DNA of 45,568 nt, from positions 1-45,568 of the forward strand of contig JARXPE010000009.1 in assembly GCA_029887795.1 (NCBI GenBank), read 5' to 3'. Numbering within the stretch: the stretch's first letter is position 1; every line of letters starts with the position of its first letter. Below the pieces are notes generated by a model that was given only the letters and a program-made list of their open reading frames with translations, was not told where the DNA came from and searched no databases. Origin of the DNA: Thermoproteota archaeon. Lineage in GTDB: Archaea > Thermoproteota > Methanomethylicia > Methanomethylicales > Methanomethylicaceae. Positions 1-45,568 of this stretch are shown in pieces. The translations under genes and the position numbers were made by a program.

Positions 1-1169
1 TCCATATCCTCAAGCGTTCCAGACATAGATATTGTCGCAGCTACAGAGTTGATGACTTCTGATGTGGAAGTTCTTGGATCGAGGGCAATGATGTCCAATC
101 TTAGTGGTACATCATCGCCCTTTGTTAGTAGGTGAATAAAATCACTCCTTCCGGACGTCTCAACCCCTCGGAGGAAGAACTCGGCTAGTCGGTGTATATA
201 GGAACGGGGGATTTTCCCTTTTGATAGCTGGAGCGATTTTATTGACTCCCCAAATGCATGGATTTCTTCTAAAAAATAAATCGGATCCTCATCGATGCGT
301 GCTAGGCGAAGCGCGTCTTTAACGACCGACCTAAAATCAAGAATATGTTCACCCTCCCCCTTACCACTCAACAGATCCAAGACAGAGTCTGAGAACCTCT
401 TGACGGTCGGTTTACCGTACTTTTCCGACTCTTCGATCGACGCGTTTATTGTTGAGATTGATAGGTGGTCGCTCTCAAACTCGCTTGCTATCTCGGGGAG
501 ATTATGTGCCTCGTCTAATATTAACACATACTCTGAGAGGGGTCTCCCAAGTTTTTTTATAAAATTTTCCCTTATGGTGCTACTAAATAGATACGCATAA
601 TTCAGCGCGACCACATCCACATGGGGCAGCAGAAGTTTAACCATTTCGTATGGGCAGACCTCGAGTTTTTTGGACTCAGAGATCAGTGTGGGAGCGCCTG
701 TCGGTGTGTGAAGGAAGTCCTCCATCAACCCCCTGACCATGCCGACATCTTCCATATTCTCATAGTACTCGCACTTGCCACTCTTTGTCAGGTCGGAGCA
801 AAGCTCCATTACGGTTCGTGGGTCGTTTGAGAACCTTAACACGGCTTCATTGATGCACATCTCCGACCGTCCGCGGATGGATAGCCCTGAGACTTGCTTT
901 TTCTTATTTATTGCTTCAAGCTCTTCGACTACCCTATCGAGCTCCTTGTAGGTTCTGGCAGCGTAGAGAATTCCCAAACCATGCTTCTTGGTCGCTTGAA
1001 GTGCCCCGGCGAGTGACCCAACAGTCTTGCCCAAACCACTAGCTCCATCAATTATTGCGTGGGAACGCGAGTTGATTGTATTGTAAACGACCGATAGGAG
1101 TCGCTCCTGATTTGGTTTAAAAGAAGGGTACGGGAAGAAATTCCAGTTTTCCTTAAGCAAAAAATGCAC
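1..1169 (-). CDS. xpd: XPD/Rad3-type Fe-S DNA helicase, C-terminus missing at window edge
   Basis: This reading frame runs off the left edge, so only about the first 389 residues are visible. They carry a Walker A motif (GASGLGKT) near residue 38, four cysteines spaced as in the XPD iron-sulfur domain (SEMC, ELCSD, GKCEYY, EVCPYE), and a DEAH box (LDEAHNL). The last visible residues (MSGTLED) match the start of the second helicase half. XPD family members are 5'-3' superfamily 2 helicases of nucleotide excision repair. I chose the GTG at 1169 because a TATA-like AT-rich box at about 1192-1203 lies about 26 nt upstream, which fits a leaderless mRNA; a TTG one codon upstream is possible. The gene is divergent from the mevalonate operon. 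Confidence 0.9.
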   Translation of the reverse strand, partial: MHFLLKENWNFFPYPSFKPNQERLLSVVYNTINSRSHAIIDGASGLGKTVGSLAGALQATKKHGLGILYAARTYKELDRVVEELEAINKKKQVSGLSIRGRSEMCINEAVLRFSNDPRTVMELCSDLTKSGKCEYYENMEDVGMVRGLMEDFLHTPTGAPTLISESKKLEVCPYEMVKLLLPHVDVVALNYAYLFSSTIRENFIKKLGRPLSEYVLILDEAHNLPEIASEFESDHLSISTINASIEESEKYGKPTVKRFSDSVLDLLSGKGEGEHILDFRSVVKDALRLARIDEDPIYFLEEIHAFGESIKSLQLSKGKIPRSYIHRLAEFFLRGVETSGRSDFIHLLTKGDDVPLRLDIIALDPRTSTSEVINSVAATISMSGTLEDM

Positions 1170-1263
1170 CAATGATTTACGGTAAAGACATGATTTAAAA
1201 TTTTCGAATCCAAAAGGTTTTAGTCATCCCAAATGATTATTATGGTTTAATGGAGGGCGAGTA

Positions 1264-2559
1264 TTGAGTCTCAGGGAGTTTTTGGATGCGGAGGCGAAAG
1301 TTCCTGGCGGTCTTGTAGAGTTAAAAGAGGAACTCTCACCTATGTATGAGATTCCAAAGGTAATGAAGCAATATGATAACGGCCCACTCCTCTGGTTCCG
1401 AAGGGTCAAGGGGAGCGGTTTGGAGGTCGTTTCTGGGGTATGTGGAACTAGGGATAGGATCCTCAGAGGAATTGGAGCAAATTTGCAAAATTATTACGAC
1501 AAGATAATATCGGCAACCTCCAATCCAATCGAGCCGAAAATAGTCGAGGGCGGACCTGTTTTTGAGATTGAGGAAAAAGACCTGAGCAGCCTGCCAGTTT
1601 TGACACATTACGAAAAAGATGCGGGACCTTACATAACCGCAGGTATAGTAGTGGCTAGAAGTCCTGATGGCAAGTTCCAGAACTCCTCAATACATAGACT
1701 TTTGGTATTGGATAAAAGGAGAATGGCGATCAGGATAGTGCCAAGACACCTTTATTCTCTCCATCAAGAGGCTAAAAAAAGGGGCGAAGATCTTCAAGTG
1801 GCTGTGGTAATCGGGGCACATCCAGCAGTGATGGTGAGTGTGAACGCAGGTCCAAAGTACGGGGTGGACGAGCTGTGGGTTGCCAATGCCATGTTGGGCG
1901 GAAGGTTAAGACTTGCAAAGTGTAAGAGTGTTGACGTTAAGGTTCCAGCAGATTCAGAGATCGTGATCGAGGGAGTCATAAAAAAAGACGAAATGGTGGA
2001 CGAAGGACCGTTCGTTGATCTTACGGGCACTTATGACATCGTGAGAAAGCAGCCCGTACTAGAGGTCTTAAGGGTCATGCGAAGAAGGGACGCGATTTAC
2101 CAAGCAATACTACCTGGCGGTTCGGAACATAAACTTTTGATGGGCATGCCGAAGGAGGCAAGGATGTTCGAAGGGGTTTCTAAGGCAGTTCCAGAGGTAA
2201 AAGGCGTTAGGTTAACGCTGGGCGGGGCATGCTGGTTTAATGCTGTAATTTCCATAAAGAAGCAGGCGGAAGGGGATGCGAAAAACGCAATAATGGCAGC
2301 CTTCGGCGCGAACCCGAGTGTGAAGCATGTTATTGTCGTTGATGATGACATAAACATTGACGACATGTCTGAAGTGGAGTGGGCTATAGCCACGAGATTC
2401 CAAGGCGACGAGGACATAATACTTGTAAGAAAGGCGAGGGGATCTAGTTTGGATCCCTCATCCGATCAAGAAAAGATCTTGACATGTAAAGTTGGCATAG
2501 ATGCTACAATGCCTTGGAATAAGCCGAAGGAGAAGTTTGAAAAAGCAAAGATGCCATGA
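1264..2559 (+). CDS. UbiD-family decarboxylase, probable trans-anhydromevalonate-5-phosphate decarboxylase
   Basis: This 431-residue protein is a full-length UbiD-type decarboxylase; such enzymes use prenylated FMN. It is immediately followed by both subunits of an AcnX-type phosphomevalonate dehydratase. In the archaeal mevalonate pathway described for Aeropyrum pernix, the dehydratase makes trans-anhydromevalonate 5-phosphate and a UbiD homologue decarboxylates it to isopentenyl phosphate. The assignment of this substrate, rather than another aromatic or unsaturated acid, rests on gene context. The start is a TTG preceded by GGAGGGCGA, a good SD at suitable spacing. No ubiX-like flavin prenyltransferase gene is present in the window, so the cofactor must be supplied from elsewhere. 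Confidence 0.85.
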   Translation: MSLREFLDAEAKVPGGLVELKEELSPMYEIPKVMKQYDNGPLLWFRRVKGSGLEVVSGVCGTRDRILRGIGANLQNYYDKIISATSNPIEPKIVEGGPVFEIEEKDLSSLPVLTHYEKDAGPYITAGIVVARSPDGKFQNSSIHRLLVLDKRRMAIRIVPRHLYSLHQEAKKRGEDLQVAVVIGAHPAVMVSVNAGPKYGVDELWVANAMLGGRLRLAKCKSVDVKVPADSEIVIEGVIKKDEMVDEGPFVDLTGTYDIVRKQPVLEVLRVMRRRDAIYQAILPGGSEHKLLMGMPKEARMFEGVSKAVPEVKGVRLTLGGACWFNAVISIKKQAEGDAKNAIMAAFGANPSVKHVIVVDDDINIDDMSEVEWAIATRFQGDEDIILVRKARGSSLDPSSDQEKILTCKVGIDATMPWNKPKEKFEKAKMP

Positions 2560-2571
2560 GGGGGTTGTTTA

Positions 2572-3756
2572 ATGTACCTTAGCAGGGAAGAGGAGAGGAT
2601 GCTATCAGGGGAGGAGGGGCTCGCGGTCCAAAAAGCCATGCAACTACTAACGGCACTTGGAGAGGTCTTTGGGGCGGAGCGGATGGTGAAAATAGAGAGT
2701 GCCCAGATAGCAGGGGTCTCTTACGGCAATATCGGGGACGCTGGTATGGAATTCCTAGAAGACTGGGCAGACCTCGGAGGCAAGGTAAGGGTGAAGTCCA
2801 CCCTGAATCCAGCGGGGATGGACTTGGATAAGTGGAAAGAGATGGGGATAGATGATGAATATTATCAAAGACAGATGAGAATACTCAAGGCTTTCGAAAA
2901 GATGGGGGTGGAGATCACTTGTACATGCACTCCTTACTTGGTAGGGAATAGACCAAGGTCTGGAGCGCATGTGGCTTGGTCAGAATCTTCTGCAGTGGTT
3001 TTTGCAAACTCTGTTCTTGGTGCGAGGACAAATAGAGAAGGGGGACCATCAGCCTTGGCTGCCGCGATTACAGGAAGGACGCCTTGCTATGGACTGCATC
3101 TTGAAGACAATAGGGTGCCAACGGCAATTGTGAAAGTCGAGGCTAGACTGGAGTCCATATTCGACTTCAGTCTTCTAGGATATACCGTTGGCAGAATTTT
3201 GGGCTCAGGAATACCTTACTTCAAAGGAGTTTTAGTGAGGGATTTTGATAAGCTGAAGATAATGTCGGCTGCTTTAGCCGCTTCAGGAGGCATAGCAATG
3301 TTCTATGTGGGGGACAGGCGCCGAACTGCAGATAAATTGGAGAAGGTCTGTGTTGATCAGAGGGAGCTTGAGCTTTCCCGTGAGAAGCTTTCCTCAGAAG
3401 GCAAACCAGACCTTGCATGCATAGGATGCCCACACTGTAGTATTCAGGAACTCAGGGATCTGGCAAGGGCCCTTAAGGACAAAAGAGTGAAGGAAGGCTG
3501 TGCTCTATGGGTTTGGACCTCCCAAGGAGTTTACGATCAAGCGAAAGATCGAGGGTATCTGAGGGCTATAGAGGGCGCGGGTGGAAAGGTATTTACAGAC
3601 ACTTGCATGGTGGTATGTCCGCTTGAAAAGTCCGGCTATAGTCACATGGTATCAAATTCTTGCAAAGCAGCGCATTATGTACCTTCAACGTCTGGTTTGA
3701 AGGCCACCGCAACTGAGACATATTTAGTATTGGAAAGCGTTATGGAGGGGCGATAA
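2572..3756 (+). CDS. AcnX large subunit, phosphomevalonate dehydratase catalytic subunit
   Basis: This 394-residue protein matches the aconitase X catalytic domain. It has cysteine clusters expected to hold the Fe-S cluster: C117 and C119 in TCTCTP, a CIGCPHCS motif in the last third, and CMVVCPL near residue 350. In archaea the AcnX pair dehydrates (R)-5-phosphomevalonate to trans-anhydromevalonate 5-phosphate, an early step of isoprenoid synthesis for ether lipids. The gene starts 12 nt after the UbiD stop, with GGGGGTT as SD, and its stop codon overlaps the ATG of the small subunit by one base, so the three genes are almost certainly co-transcribed and translationally coupled. Confidence 0.9.
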   Translation: MYLSREEERMLSGEEGLAVQKAMQLLTALGEVFGAERMVKIESAQIAGVSYGNIGDAGMEFLEDWADLGGKVRVKSTLNPAGMDLDKWKEMGIDDEYYQRQMRILKAFEKMGVEITCTCTPYLVGNRPRSGAHVAWSESSAVVFANSVLGARTNREGGPSALAAAITGRTPCYGLHLEDNRVPTAIVKVEARLESIFDFSLLGYTVGRILGSGIPYFKGVLVRDFDKLKIMSAALAASGGIAMFYVGDRRRTADKLEKVCVDQRELELSREKLSSEGKPDLACIGCPHCSIQELRDLARALKDKRVKEGCALWVWTSQGVYDQAKDRGYLRAIEGAGGKVFTDTCMVVCPLEKSGYSHMVSNSCKAAHYVPSTSGLKATATETYLVLESVMEGR

Positions 3757-4169
3757 TGCAAGAGAGGACTTACAGGGGGAGAGGCGTGGCCAAGTTTGTA
3801 GGAAAAGGTGAGGCTCTGGTTTCGAGGCAGGGGATCTCCTTCTTCGGCGGAGTCGACCCTACGACGGGTTTGATCAGAGAAAAGGGGCACGATCTCTGCG
3901 GTCAGGATGTGACGGGCAAAGTCCTAGTATTTCCGAAGGGAAAGGGCAGTACGGTAGGATCTTATGTCCTCTACCAACTGAAGAAAAACGGTCATGCCCC
4001 TGCCGGGATAATTAACGTTGAGACGGAAGCAATCATAGCAACCGGGTGTATCCTAGCAGAGATCCCGTTGGTCGATAAACTTGAGGTAGATCCGATAAGC
4101 GCCATAAGTACCGGCGATTATGTGGTTGTGGACGGAAAGGAGGGGAGGGTTGTAGTTAGAAGGGGGTGA
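3756..4169 (+). CDS. AcnX small (swivel) subunit, phosphomevalonate dehydratase
   Basis: This 137-residue protein is the separate swivelling domain (DUF126) of aconitase X. The family's conserved serine motif is seen as KGKGSTVGSY, with Ser65 the likely catalytic residue. In bacteria and some fungi the two AcnX domains are fused; in archaea they are separate genes as here. It should form a heterodimer with the product of the preceding gene in the cytoplasm. The start ATG overlaps the last base of the large-subunit stop codon. Confidence 0.9.
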   Translation: MQERTYRGRGVAKFVGKGEALVSRQGISFFGGVDPTTGLIREKGHDLCGQDVTGKVLVFPKGKGSTVGSYVLYQLKKNGHAPAGIINVETEAIIATGCILAEIPLVDKLEVDPISAISTGDYVVVDGKEGRVVVRRG

Positions 4170-4173
4170 TGGA

Positions 4174-5445
4174 TTGAAGGTAGAGAGACCTTGGGGAATG
4201 ATAAAAGATCCAATACATGGATATGTACATATATCCAAGTTGGAAAAGGACGTTATCGACACTTTGCCCTTGCAAAGGCTAAGAAGGATAAAGCAGCTCG
4301 TATTTGCTGACCTTGTCTACCCCGGTGCAAATCACACTAGGTTTGAGCATTCTGTTGGTGTTATGCACCTAGCCGGGGTTTTGGGCAGGGTACTTCCTGT
4401 GGATATAACTGAGGAGGAGATTCAGATCGTAAGGTTGGCAGGTCTATTTCATGATGTCGGACACGGCCCATTCTCGCATACATTTGAGGAGCTCCTCATT
4501 AAGAAACTGAATAAGAGCCACGAGGACCTAGCACCATGGATAATTAGAAACTCGGAGCTTAAAGAGATCTTGGAGAGAAATGGACAGCCGGCAGATGATA
4601 TCGCGGAGCTAGCCGTTGGGAGGCTAAAGAAAGGCAAGGGTTTTCTGAACCAAATTTTGAGCAGCGCAGTTGATGTGGATAAGATGGACTTTTTGGTCAG
4701 GGACACCCACCATACAGGGGCGGAGTATGGAAAGGTGGATATACATAGGCTGATTTACACGATGGATGTTGTGGATGACAAGCTTGTGGTGGACAGTTCT
4801 GCTCTCGCAACGTTGGAAGCGTTTCTAATAGCTCGGGTCGAATCTTTCAAGGCGATATATTATCACAAAACCGCACGGGCGGCCCAGATACTCCTCGTAA
4901 AGGCTATGGAAGCTGCCGATGAGGAGTTAGGGATCTGCAAATTCAAGACTCCTGAGGAGTACTTGCGGATGGACGATTACAGTATGTGGTGTACGCTCAA
5001 GCAATGTAGCGCCTCATGTAAGATAATGGAGGACTTGGAGAAGAGGAGGCTTTTGAAATGTGCTTATGAGCGCGAAATGAAAGCGGAGGATAAGGCAGTA
5101 GCCAGTCTGTTTGGGCTCGAAGGGATAAGGAGGCAGATGGAGGAGGAGATCGCCGCGATCGCGGGCTTAGGTCCGGAGGATGTTTTCATAGATACGCCGT
5201 CCCTCCCCTCCATTCCATATAGACATGCTTTGGATTTCGATCCCATGGAGATACCCATAGTAGATGTTGAGGGGGGAGTCAGGAGGGTGCTTAAGGCGAC
5301 CAAGCTCTCTAAGACCATAGAGGTGTTGAGGGGATTCGTAAATATTGTTAGAGTCTACACCCATGAGAAGCATAGGGATAAAGTTAGAGAGGCAGCAGAA
5401 AGAGTTATGGGTAAATTGCCAGAGTCTGCCATGGTCTCTTACTGA
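4174..5445 (+). CDS. HD-domain phosphohydrolase (dNTPase/SAMHD1-like)
   Basis: This 423-residue cytosolic protein begins with the family hallmark DPIHGYV, followed by RFEHSVGV (His59) and the metal-binding LFHDVGHGPFSH (H93-D94). The downstream aspartate lies in VDKMDFLVRD. The family includes dNTP triphosphohydrolases and nucleotide-signal hydrolases; the substrate here cannot be read from sequence. The TTG start lies four bases after the AcnX small-subunit stop and is preceded by GGGGGTGAT, a strong archaeal SD, so the gene is translated as the last member of the mevalonate operon, though a functional link is unproven. Its 3' end overlaps the convergent tmk gene by 7 bases. Confidence 0.85.
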   Translation: MKVERPWGMIKDPIHGYVHISKLEKDVIDTLPLQRLRRIKQLVFADLVYPGANHTRFEHSVGVMHLAGVLGRVLPVDITEEEIQIVRLAGLFHDVGHGPFSHTFEELLIKKLNKSHEDLAPWIIRNSELKEILERNGQPADDIAELAVGRLKKGKGFLNQILSSAVDVDKMDFLVRDTHHTGAEYGKVDIHRLIYTMDVVDDKLVVDSSALATLEAFLIARVESFKAIYYHKTARAAQILLVKAMEAADEELGICKFKTPEEYLRMDDYSMWCTLKQCSASCKIMEDLEKRRLLKCAYEREMKAEDKAVASLFGLEGIRRQMEEEIAAIAGLGPEDVFIDTPSLPSIPYRHALDFDPMEIPIVDVEGGVRRVLKATKLSKTIEVLRGFVNIVRVYTHEKHRDKVREAAERVMGKLPESAMVSY

Positions 5446-6053
5446 TGAGTGGAAGATTCTTGCATCGCATTAAGTACCAAATCAAAGATCTCCTTATGCA
5501 CTTCTTCTATTGATTTACTTGCATCCACAACATGGTAGCGCATCTTACTGGCACGTTCCAAAAATTTTGTTCGGACCTTCCTTAGGAACTCAACATTCTC
5601 GAAACGGTCGTGGAGCACCCCCTTTCTCCTGAGAGATATTATGGGGTCAATATCCAATATTATGGTTAGATTGGGGCGTATGGCGCCCTTATTGATTGTG
5701 AGGATCCATTCCTCGTCCAAACCTTGAGAGGTCTGGTAAGCTATGGAGGACTCTAAGTACCGGTCGGTGACCACCACTTTGCCCTCATCCAGCCAAGGCC
5801 TTATGAAGTGAGTAATGTGATGGATCCTATCCGCCGCAAAAAGGAGGGCGTCCAATTCTGGCACACCACTAGGTTCTTTTAGAAAAGATCTTATCACGGC
5901 TTCTATCTTTCCTTCTGGGTTTGGCTCTTTTGTGAATACAGAATCGTACCCCATCTCCTTAAGACGATTAACCAAGAGTTTTGTTTGGGTCGAAGATCCT
6001 GCCCCGTCTATTCCCTCTATGGCGATGAAGAAACCTTTGTTATTTTTGCGCAT
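5439..6053 (-). CDS. tmk: Thymidylate kinase
   Basis: This 204-residue enzyme phosphorylates dTMP to dTDP in dTTP synthesis. It shows the P-loop GIDGAGSSTQ at residues 14-23, the DRY motif at 97-99 in VVVTDRYLESS, and the LID-region arginines in RRKGVLHDRFE. Length is typical. It is convergent with the HD gene and divergent from the XPF gene. A TATA-like box at about 6080-6091, read on the minus strand, lies close to 30 nt from the ATG, so the message probably has little or no leader. Confidence 0.95.
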   Translation of the reverse strand: MRKNNKGFFIAIEGIDGAGSSTQTKLLVNRLKEMGYDSVFTKEPNPEGKIEAVIRSFLKEPSGVPELDALLFAADRIHHITHFIRPWLDEGKVVVTDRYLESSIAYQTSQGLDEEWILTINKGAIRPNLTIILDIDPIISLRRKGVLHDRFENVEFLRKVRTKFLERASKMRYHVVDASKSIEEVHKEIFDLVLNAMQESSTHQ

Positions 6054-6125
6054 GATGGTTGATATGTCGCGGAAACTGTTATATTTTTATCCATAGAATT
6101 CTTGCTACATAGAGGCGGGCAATAG

Positions 6126-6147
6126 TTGAGCGATCAAGTCTTGAGCG
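6126..6147. repeat. Pair of 7-bp direct repeats in the tmk-xpf intergenic region
   Basis: TTGAGCG occurs at 6126-6132 and 6141-6147, a 15-nt period, and the second copy runs into the palindrome GAGCGCTC. It lies just upstream of the XPF start at 6165. It could be a regulator site, but two short copies may be chance. Confidence 0.25.
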
Positions 6148-6164
6148 CTCTTGTGGTGAATTGA

Positions 6165-6905
6165 ATGGGCGAGCACGGCACTTTGCTATCATTTATTTCC
6201 AAGGGCAAGGAGTCTGTAAGAATTCTGGTAGATCATAGAGAAAAACAATCACTTACGGTTAAGGAGCTTTTAAGGCTCGGGGCAGAGCTGGAGTTTAGGA
6301 GTTTGAGTGTGGGGGATTATGTAATTTCCGAATGTGTTGCGATTGAGAGGAAGACCATGGAGGACTTCGCAAACTCAATCATAGATAGGAGGTTATTCGA
6401 GCAAGCAAGAGCCCTTCGCTCCTCCTATAGTAGACCTCTTATAATTTTGGAAGGAAGGGGCCCGCTTATGAGGGAAATTCGCGAAGAGGCGATCACTGGC
6501 GCACTGGTCTCATTGGTGATGGATCTCAACATACCAGTGATCTGGGTTAATGATGCAGTTGAGTGTGCAAAGATCATAATGACAATAGCCAAGAGGGAAG
6601 AGAGAGGGGATTTGCGCTCAATCTCACTCAAGGACAGGAGGAGGGCAAAGACGCCAGATGAGGAGAAGGAGTACATAGTTGCAAGCCTACCGATGGTCGA
6701 GGCTGCTACCGCAAAGAAGCTTCTGTCGTTCTTTGGAAGTGTTGAGAAGGTCTTTACTGCTAGTGAACGCGAGTTAATGGAGGTAGAGGGCATAGGACCA
6801 AAGAAGGCAAAACGGATAAGAGAAGTTGTAACAGGAGCCTACGGCATCAAGACTTCCTGTGGCGCAGTTTCCCAAGAAGATCCAGGAGCGAAGAAAGAGA
6901 CTTAG
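6165..6905 (+). CDS. xpf: XPF/ERCC4-family structure-specific endonuclease (short form without helicase)
   Basis: The 246-residue protein has the ERCC4 nuclease core GD-Xn-ERK-X3-D: D23 and R25-E26 in VDHREK, GDY at 50-52, and ERKTMED at 61-67. A double helix-hairpin-helix DNA-binding region follows at about 183-223 (FFGSVEKVF and VEGIGPKKAKRI). There is no N-terminal Hef helicase, as in the short crenarchaeal XPF proteins, which cut 3' flap and branched DNA as dimers stimulated by PCNA. I see no clear PCNA-binding box at the C-terminus. The ATG is the first possible start because TGA precedes it in frame. The last 59 bases overlap the convergent zinc-ribbon gene. Confidence 0.9.
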   Translation: MGEHGTLLSFISKGKESVRILVDHREKQSLTVKELLRLGAELEFRSLSVGDYVISECVAIERKTMEDFANSIIDRRLFEQARALRSSYSRPLIILEGRGPLMREIREEAITGALVSLVMDLNIPVIWVNDAVECAKIIMTIAKREERGDLRSISLKDRRRAKTPDEEKEYIVASLPMVEAATAKKLLSFFGSVEKVFTASERELMEVEGIGPKKAKRIREVVTGAYGIKTSCGAVSQEDPGAKKET

Positions 6906-7200
6906 CCATCTTATCCAGCTCTGAAGGATCGTCGGTTTTACTCATCTTTTCCTTGAGCTGCTCAATCTTCTTTACCAAGTCTTCCTCTAGCTCCGAGACC
7001 TTCATTAATTCCAGTATTTCTTTCTCGTCCTCGTTAGACTTGACGAAGACCACCTTACGGTCGCAACCAGGGCATATAACTTCACCGCTACTCAGCTGGA
7101 AGAGCGGGGTTTTACAATCAGGACAATGGGTCTGAAGCATTGTGGCTCCTGCCCTTAATAGCTCCGCCCCTTTTTTTGCAACATCGTCACGAGTCTTCAT
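6847..7200 (-). CDS. Sjogren's-syndrome autoantigen-like (SSSCA1/p27) zinc-ribbon protein
   Basis: The protein opens with KTRDDVAKKGAELL and carries a zinc ribbon of two CxxC-type pairs (CPDC and CPGC), followed by a charged, probably helical region of about 60 residues (ELEEDLVKKIEQLKEKM). This layout matches the archaeal Sjogren's syndrome/scleroderma autoantigen 1 family, whose biochemical role is not established. I prefer the ATG at 7200 over the TTG at 7212, because GGTAAT lies just upstream as SD. The 3' 59 bases are antisense to the end of xpf. Confidence 0.75.
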   Translation of the reverse strand: MKTRDDVAKKGAELLRAGATMLQTHCPDCKTPLFQLSSGEVICPGCDRKVVFVKSNEDEKEILELMKVSELEEDLVKKIEQLKEKMSKTDDPSELDKMAKSLSSLLDLLGKLRHRKS

Positions 7201-7282
7201 TTCCATTACCAAATATTAACTATATGAAAATAATAATATAAATAGGACTATATTCTATTTGCTAAAGGACTGGTGATTATTC

Positions 7283-7537
7283 ATGAGTGGCGATAAAATG
7301 GCTCAAGCAATCAGCATCCTTCATAGGATAGCCGAGGATACGGGAGTGCCCAGGAATATAAGGAGGGCAGCTTCTGAGGCGATAAAGGTATTGCAGGGCA
7401 CAACCTATACCAACGCAGTTAAGGCCTCAAATGCCATTAGTATTTTAGAGGAGTGCAGTCAAGACCCGAATATGCCTCTCTTCGCCAGAACTGCAATATG
7501 GCAGGCGATCAGTGCCCTAGAACAAATAAAAGATTAA
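7283..7537 (+). CDS. UPF0147 family small helical protein
   Basis: This 84-residue protein is recognisable as the archaeal UPF0147 family (MAQAISILHRIAEDTGVPRN at the start, then two helical repeats around NAISILEECSQDPNMP). The family is widespread in archaea and its function is unknown. The start is well supported by GGTGAT eight bases before the ATG. It lies between two minus-strand genes with its own promoter region in the AT-rich stretch 7213-7260. Confidence 0.8.
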   Translation: MSGDKMAQAISILHRIAEDTGVPRNIRRAASEAIKVLQGTTYTNAVKASNAISILEECSQDPNMPLFARTAIWQAISALEQIKD

Positions 7538-7552
7538 ATTTTTTGCCAACAG

Positions 7553-8278
7553 TCAATCTAGTTGTAAGTCGGACATTAAAGCCATTAGAGTGGACCTTAT
7601 GTCTTTTGCCGCATAGATAGACCTGCCAACAATCGCGTGCCAGCGCTTCCCCATTATTTTTCCGCATGACCTGATGTCCCCGCCTTGAGCACCCAAACCC
7701 GGAAGGTAGTAGACTGGCGAGTCTACCATAGAGTCTATAATTTGTTTGTAACGGTTTAAAATTTGGAGGTTGTTGCCCGGAAGCACATAATCCTTTACGC
7801 CCATGCTAGACGCAGTCTTAAATATTTTTAATGGAGCGTCATCGGATATGTAACCGCCATTCGAGTTCAAGAAATCAGAAACAGTGAGAATGCCACCAAC
7901 AATTGGAATAATTCCCGCTTTTTTAAGCGACTCGATCCAAGCCATCTGTGTCGATGGACCACTGAAGGGGAATATTATTGCGTAGTCTAGCCCCGCCTCG
8001 ACCAGTGCATCGGAGAATATGTTACCGGTGTGTGGGACGTCGGTTGCGCCTTTTTGGTGATCATAGATTATCGGTTTCTCGGAGTAATTTCGGATTGTGG
8101 AGACAACCTTGAGTAGGCCGAACCGAAGGGCAAGGCTAAAGCCAATTTTATAAGCTCCAACCAGATCGAAGTCGCATGAGTTTACAACGATCTCTTGTAG
8201 TCTTTCAATAGAGTTGACATCGCAGGCTATCACTATGCTCTTCTCTTGAGTTATTCTCCTAAAGGGTCTTCCCCCCAT
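7553..8278 (-). CDS. pyrF: Orotidine 5'-phosphate decarboxylase
   Basis: This 241-residue TIM-barrel enzyme converts OMP to UMP, the last de novo step. The catalytic residues are visible: D20 in ACDVN, K44 in YKIG, and the D73-K76-D80 set in YDHQKGATD. The phosphate-binding end is seen as PGLGAQGGD and VGRSIY. It is the last gene of the pyr operon; its ATG lies inside the last codons of pyrE, a 20-base overlap that implies translational coupling. No better start is available downstream. Confidence 0.92.
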   Translation of the reverse strand: MGGRPFRRITQEKSIVIACDVNSIERLQEIVVNSCDFDLVGAYKIGFSLALRFGLLKVVSTIRNYSEKPIIYDHQKGATDVPHTGNIFSDALVEAGLDYAIIFPFSGPSTQMAWIESLKKAGIIPIVGGILTVSDFLNSNGGYISDDAPLKIFKTASSMGVKDYVLPGNNLQILNRYKQIIDSMVDSPVYYLPGLGAQGGDIRSCGKIMGKRWHAIVGRSIYAAKDIRSTLMALMSDLQLD

Positions 8279-8930
8279 AGATCTTTAGATAATTTGCGAT
8301 TTCTTCCATTTCTTTTATCGTTATTGAGCCGACTTCAAGAGCCGTTCTTGCCACATCTTGAACGGTAACTATTGATTTAACCGGAATGCCATATCTCTTG
8401 TAGAACTCCACAGTTGCCATGTATTCCGTCTCACCCTTTTCTAGCCTATCTACGGCAATTAGAACGAAGTTGATCTTCACGTTCCCGATAGAGGACAATA
8501 CTGAAAGAATCTCCTCTTTTGTCTTGCCAGTTGTCATGACGTCATCAAGTATGCCAATTTCGTCATCCTCACTAACCTTACCTATGATGAGTCCTCCTTC
8601 TCCGTGGTCTTTGGCCTCTTTCCTATTGAATGCAAACCTCTTAGAGATATTGAAGAGTTTGTGAAGGGCCATCGACGCAGAAACGACGATGGGTATTCCT
8701 TTGTAAGACGGGCCAAAGAGGACGTCTATTTCGTTGACGAGGCCAAACTCCACCAAAGCTTTAGCGTAAAATTCACCGAGTCGCCAAATGGAACTGCCTT
8801 CGCCTATTACACCAAGGTTGACGAAGTATGGGGAGATTCTACCACTCTTTAACCTGAACGAGCCAAATTTTACCGCACCTATTTCGAGAAGGAATCTGGA
8901 GAAGTCAGATTTTAGTTCTTCAAGACTCAT
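8259..8930 (-). CDS. pyrE: Orotate phosphoribosyltransferase
   Basis: This enzyme (223 residues from the chosen start) joins orotate and PRPP to give OMP. The PRPP-binding motif ILDDVMTTGK is at residues 127-136, and FGPSYKGIP and the substrate loop around KRFAFNRKEAKDHGEGG are typical. I set the start at the ATG at 8930 (MSLEELKSDF) because AGGAGGG lies 11 nt upstream. A frame-extended start at 8975 would add 15 residues that mostly overlap pyrDK. With the chosen start, the gene overlaps the pyrDK stop by 11 bases, the same arrangement as between pyrC and pyrDK. Confidence 0.92.
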   Translation of the reverse strand: MSLEELKSDFSRFLLEIGAVKFGSFRLKSGRISPYFVNLGVIGEGSSIWRLGEFYAKALVEFGLVNEIDVLFGPSYKGIPIVVSASMALHKLFNISKRFAFNRKEAKDHGEGGLIIGKVSEDDEIGILDDVMTTGKTKEEILSVLSSIGNVKINFVLIAVDRLEKGETEYMATVEFYKRYGIPVKSIVTVQDVARTALEVGSITIKEMEEIANYLKIYGGKTL

Positions 8931-10545
8931 TAAGGGGAACCCTCCTGCCGCTTGGACGTCTCTTGTATTTTCCAAAATCTATACTCTTTTTGAGTGTTGA
9001 ATATTGAAATACAGGTCCGTCCACGCATAGCCTTAGTCCGTCTATAGCGCAGCTTCCGCATATACCAACACCGCATTTCGTGTAACGCTCCAAGGCGCAG
9101 AATATCTTCTCCGGACTTGTTACTTTGGACTCCATCTCAGCCGCCCTGACCAACATGGGCTCAGGCCCACAGTTAAAGAATTCGCCATTCGACTCTGTTA
9201 AGTTCAAAATGTCAGTAACCATTGAGCGTGCACCTAAGCTTCCATCTTCTGTTGAGACTTTAACGTCTGCCAGTCCACATAGCTCCTCACAAAGTGGGAG
9301 GTCTGAGGCTGTTTTTCCGCCAATGAAGATTGATGTGACCAGTTCTCGAAAGATTTTTGCAATGAAATGGATCGGAGCGACGCCCGATCCCCCTCCGACT
9401 AAAGTTACATGATCTTTGGGAATGTATCCATTACCGTAGGGACCTCTGAGCAAGATTGCATCCCCTTCTCTAAGGGAGGCCAGTGATGATGAGACAGGAC
9501 CAACTTTTTTTATTAATAGTGTGATAGGATCATTCAGAGCCAAGGAGAAGGGCTTCTCGCCGATTCCGGGCATCCATAAAAATACGAATTGGCCTGGGAT
9601 GGCATCTATTGAACCATCTAGCACTAAGACCCTAGAGGAGGACCCCCAAGCCTCCTTAACATGAAATTCATTGTATGAAAGAGGGGGGCGCAGATGTGCA
9701 GATTTTTTCGTGCCAGACGCGAACTCTTTAAAGAAGGTCATTAGTTCTTGGGTATTCATTCCGATAAGTGCGGTACCTATGCCAAATAGGGAGGCGCCCG
9801 CAGAGCTGAACGCATTAATGTCTGAGGGATCCGTGATGCCGCCCATCCCTATTATCGGCACAGAGACGCTCTCACGCACTTCCATAATACATTTGAGCGC
9901 GATTTCCTTTATGGCAACCCCTGAAAGACCCCCGTAAATGTTCGAAAGAATAGGGACACCAGTCCTCTCATCTATAAATTTAAGGGGACCCACAGTGTTG
10001 ATTGCCGTAATACCATCTGCTCCTGCATCCACTGCAGCTCTAGCTATAAGACCGATAGACCCAAGGCTTGGAACCAGTTTGGCAAATATCGGGATATCGG
10101 TTACTTCCCTAACCGATGAGACGACCTCCTTAACAATTGATGGTGAAGTCCCTATCGCGGCGCCGTATCCTTTCGCATGAGGACAAGAGAGGTTTAGTTC
10201 CAACCAGTCAGTATACCTTTCGACTCTAGATGCTAGGGAGGCGAATTCCTCTGGTGTTGATCCGAAGATCGAGGTCATCAAAACTTTTTTTAGCGGATAG
10301 ATACTCTTTATTTCATTTATGTGAGCGTCCATGCCAGGGTTCGAGAGACCAACCGCATTTATAAGAGACCCATAGATTCCAGCGATTATTGGTTCCTTGT
10401 AGCCATCTCTCTCTGAAACGCCTATGCTCTTAGTCGTTATCACGCCAAGACCCTCGGCATCTTCAAGTTTCTTGATTATGTCAGGGGACGATGCTACTAT
10501 GCCAGAAGGGATTACAAGTCTATCCTTTGGAAGCTCAAACCGCAT
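8920..10545 (-). CDS. pyrDK: Fused dihydroorotate dehydrogenase-electron transfer protein (PyrD-PyrK)
   Basis: One uninterrupted frame of 541 residues encodes two enzymes that are normally separate. Residues 1 to about 285 are a class 1B PyrD: FMN-barrel motifs NLSCPHAKG near 118-126 (with the candidate catalytic Cys), AKLVPS, INTVGP and IGMGGI. From about residue 295 comes PyrK: an FAD-binding RGPYGNGY, an NAD-binding GGGSGVAP, NCGPEPML, and the cysteine motif CGVGICGSC plus a fourth Cys for a [2Fe-2S] cluster. The pair oxidises dihydroorotate with NAD as acceptor. The start is the ATG at 10545, behind a perfect SD (AAGGAGGT); an upstream start at 10608 is unlikely. The gene overlaps pyrC by 11 bases and pyrE by 11 bases. 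Confidence 0.93.
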   Translation of the reverse strand: MRFELPKDRLVIPSGIVASSPDIIKKLEDAEGLGVITTKSIGVSERDGYKEPIIAGIYGSLINAVGLSNPGMDAHINEIKSIYPLKKVLMTSIFGSTPEEFASLASRVERYTDWLELNLSCPHAKGYGAAIGTSPSIVKEVVSSVREVTDIPIFAKLVPSLGSIGLIARAAVDAGADGITAINTVGPLKFIDERTGVPILSNIYGGLSGVAIKEIALKCIMEVRESVSVPIIGMGGITDPSDINAFSSAGASLFGIGTALIGMNTQELMTFFKEFASGTKKSAHLRPPLSYNEFHVKEAWGSSSRVLVLDGSIDAIPGQFVFLWMPGIGEKPFSLALNDPITLLIKKVGPVSSSLASLREGDAILLRGPYGNGYIPKDHVTLVGGGSGVAPIHFIAKIFRELVTSIFIGGKTASDLPLCEELCGLADVKVSTEDGSLGARSMVTDILNLTESNGEFFNCGPEPMLVRAAEMESKVTSPEKIFCALERYTKCGVGICGSCAIDGLRLCVDGPVFQYSTLKKSIDFGKYKRRPSGRRVPLNES

Positions 10546-11812
10546 AAGAGACCTCCTTCCCGCGTACTGGGAAGAATTCTCCTTCTCTGAATGCGATCTT
10601 CCCACCAACGATTGTTATAATAGGCCATCCCCTTAATCGCACTCCTTCGTAGGGGGTCCATCCACATTTGTAGTGGAGCTCTTCAGCAGTCACTTTCTTC
10701 TCTAGATTCGGATCAACGATGGTGATATCAGCATCTGCCCCGAGCTCCATCTTTCCCTTATCCTTGATCGAGAATATTCTGGACGGGTTATAACACATCA
10801 GCTCCACGACCTTCTCAAGCCCTATGAGCCCATTGAGGGAGGCGTTAATCATCAGTGGAAGCGAGGTCTCTACCCCAGGCATGCCCGAGGGAGCGTTTTC
10901 CTTTGCTTTGTCCTCCTTTAGGTGCGGGGCATGGTCGGAACCTATAGCTTCAATCATATTGTTTTTGAGGGCTTGCCACAGTGACCTCCTGTCGCTCTCT
11001 TCACGGAGGGGCGGATTTACCTTTGCGTAGTTCCCAATTTCTTTTAAGGCCGAGGAGTTAAGAAAGAGGTGGTGTGGAGTGGCCTCTCTGTAGAATGGGG
11101 AGGCTAGTTCAGCCTCATCCCAAGATGTCACATGAAGCACATACACTCTGCCTTGCTGAGCAACAGATAGTAGTTTTTTAATGGCAGAGATCGCAGCCAA
11201 CTTAGGCCTCCGAGAGGAATGATCTGGCTTATCGGCATGCATTAATATGATCTCCTCGTCCTCTGCATGAACGCTCACAAGCCTAGAGCCCCTTACTACT
11301 TGTCTGATGACTTCAAGGTCTCGGACGAGAAGGTCGCCAGTCGAACTCCCCATAAACACCTTCGCAGAGGCTGCCAAGATTGTGGGAGTGCCCCAGCCCA
11401 CAGCCCTAAAAACCTCTTCTAAGTTTTCAACTGTAACACCAAAATGAAGTCCGTAGTTGACCAATGGACCGTTCGGTGTAGATGTGCTAATTAATGTTTT
11501 CTTCTCTTCAAGTCGCGATAACGTTGTTGTTGGAGGTTTTGTGTTTGGCATATCTAGCACAGTCGTAACGCCACCAGCCAGCGCTGCCTTTGACCCTGAG
11601 GCCCAATCTTCTGAAGACATTCCGGGCTGCCTAAAATGGACGTGTGGGTCTACTACGCCAGGCATGACCAGCTTCCCGCTTGCGTCAATGACCTCGTCCG
11701 CTTTTGGTTCGTTCTTAGTAAATACGGCTATCTTGCCGTTCCAAAGGAGTATATTGGCATTAAAGTGACCGCGGTGTGTAAGGACGGTTCCGTTTTTTAT
11801 CAGGAGTGACAA
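10535..11812 (-). CDS. pyrC: Dihydroorotase
   Basis: This 425-residue amidohydrolase cyclises carbamoyl aspartate to dihydroorotate. The metal-binding DPHVHFRQPG holds His57 and His59; further motifs are LDMPNTKPP, VHAEDEEI, the metal ligand in LHVTSWDEA and the aspartate in IGSDHAPH. It is of the class I type. It sits 15 nt after pyrI in the minus-strand pyr operon, and its last codons contain the SD and start of pyrDK. Confidence 0.93.
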   Translation of the reverse strand: MSLLIKNGTVLTHRGHFNANILLWNGKIAVFTKNEPKADEVIDASGKLVMPGVVDPHVHFRQPGMSSEDWASGSKAALAGGVTTVLDMPNTKPPTTTLSRLEEKKTLISTSTPNGPLVNYGLHFGVTVENLEEVFRAVGWGTPTILAASAKVFMGSSTGDLLVRDLEVIRQVVRGSRLVSVHAEDEEIILMHADKPDHSSRRPKLAAISAIKKLLSVAQQGRVYVLHVTSWDEAELASPFYREATPHHLFLNSSALKEIGNYAKVNPPLREESDRRSLWQALKNNMIEAIGSDHAPHLKEDKAKENAPSGMPGVETSLPLMINASLNGLIGLEKVVELMCYNPSRIFSIKDKGKMELGADADITIVDPNLEKKVTAEELHYKCGWTPYEGVRLRGWPIITIVGGKIAFREGEFFPVRGKEVSYAV

Positions 11813-11827
11813 GAGGGCTCACCAAGA

Positions 11828-12310
11828 TCATGCCTTTAGTCTTATCAGACCCTCCTTGCATTCAAAGTTGCAGTAGTGACATACGAGCACAAGAGGATCT
11901 CTGCTGACGGTATACAGGCGTGAAGGGACTGGTTCTTTGTTTGATATACAATTTGCGTTTGTGCAGACTGCTACATCCTCTAGGACGTCAGGAACTGTAA
12001 CTTTTTTCTTTTCATGGATTTCGTAGTCTTTTATGATATTTATTGTGGCGTTGGGCGCTATTAGTGATATTTTGTTATATTCGTCGCTCCTAAGGAATCG
12101 GTTCTCGACCTTTATAAGGTCTTTTCTACCGTACTTTGTACTCTCCAAATTCTGCCCAATTATGACCACAGAGTCTTGGCGAAAGAGATTCAGCATCTCC
12201 GCAATCTTTATGCCCTTTCCTGGAGGTATGTGGTCTATGACCGTCCCATCCTTTATGGGTCTTACCATCAGCCCGTTCTTTGCATCCTTTGAAGTTGTAT
12301 TTCCTGCCAT
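11828..12310 (-). CDS. pyrI: Aspartate carbamoyltransferase regulatory subunit
   Basis: The protein (160 residues from the ATG) has the allosteric nucleotide-binding fold start DGTVIDHIPPGKG and a C-terminal zinc domain with four cysteines in CTNANC and CHYCNFEC. PyrI binds the PyrB trimers and confers feedback control by CTP or UTP. The ATG at 12310 overlaps the pyrB stop by one base (TGATG); a GTG one codon upstream is possible. It is the second gene of the operon. Confidence 0.93.
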   Translation of the reverse strand: MAGNTTSKDAKNGLMVRPIKDGTVIDHIPPGKGIKIAEMLNLFRQDSVVIIGQNLESTKYGRKDLIKVENRFLRSDEYNKISLIAPNATINIIKDYEIHEKKKVTVPDVLEDVAVCTNANCISNKEPVPSRLYTVSRDPLVLVCHYCNFECKEGLIRLKA

Positions 12311-13257
12311 CACTCAATCGCCCCCATTACCAATGAAAGTAGGGCAGCCCTGACGGGCACACCATTACCAGCTTGCTCGAAGTAGTAAGCCCTCAGGTCT
12401 TCATCAGCATCTACGGAGATCTCATCCACGCGCGGTAGCGGGTGCATTAGGCGTGCAGTGGGTTTTGCCCTTGACAGCAGGGCGCGATTTATTTTGAAGA
12501 TCCCCTTAACCTTGTTGTACTCGTTCTCATCAGGGAACCTCTCCTTTTGTATTCTCGTCATGTATATTATGTCGGCACTTGAGATGATGTCTTCGATTTT
12601 GGAGTGTTTAGTGAATTGAATGTGGTTCCTGTTCAGGAAGGTCTCGATGTGTTCTGGTATTTGTAAAGAGTCTGGTGCTACGTATTTCAGTTTGCAATCA
12701 TACATGGACAATGCGTATGAGAGAGAATGGACCGTCCTGCCGTATTTAAGATCGCCGACCATTGCAATCTCCAGACCATCTATTCGCCCTTGGGTCTTTC
12801 TAATGCTGTAAAGGTCAAGCATTGTCTGGGTTGGATGCTCATTTTTTCCATCTCCCCCGTTTATTATGGGGACTTTTTTGTGCCCTCTCTTTGTCCTGTT
12901 TGTGGTGACGTCTGCTGCCCACCTTGCCGATCCGTCAAAAGGATGTCGCATTACTATCAGATCCACATAGTTCGCCACAGTCTCTATCGTGTCTTTAAGT
13001 GTTTCACCCTTCATGACCGAAGTACCCTCTACCCCTGCAAACCAAATGGTTTCGGCGCCCAGAGCGTGTGCAGCAGCATCGAAGCTCATCCTCGTTCTGG
13101 TGCTGGGCTCGTAGAATAGCAGACCCACCTTTCTGCCACGAAGAAGGGTGCTGTCATATCCGTCCTTTTCCATTTTTTCAGCTGTTTTGAAGATGTGTTC
13201 CAACTCCTCTTTTTTAAAGTCTTTTATGGATACTATGTCTCTATTCACAAAACCCAA
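12310..13257 (-). CDS. pyrB: Aspartate carbamoyltransferase catalytic subunit
   Basis: This 315-residue enzyme makes carbamoyl aspartate from carbamoyl phosphate and aspartate. The carbamoyl phosphate motif STRTR is at 52-56 in YEPSTRTRMSF, and HPLPRVDEI is near the C-terminus. It is the first gene of pyrB-I-C-DK-E-F. The start appears to be TTG at 13257. It is preceded by a leader of about 65 nt holding a GC-rich hairpin just before the start codon (see 13262-13278), unlike most genes here, which have short or no leaders. Carbamoyl phosphate synthase genes are not in the window. Confidence 0.94.
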   Translation of the reverse strand: MGFVNRDIVSIKDFKKEELEHIFKTAEKMEKDGYDSTLLRGRKVGLLFYEPSTRTRMSFDAAAHALGAETIWFAGVEGTSVMKGETLKDTIETVANYVDLIVMRHPFDGSARWAADVTTNRTKRGHKKVPIINGGDGKNEHPTQTMLDLYSIRKTQGRIDGLEIAMVGDLKYGRTVHSLSYALSMYDCKLKYVAPDSLQIPEHIETFLNRNHIQFTKHSKIEDIISSADIIYMTRIQKERFPDENEYNKVKGIFKINRALLSRAKPTARLMHPLPRVDEISVDADEDLRAYYFEQAGNGVPVRAALLSLVMGAIE

Positions 13258-13261
13258 TTGA

Positions 13262-13278
13262 ATCCCCCGGAGGGGGAT
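13262..13278 (-). promoter_or_regulatory. GC-rich hairpin in the pyrB leader
   Basis: A perfect inverted repeat, ATCCCCC and GGGGGAT separated by three bases, lies 4 nt upstream of the pyrB TTG. Its 3' arm falls where an SD should be, so it could limit ribosome access. A TATA-like box (CTTAAATA on the minus strand) near 13345-13355 suggests a transcript start about 65 nt upstream of pyrB. Regulation by this hairpin is inference. Confidence 0.4.
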
Positions 13279-13394
13279 CGTGCGTCCCTTGGAAGGTAAA
13301 TTCCGTCTTTTGTAAGATATTAACCCGTCACAAACTCAGAAGGAGGGCGTATTTAAGAATTTCTTTTGTGGCAGAGGGGTTCCAAAATAATTGC

Positions 13395-14195
13395 TTAAAT
13401 TCTTTTAAGTTTTGATAGCGCCTCGACGCAAAGGTTGTAATTGCCAGCCACCAATGAAACTCTTTCGGATAAGCTTAGGGGCGAGTCAAGTTCCGAGCCG
13501 TCAAGGCGCAACAGTGATGCGCCCGCCTCCTTCAGTATGATATATGAGGCTGCGATATCGGTAACTCTCAGTAGCCCTCTGTTGTCAACATATAGGTCCA
13601 GACCGCCGCTTGCTACATAACAGAGTTCCAGGGCTGCGGTGCCCATAACCCTTATGTGTTTAACCTCTAGTAGCAGCGGGAGAATCTGCGCTATTTTTGT
13701 ATTATCTCTCCGTACGTTTACGTCAATGCCTATCAGTGCATGTTTTAAAGGCGGCGGATTATTTACAAAGATCCTTCGGTCGTCAAGATAAGCGCCCTTG
13801 CCCCTGACCGCTTTGTAGACCCTCCCAGAAGGGAGCTCCATAACTATGCCAGCGAATATGTCTTTCAAGTTACGACCCAAAGATAAAGCCGCCGATATGG
13901 AGTAAGGGATTATACCCCTCACAGCGTTTGTCGTTCCGTCTATCGGGTCAAGTATTAGGATCGGATATTCCTTGCTACCAAATTGTTTCTCGCCAAGTTC
14001 CTCGCTTACTAACTTGCCTTCAAAGCCGGCCAGCGTAAGATAGGAGATCGCAGCTTCCTCTGCCACAATGTCTATGAGTTTGGTTCGATCCCCTCCTGCA
14101 CCTATTTTGACAAACTTAGAAGAAGACTGAGGGGACAATTTTGCTATAGCTTCCATCTCTGCCCTACATAGACCCTCTAATAGTTGCAGGCTCAT
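13395..14195 (-). CDS. Inositol monophosphatase/fructose-1,6-bisphosphatase family protein
   Basis: This 266-residue lithium-sensitive-type phosphatase carries the metal-binding SEELGEK (E65-E66), the signature DPIDGTTN at 83-90, and VTDIAASYIIL near residue 213. Archaeal members often have both IMPase and FBPase activity (class IV FBPase); which is used here cannot be told. A TATA-like region at about 14210-14223 lies 25 nt from the ATG, indicating a leaderless message. The promoter region is shared with the divergent tRNA-Leu gene. Confidence 0.87.
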   Translation of the reverse strand: MSLQLLEGLCRAEMEAIAKLSPQSSSKFVKIGAGGDRTKLIDIVAEEAAISYLTLAGFEGKLVSEELGEKQFGSKEYPILILDPIDGTTNAVRGIIPYSISAALSLGRNLKDIFAGIVMELPSGRVYKAVRGKGAYLDDRRIFVNNPPPLKHALIGIDVNVRRDNTKIAQILPLLLEVKHIRVMGTAALELCYVASGGLDLYVDNRGLLRVTDIAASYIILKEAGASLLRLDGSELDSPLSLSERVSLVAGNYNLCVEALSKLKRI

Positions 14196-14205
14196 AGGAA
14201 AGTAA

Positions 14206-14226
14206 GATATTAAAGATATATTTAGG
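14206..14226. promoter_or_regulatory. Shared divergent TATA region of IMPase and tRNA-Leu
   Basis: An AT-rich block (ATATTAAAGATATATTTA) lies about 25 nt from the IMPase ATG on one side and about 27 nt from the tRNA-Leu 5' end on the other. It can serve as the TATA box in both directions. Confidence 0.5.
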
Positions 14227-14248
14227 ATTTACAGAATAGGAGTGGCAA

Positions 14249-14333
14249 GCGGGGGTCGCCAAGTCAGGTCAAAGGCGCAAGGCTCAGGACCTTGTGGCGT
14301 AGGCCTTCGTGGGTTCAAATCCCACCCCCCGCA
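14249..14333 (+). tRNA. tRNA-Leu (CAG)
   Basis: An 85-nt class II tRNA without intron. The acceptor stem is GCGGGGG with CCCCCGC, the anticodon stem CAAGG/CCTTG encloses the loop CTCAGGA (anticodon CAG), a long variable arm follows, and the T loop is TTCAAAT. The discriminator is A. CCA is not encoded. Confidence 0.96.
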
Positions 14334-14408
14334 CTTGAGATAGATCCTTATGTGTGCTTATTTTAGTGAAAAAAGAAAGTTTTTTTCAAAATTCACCAAA
14401 TTCTGATC

Positions 14409-14843
14409 TTAAAGGCTTCCTATTTCTTTCTGAGCTAGCTTGTGCTTTGCCCTTATTAATTTCTCGTAAAGTTTTGCCACCCTTTCAAAATCTTTTCTCG
14501 CAAGAGCCTTGAGGAGATCTCCTTCGATCTCGACTACTTCTAAACGCTCATAATAATCTAGTGTTTCTTTGAGGTGCGCCAATACAATCTTACCTGTTAG
14601 AATTGGGTGATTGTTTGTTACGTTGGCTTCTGGATATCGTGTTCCGTGTTCAAGCTCAACCTCTAGACCTATTCTAAAACTCTCCACATCGATCTTCATG
14701 TCGCCCGTTTCTAGTTCAGCCAGAATCTTTTTTGCTTCCTCGGAGGTAACCTCAATCCTTTCAAGTTTTGTCCAGTCCCTAATCCCAAGTTTTTCACATA
14801 CATTTTTAACTTCTTCGACTGGAACATACTCAGGAAGATTCAT
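14409..14843 (-). CDS. DUF5661 family protein
   Basis: This 144-residue soluble protein resembles the DUF5661 family: the core EVELEHGTRYPEANVTNNHP, then ILTGKIVLAHLKETLDYYERLE. The conserved histidines (EHG, NNHP, AHLKE) could bind metal, which is inference. Function is unknown. A TATA-like CTATAAAC on the minus strand lies about 25 nt before the ATG, fitting a leaderless message. The gene stands alone between tRNA-Leu and the arsenic locus. The family assignment is from memory of the motif and is moderately sure. Confidence 0.7.
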   Translation of the reverse strand: MNLPEYVPVEEVKNVCEKLGIRDWTKLERIEVTSEEAKKILAELETGDMKIDVESFRIGLEVELEHGTRYPEANVTNNHPILTGKIVLAHLKETLDYYERLEVVEIEGDLLKALARKDFERVAKLYEKLIRAKHKLAQKEIGSL

Positions 14844-15064
14844 ACAACACCACAGACCTTAAGGTTTATAGAAGGTTAGAATCTAATTTATACTTACTGG
14901 GCATTTGATACAGAGGAGACCGCTCGTTTGAAAGATGAAAAAGACAAAACCCCATAATTGATGGACTATTTAGGGAAATTGCTGAAAAAGATTCAGCTTG
15001 GTAAATCAGCCGGTTCAATCGGACCAGAATTTTTTAAAATTTATTTCTTCGAAAAAATTGGGAT

Positions 15065-15400
15065 TTACTTATGCTTGCTATTTGTATAATCCTGCAAGAT
15101 TTCTCCAAAAACTCTACAAAAGTATTTGCATGCTCTTTCTAATTCATCCCGACCTTTTTCTGAGATAGAATATATGGTCGTCCGACCAAGCCTCTCCATG
15201 GTTACCAAGCCATTTTCCCTAAGACCCTTAAGTGCAGGATATATAGTGCCAGGAGATGGTTTGTTGCCCTTTCGCTTCGCTAGCTCTTTGCACAACTCCT
15301 GCCCGTTCATAGATTTCTTTGAAAGAAGCCAGAGTACATAAAAGGACAACATGCCGCGCATATCACAACAATTAGGTAATTCTGGGCAACAATCACTCAT
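15065..15400 (-). CDS. PadR-family transcriptional regulator with Cys-rich N-terminus
   Basis: This 111-residue protein has the PadR winged-helix core (GTIYPALKGLRENGLV, then the wing GRTTIYSISEKGRDELE). PadR proteins bind DNA as dimers and usually repress neighbouring genes. The N-terminus is unusual: two adjacent Cys pairs, C4-C5 and C11-C12, plus C36, C90 and C94. Such clusters suit As(III) or another thiophilic metal. It is divergent from arsM, 77 bases away, so the simplest reading is an arsenic-responsive repressor of arsM and of itself. Ligand and target are inference. A TATA-like block at 15418-15433 lies about 25 nt from its ATG, so the message is probably leaderless. Confidence 0.85.
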   Translation of the reverse strand: MSDCCPELPNCCDMRGMLSFYVLWLLSKKSMNGQELCKELAKRKGNKPSPGTIYPALKGLRENGLVTMERLGRTTIYSISEKGRDELERACKYFCRVFGEILQDYTNSKHK

Positions 15401-15417
15401 GGTTTAATATCGCACGC

Positions 15418-15466
15418 CCAATATATTTATATATTGTTGTTATGATAAAGTAGCCAACTACTTATC
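15418..15466. promoter_or_regulatory. Divergent padR-arsM promoter with operator-like inverted repeat
   Basis: An AT-rich block (ATATATTTATATAT, about 15420-15433) can act as TATA box for both genes. Just inside the expected arsM start site, an inverted repeat occupies 15444-15466: arms GATAAAGTAG and CTACTTATC around CCAA, imperfect by one base. This is a reasonable site for the PadR dimer, blocking arsM transcription. Confidence 0.5.
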
Positions 15467-15477
15467 GAGGGTTGATT

Positions 15478-16230
15478 ATGGCTGAGAAAGATGTAAAGAC
15501 TTATGTAAAAAAGAGATATGGTGAAATTGCTAAAGGAGGCGGATCTTGCTGTCCATCATGTGGATGTGGTGCTGATCCGAGAGAAGTAGCTTTACAGATA
15601 GGTTATACTGAAAATGATCTCAATAATCTGCCAGAAGAAGCGATCATGGGGCTAGGTTGTGGGAACCCCGTTGCATTGGCAAGTATAAAGGAGGGAGAGA
15701 CTGTCTTAGATCTGGGCTCTGGCGGCGGGATTGATGTATTTTTGGCAGCAAAAAAAGTTGGACCCAAAGGCAAAGTAATTGGTGTCGACATGACGGAAGA
15801 GATGATCAATAAGGCTAGGGATGTTGCGTCTAAGTACGGATACAATAATGTTGAGTTTCGATTAGGTGAGATAGAGAATTTGCCAATTGAGAGCGAGTCT
15901 GTCGATGTTATCATCAGCAATTGTGTGATAAACCTTTCACCTGACAAGGAAAGGGTTTTTCGGGAGGCCTACAGAGTTCTAAAGCCTGGGGGGCGGATAA
16001 TGATCTCTGACTTGGTTACTGAAGGAGAACTACCTGAAACTTTAAAGAAGAGTTTTGATGCTTGGGCGAATTGTGTGGCAGGTGCACTTGAGAAGAATGA
16101 TTACTTAGGGGTTATAAGAAAAGCGGGTTTCAAAAATGTTAAGATCGTATCAGAAACGCCCTACACTATTGATGTCAATATAGAACTATTAGGAAAGATC
16201 ACGAGTATCAAAGTAGAGGCACATAAATAG
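15478..16230 (+). CDS. arsM: Arsenite S-adenosylmethionine methyltransferase
   Basis: This 250-residue enzyme methylates As(III) using SAM. It has the SAM motif DLGSGGGID (about 78-86) and the three conserved cysteines of ArsM that bind arsenite: C61 in GLGCGNP, C149 in SNCVINLS and C199 in WANCVAG. An additional Cys cluster CCPSCGC (24-30) lies before the fold. I chose the ATG at 15478, not the TTG at 15472, because GAGGGTTGAT is at SD distance. It is divergent from the PadR gene and followed by a small ORF and a GNAT gene on the same strand. Confidence 0.9.
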
Positions 16231-16262
16231 CAAAATAATCAGAGCGGTGCCCAAAAAGGGTC

Positions 16263-16430
16263 ATGGCAACTCAGGAAAATTCAAAGACTTTTTTAATTAT
16301 ATTAGATGCAAAGATCCTAAGGGATCAAAATTTGTTTAAAATAGTTGAGGCTGACGAAGAAGCCTTGGAGAGGCTCAGTAGAACGCTCTTAAAAATTTTA
16401 GAAGACAAAGAGGGAGAGATTTACCAATAG
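16263..16430 (+). CDS. Small protein of unknown function (55 aa) downstream of arsM
   Basis: An ATG-to-TAG frame encodes 55 residues starting MATQENSKTFLIILDAK and continuing with an acidic, helix-prone half (VEADEEALERLSRTLLKILED). I recognise no family. It begins 32 nt after the arsM stop and ends 4 nt before the first possible GNAT start. Codon use looks ordinary for the neighbourhood. No strong SD is visible. It may be a genuine small gene of the locus or the remnant of a longer one. Confidence 0.5.
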   Translation: MATQENSKTFLIILDAKILRDQNLFKIVEADEEALERLSRTLLKILEDKEGEIYQ

Positions 16431-16434
16431 AACG

Positions 16435-16845
16435 TTGCTAAATGAAATACCAGAAGAATATTTTCGAAAAGCTTTTTCGGAGGACAGTTTGCTAAAAGCC
16501 AGAAACCTAGAGAAGGCAAAATTTTATTTGGTTATGGAAGAGAATGGTGAAGAGATAGTGGGTTTTGCCCAAACCATAATGAGAAATGAAGGTACTGTGG
16601 AGCTTGATCGCATTATAATTTTTCCGGAATTTACAAGGAAGGGCTTAGGGAGTAAGTTACTTCAACACGTACTTAACGAATCAAAGAAAAGAGGGTTTAA
16701 GAAAGTTATCGTCAATACTGGTAAGGATGAGATTCGTGCTAGGAGATTCTATGAGAAGAATGGTTTCGAGAAATTGGAAGAATATGTTGTGGATACCCCA
16801 TGGGGCAAAAAATTGGAGCTTGTATGCTATCAATTTTCATTTTAA
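16435..16845 (+). CDS. GNAT-family N-acetyltransferase, possibly N-terminally short
   Basis: The frame gives 136 residues from a TTG. The acetyl-CoA-binding motif RKGLGSKLL, the core ELDRIIIFPEF, and the C-terminal ARRFYEKNGF motif are clear GNAT features. Usual members have one more N-terminal strand and helix; this frame is open upstream only to 16402 and has no ATG or GTG there, so the protein is either short or has lost its start. Substrate is unknown. Some arsenic loci carry GNAT-type ArsN proteins, so a detoxification role is possible but not shown. Confidence 0.7.
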   Translation: MLNEIPEEYFRKAFSEDSLLKARNLEKAKFYLVMEENGEEIVGFAQTIMRNEGTVELDRIIIFPEFTRKGLGSKLLQHVLNESKKRGFKKVIVNTGKDEIRARRFYEKNGFEKLEEYVVDTPWGKKLELVCYQFSF

Positions 16846-16854
16846 TTTCTCTAT

Positions 16855-16879
16855 AAAATGGCATAGGATAATCCATTTT
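16855..16879 (+). terminator. Inverted repeat after the GNAT gene
   Basis: AAAATGG and CCATTTT are separated by 11 bases, ten bases after the GNAT stop codon. It may form a weak 3' hairpin ending in T's. Archaeal terminators are usually T-tracts, so this is only a candidate. Confidence 0.25.
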
Positions 16880-16996
16880 GTAAGTAAGCTGACAAACCAT
16901 AAAAGTTAATAAAGATCGGGAAAAGTTCGGCAAGTTTAATTCAAAGGCGAAATACGCCAAACTCCTTATGGGTATTATTGCATGGTTCAGAAAAAA

Positions 16997-17815
16997 TCAT
17001 AGAGCGTAGGCTTCAACAAGGTCTCTGGCGGTGATTATGCCGACCAGCTGATCATCTTTGAATACAGGTAGCCTTCGGATATGTTTGGTTGCCATTGTCA
17101 TTGCTGCCTTGTGTATGCTGTAATCAGGGGAAATTTTCACTAATGGTGCCGAGGCGTAGCGATAGACGGGATCCTGGAGATCTGCTTCTTTGTAGATTAC
17201 CTTGCTCAGAAGGTCCCTCTCTGTGAAAATTCCCCAAGGCTCTCCGTCCTTGTTCACGATGACGGAGCCTATTCGCTCTTTGCCCATCTTCTTAGCAACG
17301 TCCCAGACCTTTGTGTTAGGATCTACACACTCTACTCGCTTTGTCATGAATTTTTGAACTGGTACGGAGGTTTCAGGAGCATCGGGCAGGGCTTTTATGA
17401 GATCTGAGGCCGTTACAATTCCAACTACTCTTCGCCCCTCGGTAACTACAAGCCGACCTTTTTCCTTGATCATCGTTCTTGCTCCTTCTTTGACCGTTGC
17501 CTGGGGTTTTATGGTGATTAGCCTTGGGGATAGGACCTCGTATACCCTAACTTCCTTAGGATTCCTTTCTGCGGCTATGACGCGAGTCAGCAGGTCTCGC
17601 TCTGTTACGATCCCTGCAGGCCTGTCTGTGCCTTTAACGAGTAGGCTTCCGATGTGTTTTTCCCCCATCAGTTTAGCAGCCTCGAGCATAGTAGCCCCGC
17701 TGTCGATGAAGAGAGGATCTTTTGTCATTATATCTGAGATGTGCTTATGTTTAAGGTATTCTTGATAGGAGATATCAATAACGCTGGGGAATTCATCCCT
17801 TAGCGTTTTTGCCAT
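16997..17815 (-). CDS. Four-CBS-domain protein
   Basis: This 272-residue protein consists of two tandem CBS pairs: repeats begin near DIMTKDPLFI, VLSPRLITI, FMTKRVECV and ASAPLVKIS, each closing with a GIVTERDLL, GIVTASDLI, GIFTERDLL or GIITARDLV motif. CBS pairs bind adenosine nucleotides such as AMP, ATP or SAM and often act as energy sensors. No catalytic domain is attached, so a partner protein is expected. The ATG is preceded by GGTGAGGAG, an excellent SD. Confidence 0.9.
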   Translation of the reverse strand: MAKTLRDEFPSVIDISYQEYLKHKHISDIMTKDPLFIDSGATMLEAAKLMGEKHIGSLLVKGTDRPAGIVTERDLLTRVIAAERNPKEVRVYEVLSPRLITIKPQATVKEGARTMIKEKGRLVVTEGRRVVGIVTASDLIKALPDAPETSVPVQKFMTKRVECVDPNTKVWDVAKKMGKERIGSVIVNKDGEPWGIFTERDLLSKVIYKEADLQDPVYRYASAPLVKISPDYSIHKAAMTMATKHIRRLPVFKDDQLVGIITARDLVEAYAL

Positions 17816-17825
17816 CTCCTCACCC

Positions 17826-17843
17826 TATATAATATATTATATA
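17826..17843. promoter_or_regulatory. 18-bp perfect AT palindrome upstream of the CBS gene
   Basis: TATATAATATATTATATA is its own reverse complement and lies about 10 nt upstream of the CBS-protein ATG, between a TATA-like TTTATATGG and the SD. It could be an operator near the start site, or simply AT-rich promoter DNA. Confidence 0.35.
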
Positions 17844-17965
17844 ACCACTACCATATAAAAGAAACTCGATAGAGATTTATGGAAGACCAAATCCATAGGT
17901 CCGATTAAGAAGGCATAAGAATATAAAAAAATTAATTAACCATCTCGCGTGGAGATTTACAACAA

Positions 17966-18051
17966 GCCCCAGTGGCTCAGCCTGGTAGAGCACCGCCTTG
18001 GTAAACTACCCAAAGAGGCGGTGGTCGCGGGTTCAAACCCCGCCTGGGGCT
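17966..18051 (+). tRNA. tRNA-Thr (GGT) with a 12-nt intron
   Basis: Acceptor GCCCCAG pairs with CTGGGGC. The anticodon stem CCGCC/GGCGG holds the loop TTGGTA-A, with an intron at the canonical site after position 37, at 18004-18015 (12 nt). The mature tRNA is 74 nt. The discriminator is T and CCA is not encoded. An AT-rich promoter element lies at about 17925-17940. Confidence 0.95.
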
Positions 18052-18120
18052 TCCCAATTCTTCTGTGGCATCTTATTTCTAAAAATTTATATAATGCGGG
18101 TGCACCCATGTCTTCTCGGT

Positions 18121-18288
18121 GGGGCTGTGGTCTAGCACGGTATGACGGCAAGGCGAAGGTGTCCCCTTCGCCTCGTCAAGGGCTCCAGAGGTCTAGCACT
18201 AGAATTTGACCCTTTGGGGATGATTGTCTTCTGGAGCTGCTAGAGCGGGGCGACCCGCATGTCGGGGGTTCAAGTCCCTCCAGCCCCA
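18121..18288 (+). tRNA. tRNA-Trp (CCA) with two introns
   Basis: Exons 18121-18149, 18180-18188 and 18253-18288 join to a regular 74-nt tRNA: acceptor GGGGCTG/CAGCCCC, anticodon stem GCGGG/CCCGC, loop CTCCAGA. Intron 1 (18150-18179, 30 nt) interrupts the anticodon stem between positions 28 and 29; it has a 4-bp central helix (GACG/CGTC) flanked by 3-nt bulges, with each cut after the second bulge base. Intron 2 (18189-18252, 64 nt) is at the canonical 37/38 site with central helix CTCC/GGGG and 3-nt bulges. TCTGGAGC at 18230-18237 can pair with the anticodon loop, as guides in other archaeal tRNA-Trp introns do. CCA is encoded at 18289-18291. A TATA-like box (ATTTATATA) is at 18085-18093. Confidence 0.95.
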
Positions 18289-18372
18289 CCATTCAGGTTT
18301 TCTGTGGAATTGGCACAATCGGTCCCAAAGAAGTTATAAGTTAAATCGTCGATAACATAATTGGGTGTAAGA

Positions 18373-18606
18373 ATGCCACTTGCTTTTGTATTGGTAAATG
18401 TGGAGGCAGGAACAGACAAGGAGGTTCTTGATAATATTAAGAAGGTGCCGGAAGTGAAGCAAGCATACATGGTCTATGGCGTCTATGACATCATTGTAAT
18501 GCTGGAGTCCGAAACCTTAGAGAAACTAAGGGAGACCGTGACTAAGAAGATAAGGCAGCTGGACAAAGTCCGCTCCACAATGACCATGATAGTCATGGAA
18601 CAATAG
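18373..18606 (+). CDS. Stand-alone Lrp/AsnC-type ligand-binding (RAM) domain protein
   Basis: This 77-residue protein (MPLAFVLVNVEAG..., GVYDIIVMLE, then VRSTMTMIVME) is the effector-binding RAM domain of Lrp/AsnC regulators without a helix-turn-helix. Such small proteins form octamer-like rings, bind amino acids and may modify full-length Lrp proteins. I chose the ATG at 18373; a TTG at 18361 would add four residues. Confidence 0.85.
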   Translation: MPLAFVLVNVEAGTDKEVLDNIKKVPEVKQAYMVYGVYDIIVMLESETLEKLRETVTKKIRQLDKVRSTMTMIVMEQ

Positions 18607-18646
18607 AATAGTAAACTTTAAAAACTAATATTTTTTCTACTATTTT

Positions 18647-18770
<124 letters not shown>

Positions 18771-18841
18771 ATCTTATTTAAATCTTGAATTTTGATCGGG
18801 AAATCTAATTAGAAATAAATATATCCCTCATATCTATTCTT

Positions 18842-19990
18842 TTGAACATTGTTGTGGTAAATATGGTAATTCCAGTCGGTCAGGGACTATTTCCTACAGG
18901 CAATGATTTATCCTCGATTATCTTGAACATACTCTGGGTAGTGTTCTTCTTTTCTATGATCCTACTCTTCAACCAGAGGCTACAAATATGGACTTATCAG
19001 AGGAATGTGGAAAAAGCAACCATTAAACTGCAGATGTTGGCGGATAAAAGTAGAGAGGAGGCGCTGAAGAGCGTACAAAAATATGCACAGGAAAATACTG
19101 ATGTACGCTCTCAGGTTACCGCATTTCTGGACTTCTTCACGATAGAGCCTGTAGACAGAGACCCATTTGGCGTCTTGAATAGATTGGAGCACTTGCTGGA
19201 CAATCGGAGGGACAGATTCAAGGCGTTTGTAGCCCAGATCGCACCCAAGGCTGGAAAGGCGGAGGCTGCAAACACTGAAGACATACTAGAAGCCGCAATG
19301 GCTTTGAACTTCATATTTAAGGTTGTCAGGCATTATTTGATATTGGGTAAAAAAACTAAGAGCCTGATGATCTTCGTTCAGTTGGATATGCAGTTGCCCC
19401 TTATAATGAAGATGGCAGAGGCGTATTTTAATGCACAGAAGACCTTCTCGGCAGGAAAACCAATTGGTGACGGACTTGGTCCGTTGGTGGCATCAAAATT
19501 GATGTACGGGCTACCTAAGAGGATAATAGCCGAAGACATCGTCTGTTCAGAAGTAGACATTTCTAATAGGAAGGCTTATGTTTTGAAGGCCGAAGGTCCT
19601 GGAGGCTTGCTAGGAAAGCCTGGGGAGGCTGTGAAGAGACTTGTCGAGGAGATGAGCGGGAAGGTCGCAAGAATATTCATGGTTGATGCTTCGTCAAAAT
19701 TGGAGGGGGAGAATACAGGAGAAGTGGTAGAAGGAGTCGGGGCAGCTATAGGAGACCCAGGTCCTGAAAAGTATAAGATAGAAGAGGTCGCTACGAAGTA
19801 CAAGATTCCTCTTGACGCGATTGTTTGTAAAATGGACCTTGAGGAAGCTTTAACGACAATGAAGAAGGAGATCGTGGAGGCCTCTGATATCATAATAGAA
19901 AAGATAAAGAAGGCGATTGTGGAGAGGACTAAGGAAGGAGACGTAGTAATAATAGCAGGCATTGGCAACACTATAGGAATCGGGCAGTAG
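18842..19990 (+). CDS. DUF1512 family archaeal protein with one membrane anchor
   Basis: This 382-residue protein matches the archaeal DUF1512 family. A single hydrophobic segment (about residues 24-43, SSIILNILWVVFFFSMILLF) anchors a large cytoplasmic part with KLMYGLPKRIIAEDIV, GPGGLLGKPGEAV and VGAAIGDPGPEKYKIEE motifs, ending in a glycine-rich VIIAGIGNTIGIGQ. The function is unknown. The TTG at 18842 is about 25 nt from an AATAAATATAT box, which supports a leaderless start; an ATG at 18863 is an alternative. It is followed without a gap by a second membrane protein gene. Confidence 0.82.
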   Translation: MNIVVVNMVIPVGQGLFPTGNDLSSIILNILWVVFFFSMILLFNQRLQIWTYQRNVEKATIKLQMLADKSREEALKSVQKYAQENTDVRSQVTAFLDFFTIEPVDRDPFGVLNRLEHLLDNRRDRFKAFVAQIAPKAGKAEAANTEDILEAAMALNFIFKVVRHYLILGKKTKSLMIFVQLDMQLPLIMKMAEAYFNAQKTFSAGKPIGDGLGPLVASKLMYGLPKRIIAEDIVCSEVDISNRKAYVLKAEGPGGLLGKPGEAVKRLVEEMSGKVARIFMVDASSKLEGENTGEVVEGVGAAIGDPGPEKYKIEEVATKYKIPLDAIVCKMDLEEALTTMKKEIVEASDIIIEKIKKAIVERTKEGDVVIIAGIGNTIGIGQ

Positions 19991-20000
19991 GGTGATTATG

Positions 20001-20369
20001 ATGCAAAGAGAGCGACAGCCAAAATTCGCCATGATCTCTATATTATTAACATTAGGGGCTTTTATTTTGTTTGTACTAGCAACCATTGTGGACCCTCTAT
20101 CCAACTACAGCAATGTTCTGATGATAGCAGGTCTAGCATTACTTGCGGCATCTTGGGGAATTTACTTCATCGGGGGGCGTTCTTTACAGAGAGCTGAGAT
20201 TTCAACGGAGAATGTGATTACGGTAATAGGATGCAGGGGATGCGACATCAGAGAGGAGAGACCGTTTTCAGAGGGCGATTATGTGTTTAAAGAGGTCGGA
20301 CCCTGCAAGAAGTGCTCAGGAATATCATACATACGTGCAATATACTCCATACCAATAAAGAAGGATTAA
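20001..20369 (+). CDS. Small membrane protein with a zinc-binding tail, unknown function
   Basis: From the ATG at 20001 this is a 122-residue protein with two membrane helices near the N-terminus (ISILLTLGAFILFVLATIV and VLMIAGLALLAASWGIYFI) and a soluble C-terminal part holding CRGC and CKKC, likely a zinc ribbon. I do not recognise a named family. GGTGAT at 19991-19996 is the SD, which places the start at 20001, though ATG at 19998 is possible. It begins just after DUF1512 and may function with it; coaD follows 6 nt later. Confidence 0.7.
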   Translation: MQRERQPKFAMISILLTLGAFILFVLATIVDPLSNYSNVLMIAGLALLAASWGIYFIGGRSLQRAEISTENVITVIGCRGCDIREERPFSEGDYVFKEVGPCKKCSGISYIRAIYSIPIKKD

Positions 20370-20375
20370 GGAGAA

Positions 20376-20852
20376 ATGCCAAAACATAGGATTGTGGCTG
20401 TTGGTGGCACATTTGACCATTTTCATGTCGGGCATGAGTGTTTGATTTCGAAGGCTTTTGAGATGGGCGAGTTTGTCATCATAGGAGTAACCTCTGATGA
20501 GTTTCTTAGGAGGACGGGCAAACTGCACGATCAAGGCTTTGAGATTAGGGTTTCAAAAATGATTGAGTTCCTAAAGAGTAGAGGATGGATAAAGCGTGCT
20601 AGGATAGTCACATTAGAGGATCCATTTGGTCCAACGATCTCAGACCCTTCTATCGAGGGGATAATAGTCACCAAGGAAACGGCTCCTCGTGCTGAGGAGG
20701 CGAACAACATAAGAGAGAAACGTGGATTAAAAAGAATGAAAGTATACTTCGTGGATTATGTCACAGCTCAGGACGGTCTTCCAGTTTCATCTACAAGGAT
20801 TAGAAATAGAGAAATAGATGAAAAAGGTAATCTAATCAAACATCAAGCTTGA
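20376..20852 (+). CDS. coaD: Archaeal phosphopantetheine adenylyltransferase
   Basis: This 158-residue nucleotidyltransferase has the GGTFDHFHVGH motif (HVGH at 17-20) and VSSTRIR near the C-terminus, matching the archaeal/eukaryotic-type PPAT that makes dephospho-CoA from 4'-phosphopantetheine and ATP. It precedes pheS by 14 nt on the same strand, so the DUF1512-to-pheT stretch may be one transcript. Confidence 0.92.
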   Translation: MPKHRIVAVGGTFDHFHVGHECLISKAFEMGEFVIIGVTSDEFLRRTGKLHDQGFEIRVSKMIEFLKSRGWIKRARIVTLEDPFGPTISDPSIEGIIVTKETAPRAEEANNIREKRGLKRMKVYFVDYVTAQDGLPVSSTRIRNREIDEKGNLIKHQA

Positions 20853-20866
20853 TCGGGGGTTGAACG

Positions 20867-22339
20867 ATGTCATTAAGTTCATCAGAGGTGCGCCTTCTCG
20901 AATCCTTGAAGAAGTTGGGAGGTAGGGCAGATGCCGCTTCTTTAGCAGCAGCTCTTAATGAACCCGTTTCATCAATTTTCCCCTTATCATCACTTTTGAA
21001 GGATAAAGGATACGTAAAAACCCAAGAAATCGTAAAGGAATGGTATGAACTTACCGAAGAAGGGAAGAGGTGTGTGGAGATAGGTCTGCCAGAGACTCGC
21101 CTTTGTTATGTCTTAGGCTCCAAGGATGGAGGGGTTGAGCTCGAGGAGCTCAAGAAAAATTTTGATGAACGTGAAATATCGGCGGCTTTGGGTTGGGGAA
21201 AGAGGTGTGGCGTAATAGAAATCGATAGGACTGGCAGGACGCCCAAGGTTGTACTCAAGAAAAGAGTCATTCCAGATCTTGAAGTTGTGATCAAAAAGGT
21301 CTCCGATAGACCAGAGAGAGCGTCATTGTCCCCCGAGGAGTTGGAGAAAGTTAAGGAGTTGGAGAAGAGAGGTTTGGTATCATTAAAGACCTCAAAGACC
21401 CTTGTTGTCGAGCTCGTTAAAGAGGCGCCCGTTCAAGAATTGGAGACGTGCAGGGTCCTTACCTCTGATATTTTGAAGTCAGGAAGATGGCGCAGTTTGA
21501 GGTTGTCACCTTATGATGTTAGGGCATCACCCCCAGCACTTATCATTGGTAAAAAACATCCTTACTTAGAGTTCTTGGAGGAAGTCAAGGAGATTCTATT
21601 TGCTATGGGTTTTGAAGAGGCTTCTGGACCTTATGTGGAGAGTGAATTTTGGAATTTCGACGCGCTCTTCCAGGCACAAGATCACCCAGCACGAGCAATA
21701 CACGATAGCTTTCAAGTCAAAGGAGTTTTGCATCACATTGATGCTTCGGAGGACATAATATCAAAGGTCAAGGCAGCTCATGAAAACGGAGGGGACACCG
21801 GATCTAAGGGGTGGGGCTATAGGTGGAGCAGAGAGATAGCCAGCCGACCAATCCTGAGAAGTCAGACTACGTCTGTCTCAGTTAGGTATTTGTCTCAACA
21901 CAAGACCCCACCGGTAAAGGCTTTTTGTCTTTCAAAAGTATTCAGACCAGATGTGATCGACTCAAAGCACATGGTAGAGTTCTGTCAGCTCGATGGAATA
22001 ATGGGGGGTCATGGGATCAACGTCAGGCATCTTCTAGGAATTCTTAACGAGTTCGCGATGCAACTAGGGTTTAAGGAGATAAAGTTCAAACCGAGCTATT
22101 TCCCATTCACGGAGCCTAGTATTGAGGCATACGTAAGACACCCAACGCTTGGCTGGATAGAGTGTTTGGGTTCTGGACTATTCAGACCCGAGGTAACAAG
22201 ACCGCTAGGCATAGATTTCCCTGTTATAGCGTGGGCATTCGGCATAGACCGTCTAGCAATGATTAGGCTCGGGGTTGATGACATTCGCGAGCTGCATACT
22301 TCAAACTTGGGAATGTTAAGGGAGAAGGGGTGGGTTTGA
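20867..22339 (+). CDS. pheS: Phenylalanyl-tRNA synthetase alpha subunit
   Basis: This 490-residue protein has the N-terminal winged-helix repeats of archaeal PheS (residues 1 to about 170), then the class II catalytic core: motif 2 region VFRPDVIDSKHMVEFCQLDG, and motif 3 in AWAFGIDRLAMIRLG. It charges tRNA-Phe as an alpha2-beta2 tetramer. The gene ends directly against pheT with no spacing. The SD GGGGGTTGA precedes the ATG. Confidence 0.95.
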   Translation: MSLSSSEVRLLESLKKLGGRADAASLAAALNEPVSSIFPLSSLLKDKGYVKTQEIVKEWYELTEEGKRCVEIGLPETRLCYVLGSKDGGVELEELKKNFDEREISAALGWGKRCGVIEIDRTGRTPKVVLKKRVIPDLEVVIKKVSDRPERASLSPEELEKVKELEKRGLVSLKTSKTLVVELVKEAPVQELETCRVLTSDILKSGRWRSLRLSPYDVRASPPALIIGKKHPYLEFLEEVKEILFAMGFEEASGPYVESEFWNFDALFQAQDHPARAIHDSFQVKGVLHHIDASEDIISKVKAAHENGGDTGSKGWGYRWSREIASRPILRSQTTSVSVRYLSQHKTPPVKAFCLSKVFRPDVIDSKHMVEFCQLDGIMGGHGINVRHLLGILNEFAMQLGFKEIKFKPSYFPFTEPSIEAYVRHPTLGWIECLGSGLFRPEVTRPLGIDFPVIAWAFGIDRLAMIRLGVDDIRELHTSNLGMLREKGWV

Positions 22340-23986
22340 ATGCCTACAATAAATATCGACATGAAAGATCTTAAGCGACTCATTGGTCTCAATCTTGATG
22401 AAAATACGATCTATGATACCCTCTCTGCCTTGAAATGTGAGCCAGAGCAGATAGTCGGAGACAAGATTACGCTGGAAGTCACATCAGACAGACCAGATTT
22501 TTTCAGTTGTGAAGGGATTGCAAGAGGGATACGACTTTACTATGGTGGATCAGGACTGAAAGTGAAATATTACCAAGGCTCAAGACCAGTAAATATCAAA
22601 GTAGATCCGTCTGTGGTAGAAGTTCGACCATATATAGTATCCGCGGTCTTGCGTGATTTGAGTTTGGACGAAGAAGCCTTGGTTCAAATGATGCAACTTC
22701 AGGAGAAGCTTCATACCACTTACTGCTCTAACAGGAAAAAAGGGTCAATTGGAATATATGACATGGATAAGATATGTCCTCCGCTTGTATATGTGGCGCT
22801 CCCTCCTAATGATATAAGATTCACCCCCTTGGGCTCAAATGAGATTATGGATGGTTTCGATATTTTGAAAAAAACCCCCAAGGGGAAGGAGTACGCTTGG
22901 ATTTTAGAAGAAAAGAGCAAGTACCCACTGCTCATTGATTCTAAAGGCACAGTACTCTCAATGCCACCTATAATAAACAGTGAAGACACAAAGGTAACAG
23001 AGGATACCAAAAACCTCATAATTGATGTCACAGGGACCGAGGAGCGTACAATAAATCTTTGCTTAAACATTTTGGTAACCTCTTTGATGGAAAGGGGCGG
23101 AGCTCTCCAGCAAGTGATAGTAACATATGGAGGGCGCGAGATCATTACACCAAAACTGGATTTTGTCCAGACCAATCTGAACCTATCAACGATAAAAAGT
23201 GTTGCCGGATTAGACTTGAACCCGGATGAGGTTTTAAGGCTTCTAAGGAAGATGGGACATAATGTGGAAGGCGGAGAGGGAAGGGTTATTGTTTGGTCGC
23301 CGCCTTATAGAGCAGACATTATTCATGAAGTCGATTTAGTAGAAGACATTGTAATTGCGATTGGTTTGAACAACATAAAGCCAGAGATACCCACAGTTGC
23401 AACAATAGGAAGACCGCTTAAAGGGAGCAAAGTCAGAAAACGGGTAAGGGACTTAATGATCGGTATGGGCTTTCAAGAAGTAATAACATATCTACTCAGT
23501 AACAAATCGGTTTTGGAAGATAAGGTGCTCATGAATAAAAGGACTCTCGTGGAACTGATAAACCCAGTATCATCCGAATACTCAGTTCTGAGGGATTGCA
23601 TTTTGCCAAAACTTTTGCAATTTTTGGGACAAAACACACACCATCCGTACCCCCAGCGTATTTTCGAGTGTGGCGATGTGGTTTTCGTTCAGGATGGTTT
23701 ACCAAAGGTTTCAACGCATTTGGCAGCAGTCATTGCAGATCATAAGGTGAGTTACGAGGACATACAGGCGGTGGCGGCCTCTTTGTTTGCTAACATGTCT
23801 AAGTCCATAAAGTTTGAGCCATATCACATGCACCCCTTCTTAGAAGGCCGCACTGCAAAGATTATACTCGATGGTGCTGATATCGGAGTAGTCGGAGAGA
23901 TATCACCTCAAGCATTATTGAATTTCGGTCTGGAATTTCCAGTTGGAGCCTTAGAATGCGACCTATCACCATTGTTAGAACATTGA
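22340..23986 (+). CDS. pheT: Phenylalanyl-tRNA synthetase beta subunit
   Basis: This 548-residue protein is the short archaeal/eukaryotic-type PheT. It has the B1-like start (MPTINIDMKDLKRLIGL), the B3/B4 region (SDRPDFFSCEGIARGI; GSIGIYDMDKI), the B5 domain (WSPPYRADIIHEVDLVEDI), and the catalytic-like core. The start codon directly follows the pheS stop, and the pheS end (GGAGAAGGGGTGGG) supplies the SD. Confidence 0.95.
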   Translation: MPTINIDMKDLKRLIGLNLDENTIYDTLSALKCEPEQIVGDKITLEVTSDRPDFFSCEGIARGIRLYYGGSGLKVKYYQGSRPVNIKVDPSVVEVRPYIVSAVLRDLSLDEEALVQMMQLQEKLHTTYCSNRKKGSIGIYDMDKICPPLVYVALPPNDIRFTPLGSNEIMDGFDILKKTPKGKEYAWILEEKSKYPLLIDSKGTVLSMPPIINSEDTKVTEDTKNLIIDVTGTEERTINLCLNILVTSLMERGGALQQVIVTYGGREIITPKLDFVQTNLNLSTIKSVAGLDLNPDEVLRLLRKMGHNVEGGEGRVIVWSPPYRADIIHEVDLVEDIVIAIGLNNIKPEIPTVATIGRPLKGSKVRKRVRDLMIGMGFQEVITYLLSNKSVLEDKVLMNKRTLVELINPVSSEYSVLRDCILPKLLQFLGQNTHHPYPQRIFECGDVVFVQDGLPKVSTHLAAVIADHKVSYEDIQAVAASLFANMSKSIKFEPYHMHPFLEGRTAKIILDGADIGVVGEISPQALLNFGLEFPVGALECDLSPLLEH

Positions 23987-24103
23987 GTTCGAACACTCGC
24001 ATCCATTGAAATTTAATATTGGTATGAATGTAGGGAAAACCCATTTTTGAGTTTGCAAAGTTTATCTTTAGGCTGGTACAAATATAAGATTGCGATGAGG
24101 TGG

Positions 24104-24210
24104 GAGCCGAGCGCCGTGAGGTGAGAAAGCGGGTCGAAGGGGTCAAGTGAGTCGAGCGTTGCTCAGCAATGAACATGACCTAACCCACACCCGCGACAGC
24201 CTCACGGCTC
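24104..24210 (+). ncRNA. Structured RNA candidate 1, upstream of tyrS
   Basis: A non-coding stretch folds into one long arm: GCCGTGAGG (24113-24121) pairs with CCTCACGGC (24200-24208), an inner GCGGGT (24129-24134) pairs with ACCCGC (24189-24194), and GGTCA (24141-24145) pairs with TGACC (24176-24180). GAGCC at 24104-24108 can also pair with GGCTC at 24206-24210. A TATA-like AAATATAAG at about 24079-24087 sits about 25 nt upstream on the plus strand. No open frame fits. I cannot assign a family; it is not an obvious RNase P RNA, box C/D or H/ACA RNA. Confidence 0.5.
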
Positions 24211-24245
24211 AAATAGTTAAATAAGGAAGTTTTCATTAAATTCAT

Positions 24246-24351
24246 GGGCAGGTCGCCGGATAGATCCCGATGAGAGAGAGCCCGCCTGAGCTGGATGAAA
24301 CGTCCTTCGATGAGGTTGGGTGTTAGCATCGGGAAACACGGCGGCTTGCCC
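24246..24351 (+). ncRNA. Structured RNA candidate 2 or tyrS leader element
   Basis: A 13-bp uninterrupted closing stem joins 24246-24258 to 24339-24351 (one G-U-rich stretch, no mismatch). After a small internal loop, TCCCGATG (24265-24272) pairs with CATCGGGA (24327-24334), and a third weaker stem lies inside. TTAAATA at about 24218-24225 could be its TATA box. The stem ends 18 nt before the tyrS ATG, with the tyrS SD (GGAG, 24356-24359) just outside it. It may be a free RNA or a cis-acting leader of tyrS; the sequence alone does not decide. Confidence 0.5.
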
Positions 24352-24369
24352 AGTAGGAGATGTTAGATA

Positions 24370-25434
24370 ATGGACACCATGACAAAAGTAGAGAAGGTGA
24401 TAAGGAACGCCCAAGAGATCATAACGAGAAAAGATCTTCAAGAACTGTTCGAGTCCAACACTTCCCCAAAAGGGTACATAGGTGTAGAGCCGTCTGGTTT
24501 GTTTCACTTGGGATGGGTAATATGGGTCAACAAACTTAAGGATTTAATGGACGTTGGCGTCAAAATGACGCTTTTAGAGGCTACTTGGCATGCGTGGATA
24601 AATGACAAATTTGGCGGAAATTTGGATAAGATAAACGCATGTGCAAATTATATAGAACACTGCCTTAGAGCATTAGGAGTTGAAGTTGATAGGTTGAACT
24701 TTATAAAGGCTGATGAATTGGTTGATAAGAAAGAGTATTGGGAGGGACTGCTGAAGATCGCGAAGGTCCTCTCATTATCAAGGATCAAGAGGGCCGTTAC
24801 GATAATGGGTAGAAAGGAAGATGAGACTGTTGTGGATTTCTCAAAGCTAATTTATCCATGCATGCAAGTAGAAGACATATTTTTCTTAGACCTTGACGTT
24901 TGTTTAGGCGGCATGGACCAGAGAAGAGCGCATGTTTTAGCGCGGGAAGTGGCAGAAGTTTACTCTCATAAAAAACCTGTCGCGATACATACCCCTCTTC
25001 TTCCAAGCTTGCAGGGAAAAGGAAGGATGGAGGGGGCTCTAACGGAAGAAGAGGCGATGATTGAGTATAAGATGAGCAAATCGAAGCCAGAGACTTGCAT
25101 CTTCATTCATGATTCTCCTGAGGAAATAAAGTCAAAGATAGGCAGGGCATACTGCCCCCCAATGGTAGTACAAGGCAACCCGGTGTTGGACATAGCCACT
25201 CATATAATATTAAACAAGAACAAGGGATTTGTAATTAAGAGGGACGTAAAGTATGGAGGAGATCTGATAATCGAGTCTGCAGAGGCGCTAGTGACGATGT
25301 ATTCCCAAGGAAAGATTCACCCATTAGACCTTAAGAATGCGGTATCGGAAGAACTTTCAAGAATGCTTATGCCAGTCAGAGAATACTTCAATAAGAATAA
25401 AGAAGCGCAGGATCTAATGCAGCAACTAAGATGA
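24370..25434 (+). CDS. tyrS: Tyrosyl-tRNA synthetase
   Basis: This 354-residue class I synthetase has the archaeal TyrRS features GVEPSGLFHLGW (HIGH at 46-49), WINDKFGGN, DLDVCLGGMDQRRAH, and KMSKS at 234-238. It charges tRNA-Tyr. The ATG has GGAG 10 nt upstream. It is preceded by two stable RNA hairpins rather than by a protein gene, and followed by a T-rich stretch (25450-25500). Confidence 0.94.
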   Translation: MDTMTKVEKVIRNAQEIITRKDLQELFESNTSPKGYIGVEPSGLFHLGWVIWVNKLKDLMDVGVKMTLLEATWHAWINDKFGGNLDKINACANYIEHCLRALGVEVDRLNFIKADELVDKKEYWEGLLKIAKVLSLSRIKRAVTIMGRKEDETVVDFSKLIYPCMQVEDIFFLDLDVCLGGMDQRRAHVLAREVAEVYSHKKPVAIHTPLLPSLQGKGRMEGALTEEEAMIEYKMSKSKPETCIFIHDSPEEIKSKIGRAYCPPMVVQGNPVLDIATHIILNKNKGFVIKRDVKYGGDLIIESAEALVTMYSQGKIHPLDLKNAVSEELSRMLMPVREYFNKNKEAQDLMQQLR

Positions 25435-25509
25435 AAGTAGGGATAGGAAGGTTTTTAAGTCAAGATTTTTAATTTTTACTAAATCAAATTTAATTAATTG
25501 ATAGGATGA

Positions 25510-25600
25510 GGTGTCACGCTTACTATGTTGACTCATGTGTTAGGTAAGATGTGTAGTGTCAAGGCAGCACCCATAGCCCGATGGAGGGCCTGATAAGTTT
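25510..25600 (+). ncRNA. Possible dnaG leader or small RNA
   Basis: Between tyrS and dnaG an AT-rich promoter-like block (25465-25497) is followed by about 110 non-coding bases with two small hairpins: CTTAC (25519-25523) with GTAAG (25544-25548), and GCCC (25576-25579) with GGGC (25586-25589) followed by CTGA. The CTGA resembles a box D but a convincing box C partner is not seen. It may be just a long dnaG leader. Confidence 0.25.
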
Positions 25601-25617
25601 TTTGGAGGCGAGCGGTT

Positions 25618-26895
25618 ATGGGTGGAACGCCAACTACTGCAAAGTATACTATATATGCCGGAATAGAAATTGATGGTGTTGTAGACAAACCAGATGTCAT
25701 TGGGGCGATCTTCGGTCAGACAGAAGGTCTTCTTGGAGAAGAGCTGGATCTTAGGGAACTTCAAAAGAGCGGAAGGATAGGTAGAATCCAAGTAGAGCTA
25801 GAGTCTAAGTCTGGCAGATCTTACGGAGAGATGATAATACCCTCGAGCTTAGATAGGGTAGAGACTGCTATTATTGCAGCAGCGATTGAGACCATCGATA
25901 AGGTTGGACCCTGTTCGGCCAAGGTCTATATCAAAAAAATAGAGGACGTTCGAGAAGAGAAGAGACGGAAGATAATCGAGCGCGCAAGAGAGATACTGAT
26001 CCATTGGGAGACCGAGAGCACTTTTGAGATAAAGGAACTTTCGGAAGAGATAATGAAGTCCGTTAGAGTGCATGAGATTAGCAAGTATGGACCTGACAAT
26101 TTGCCAGCGGGACCCGATGTGGATAAATCAGACACGGTGATTGTGACAGAGGGTCGGGCGGACGTAATAAATATGCTACGCCACGGTTACAAAAATGTCA
26201 TAGGTATGGAAGGGGCCTCTGTCCCAGACACGATCAAGGATTTAAGTAAAAAGAAGACGATAATAGCATTTGTTGACGGGGATAGAGGAGGAGAGTTAAT
26301 CCTAAGGGAGCTGTTACAGGTTGCAGACATAGACTACATAGCGAGGGCGCCCCCAGGGAAAGAGGTAGAGGAGCTCACAGGCAAAGAGATCGCGAAATGT
26401 TTACGCAGTAAAATACCCGTGGAGCAGTATCAGTTGACAATGCCAGAGAGAAAGGAGCCATCAAGACATGAGGCAGTGCAGAGAGAAGCTTACCCTGAGG
26501 TCGCAACAAAAGAAGAAGAAAAAGAGAGAAGTACCGAGATTGTTGAGAAGGCGCCTCCCAAGGTGGAGAAAGAGCGCCCGATCCCTCCAGGACTAGATTT
26601 AGCTAAAGTGAAGGAGATGATCGGGCAGTTACAGGGAAGTCTAGAGGCGAACCTAGTGGATGAGTCTTGGGAGATTAAGCAGAAAGTAGCAGTCAGAGAA
26701 CTAGCTGATGTATTACAGAGCATGAATGATAAGATCTATGGAATAGTGTTTGATGGTGTGGTGACACAAAGGCTCCTAGATATTTCAAGTAATAAAGGTG
26801 TTAGCTTCGTAATAGGTGCTAGAATAGGGAATATTGCGAAGAGACCACAAGGCATAACAATTCTTACATTCGATGACCTTATTGCAGGTCAATGA
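25618..26895 (+). CDS. dnaG: Archaeal DnaG primase-like TOPRIM protein
   Basis: This 425-residue protein has the archaeal DnaG N-terminal domain (IEIDGVVDKPDVIGAIFGQTEGLLG) and a TOPRIM domain with E178 in VIVTEGRADV and D220/D222 in FVDGDRGG. Archaeal DnaG is a core-exosome-associated RNA-binding protein with some primase activity. A charged linker (about 290-330) separates TOPRIM from a C-terminal helical domain. GGAGGCGAGCGG precedes the ATG. Its last 17 bases overlap the convergent rimI-like gene. Confidence 0.93.
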   Translation: MGGTPTTAKYTIYAGIEIDGVVDKPDVIGAIFGQTEGLLGEELDLRELQKSGRIGRIQVELESKSGRSYGEMIIPSSLDRVETAIIAAAIETIDKVGPCSAKVYIKKIEDVREEKRRKIIERAREILIHWETESTFEIKELSEEIMKSVRVHEISKYGPDNLPAGPDVDKSDTVIVTEGRADVINMLRHGYKNVIGMEGASVPDTIKDLSKKKTIIAFVDGDRGGELILRELLQVADIDYIARAPPGKEVEELTGKEIAKCLRSKIPVEQYQLTMPERKEPSRHEAVQREAYPEVATKEEEKERSTEIVEKAPPKVEKERPIPPGLDLAKVKEMIGQLQGSLEANLVDESWEIKQKVAVRELADVLQSMNDKIYGIVFDGVVTQRLLDISSNKGVSFVIGARIGNIAKRPQGITILTFDDLIAGQ

Positions 26896-27328
26896 ACATA
26901 ACTAGGGCATCCTCCCCATCCGGATAGTATCTAGATATTTTTTCTTTTGTGGTAAAGCCCGTTTTTTTGTATAAATTAATGGCAATCTCGTTTGAATCTC
27001 TCACCTCTATTCTTATTTTTTTGGCACCCATCCCAGACAATCTCTTTATTAATTCGTGTAAGAGCTTCTTGCCAATGCCCTTCCCTCGGAAGTCCTTTTC
27101 AACAGCTATAGATATTATGTGACCCAATGATCTAAATCTGATTATTCCAATGGCATAGCCCACGACCTTCCCCCTTACAACTGCGACTATGTAGGCGCCG
27201 GGATGGTAAAAGAAGGCCTTTAGGAGAGGCTTAGGGTAAGGGTCTGAGAATGATTCCTTTTCAATAGCGTATATCTCGTTTAAATCATTTAGAGTTGCGT
27301 CTCGGACTTCGGCGGAATTGGCAAACAT
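26879..27328 (-). CDS. rimI: RimI/Ard1-type N-terminal acetyltransferase (GNAT)
   Basis: This 149-residue GNAT has an N-terminal VRDATLNDLNEIYAIEKESF, the HIISIAVEKDFRGKGIGKKLL acetyl-CoA site, and EVRDSNEIAINLYKKTGF, which match archaeal N-alpha-acetyltransferases. Archaeal members acetylate N-termini such as that of Alba. It is convergent with dnaG and divergent from pelA. Confidence 0.88.
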   Translation of the reverse strand: MFANSAEVRDATLNDLNEIYAIEKESFSDPYPKPLLKAFFYHPGAYIVAVVRGKVVGYAIGIIRFRSLGHIISIAVEKDFRGKGIGKKLLHELIKRLSGMGAKKIRIEVRDSNEIAINLYKKTGFTTKEKISRYYPDGEDALVMFIDLQ

Positions 27329-27382
27329 AACAGGGATTATTATAGCAGAGTATCAAATATTCCTATTGATGGTTGAGGACAG

Positions 27383-28456
27383 ATGAACGTTCTGGAGAAG
27401 GATTTGGAGCGCAAAACTTTTGAGGTTGAAATAGAGGACAAAGAGGATCTTTGGCATCTTTACAACATAATAGATCTTGGGGACATGGTATGCGGGCAAA
27501 CGTTTAGGGAGGTCAGGGTCTCGAGGGGGGACGGAGGCGAAGAACGGGGGGGCAGGAGGAAAGTTTACCTATGTATTGAAGTTGAGGACCTTTATTTCCA
27601 AAGCTTTACGGAGAGTTTGAGAATAAGGGGCAAAGTGATCTCTGGACCAGAGGACATGCATATTCAGGGGCAGTATCACACTTTTTCAGTTAAGGAAAGA
27701 GACAGAATAAAGATCTCGAAAAAGGTTTGGTTGTCTTTCCATGAAGAGCGCCTTAAGATTGCCCAAAAAAAGGAGCGCCCAAGGGCCGTCGTAGTGACGA
27801 TCGATGATCAGGAAGCGCAGTTGTTTCTGGTGAAAGAGTATTCCATGGAGCACCTTTTTGACGTTCAATCTCATGTTTCGGGGAAATATTTGGAATCAGG
27901 CGGGCGATCAGCTGAAAAGTCGAGATATCTCTCTAAGGTTGCAGAAGAATTAGGGCGACTTGCTGAGAAGGAGAAGGCGTTTATTATTGTGGGAGGACCT
28001 GGTTTTACGAAGAGCGAATTGCTCTCAATACTTAAAGAGAAATTCAAGAACATCAAAGCCGTCGAAGAGAATGCTTCATCAATAGGACCGTCCGGGGCTA
28101 GAGAGATCTTGAGGCGGGGTGCATTGAACAGAATTTTAAAGGACTCTTTGTTGATTCGTGATTCCGAACTCGTAGACGAGTTTCTCTTCCGTTTGGCAAA
28201 TAAGCCCTCTTTAGTAGCATATGGAATTGAAGAAGTCAAAAAAGCGGTTGAGCGCGGGGCAGTGGACTCGTTATTGGTCTCAGGGCGCCTTATTAAGAAC
28301 GTTACCCAAGAGGAGAGGAGCATTATAGAAGAAATTTGTAAAAAGACAGAGGGTTATGGAGGTAAGGTCTACTTCGTAGGCGCAGAGCATGAGAAGGGAC
28401 TTCAACTTTTTAACCTTGGAGGGATAGCCGCGCTACTTAGGTTCTCAATATCTTAG
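27383..28456 (+). CDS. pelA: Pelota (Dom34) mRNA surveillance factor
   Basis: This 357-residue protein has the three-domain Pelota layout: an Sm-like N-terminal domain (DKEDLWHLYNIIDLGDMV), a central eRF1-like domain (RAVVVTIDDQEAQLFLV; IIVGGPGF) and a C-terminal L30e-like domain (VDSLLVSGRL). Pelota with aEF1A or aABCE1 rescues stalled ribosomes. A basic/glycine patch in the N-terminal domain (RGDGGEERGGRRK) is slightly unusual. The 3' end overlaps the convergent radical SAM gene by 12 bases. Confidence 0.94.
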   Translation: MNVLEKDLERKTFEVEIEDKEDLWHLYNIIDLGDMVCGQTFREVRVSRGDGGEERGGRRKVYLCIEVEDLYFQSFTESLRIRGKVISGPEDMHIQGQYHTFSVKERDRIKISKKVWLSFHEERLKIAQKKERPRAVVVTIDDQEAQLFLVKEYSMEHLFDVQSHVSGKYLESGGRSAEKSRYLSKVAEELGRLAEKEKAFIIVGGPGFTKSELLSILKEKFKNIKAVEENASSIGPSGAREILRRGALNRILKDSLLIRDSELVDEFLFRLANKPSLVAYGIEEVKKAVERGAVDSLLVSGRLIKNVTQEERSIIEEICKKTEGYGGKVYFVGAEHEKGLQLFNLGGIAALLRFSIS

Positions 28457-29542
28457 TGGGATTTTGGCCATCCTCTCCCGGATGGCTGTTGGATACTCCT
28501 TCACGTAGACCACAGAGGAGTCCGGGAAGAACTTAAGCACGCTTTCCAAGAATGCCCTGTGTATGACCAAAGACTGCCCATCTGCAGAAACTCTAGACAT
28601 ATAATGAGGGATGCCGAACTCCAGAATCAACCTACGCCTTAATTCGCCAGGAAGAACCGCCTTTGGGATCACCAAAAATTTTCCGATTAGTCCATCGTCT
28701 GTGATCTCTTCGTAAGGGCGGATCACGTTTTTTAGTCTTCTAAGCAACCTCATTTTCAATTGCATGTTGTCTTTTGTACTTGATGAGCAATAGTATATCG
28801 GGAGATCGATCCCCTCAGACTCAGCCCATTGAATTACTTTGCGAGCAGTCTCTTCGCTACCCTTTGCTGCGGCAGGGCCATCTAGTTCGAACCCCCTTTC
28901 TTTCAATTGGTAAGCGTTTTGGGGAGTGAACTCTAGCTGGTTAATGTTCAAAAAATCTGCCCCTATTCGCTTCAAGTATAAGACCAAATCTCTCAGCCGT
29001 GACTCTTCTCCAGGGATTGCCGGGACCTCGGCGCCTGCGCAGAGTCCCAAAATTTTGGCATCTTTGATTTTGTGTCTGTTGGATTCTGTTACATGAAATC
29101 GGATCTCATCCAGTCCTGCCTCTTTAAGTTTGATGAGGGCCTCTCTGCTCGCGTACATGCCATTAGTATATAAATGGATGTGATGTTCCTCTCCAAAAAA
29201 ATCCTTGAGTATTCGGATATACTTCAGGGTTCTATTCAAGCGGATAAGTGGATCGCCCCCTGTTATCCCTGTGCCCTCAGCGTCTATCGCCCTCCCTTCA
29301 AGGATTACATCAATGTCTTTTTCTACAAGTATTTCATCTGCATAGACTACATCCCTACCCTTTCGTGTCTCGCCCAAAGGACAGTAGTAACACCAACGGT
29401 CGCACAGTCCAGTGACAAACAGGACGAGTTTGGCACCCTTAAGACAGAGCTCGCATCCTCTGGGGATGTGTTTGACCATATGATGATGTTTGGGTACATG
29501 ACTAATAAGTCTGCTCTCGCTAGAGGAGGATTTCAGCAACAA
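28445..29542 (-). CDS. Radical SAM protein of unknown substrate
   Basis: This 365-residue (or shorter) protein has the radical SAM cluster motif CX3CX2C at C47, C51 and C54 (LCDRWCYYCP), the GGDPL SAM motif and a TIM-barrel-like core (HLYTNGMYA; IRFHVTE). A CELC pair precedes it. It resembles archaeal proteins annotated only as radical SAM, related to activase-type enzymes; the reaction is unknown. The first possible start is TTG at 29542, which overlaps the upstream gene; an ATG at 29479 would remove 21 residues. No clear SD decides this. It is convergent with pelA. Confidence 0.8.
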   Translation of the reverse strand: MLLKSSSSESRLISHVPKHHHMVKHIPRGCELCLKGAKLVLFVTGLCDRWCYYCPLGETRKGRDVVYADEILVEKDIDVILEGRAIDAEGTGITGGDPLIRLNRTLKYIRILKDFFGEEHHIHLYTNGMYASREALIKLKEAGLDEIRFHVTESNRHKIKDAKILGLCAGAEVPAIPGEESRLRDLVLYLKRIGADFLNINQLEFTPQNAYQLKERGFELDGPAAAKGSEETARKVIQWAESEGIDLPIYYCSSSTKDNMQLKMRLLRRLKNVIRPYEEITDDGLIGKFLVIPKAVLPGELRRRLILEFGIPHYMSRVSADGQSLVIHRAFLESVLKFFPDSSVVYVKEYPTAIRERMAKIPLRY

Positions 29543-29834
29543 AAGCCATTATAAGAGCGCCAACCATGAGTCTTCTACCGGTGTACTTAGAAAAACCAGA
29601 AGCCCATAATACGAATCCTGCAAGACCTATAGTAAAGTATGTGATTTTGATTACCCTCTTTAGGAATTCGTTTAATGTGAGCGAAAACCACTCTAAGTTA
29701 TTCTCGAAGAACTGCATCCAACTGCTTATTGTATTTTGGAACCTTTCTTGTACGCTTTCTGCACGAACCGGGAAAACATAAATGCATAAGAGCAGAGAGG
29801 TAAGAACAACTAATGTAATTTCATGAGTTCTCAA
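29520..29834 (-). CDS. Small membrane/secreted protein of unknown function
   Basis: This 104-residue protein begins with a hydrophobic segment that looks like a signal peptide or anchor (ITLVVLTSLLLCIYVFPVRA), then an amphipathic stretch (QNTISSWMQFFENNLEW), and ends with two more membrane segments (ITYFTIGLAGFVLWASG and LMVGALIMAFVAEIL). I recognise no family. It lies directly upstream of the radical SAM gene on the same strand, probably co-transcribed. Confidence 0.65.
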   Translation of the reverse strand: MRTHEITLVVLTSLLLCIYVFPVRAESVQERFQNTISSWMQFFENNLEWFSLTLNEFLKRVIKITYFTIGLAGFVLWASGFSKYTGRRLMVGALIMAFVAEILL

Positions 29835-29853
29835 ACAATCCCCCTAATAAGGT

Positions 29854-30579
29854 TTAATATATAAATTTCATACCACGTTGTGATAAAAGCCTCCTAAGAC
29901 TTGGGTCCTTTGCTGCTCGCTCTCTCAATTTTTCTTCAAAGTTTTCATCATCACGAAGTTCTATTTTAAAATATATTCCAGTTCTTCCTATTTCATCCCT
30001 TCTAGTTAAAACCCTAATGCGTTCATTTATTAGTTCTAAACTGATGCCAATTAGCTTGGAGACCTCTACGCTATTATAGATAATTGAATATTCATAGTGA
30101 CCGTAGGTGGTTGGAAAGATCAACATTAGCCTTTTGTCGACACCAGGAACTCTCTTTCCCTCAATAAGATCGCTAAGTCCAACCTCCCCGCCGAATTTGT
30201 AAAACTCTCGCTCCCTCTGCCTTAAAGGTAGAAGTGGGAATGTGACTTTGACTTTCTCGTCTAGATACACTATAGCTTTAACCACATGGTTTGGTGTGGC
30301 TTGGGTGAGTTCTCTCTTTAATATTTGGATACCAGCATCATGTAATGCACCCTCCACCATGTAAGAAGGCAGGACATCTGGGATGAACACATCTACATCA
30401 CTCTTTTCGTTTACGTCGCCACGGGCAAGGCTGCCGTGAACTATCCCTTCGATGCCTCTGGCTTTAAGTGCCTTTAGTATATCGATCGCGACTGCCCTTA
30501 GTTTTTTCAGTAGCAGCCACCGCTCTTGATTGTAGAATACTTCTCTTACCTCATAAAGTGGTGAGACTTTCTTAGCCAC
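29854..30579 (-). CDS. Predicted archaeal nucleotidyltransferase
   Basis: The protein carries the polymerase-beta-type nucleotidyltransferase signature GSLARGDVNEKSDVDVFI (the GS and the DVD metal ligands). It matches an archaeal conserved family of predicted nucleotidyltransferases; the substrate is unknown. I prefer the GTG at 30579 (VAKKVSPLYEVREV), located 4 nt past the cutA stop. The upstream in-frame start at 30639 would make a 56-base overlap with cutA. The cutA-nucleotidyltransferase pair seems to be one transcript. Confidence 0.75.
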   Translation of the reverse strand: MAKKVSPLYEVREVFYNQERWLLLKKLRAVAIDILKALKARGIEGIVHGSLARGDVNEKSDVDVFIPDVLPSYMVEGALHDAGIQILKRELTQATPNHVVKAIVYLDEKVKVTFPLLPLRQREREFYKFGGEVGLSDLIEGKRVPGVDKRLMLIFPTTYGHYEYSIIYNSVEVSKLIGISLELINERIRVLTRRDEIGRTGIYFKIELRDDENFEEKLRERAAKDPSLRRLLSQRGMKFIY

Positions 30580-30583
30580 GCCC

Positions 30584-30901
30584 CTACACCCTTTCGGTAG
30601 TTTTCTTAACCCATTTAAGATACTCTTTGAGCCCTCCATCCAGAGTGAGCCAAATTATTTCTGGGACAGAATAGCTGTGAAGTTCTTTAGTTTTCTTTAC
30701 CAGATTGTCTAACTTATCCGTTGTAGTCTTGACAATCAGGAGGTGCTCATGGGCGATATCGGTTTTACCCTCCCAATAAAATATCGACTCAACTCCCCCT
30801 ATTATATTAACACATGCCGCCAGACCTTTATCCACAAGTTCATGAGCAATTCTCTGAGCCTCCTCTTTACTTCCGACAGTTATAAAAACCACAGCATGCA
30901 T
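30584..30901 (-). CDS. cutA: CutA1 divalent-ion tolerance protein
   Basis: This protein of about 105 residues has the CutA1 hallmarks: GLAACVNIIGGVESIFYWEGK, LLIVKTT, HSYSVPEIIWL and a C-terminal YLKWVKKTT. CutA1 proteins form trimers and bind divalent cations; the physiological role is unclear. The ATG at 30901 with GGTGGT upstream is preferred to the GTG at 30913. Confidence 0.92.
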   Translation of the reverse strand: MHAVVFITVGSKEEAQRIAHELVDKGLAACVNIIGGVESIFYWEGKTDIAHEHLLIVKTTTDKLDNLVKKTKELHSYSVPEIIWLTLDGGLKEYLKWVKKTTERV

Positions 30902-30961
30902 CCCATGTACCACCAGATAATATACCTGTCAAAAAGATAATTATGATTTGAGGCGGAAAAA

Positions 30962-32131
30962 ATGGACCAGTGGATGGCGTTCCTTGCAATTGTTTTGGCA
31001 TTTTGGTCTGTTTTGCTCATGGCAAAGCATTTTTTACCAAAGAGTGTAGAAGTCCGCCCCTTTTATCTGATATGGCGAACCACGAAGTTTAACTCGATAA
31101 TTGAAAGTGCAGGAGCAAAGCTAAGACCGTTTTGGAAGGTAATATGGACTATTGGAATAGCAGTGTCCATAGGAGGTTCAATATATATTACCTACATACT
31201 CGCCAGAAACCTCTTCTTCTTATTCTTCAAGGTTGAAGAGGCTTCCCCAGTTTCATTACTGATTCCAGGCTTGACCTTAAGCCCAACGTTCAATACTTTA
31301 TTCTTTTTTGGTGTTTCGATAGTGATAATTCTGGTTTCACATGAGTTTTCCCATGGGGTTGCGGCGAGGGCTGAGGGAATAAAAGTAAAGAGTACAGGCC
31401 TGCTATTACTCGCCATAATACCTGGCGCGTTTGTTGAGCCTGATGAGGAAGACCTAAAAAAAGCAAAAAAATCCGCCCGAGCTAGGGTTTATGCCGCAGG
31501 CTCGACCGCTAATATATTGATCGCATTAGTTGCACTTACTTTGCTAACAAATGGAACGCTTGTAATTTCGCCATTGTTTGAAACTACACCATCGGGAGTT
31601 CAGATAACTGAGGTTATATCTGGTTCCCCAGCCGATGGAATTTTGAGGGCGTGGGATGCGATAATCAACATAAACGGTTCGACGGTTAGAAATACCAGCG
31701 ATTTGGAGCAGATACTGAAGGCAGTACCCCCAAACTCCTCAGTGCCCATCACCATAATAAGGGGGGGCGAGACTTTTGTCGTAGAGTTTAAACTGGGGCA
31801 GTCGCCAACCTCTAATTCATCTTACATCGGAATATACACTTATCCGTATTATCAGCCAAAGTACAGTTTTGTACCGCCGTTCCTTCCGTTCTATATCTTA
31901 GGATCGCTTTCATGGATTTATATTCTATCTTTGAATGTTGGGTTGATTAATATGATGCCCGTCACGGCTCTGGATGGAGATAAACTTGCAGAAGTCATGA
32001 TAAACTTCGTCTTCAAAAGGAGGGATCTTTCCGAAAAGATGGGTCAGGTATTGAGGTGGACTTGCCTCATGATATTGATTTTAAATATCTCTTTGAGTTT
32101 TATGGTATTCCCATCATTCAAGTTTGGATAG
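30962..32131 (+). CDS. Site-2-type membrane zinc metalloprotease with PDZ domain (M50)
   Basis: This 389-residue protein has several membrane helices. The zinc motif HEFSH is at 127-131 and the second metal motif NMMPVTALDGD is near residue 340. Between them a PDZ domain is inserted (GVQITEVISGSPADG... IININGSTV). M50 proteases cut transmembrane regulators within the membrane. The gene is followed after 12 nt by a TtuA-like gene. The substrate is unknown. Confidence 0.9.
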   Translation: MDQWMAFLAIVLAFWSVLLMAKHFLPKSVEVRPFYLIWRTTKFNSIIESAGAKLRPFWKVIWTIGIAVSIGGSIYITYILARNLFFLFFKVEEASPVSLLIPGLTLSPTFNTLFFFGVSIVIILVSHEFSHGVAARAEGIKVKSTGLLLLAIIPGAFVEPDEEDLKKAKKSARARVYAAGSTANILIALVALTLLTNGTLVISPLFETTPSGVQITEVISGSPADGILRAWDAIININGSTVRNTSDLEQILKAVPPNSSVPITIIRGGETFVVEFKLGQSPTSNSSYIGIYTYPYYQPKYSFVPPFLPFYILGSLSWIYILSLNVGLINMMPVTALDGDKLAEVMINFVFKRRDLSEKMGQVLRWTCLMILILNISLSFMVFPSFKFG

Positions 32132-32143
32132 AGGCGCCCAAAA

Positions 32144-33088
32144 GTGACAATCATACGATGTAATTGTGGAAATGATGCATTTTATTTGAGGAGGCACTCT
32201 GGTGAAGCGTTATGTAAGAAGTGTTTCGTGAGGAGCGTGGAGAGGACCGTTCTCAGAACCATAAAAAGAGAAAGCCTCTTTGAGCCGAAAGACCGAATAA
32301 TGGTAGCTTTATCTGGAGGAAAGGATAGCATAGCCCTTTTATGCATCTTATCCAAGATAGAAAGAAGGTACGACACTGAGATCTTTGCTGTTACCATAGA
32401 CGAGGGTGTGAGAGGCTACAGGGAAGAAGGAATAAATATAGCAAAAAAGGTTGCAGGAGAGCTCGGCATCGAACACTATGTCGTGAGTTTTAAGGAGGCT
32501 TATGGTAATTCATTGGAAGAGATCTATAATATGGCCAGCTCAAAAGGTGTCAAGCTTCTTGGCTGTACGTTTTGCGGAGTTTTAAGAAGGAGGTTGATAA
32601 ACGAGGCAGCCATAAAGTTCGGAGCTAACAAGGTAGCCACCGGGCACAATCTTGACGATGAGGCCCAGACGATATTCATAAATCTCATGCGCAGTGACGT
32701 AGCAAGAATGATTAGACTTGGTGCAAAACCATTGAAGATTAGGAAAGGTTTCGTTCCAAGAGTAAAACCTTTGAGGTATATACCTGAGAAGGAGATTGGG
32801 ATATATGTGTATTTGAAAGGTTATCCGCTTTATGAGAGAGAGTGCCCATATGTCAGGGCTTCTTTAAGGGATGAGGTTAGAGACATACTTAATAGAATCG
32901 AGCAGAGACACCCTGGCACAAAATTCTCTATTGTTAGGGCGGCGGATAAGCTCAGCAGCTTATTGAAAGGAGAAGTTGGAGAAATAAAATATTGCCAAAA
33001 ATGTGGTTCCCCCTCTGGCAGGGAAGTCTGCAGGATGTGCGAACTTCTCTCTCTACTTGGTCTGAATTCAGAGGTATACCTAAATTAA
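32144..33088 (+). CDS. TtuA/Ncs6-family tRNA 2-thiolation enzyme
   Basis: This 314-residue protein has an N-terminal zinc finger (CNCG and CKKC), the PP-loop ATP motif SGGKDS at about 55-60, a CTFCG pair that with another Cys likely holds a 4Fe-4S cluster, GHNLDDEAQT, and a C-terminal zinc finger (CQKCG and CRMC). This layout matches TtuA (2-thiolation of position 54 in tRNA of thermophiles) or Ncs6/CTU1 (position 34). I cannot separate the two by eye. The start is GTG. Confidence 0.85.
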   Translation: MTIIRCNCGNDAFYLRRHSGEALCKKCFVRSVERTVLRTIKRESLFEPKDRIMVALSGGKDSIALLCILSKIERRYDTEIFAVTIDEGVRGYREEGINIAKKVAGELGIEHYVVSFKEAYGNSLEEIYNMASSKGVKLLGCTFCGVLRRRLINEAAIKFGANKVATGHNLDDEAQTIFINLMRSDVARMIRLGAKPLKIRKGFVPRVKPLRYIPEKEIGIYVYLKGYPLYERECPYVRASLRDEVRDILNRIEQRHPGTKFSIVRAADKLSSLLKGEVGEIKYCQKCGSPSGREVCRMCELLSLLGLNSEVYLN

Positions 33089-33153
33089 GACGGGCCTCAT
33101 TACTGCTTTTGTAGAGTAGTAATTTTATTAGCAACCTCTTGGATTGATCAGAT

Positions 33154-33476
33154 TGGTGCGACAGGTAGGGTCGGAGGGCTCGGCCTCCTCTCTACTACAA
33201 ACGGTCGTCATGGTAGGACCAGTAACCTTTGGGGGCGGTGGTTCCACCCTCAGGGCTTAGGGGCGTCGACGTAGAAGTCTCGCCCCGCGGGGGCGTTGGC
33301 GCGGTAAGGGTCCGCCCGGAGGGGCGGGCTCCCCGCATACTGGGCGAACCGGGTTAGGCCCGGAAGGGAGCGGCCCTAAGTCCAGACAGCGCCGTTCGCG
33401 GGATAACGGGATGGATGTCGACCACCCGAGGGCTCTGGGGGAACGGGCCATCCACCTCAAAGGGGCTGTCGCACCA
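33154..33476 (+). ncRNA. ffs: SRP 7S RNA
   Basis: A 323-nt GC-rich RNA closed by the terminal pairing TGGTGCGACAG (33154-33164) with CTGTCGCACCA (33466-33476). It contains the conserved helix 8 element (GAACCGGGTTAGGCCCGGAA, then GGGAGC) that binds SRP54, and an archaeal helix 6 region. A TATA-like AATTTTATTA at 33121-33130 is about 25-30 nt upstream. It scaffolds SRP19 and SRP54 for membrane targeting. Nothing else is in the 33089-33543 gap. Confidence 0.95.
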
Positions 33477-33543
33477 TTCATAAGTTTAATAGAAGCAAAC
33501 CGTTGAACTAAAATATGTGCCGTTGCTTAATTCGTCTATTGGA

Positions 33544-33629
33544 GCCGGGATACCCTAGCCTGGTAGGGGGCTGGCTTGCTAAGCCCGTGTCCAGCAATGG
33601 ACTCGGGGGTTCAAATCCCCCTCCCGGCG
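33544..33629 (+). tRNA. tRNA-Ser (GCT)
   Basis: An 86-nt class II tRNA: acceptor GCCGGGA/TCCCGGC, anticodon loop TTGCTAA (GCT), a long variable arm (CCGTGTCCAGCAATGGACTC region), and T loop TTCAAAT. The discriminator is G, and CCA is encoded at 33630-33632. AAAATATG about 28 nt upstream may be its TATA box. Confidence 0.95.
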
Positions 33630-33806
33630 CCAAGCGATCTTGTTGATTATGTTACTAATTTTGCTTGGGGTTTGTGAAATGATCAGGCTTTAGAGCCCCA
33701 CAAAGCTTAAAATTTTTAATTGAACCAACCCATTAACCCTCATATAACTGAAATAATATTATTTGTTATTTAAGGGAAGCCCCGAGTTAGTAAGAAGGCT
33801 ATCAAA

Positions 33807-34643
33807 ATGAGCACGCAGGTGACGTTTCTAATCATCCTTTTATTTATTTATGTGATTCCTGTTGTTCATGTGGACGCCTCCCCCACGATCTTCAGTCTCA
33901 GACCAGACAACGTGTGCTACGAGGTCTGGGGAGGGTTCAACGATGATGCCGTGGGTGAGTCCTACTATGATACTTTAAGTGAAAAGTTCGTTATGTGGAT
34001 AAACGATACGTCTGGTTCGTGGGGACTTGCAAAGCTTTCCAGAGGGATAATGCCACACTACTGGGGACTGCGTTATGCCCAACTAGATAATGAGTTTGAA
34101 ATAGAGAGGGGGCGATCATACGAGGAGTCTCTTCTTATTCTTGAGATAGACCTTAAGCTTGTGAATTATGCTAATTATACTTTAAACAATTCGTCCACCA
34201 ATGTAGCTGTTGTACTTTTCTTTGATGGCTTTAAGACTGATTATCAAGCAAAGTGCTACCAGACCGAGCTGCAGTTCTTCAGCTACTACGGCGACAAGAT
34301 CCAAAAGAATCAAGTATGGTTCTTCGAATGGAGGAACGATTCGGTAGCACAGTTTAAGTTGGCAGACAACCTTCAGCCAGGGGAGTACAAACATTACAGA
34401 ATTAATTTGATTCCATATATCCAGCAGATGATGGACTATTACAAGCTGGACCATGCGAAGCTCAAACATATTGAAATATTTACGGAGGCTTACAATGGAT
34501 ACTGCAAGTTCGAGGTATATTGTGCAAATATACACATTGAAGGGAGATCCTTTTTCCATTTGGCGCAGCTGCAAATAGTTATAGGCGCAATGCTTTTGAT
34601 CTGCTTTATATTTTTGATATTTTATCGAAGAGCACACGGGTAG
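33807..34643 (+). CDS. Exported, membrane-anchored protein of unknown function
   Basis: This 278-residue protein starts with a signal peptide (hydrophobic residues 5-23, ending VDASP) and ends with a transmembrane helix (about 255-273, VIGAMLLICFIFLIF) and a basic tail, so most of it faces outside. It has several possible N-glycosylation sites (NDTS, NYTL, NNSS) and an extracellular beta-rich look. I do not recognise a family. It stands alone between tRNA-Ser and tRNA-Pro, and the 170 bases before it show no other gene. Confidence 0.65.
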   Translation: MSTQVTFLIILLFIYVIPVVHVDASPTIFSLRPDNVCYEVWGGFNDDAVGESYYDTLSEKFVMWINDTSGSWGLAKLSRGIMPHYWGLRYAQLDNEFEIERGRSYEESLLILEIDLKLVNYANYTLNNSSTNVAVVLFFDGFKTDYQAKCYQTELQFFSYYGDKIQKNQVWFFEWRNDSVAQFKLADNLQPGEYKHYRINLIPYIQQMMDYYKLDHAKLKHIEIFTEAYNGYCKFEVYCANIHIEGRSFFHLAQLQIVIGAMLLICFIFLIFYRRAHG

Positions 34644-34756
34644 CACTTGTAATAGGTAGTCCATAAATCATAAAATTTCAGATGTTGGAAGCGTACTATT
34701 TTTGATTTAAAAAACGATATCTATAAAAAGCCGCAAATGTGGCATTTTCAGTGATT

Positions 34757-34831
34757 GGGGCTGTAGGCTAGCTTGGTCTAGACTGCCAGGCTTGGGCCCT
34801 GGTGACCCCGGTTCAAATCCGGGCAGCCCCA
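34757..34831 (+). tRNA. tRNA-Pro (TGG)
   Basis: A 75-nt tRNA without intron: acceptor GGGGCTG/CAGCCCC, anticodon stem CCAGG/CCTGG, loop CTTGGGC (anticodon TGG followed by G37), T loop TTCAAAT. The discriminator is A; CCA is not encoded. CTATAAAAAG at 34720-34729 is a good TATA box. Confidence 0.95.
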
Positions 34832-34924
34832 CTTTGCTTTGGAATGGCTTCTAAAAATAAGTTTAAAACAGAAATTAAGAGTTCTATGTCAAAAATTTAA
34901 ACAAATATTAAAGATTTGAGGCAA

Positions 34925-35347
34925 TTAAAACGTGCCCTTAAGTTTCTGGATTCTTCCCTCTCTATCTTTTCCTAGTTTCTCCAAGATTCTTTTTACGTCG
35001 GGCAAGAATGCAAGCTTATTTGATGCGTCTTTGTAAAACTGGGCAGCTTTTTCTTCCAGGTTGATTGCTTTGTTTATGCATTCCTTGAGATCATTTGACG
35101 TTTGGAGATCAACGGCATACGTGTCGGAGTTGAAGCCGGTTATTGTCTCAAGGATCATTTCAGCCACGTTCATTCTACGAGTCTTCTCTATAATTTGCTG
35201 GTTCTTCCTTGATGCTTCAGCGAGAGAGGAGAAGAGATTTTTTAGTTCGCCTTGGGTAGTTTCAGATAGTCTTTTGTAGAAGTCTAAGGATTCGGACTCG
35301 AGTTCGTTGGCAAATTTTAGAATCGCACCAAAAGTTCCAAGCTCCAC
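34925..35347 (-). CDS. Ferritin-like (rubrerythrin-type) protein with degenerate iron site
   Basis: This 140-residue four-helix protein has the rubrerythrin-like repeats ELESESLDFYKRL (residues 15-27) and LEEKAAQFYKDA. However, the usual ExxH motifs are missing: the first half reads EASRKN, with Asn where His is expected, and the second half reads DREGRI. It thus may not hold a normal diiron centre. It starts one base after mmsA ends, so both are co-transcribed on the minus strand. Function is unclear. Confidence 0.75.
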   Translation of the reverse strand: MELGTFGAILKFANELESESLDFYKRLSETTQGELKNLFSSLAEASRKNQQIIEKTRRMNVAEMILETITGFNSDTYAVDLQTSNDLKECINKAINLEEKAAQFYKDASNKLAFLPDVKRILEKLGKDREGRIQKLKGTF

Positions 35348-35348
35348 C

Positions 35349-36800
35349 TTAGAACCACCTAGTTATTACGACTTTCTTCTGCGTGAAGAACTCAACGCAG
35401 TCCATTCCTTGCGCGTGTAGATCCCCAAAGAAAGAATCCTTCCATCCTGAGAACGGGAAGAAGGCTACCGGAGCGGCGATTCCAAGGTTAATGCCGACAT
35501 TTCCAGCTTCAACTCTGTAAGTAAACTCTCTGGCCCATTTGCCGTTCTTTGTGAATATTGAGGATGCGTTGCCATAAGGTAGCTTATTAATTAGCTCAAT
35601 TGCCTCATCTAGTGTGTTAACTCTCATTATGCCCATCACTGGACCAAATATCTCTTCTTTTGCAATCGTCATCTCTGGGGTGACTTCGTCAAATATTGTG
35701 GGTCCAATAAAGTATCCATTTGGATATTTCGGCACTTTGATGTTCCTACCATCAAGTAATAATTTTGCTCCTTCTTCAACGCCCTTATTTATGTAGTACA
35801 GAACTTTTTCATATTGCTCTTTAAATGCCAAAGGACCCATTTGGACACCTTCGTCGAGACCATACCCCACTTTTATCTTGGATGCAGCTTCCACCAGCGC
35901 CTTCTTTAAAGGCTCATAAATTTCCCCTACTGCAACGAATATCGAGCCGGCAAGGCACCTTTGACCTGTACAACCACATGCAGACGTTATTAAAGCAGGA
36001 ATCGTGCCCTTTAGGTCGGCGTCAGGCATAATTACTAAATAATTCTTCGCACCTCCTTGGCATTGAGCGCGCTTTCCAGTCTCAGCAGCCTTCTTGTAGA
36101 CGTGCAGTGCAACTGGGGTCGAACCGACGAAGGATACAGCTTTTACATCTCTATTCTCCAGCAAGGCATTTGAGACCTCTCTACTCCCGTTGACAAGGTT
36201 TATTACACCAGGAGGGAAGCCGACCTCGTCAACCAATTCCATTATCCTTTTCATGGTAAGAGGCACTTGGCTTGAGGGTTTAACGATGACAGTGTTTCCA
36301 CAAGCGACAGCGTAAGGTAGGAACCATAGTGGAACCATGGCGGGGAAGTTATAGGGAGCGAGAATGCAGCAAACCCCAAGCGGCTGCCTTATACATATCT
36401 CGTCAATGCCTGGTGCCACATCTTCCGAGTTGTACCCCATCATGAGAGAAGGTATGCCAGCTGCAACTTCAACATTTTCAATTGCGCGCCTTACCTCACC
36501 TCTTGCCTCATCAAGAACCTTTCCATGCTCTTTGACAACGATCTCAGAGATCTCTTCAAAATGTGCTTCAAGCAAATTCCTCAATTCGAAAAGGTATCTA
36601 GCCCTAGTTAATGGGGGGGTAGATCTCCATTCCCAAAATGCCTCTTTGGCAGCCTTTACAGCATCGTCTACATCCTCTTTTGTAGAGAGTGGCACCTTGG
36701 CAAGAACTTCTAACGTTGCTGGATTTACCACGTCGAGTGTTTTGGTGCCTTTTGACTCGACCCACTCGCCGTTAATGTAGTTTTTCAGTACCTCTACCAT
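35349..36800 (-). CDS. mmsA: CoA-acylating methylmalonate-semialdehyde dehydrogenase
   Basis: This aldehyde dehydrogenase (about 483 residues) has NGEWVES at the start, NFPAMVPLWFLPYA, the catalytic Cys in GCTGQRCLAG (near residue 282), and QGGAKNY in place of the usual ELGGK. The last substitution is typical of MmsA, which oxidises methylmalonate or malonate semialdehyde to propionyl- or acetyl-CoA in valine, pyrimidine or inositol breakdown. I prefer the ATG at 36800, because GGTGAT lies just upstream; the frame is open to a TTG at 36812. It shares a divergent promoter region with the DUF296 gene. Confidence 0.9.
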   Translation of the reverse strand: MVEVLKNYINGEWVESKGTKTLDVVNPATLEVLAKVPLSTKEDVDDAVKAAKEAFWEWRSTPPLTRARYLFELRNLLEAHFEEISEIVVKEHGKVLDEARGEVRRAIENVEVAAGIPSLMMGYNSEDVAPGIDEICIRQPLGVCCILAPYNFPAMVPLWFLPYAVACGNTVIVKPSSQVPLTMKRIMELVDEVGFPPGVINLVNGSREVSNALLENRDVKAVSFVGSTPVALHVYKKAAETGKRAQCQGGAKNYLVIMPDADLKGTIPALITSACGCTGQRCLAGSIFVAVGEIYEPLKKALVEAASKIKVGYGLDEGVQMGPLAFKEQYEKVLYYINKGVEEGAKLLLDGRNIKVPKYPNGYFIGPTIFDEVTPEMTIAKEEIFGPVMGIMRVNTLDEAIELINKLPYGNASSIFTKNGKWAREFTYRVEAGNVGINLGIAAPVAFFPFSGWKDSFFGDLHAQGMDCVEFFTQKKVVITRWF

Positions 36801-36867
36801 TTCCATCACCAATTTATCGATAGTGAAGCTCGGTAACTTTACTTTTTGAATAGGTTTTAGTATTTAA

Positions 36868-36906
36868 AGTTTTGTCACAATATACATACAATATAATGAC
36901 AAAACT
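36868..36906. promoter_or_regulatory. 10-bp inverted repeat between mmsA and DUF296 gene
   Basis: AGTTTTGTCA (36868-36877) and TGACAAAACT (36897-36906) are perfect inverted repeats 19 bases apart. The spacer is AT-rich (ATATACATACAATATAA) and lies between the two divergent genes, overlapping likely TATA regions. This is a strong operator candidate for a dimeric regulator. Confidence 0.55.
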
Positions 36907-36952
36907 ACTTAATAATTTTTGATAAATTATTACGGCAAAAAATTAAGGAGCT

Positions 36953-37414
36953 TTGAATATAGTATCTTATGGAGGTCTGGTTTTGGAAGTAAAAAAGTCT
37001 GGCAAGGAGCTTGTTGTTTTGCTTGAGGAGGGAGATGAGGTAATTTCATCGTTGGAGGAAGCATGTTCATTGGAAGGGTTAAAATATGGCACCATACTAT
37101 CATGTGTTGGGGCGCTAAAAAGCTCTCGACTCATAATCCGGAAGGGCCTAGAGAAGACGATATTCCAACATCTAGAGGTCGTTGGAAATGGGAATGTCTC
37201 GCTTTACAACGGTAAGCCTTTTGTGCACTTACATTTGGCTGCTGGGGGCGAATCGGGTAGTTGGGTCGGGCATTTGCTAGAGGGGATCGTTGATGTCTTC
37301 TGCGAAGTGATAATTGTAGAAAATGAAGTTTGTATGGTTCGTGAGTATGATAAGGCATTATTAGAAAAAGGGGTTACAGTTCCTTATAAACTAAGACTCG
37401 GTGAAAAAAATTGA
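36953..37414 (+). CDS. PPC/DUF296-domain protein
   Basis: This 153-residue protein has the DUF296 (PPC) fold: GTILSCVGALKSSRLI, the histidine-rich core FVHLHLAAG, and VGHLLEGIVDVFCEVII. Stand-alone archaeal and bacterial PPC proteins form trimers with a conserved His metal site; the function is unknown. The TTG start has AAGGAG as SD. It overlaps the next gene by 4 bases and is divergent from mmsA. Confidence 0.85.
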   Translation: MNIVSYGGLVLEVKKSGKELVVLLEEGDEVISSLEEACSLEGLKYGTILSCVGALKSSRLIIRKGLEKTIFQHLEVVGNGNVSLYNGKPFVHLHLAAGGESGSWVGHLLEGIVDVFCEVIIVENEVCMVREYDKALLEKGVTVPYKLRLGEKN

Positions 37415-37851
37415 CTGTGCTGTCAGATGCAGACATACTCAAATACATAAATGAGGGGCTACTCAGAATTGAACCATTTGTTTTGGATTGCATGTCCCCT
37501 TCTGGTTATGACCTTAGGTCCGGAATTTCAATAGATGTTGAACCAAAGACTACGGTTTTGATTCACACCTTAGAGACCGTAGAATTGTCCTCCTCGATAT
37601 GCGGGCATATATTCATCAGGTCTTCATTTGCGAGGGAGGGCATCTTTGGGAGTTTTGCGTTTGTCGACCCGGGGTTCAAGGGACAACTGACGCTATCACT
37701 TTCTAATCTCGGAGATGCGACGGTAAAGATATTTGCAGGTGAAAAGGTGGCACAGATAGTCTTCATGAAACTTCTCACACCTTCGGTTCGACCTTATGGA
37801 GGTAGATACCAAAACAGTAGCGGTGTAGTAAAGAGCAAGAGAAATTTTTAA
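37411..37851 (+). CDS. dcd: dUTPase/dCTP deaminase-family protein lacking the deaminase Glu
   Basis: This 146-residue protein belongs to the trimeric dUTPase/Dcd family: SGYDLRSG, IFIRSSFAREGIFG and FVDPGFKGQLTL. In dCTP deaminases the last motif continues with a catalytic Glu (LEF/LEL in homologues); here it is Ser96 (TLSLSN). The Arg of SSFAREG and the Asp of VDPG remain. It may act as a dUTPase only or have another role. The TTG start overlaps the DUF296 stop. Confidence 0.78.
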   Translation: MTVLSDADILKYINEGLLRIEPFVLDCMSPSGYDLRSGISIDVEPKTTVLIHTLETVELSSSICGHIFIRSSFAREGIFGSFAFVDPGFKGQLTLSLSNLGDATVKIFAGEKVAQIVFMKLLTPSVRPYGGRYQNSSGVVKSKRNF

Positions 37852-37923
37852 TCAGGCATATAAAAATTAAAATAGCTCCTTTAGGAAAAGTGATATGAGT
37901 GATAGAGAAAGGGATGTTGACAA

Positions 37924-38661
37924 TTGAGCTCTGAAAGTCGGTATGATTCGATAAAATTGCAGATAAGGTCTGTAGAATTTTTGCGACTTGCAAAGGAGGT
38001 ATACAGCTATCAAGAATTGATGAAACTCACCGGGATACCAATAACTGTGTTAAACAGGTATGTCAAGGGGCACATACTTCCCAGCCCTGAGAGGGCGACA
38101 TCCATTTTATCAAAACTAGAGAAGGGCTATGATGTCACTAGGCATATTAAAGAGAAATTGGGATTCGATAAGGGAGGCTTTCTGGATAATACTAGGATAG
38201 TAGGAGACACGTTATTACTCCGATTTATAGCAAACCACGTCGTGCAGATGCTCGCAGGAAGGAGGGTTAGCAAAGTCTTAACAGTCGCGGTGGACGGCAT
38301 CCCATTGGCAGTCCATATAGCCGATGCTTTTGGTGTGCCATTCATGTATGCTAAGAAGGACAAGGAGATAGGAGTCACGAGTTTTATAGAGGAAACCTAC
38401 ACAGTCTCCAGGGCAGGTATACAAGTTTCTCTATATTTGCCTAAAGGTAGCATAGAGAGAAGAGACAGCGTATTGATTACTGATGATGTAGTGCGATCGG
38501 GCGAGCAGCTTAAGGCGCTTGTAAATATGGTCAAAAAAGGCGGGGCCGAGATCGCAGGAATTTTTGTGCTAATTGCCGTCGGTGAGAGGTGGAAGAAAGA
38601 AGTAGACGAATCCTCTGAATATGCGATTCATTCCCTAGTGACCCTGCCTGAGCAAGAGTGA
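37924..38661 (+). CDS. GfcR-like regulator (HTH plus PRPP-binding PyrE-like domain)
   Basis: This 245-residue protein joins an N-terminal helix-turn-helix (about residues 20-60, YSYQELMKLTGIPITVLNRYV) to a phosphoribosyltransferase-like domain with the PRPP motif VLITDDVVRSGEQ near 180-192 and VDGIPLAVHIADAFGVP. This matches archaeal GfcR-type regulators, which in haloarchaea control sugar catabolism. The target here is unknown; nucleotide genes are neighbours. The start is TTG, 72 nt after dcd. The 3' end overlaps mtnA by 27 bases. Confidence 0.82.
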   Translation: MSSESRYDSIKLQIRSVEFLRLAKEVYSYQELMKLTGIPITVLNRYVKGHILPSPERATSILSKLEKGYDVTRHIKEKLGFDKGGFLDNTRIVGDTLLLRFIANHVVQMLAGRRVSKVLTVAVDGIPLAVHIADAFGVPFMYAKKDKEIGVTSFIEETYTVSRAGIQVSLYLPKGSIERRDSVLITDDVVRSGEQLKALVNMVKKGGAEIAGIFVLIAVGERWKKEVDESSEYAIHSLVTLPEQE

Positions 38662-39660
38662 GAAGTCGTAGGGCGGGCGTACCACACCCTTATCCGTTAT
38701 GATCGCATCGACAAGCCCTCCTGGAGTCATGTCAAATGCAGGGTTTAAGGCTTCTACACCCTCAGGGGCTATTCGGGTGTTATTGATGTAAAGGACTTCA
38801 TTTTGATCCCTCTCCTCAATTATAACATTGTCCGGGGTTACATTGAGGTCAATGGTTGAAATTGGAGCAGCTACATAAAACGGTAGATCATGTGCTCTTG
38901 CCAAGATTGCGAGACTATAAGTGCCAATTTTATTAAAGACATATCCATATCTAGTAATCCTATCCGCTCCAACTATGACTTTATCGATTAAGCCTTTTTG
39001 CATCAAGTGTCCTGCCATGTTGTCTGTTATCAGCTTGAATGGGATCCCTTCAATCTTAAGTTCAAAAGCAGTTAGTCTAGCTCCCTGAAGCATCGGTCTT
39101 GTTTCTGATGCGTAGACAAATATTTTCTTCCCAGATTCATGTGCTGCTCTGATTACCCCAAGCGCGGTTCCATACTCAACACATGCCAAACCTCCGGCAT
39201 TGCAATGTGTGAGAATGCGATCGCCATCTGAAATCAATTCTGCTCCGAATTTGCCTATTGCCCGGCATGCTGCTACGTCCTCTTCGGATATTTTGATAGC
39301 CTCTTCGATTACATTCTTAACAATTTCGGAAGGGGAGTCGGCACTACTCCAAGCTGCCCTCATGCGCTCTAATGCCCAAAACAGGTTTCTAGCAGTAGGT
39401 CGCGTTCTCAGTATGCGATGCCAAGCCTTATTGAGCTCTATTCTTATTTCTTCAAGCGAGCCACTGGCTACCTTCTTAGCCGCTAGCGCTATTCCCATTG
39501 CTGCTGCAACACCTATTGCAGGAGCACCTCTTATTTCCATTCTTTCTATGGCAATTGCAATTCGCTCATAATCCTCGCATTTTATGATAGTTAGTTGGTG
39601 TGGTAGTTTGGTCTGATCGATTATGTATACACCATCTTCTTTCCACTCAATAGTTTTCAT
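38635..39660 (-). CDS. mtnA: S-methyl-5-thioribose-1-phosphate isomerase (MtnA-type)
   Basis: This 341-residue aIF2B-fold enzyme has EIRGAPAIGVAAAMG, THCNAGGLA (with the catalytic Cys), ETRPMLQGARLTAFEL, and VGADRITRYGYVFNKIGTY. These point to MtnA, which isomerises methylthioribose 1-phosphate in methionine salvage, rather than to ribose-1,5-bisphosphate isomerase or aIF2B proper, though the families are close. It follows hycI by a 4-base overlap on the minus strand. Confidence 0.87.
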   Translation of the reverse strand: MKTIEWKEDGVYIIDQTKLPHQLTIIKCEDYERIAIAIERMEIRGAPAIGVAAAMGIALAAKKVASGSLEEIRIELNKAWHRILRTRPTARNLFWALERMRAAWSSADSPSEIVKNVIEEAIKISEEDVAACRAIGKFGAELISDGDRILTHCNAGGLACVEYGTALGVIRAAHESGKKIFVYASETRPMLQGARLTAFELKIEGIPFKLITDNMAGHLMQKGLIDKVIVGADRITRYGYVFNKIGTYSLAILARAHDLPFYVAAPISTIDLNVTPDNVIIEERDQNEVLYINNTRIAPEGVEALNPAFDMTPGGLVDAIITDKGVVRPPYDFSLLLRQGH

Positions 39661-40145
39661 AAGCTACACCCCAACACCTTTACCATGATATTTACCAAAG
39701 AATTTACCCCTCTATCAACTGGACGGGTTAATTTTTTCCCAAATTCAAGAGATTTTGGCTGAATGCCTATAAGCATAATTTTGACATTAGGAATCCCTTC
39801 CTTCAGAATGCGGAAGAGGATTTGTAAGGATTGTTTGTGGGTGGAGATCGAGCCAGTACACATTTCGTCTTCATTTATGATGGCGTAGGTACCGGGATCT
39901 TTACCCATTTCTACAGCATCAAAGAATATAATGTGCGTTGGTTTTAACCTTTTTATCGTACCTGTAAAGTTTTCTGGAACAGTCCCGCAGTCCATAAGGA
40001 TCGCTTTTTTTACTTTTTTTCGTTTAAGTCTCGATATGACCATTAGTCCTGCGGCATCATCCTTTCTGAGTCTGTTGCCGATACCAATTAACAAGAGGTT
40101 TTCTGCACCATTCAGAAATGCTAATAAGAGGTTTTCGAGTGTCAT
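39657..40145 (-). CDS. hycI: Hydrogenase maturation protease (HycI/HyaD family)
   Basis: This protein of about 162 residues has LLIGIGNRLRKDDAAGL, the nickel-site aspartate region FFDAVEMGKDPGTY, and GTVPENF, which identify a peptidase that trims the C-terminus of [NiFe]-hydrogenase large subunits. No hydrogenase gene lies in the window. The ATG at 40145 (MTLENLLLAF) fits better than the TTG at 40166. It is divergent from endA. Confidence 0.85.
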   Translation of the reverse strand: MTLENLLLAFLNGAENLLLIGIGNRLRKDDAAGLMVISRLKRKKVKKAILMDCGTVPENFTGTIKRLKPTHIIFFDAVEMGKDPGTYAIINEDEMCTGSISTHKQSLQILFRILKEGIPNVKIMLIGIQPKSLEFGKKLTRPVDRGVNSLVNIMVKVLGCSL

Positions 40146-40178
40146 ATAGTTAACACATTTTTCCAATATGATTTAAAG

Positions 40179-40712
40179 GTGTTCATATTGTCTACCCTTC
40201 CAAAATTGACGCTGATCCAAGATAAGGTCATTCTATCAGGATCAGAAGCGGAAGCTCTTCATCAACAAGGTTTTTTTGGAGAGTGGGAAGGAGGGCGTTT
40301 GACTTTATTGGATGTTGAGGCTTTATTTCTTGTTGAGAGGGAGAAGATCAGCGTATCGGATTCTACCGGAAAAATTATGACTTTTCCCGAGTTGGTCGAA
40401 TACTTTTCAAAGGAGGATCCAGATTTCTGGTTACGTTATCTGCTTTACTCTGACTTGCGTCGTAGAGGCTACGTGGTTAAGCCAGGTTATGGTCCGAAGT
40501 TAGAATTCAGAGTGTACAGGCGTGGAGCTGTCGTGGGAAAAGAGCCGGCGAAATATTTGGTATACGGATTGGTTGAGGGTAAAACAATTAGTTTGTCAGA
40601 GTTGAGAGCCATTTCCAACACTGCAAAGCTATCTAAGAAGGATCTAGTGTTAGCAGTGATAGACCGACAAGGAGAGATAACTTACTATGATGCTACAGAA
40701 ATTACGTTCTGA
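40179..40712 (+). CDS. endA: tRNA-splicing endonuclease subunit, catalytic His missing
   Basis: This 177-residue EndA-family protein has the C-terminal nuclease fold: RRGYVVKPGYGPKLEFRVYRRG with Tyr113, and KKDLVLAVID with Lys153/154. In catalytic subunits the segment after the Tyr reads H-x-x-[YF]-L-V; here the His position is Pro123 (KEPAKYLV). So it keeps the Tyr and Lys but not the His. It may be the structural partner in a heterotetrameric enzyme, with a second subunit elsewhere, or use another residue. TTG at 40188 is an alternative start (AAGGTG upstream). It overlaps the UbiA-type gene. Confidence 0.85.
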   Translation: MFILSTLPKLTLIQDKVILSGSEAEALHQQGFFGEWEGGRLTLLDVEALFLVEREKISVSDSTGKIMTFPELVEYFSKEDPDFWLRYLLYSDLRRRGYVVKPGYGPKLEFRVYRRGAVVGKEPAKYLVYGLVEGKTISLSELRAISNTAKLSKKDLVLAVIDRQGEITYYDATEITF

Positions 40713-41673
40713 CCTTGGTGAAAATATCAATAATGTAAGGGGCGGTTCGGATTTGACCAAATATACATCGATTGATACGAGACCAGACGCGTCAAGAGTC
40801 ATAATAACTAAGGAAAACTGCAATTCTGAGAAAATTAAATCGTACATTAAGCTCATTAGACCAGTAAATGCTTTGATGATGGGACTTGCGGTAGTCGTCG
40901 GGGAAGTTGCAATTTTAGGCGATTTGCCTCATATAATCAAAATCGTTTTCGGTTTTTTTGTTTCGTTCTTTTTGACCTCGGCAGCGATGGTGATAAATGA
41001 TATAGTAGACGTTGATGTGGACAGGATAAATGCACCCGAGCGCCCCATACCATCCGGGAGTGTTTCTATAAAATCTGCTAAGCTGTATGCTGCAATTTTG
41101 GCTCTTGCAGGCATACTGTCTGCAGTTCCCCTTTCAGCATACGGCGTTCCTTTGGCAGTAATGACATTCTTGATATCATTAGCATACAACCTTAGAGGTA
41201 AGAAAGCAGGATTTATAGGGAATATGATGGTAGCGTATTGTGTTGCGGTCCCATTTCTTTTTGGCGGATTAGCTGTTGCCGAGACCATAGACATCAAAAT
41301 CGCAGTCTTCTTCTTACTTGCATTCCTTGCAACCACGGGTAGGGAAGTAGTTAAAGGTATAGCGGATATGGATGGGGACCGAACAAAGGGTATCGCAACT
41401 ATAGCGCTATCATGCGGACCGAAAAGAGCAGCCCTTGTTGCGGCGATTCTTTATCTTAGCGCAGTAGCTTTAACGCCAATCCCAACCGTATTTGGAATAT
41501 TGGGTTTGTGGTATACCATAATAGTGGTGGTTGTTGATGTTGGTTTTGTTTACTCCTCAGTAGTCATTTTGAGAAAACAGGACAGAAGAACAGCCATTAG
41601 AGTTAAGGGACAAACTATGATTTGGATGCTTCTTGCGCTGCTAGCTTTCCTATTTGGTGGTATGTTTGCCTAA
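40687..41673 (+). CDS. Digeranylgeranylglyceryl phosphate synthase-type UbiA prenyltransferase
   Basis: This integral membrane prenyltransferase has the UbiA motif NDIVDVDVDRINAPERPIPSG and the second aspartate motif KGIADMDGDRTKGI, with about eight membrane helices beginning at IKLIRPVNALMMG. This is the pattern of archaeal DGGGP synthase, which adds the second geranylgeranyl chain in ether-lipid synthesis, downstream of the mevalonate pathway also in this window. The first ~50 residues from the 40687 start have no known match and overlap endA, so the true start may lie further in. The end overlaps hisS by 24 bases. Confidence 0.87.
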   Translation: MMLQKLRSDLGENINNVRGGSDLTKYTSIDTRPDASRVIITKENCNSEKIKSYIKLIRPVNALMMGLAVVVGEVAILGDLPHIIKIVFGFFVSFFLTSAAMVINDIVDVDVDRINAPERPIPSGSVSIKSAKLYAAILALAGILSAVPLSAYGVPLAVMTFLISLAYNLRGKKAGFIGNMMVAYCVAVPFLFGGLAVAETIDIKIAVFFLLAFLATTGREVVKGIADMDGDRTKGIATIALSCGPKRAALVAAILYLSAVALTPIPTVFGILGLWYTIIVVVVDVGFVYSSVVILRKQDRRTAIRVKGQTMIWMLLALLAFLFGGMFA

Positions 41674-42951
41674 AATTGTAAAAGGCACATCCTCAAATTT
41701 TACCGAGAATTCCTTCTTGTTTGCCATGTCCCTGAGTTTAAAGACGCCTGTCTGCAGTTCTTCAGGACCCACTATTAGCACATATGGGATCTTTTTTGAA
41801 TTTGCATATTCCAATTGTCGTCCTAGCTTTCGTCCCATTAGGTCGGTTTCTGCGACTATTCCTTGTTTTATGAGGCGTTCGCGCAACCTTATAGCGTCGG
41901 GCAAGACCTCTGCGCTAGTATTTGCAATGAATATTACTGTTTCAGAAGGGCTTAGGACTTTTCTTATTCGCTGGTTCAAGACCTCATAGAGTCGCTCAAT
42001 GCCAAGGGAAATTCCCGTTGCGGGGGTGGGACCCCCACCAAACTTTTCTATGAGAGAGTCATAGCGCCCTCCACCAGCGACACTTCCGATCTGTGCATCT
42101 TTGACCTTAATTTCAAATACAGGACCGGTGTAATAATCCAACCCCCTCACTAGGCTGAAGTCGACTTTCAATAAACCCTCCAGATCATAAGGCTCAGATA
42201 GTTCTATCATGCGCCGGAGCTCCTCAACACCTTCCTTGATCAGTTTGGATGATCCAAATTTCCCTTCCGCATGATCCAATGCTTCCGATCCTTGATTATG
42301 GATGAATGATAGAATTTCGCATATTACCTCAGTATTCAAACCAATTTTTTCGAGCTCTTTTGAAACATTTTCTTCTCCTATCTTCTCTATTTTATCGAGC
42401 GTTCGAAACACCCTCATTGAGACTTCTGGTGGAATGGCTAAGGATTCCATCATGCCCTCGAGGATTTTTCGATTATTAATCCTAACTTCAAACCCTTCAA
42501 GCTCAAGCGATTTTAGAGCGTCCACTGCGGTGGATATACACTCCATGTCTGCTTCCATCCTAGCAGAGCCAACTATATCGATATCTGCCTGAAGAAACTC
42601 TCTTAACCTACCACTTTGGGGCTCTTCATAACGCCAAACCTTGGAGATACAATACCTCTTGAAAGGTTTTACCAAGTTTGGATTGCTTGCCACGACTCTA
42701 GCCAAGGGCACGGTGAGATCAAAACGCAGACCTATCCATCGCCCGCCCTTGTCTTGGAATTTATAGATCTGGCGCTCAACTTCTTCACCACCCTTGGCGG
42801 AGAGGACCTCCCATAGCTCAATGGCAGGTGTGTCCATCTCCTCAAAACCATGCAACTCAAAGGTGTCCTTGATCTTTCTTATTATGTATTGTCTTACTCG
42901 CATCTCGTCTGGAAGAAAGTCTTTTGTTCCGCGTGGTCTGCCAAACTTCAT
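41650..42951 (-). CDS. hisS: Histidyl-tRNA synthetase
   Basis: This 433-residue class II synthetase has the N-terminal GRPRGTKDFLPDE, motif 2 region RYCISKVWRYEEPQSGRLREFLQADIDI, the His-specific VRGLDYYTGPVFEI, and GGGRYDSL. It ends with an anticodon-binding domain (SLGIERLYEVL onward to LIVGPEELQTG). The ATG at 42951 has TTGAGGTA as SD; the TTG at 42966 is less likely. Convergent with the UbiA gene. Confidence 0.95.
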   Translation of the reverse strand: MKFGRPRGTKDFLPDEMRVRQYIIRKIKDTFELHGFEEMDTPAIELWEVLSAKGGEEVERQIYKFQDKGGRWIGLRFDLTVPLARVVASNPNLVKPFKRYCISKVWRYEEPQSGRLREFLQADIDIVGSARMEADMECISTAVDALKSLELEGFEVRINNRKILEGMMESLAIPPEVSMRVFRTLDKIEKIGEENVSKELEKIGLNTEVICEILSFIHNQGSEALDHAEGKFGSSKLIKEGVEELRRMIELSEPYDLEGLLKVDFSLVRGLDYYTGPVFEIKVKDAQIGSVAGGGRYDSLIEKFGGGPTPATGISLGIERLYEVLNQRIRKVLSPSETVIFIANTSAEVLPDAIRLRERLIKQGIVAETDLMGRKLGRQLEYANSKKIPYVLIVGPEELQTGVFKLRDMANKKEFSVKFEDVPFTILGKHTTK

Positions 42952-43083
42952 CTCAAAGTACCTCAAGCCAATTTTTAACTAAACCATTAATAATGGTTTT
43001 GGACGGTTATGCATGTTAAAAGCCTTTATTATCAAAAAATTCTGCCGATAGTGTTAAAAGGTAGTCCTTAATCCCCTTTAATG

Positions 43084-43172
43084 GGGCCCGTAGCTCAGTA
43101 CGGTAGAGCAGCGGGCTTTTAAATGAAAATGAAGACACCCGTTGGTCTCGGGTTCAAATCCCGACGGGCCCG
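43084..43172 (+). tRNA. tRNA-Lys (TTT) with a 15-nt intron
   Basis: Acceptor GGGCCCG/CGGGCCC, D arm GCTCAGTACGGTAGAGC, anticodon stem GCGGG/CCCGT, anticodon TTT. The intron is at the canonical site after position 37, 43122-43136. The mature length is 74 nt. The discriminator is G and CCA is encoded at 43173-43175. A TTAAAAGG element lies about 30 nt upstream. Confidence 0.95.
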
Positions 43173-43287
43173 CCATTTAATTTATAGTAGCTTTGATTAC
43201 CTAGCATAATGTAATAGTGCATAATAGATAGTTTTCAATTGTGACCATTCGCCTGGCGTTGTCTTAATAATGTTAAGAGGGTAAAAA

Positions 43288-44346
43288 TTACTGGCGTCTC
43301 ACGACTTTTTCCTTTCCATTAAGATTTATTAGGAGGCCTTCATCGCCTTCTTTGAGTTCATTTGAGATCTTTTCGGCGGGTAATTCTAAGAACCTCTTTT
43401 CTTCCAAGTCAAGAATCGTGATAGAGTTTTGGCTTCTAGTTCCAATGGTGACCCGTTTAATGTCAGCTTTATCTATTTTTGCAACATCGGATATGACATT
43501 CTGTGGAATGGACCTTCTCTTATGATCCTCCATGTCCTCGAGAATTAATTTGCCCCTATGGTGACCCAATACCTTGAAGATTCTATCTTTAAAGGAGACA
43601 ATATCGCCAGGTTCTAATGCAGGTAGTTTAACGGATATTGTTATTCGATAATGCCTTTTGCCGGTCATTCTATCGGCACCCACTAACTTTGCACTCTCTT
43701 TAAGATCCGCGCCCATGATCTCTGATAGTTTTTTTGCAAAAAGACGAGCCTTACTGCTTGTTAGAAATTTGATGTCTATACCTCCATCTTTCTCTTTGAT
43801 TTCTGTTATGTCAGATCTGTCTTTGAGGGCGGTTCTGTAAAATTTATCAATGCTCGATTCTAGGGTTTTACGTTTCTCTTCACTGAGCTGCCCTTCGTCT
43901 CCCCTGATTTGGACTAAAGCCTCATACTTCCCATCTGCGACACTTTGGCAAAAATTACAAGTGGCGTATTCCACACTTGCCTCCCTTTTCAAAGATGTCG
44001 AAGCTCCCTCTGATGCAAAAGTGATGTCCAAAATCATCTTTTTTGGTAATCCGCTTTTATTCCATTCTGCTGTATTGCATTCTATTTTTAGAATCTTTGT
44101 ATCATTAGGAATTTTGGTATTTCGTTGGAATTCTTTTATGGCCCCCTCTATTGCTGCCAAACTTGGATCTTTTTTCTTAATCCTTATCCATCTTTTACCC
44201 TGTAGATAAGACAGGCAGGATCTGCAAAGATAGACCCTTAAATTATTCGGAATGTGGCTAACTTTTTCTTCCCAAAAGCACTTCTCACATAGATTTTTTA
44301 TGAAGTTTTTTCCTTTTGCCCCGCATTTTGGGCAGAACCTATCCAT
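43288..44346 (-). CDS. NMD3-related ribosome export/biogenesis protein
   Basis: This 352-residue protein has the N-terminal zinc-finger set of NMD3 (CPKCG, CEKCF, CRSC and CNFC) and the long OB/SH3-like C-terminal region. Archaeal NMD3 binds the large ribosomal subunit; its role without a nucleus is thought to be in subunit biogenesis or ribosome dormancy. It lies at the end of the aIF2-beta-DUF424-NMD3 cluster on the minus strand, 9 nt after DUF424. Confidence 0.9.
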   Translation of the reverse strand: MDRFCPKCGAKGKNFIKNLCEKCFWEEKVSHIPNNLRVYLCRSCLSYLQGKRWIRIKKKDPSLAAIEGAIKEFQRNTKIPNDTKILKIECNTAEWNKSGLPKKMILDITFASEGASTSLKREASVEYATCNFCQSVADGKYEALVQIRGDEGQLSEEKRKTLESSIDKFYRTALKDRSDITEIKEKDGGIDIKFLTSSKARLFAKKLSEIMGADLKESAKLVGADRMTGKRHYRITISVKLPALEPGDIVSFKDRIFKVLGHHRGKLILEDMEDHKRRSIPQNVISDVAKIDKADIKRVTIGTRSQNSITILDLEEKRFLELPAEKISNELKEGDEGLLINLNGKEKVVRRQ

Positions 44347-44355
44347 GTTTGCCCC

Positions 44356-44676
44356 TCATAGCATCATTACAAATTGTGCGTGTGGGACGCCTCCTATTGT
44401 AATAATCGCCTCCCTGTGAACCAGCCCTGCCTCAATGCCACATTTAACAGCAACTTCCCCCACAAAATTGGCAATTGTCGCAGACTTGAGTAGGTCGATG
44501 GCTGCTTCTTTTGACATTTTCTCTCCACCAAAAAATTCCCTAGACACATCTAAGATAAGGCTCCCGTCTTGTATCTTCTTTCCCAAGATCTCGCAATCGC
44601 ATATAGCCATGACCACCTCGCCATCCTTTGCCTTCCAGATTTTTACAAACACACTCTCTTCGTGCATTTCAACCAT
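44356..44676 (-). CDS. DUF424 family protein
   Basis: From the ATG at 44676 this is a 106-residue protein: MVEMHEESVFVKIWKAKDGEVVMAICD..., then the conserved SREFFGGEK and a C-terminal GLVHREAIITIGGVPHAQFV. The family is archaeal and of unknown function, usually near translation genes, as here between aIF2-beta and NMD3. Starting at 44712 would overlap aIF2-beta by 35 bases, which I think less likely. Confidence 0.8.
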   Translation of the reverse strand: MVEMHEESVFVKIWKAKDGEVVMAICDCEILGKKIQDGSLILDVSREFFGGEKMSKEAAIDLLKSATIANFVGEVAVKCGIEAGLVHREAIITIGGVPHAQFVMML

Positions 44677-44677
44677 C

Positions 44678-45091
44678 TCACACCAAAGTCTTTGCGGGGT
44701 TTTTAGCGCCACACACCTCGCAGAGAATAAATGTTAAACGTCCTTCTTTAATGAGTTTTGTGTCCGGCTTGTTGCATGAGGCGCAGAGGACATAGGATTT
44801 AACATATCTAAGGAGAAGCTCGTCTAGCTGTGACTTAGTGAATTTGCCGTGTAGAGCCGCCCTAGTCTCTTCGATCGTTCCCGAGGTGGCGAGCTCTCTG
44901 ACTATAAATTTTAGCAAGTGATTCGGATCTCTATTAAGCCTCCCTGCTATTTCTTTAAAGTTATATATTATGGTTTTAGATCCAATTACATTGCTGTCCG
45001 CTTGAGGTAGCTCGTACTTTGAAGACTTTATCGCCTTCTCAGGGATCTTTGAAAATCCTCTCTCTAACAGTGTCTCGTAGTCCAACTTCAT
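44678..45091 (-). CDS. Translation initiation factor aIF2 beta subunit
   Basis: This 137-residue protein has the aIF2-beta core (NFKEIAGRLNRDPNHLLKFIVRELATSG; GKFTKSQLDELLLRYVKSYVLC) and a C-terminal zinc ribbon (CASCNKPDTKL ... CEVCGAKNP). It forms the heterotrimeric aIF2 that carries initiator tRNA. It is the first gene of the minus-strand cluster and is divergent from metG. Confidence 0.95.
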   Translation of the reverse strand: MKLDYETLLERGFSKIPEKAIKSSKYELPQADSNVIGSKTIIYNFKEIAGRLNRDPNHLLKFIVRELATSGTIEETRAALHGKFTKSQLDELLLRYVKSYVLCASCNKPDTKLIKEGRLTFILCEVCGAKNPAKTLV

Positions 45092-45188
45092 CCCACAATA
45101 TGAAAAAATGGAAACACCTTAATAAAGCTTGAAGAAAAAAATTAAGCTACCCAGTCATTTAATTATACAAATTTTGGGGGTAATCAAT

Positions 45189-45568
45189 ATGGCTCCGATT
45201 GTAATCACCTCTGCATTACCCTATAGCAATGATAGACTCCACTTAGGTCATCTTAGATCAACTTATCTTCCAGCAGATATCTATGCAAGGTTTCTTAGGA
45301 GAGTTGGTGAGGATGTTATATACGTTTGTGCTACAGACGAGCACGGCACACCCATAGCACTAAGGGCTGAAAAGGAAAGAGTTAAGCCCAAAGATATTGC
45401 TGATCGTTATCATCCGCTAATAAAGGACGATTTAGTCAGGATGGGATGCAGTTTCGACGTTTTCTCAAGAACAACAGAAGCCATACATTATGAGACGCCT
45501 AAGTATTTCTTTTTGGAACTTTTTAAAAAGGGATACATATACGAACAAGAGATCGAGCAACTAAGATG
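45189..45568 (+). CDS. metG: Methionyl-tRNA synthetase, N-terminal part
   Basis: The first 126 residues are visible before the window ends. They start with MAPIVITSALPYSNDRLHLGHL (HLGH, the HIGH motif), followed by the DEHGTPIALRAEKE and LIKDDLVRMGCSFDVFSRT segments typical of class I MetRS. GGGGGTAATC precedes the ATG as SD. The C-terminus is outside the window. Confidence 0.94.
   Translation, partial: MAPIVITSALPYSNDRLHLGHLRSTYLPADIYARFLRRVGEDVIYVCATDEHGTPIALRAEKERVKPKDIADRYHPLIKDDLVRMGCSFDVFSRTTEAIHYETPKYFFLELFKKGYIYEQEIEQLR

Follow-up and report, generated by a model that had tools for sequence, protein, structure and literature searches.

The closest described relatives of the RNAs reported here belong to HgcG (RF00064), the RNA known as Pab40 and Pf7 in the Thermococcales, whose hairpins have been named 40.1, 40.2 and 40.3. 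The hairpin RNAs HP1 and HP2 of Haloferax volcanii are homologs of Pf7 hairpins II and III, and the pseudouridines at E. coli positions 2586 and 1915/1917 have been assigned to them (PMC2584109). H/ACA guides are also described from the Thermoproteota, namely the H/ACA-like sRNAs sR201-sR210 of Pyrobaculum, most of which have no lower stem; the same study describes a productive H/ACA geometry, with 10 stacked layers from the pocket to the K-turn and 14 nt to the ACA box (PMC4652768).

We analysed a window of 45,568 nucleotides, positions 1 to 45,568 of contig JARXPE010000009.1 from a member of the Thermoproteota. Our analysis implies that the segment 24091-24351 of this window very probably encodes two separately promoted box H/ACA guide RNAs with predicted targets at U1921 (element 2) and U2586 (element 1) of 23S rRNA in E. 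coli numbering. Both structures are most likely pseudouridylation guides and diverged relatives of HgcG/Pab40. The pair resembles Haloferax HP1/HP2, as the text of that paper describes them, in that hairpin II and hairpin III homologs are separated by a spacer and have assigned or, here, predicted targets in the peptidyl-transferase centre (E. coli 2586) and in helix 69 (PMC2584109). According to the same text, and unlike what we predict for the elements here, HP2 is assigned U1915 and U1917, and the description of HP1/HP2 used for the comparison makes no mention of outer stems. Most of the Pyrobaculum sRNAs differ from both elements, whose lower stem is complete and is supplemented by an outer stem.

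Two structured elements between pheT and tyrS

The elements lie, as had been claimed, in a gap before tyrS, which is bounded by the end of pheT at 23986 and the start of tyrS at 24370. The gene at 24370..25434 (+ strand) is a 354-aa open reading frame which we take to encode tyrosyl-tRNA synthetase, a name that comes from the earlier reading of the sequence; we treat it as a neighbour only, and its homologs adjoin the RNA in other genomes. The same gap DNA was found in 17 genomes of the source family, with pheT and tyrS flanking it every time, and the named members among them are MAGs of Candidatus Methanomethylicota (Verstraetearchaeota), family Methanomethyliaceae. A tRNA search of the pheT-tyrS gap found no tRNA, and scanning the whole window against Rfam at gathering thresholds returned matches to 5S, SRP and tRNA only; weak Rfam matches of the gap to MEG8_2 and sR10 were set aside as chance. 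Two tRNA genes recognised by Rfam, at 17966-18051 and 43084-43172, were unreported by ARAGORN; introns or unusual arms may be the reason.

Both elements are strongly paired. Element 1 (helices 24113-24208) folds with -50.1 kcal/mol (z = -2.9 against dinucleotide shuffles), and element 2 (24246-24351) with -59.3 kcal/mol (z = -5.1), a value equalled by none of 200 shuffles. Among the 17 aligned family sequences, changes on both sides occur in 13 pairs of element 1 and in 15 pairs of element 2. The corresponding covariation scores, 0.359 and 0.361, exceed all 500 shuffles, which disregard relatedness, and lie far above every slid control, which does not disregard it and whose scores fall to about one third or less in these family alignments. 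These folding z-scores and the covariation bear out the original prediction of two independent paired elements, and the conserved stems with compensatory changes upstream of tyrS, which it had proposed to look for in relatives, were found in the 17 family genomes.

Each element also has the TATA-like box that had been ascribed to it, and most relatives have a recognisable box in the corresponding position. The box of RNA 1 (24065..24071, + strand, within AAAGTTTATCTTT) belongs to a conserved motif (G)AAAG[TC]TTAT[TC]T about 30 nt before the RNA. The box of RNA 2 (TTAAATAA, 24217..24224, + strand) stands about 26 nt before 24246 and is conserved in most of the 17 relatives. The first box fits a transcript start near 24090; therefore RNA 1 probably starts about 14 nt before position 24104, at which it was first noted. 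The likely 5' end of RNA 1 carries a small K-turn-like hairpin at 24091..24112 on the + strand (GC-GAU-GA ... GA-GC; UGCGAUGA..GAGC), which is kept in 13 of the 17 family genomes and absent in G008, G009, G012 and G013. This hairpin could serve as an additional L7Ae site or represent the remnant of another guide.

The remaining features of both elements are likewise on the + strand. In element 1 an outer stem of 10 pairs (24113..24122 with 24199..24208), 8 of which are changed on both sides within the family, encloses a hairpin II-like H/ACA core (24127..24199) that is conserved in the 17 family genomes and scores 91.9 bits with R2, our covariance model of this core. The 5' strand of the lower stem, GCGGGU (24129..24134), pairs with 24189-24194; 100% of the cells of the family alignment are paired here, with GCAGGU/ACCUGC as a compensation. 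The 5' guide CGAAGG (24135..24140), whose counterpart in relatives beyond the family reads AGACGG or CGACGG, is followed by the GA stem, K-turn and apical hairpin (24141..24180), which we assigned from sequence and alignment, with G24149 A24150 facing G24171 A24172. The 3' guide AACCC (24182..24186) and the ACA box (24196..24198), 14 nt after the pocket, are both invariant in the 17 genomes. The layers from the pocket to the distal G-A pair number 10 when counted from G24141-C24180, and 11 if G24140-U24181 closes the pocket.

Element 2 has the same build. Its outer stem joins 24246..24258 to 24339..24351 by 13 pairs, and 8 of the 11 counted pairs are changed on both sides in the family. This stem ends 18 nt before the ATG of tyrS, as originally described; the word "perfect" has to be dropped, since the stem is fully paired but contains two G-U wobbles and is not Watson-Crick throughout. 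The hairpin III-like H/ACA core (24265..24338) gives 91.6 bits with R1, the covariance model of this core, and carries the HgcG match discussed below. It consists of a lower stem, whose 5' strand (UCCCGAUG, 24265..24272) pairs with 24327-24334, the 5' guide AGAGAGA (24273..24279), kept over the phylum as AGAGA or AAGA while the stems vary, the GA stem, K-turn and apical hairpin (24280..24321), seen by covariation, the 3' guide GUUAG (24322..24326), invariant in the family and nearly so in the phylum, and the ACA box (24336..24338), again 14 nt after the pocket and invariant in the family. Ten stacked layers, 24280-24289 with 24312-24321, separate the pocket from the K-turn, counted from the closing pair 24280-24321 as far as the distal G-A pair.

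Read as H/ACA RNAs, both elements agree with the described geometry (PMC4652768): they show a hairpin made of covarying helices with a lower stem, a pocket and an upper GA stem, a K-turn at a distance of 10 layers and an ANA box that follows the pocket-closing pair at the usual 14-15 nt. A free 3' end after the ACA box, which is usual and not strictly required, is absent in the family, where the box is placed between the core and the covarying outer stem. The outer helix of each element starts directly behind the ACA box and shows strong covariation among the family genomes; it may serve protection or stability, maturation or the control of assembly. The source genome contains a nop10 gene and a partial cbf5 gene, the latter at a contig edge. 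L7Ae would bind each K-turn, Cbf5, Nop10 and Gar1 would bind the pocket and the ACA box, and the two sides of the pocket would pair with 23S rRNA so that one uridine is presented to Cbf5. Transcription, RNP assembly and modification are expected for both RNAs on the grounds of sequence and structure.

The opinion that neither element fits a known RNA class proved wrong, as both can be related to the HgcG/Pab40 guides. A permissive Rfam scan of the gap gave HgcG as the best match (22.6 bits, E 1.9e-4), strongest over the third hairpin, and elsewhere in the Thermoproteota the match to hairpin III rises as high as 47.9 bits, with E 2.5e-12 in one relative. The gathering threshold of HgcG (77 bits) was reached by none of 200 Thermoproteota genomes, and strict membership of the family was rejected on score. 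The covariance check that had been suggested returns nothing for the gap at the Rfam cut-off, but a permissive one uncovers the sub-threshold HgcG match. Element 2 is a homolog of HgcG/Pab40 hairpin III, with which it shares the K-turn (CUUCGAUGAGG), the GA stem, the 3' guide GUUA and an ACA box 14 nt further on. Element 1 appears most like hairpin II, a homology drawn from the 3' guide, the ACA spacing and the order of the elements at a model score short of significance. Since element 1 has AACCC as its 3' guide, like the second hairpin in the HgcG model, the two elements resemble hairpins II and III moved apart. Hairpin I of HgcG was not found beside the hairpin III and hairpin II-like units. 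Unlike in HgcG, the two hairpins here are separately promoted units about 65 nt apart, and an outer stem is added to each.

Predicted targets in 23S rRNA

No 23S rRNA was found in the source genome's own assembly, and because of this the targets were checked in other members of the family: all uridines of the 23S and 16S rRNA from three of these genomes (G004, G006 and G007) were scored against the pocket guides. For element 2 the helix-69 site CUGAC-[UC]-UCUUAAGG ranked first in all three; among the top sites listed, helix-69 U1921 was the only one with a favourable duplex on both sides, and a search with the joint pattern of both guides returned the helix-69 site only. Element 2 (AGAGA with GUUAG) would target the uridine in CUGAC-U-C-UCUU, which we take to be E. 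coli U1921 from an ungapped alignment of helix 69 to the E. coli sequence. The pairing is modest in the family, with 5 + 4 bp and one wobble on each side. Two homologs from other genomes (G202 and G197) have the 5' guide CCUUUAAGA, an independent and longer complement of UCUUAAGG, together with an unchanged GUUAG, which supports the assignment. Helix 69 itself hardly varies: the 92 genomes of the phylum with a match all read AGTAACTCTGACTCTCT[T/C]AAGG. Seven genomes have C at the variable position, all of them with GAGA or GAGU and never with AAGA, a guide unable to pair with this C; as GAGA pairs with both U and C, this pattern is consistent with the predicted site and lends it weak support. 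A looser scan with long guide arms pointed to several element 2 sites, one of them near E. coli 2611 in G004, and most of these were dropped because they used bases of the lower stem or were unconserved in G006 and G007.

Yeast positions 2258 and 2260 correspond to E. coli 1915 and 1917 (PMC2584109); since yeast 2258 equals E. coli 1915, E. coli 1921 equals yeast 2264. The pseudouridine at 2264 in helix 69 of yeast 25S rRNA is guided by snR3 (PMC8307265), with which element 2 would share the same uridine by numbering and the same chemistry, a parallel of function only.

The helix-69 position predicted here, U1921, differs from the U1915 of HgcG/Pab40 (P. abyssi 2016). Two homologs, in G157 (L026 1503-1573) and at L105 897-966, have the guides GGGUCA or GGUCA with GUUAC, which fit U1915, and this fit suggests that the target has moved within helix 69. 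It could even be that we deal with a lineage-specific guide in which an outer helix of about 10-13 bp clamps the hairpin and the ACA box, the target was moved by six nucleotides from the archaeal U1915 to the eukaryote-like U1921 and the link to tyrS means coupled expression; taken as a whole, we consider this combination doubtful. It is less probable still, and rather unlikely, that element 2 continues to modify U1915 or U1917 in the manner of Pab40/HgcG hairpin III and Haloferax HP2. The homology to hairpin III, the ability of GUUA in the 3' guide to pair with UAAC before U1915 and the guides GGGUCA and GUUAC of the G157 homolog agree with such a role, but AGAGA misfits beside U1915, both sides fit U1921 in the three tested genomes, and the guide of G202 and G197 lengthens the match at U1921 to UCUUAAGG.

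Element 1 (3' guide AACCCA) would target U2586 in UGGGUU-U-A-GACCGUC, within the peptidyl-transferase centre. This assignment is likely, somewhat better than an even call, and less certain than that of element 2. In the 10/5 register U2586 has by far the best 5' duplex in G004, G006 and G007, and the invariant AACCC would pair with the UGGGUU before it; with the 10/6 register (UAACCC) no target was conserved among the scanned rRNAs. The 5' guide is unpaired next to U2586, and its complement lies two nucleotides further on than the canonical pocket would permit. Outside the family the 5' guide sequence GACGG complements CCGUC just downstream, and 23S and 16S rRNA contain the joint pattern only once. 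The two paired parts of element 1 are separated by 4 to 5 nt where 2 would be canonical, and within the family the 5' guide is weaker. A pseudouridine at U2586 is known from Haloarcula (PMC2584109).

As a separate observation, the 23S rRNA gene of G009 (L048, about 2180 on the reverse strand) is apparently interrupted in helix 69 just before CTTAAGGTAGC. The interruption is probably an intron at a classic homing-endonuclease site.

Distribution in the phylum and linkage to tyrS

Model R1 found one copy each in 81 of 200 Thermoproteota genomes, from 48 of 90 genera. The phylum-wide core of element 2 contains 254 double-change cells, and its covariation is 0.705 against 0.214 in shuffles, in an alignment that was fitted to the model and favours the structure, with slid controls still at or below 0.17. 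Across the phylum the guides are constant and the stems variable. Homologs also occur in Pyrodictium or Hyperthermus relatives (L079, L084, L091). Element 1 is less widespread: the phylum scan gave it in the 17 family genomes and in G022 and G081, and diverged copies stand beside element 2 in MAGs of Bathyarchaeota, Nezhaarchaeota and others. The gap after tyrS (25435-25617) is conserved as well, with 93% to L053 over 206 nt and 77% to part of L057; it contains a GATGAGG motif and is matched neither by R1 or R2 nor by Rfam.

We sampled 80 tyrS loci, which were fetched by protein similarity. An element 2 homolog lies upstream of tyrS in 39 of them, on the same strand in 31 and on the opposite strand in 8, at distances of 27 to 434 nt; the spacing varies even within the source family. 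In one relative (G011, L022 1881-2969) a 362-codon open reading frame separates elements 1 and 2, on a MAG contig where misassembly could affect this arrangement. The 362-aa product resembles, by eye, a glycoside-hydrolase-type protein.

The opposite-strand homologs, the variable spacing, the separate boxes and the open reading frame of G011 support the pair of stand-alone RNAs which the original prediction had offered as one of two possibilities, and they indicate that the linkage to tyrS is most simply conserved gene order. One would argue that the guides could have a second use and influence tyrS as well, through an RNP that covers the start codon or through processing from the tyrS mRNA. 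The linkage does span several orders of Thermoproteota, and over much of the phylum the RNA lies a short distance from tyrS on the same strand; in addition, a RIP-seq study suggests that L7Ae regulates translation in archaea by way of K-turns (PMC5539422). However, the opposite-strand cases and the variable spacing stand against such a use, and conserved gene order gives an equal linkage, so we regard it as very unlikely.

The other possibility offered was a cis-acting leader, that is, a 5' UTR of tyrS that controls the gene by ligand-, tRNA- or protein-dependent refolding. The end of element 2 at 18 nt before the start codon and the 31 same-strand homologs could speak for a leader. Yet a leader or riboswitch needs a constant place in the 5' UTR on the strand of tyrS, and the RNA in the 8 opposite-strand loci cannot be part of that 5' UTR; thus the leader was rejected. 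The wide range of distances, the boxes of each element's own and the gene between the elements in G011 also contradict it, and those bases that are both conserved and unpaired are the ones of H/ACA guides with a complement in rRNA; as a result, we hold a leader to be extremely improbable. It is even harder to believe that the structures are terminators, processing stems or repeats, to which the strong GC-rich stems and the outer stems beyond the H/ACA core would be suited, but not the K-turn core, the fixed pocket distances, the ACA boxes, the invariant guides and the single copy per genome.

Implications for the Thermoproteota

A guide hairpin known mainly from Euryarchaea is spread through the Thermoproteota, at a recognisable place by tyrS, while Rfam at its cut-off is blind to these homologs of element 2. 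Our claim of novelty is bounded by the open-licence literature, in which no reports of these RNAs from Thermoproteota were found, and such a result is not evidence of absence. Our search found no modification map for these organisms, and the analysis makes the testable prediction of pseudouridines at helix-69 U1921 and at U2586. For the way in which Cbf5 recognises its RNA, the outer stem round the ACA box is an oddity that can be tested. Finally, the homologs suggest that the guide has been retargeted within helix 69, which would mirror the site modified in eukaryotes.
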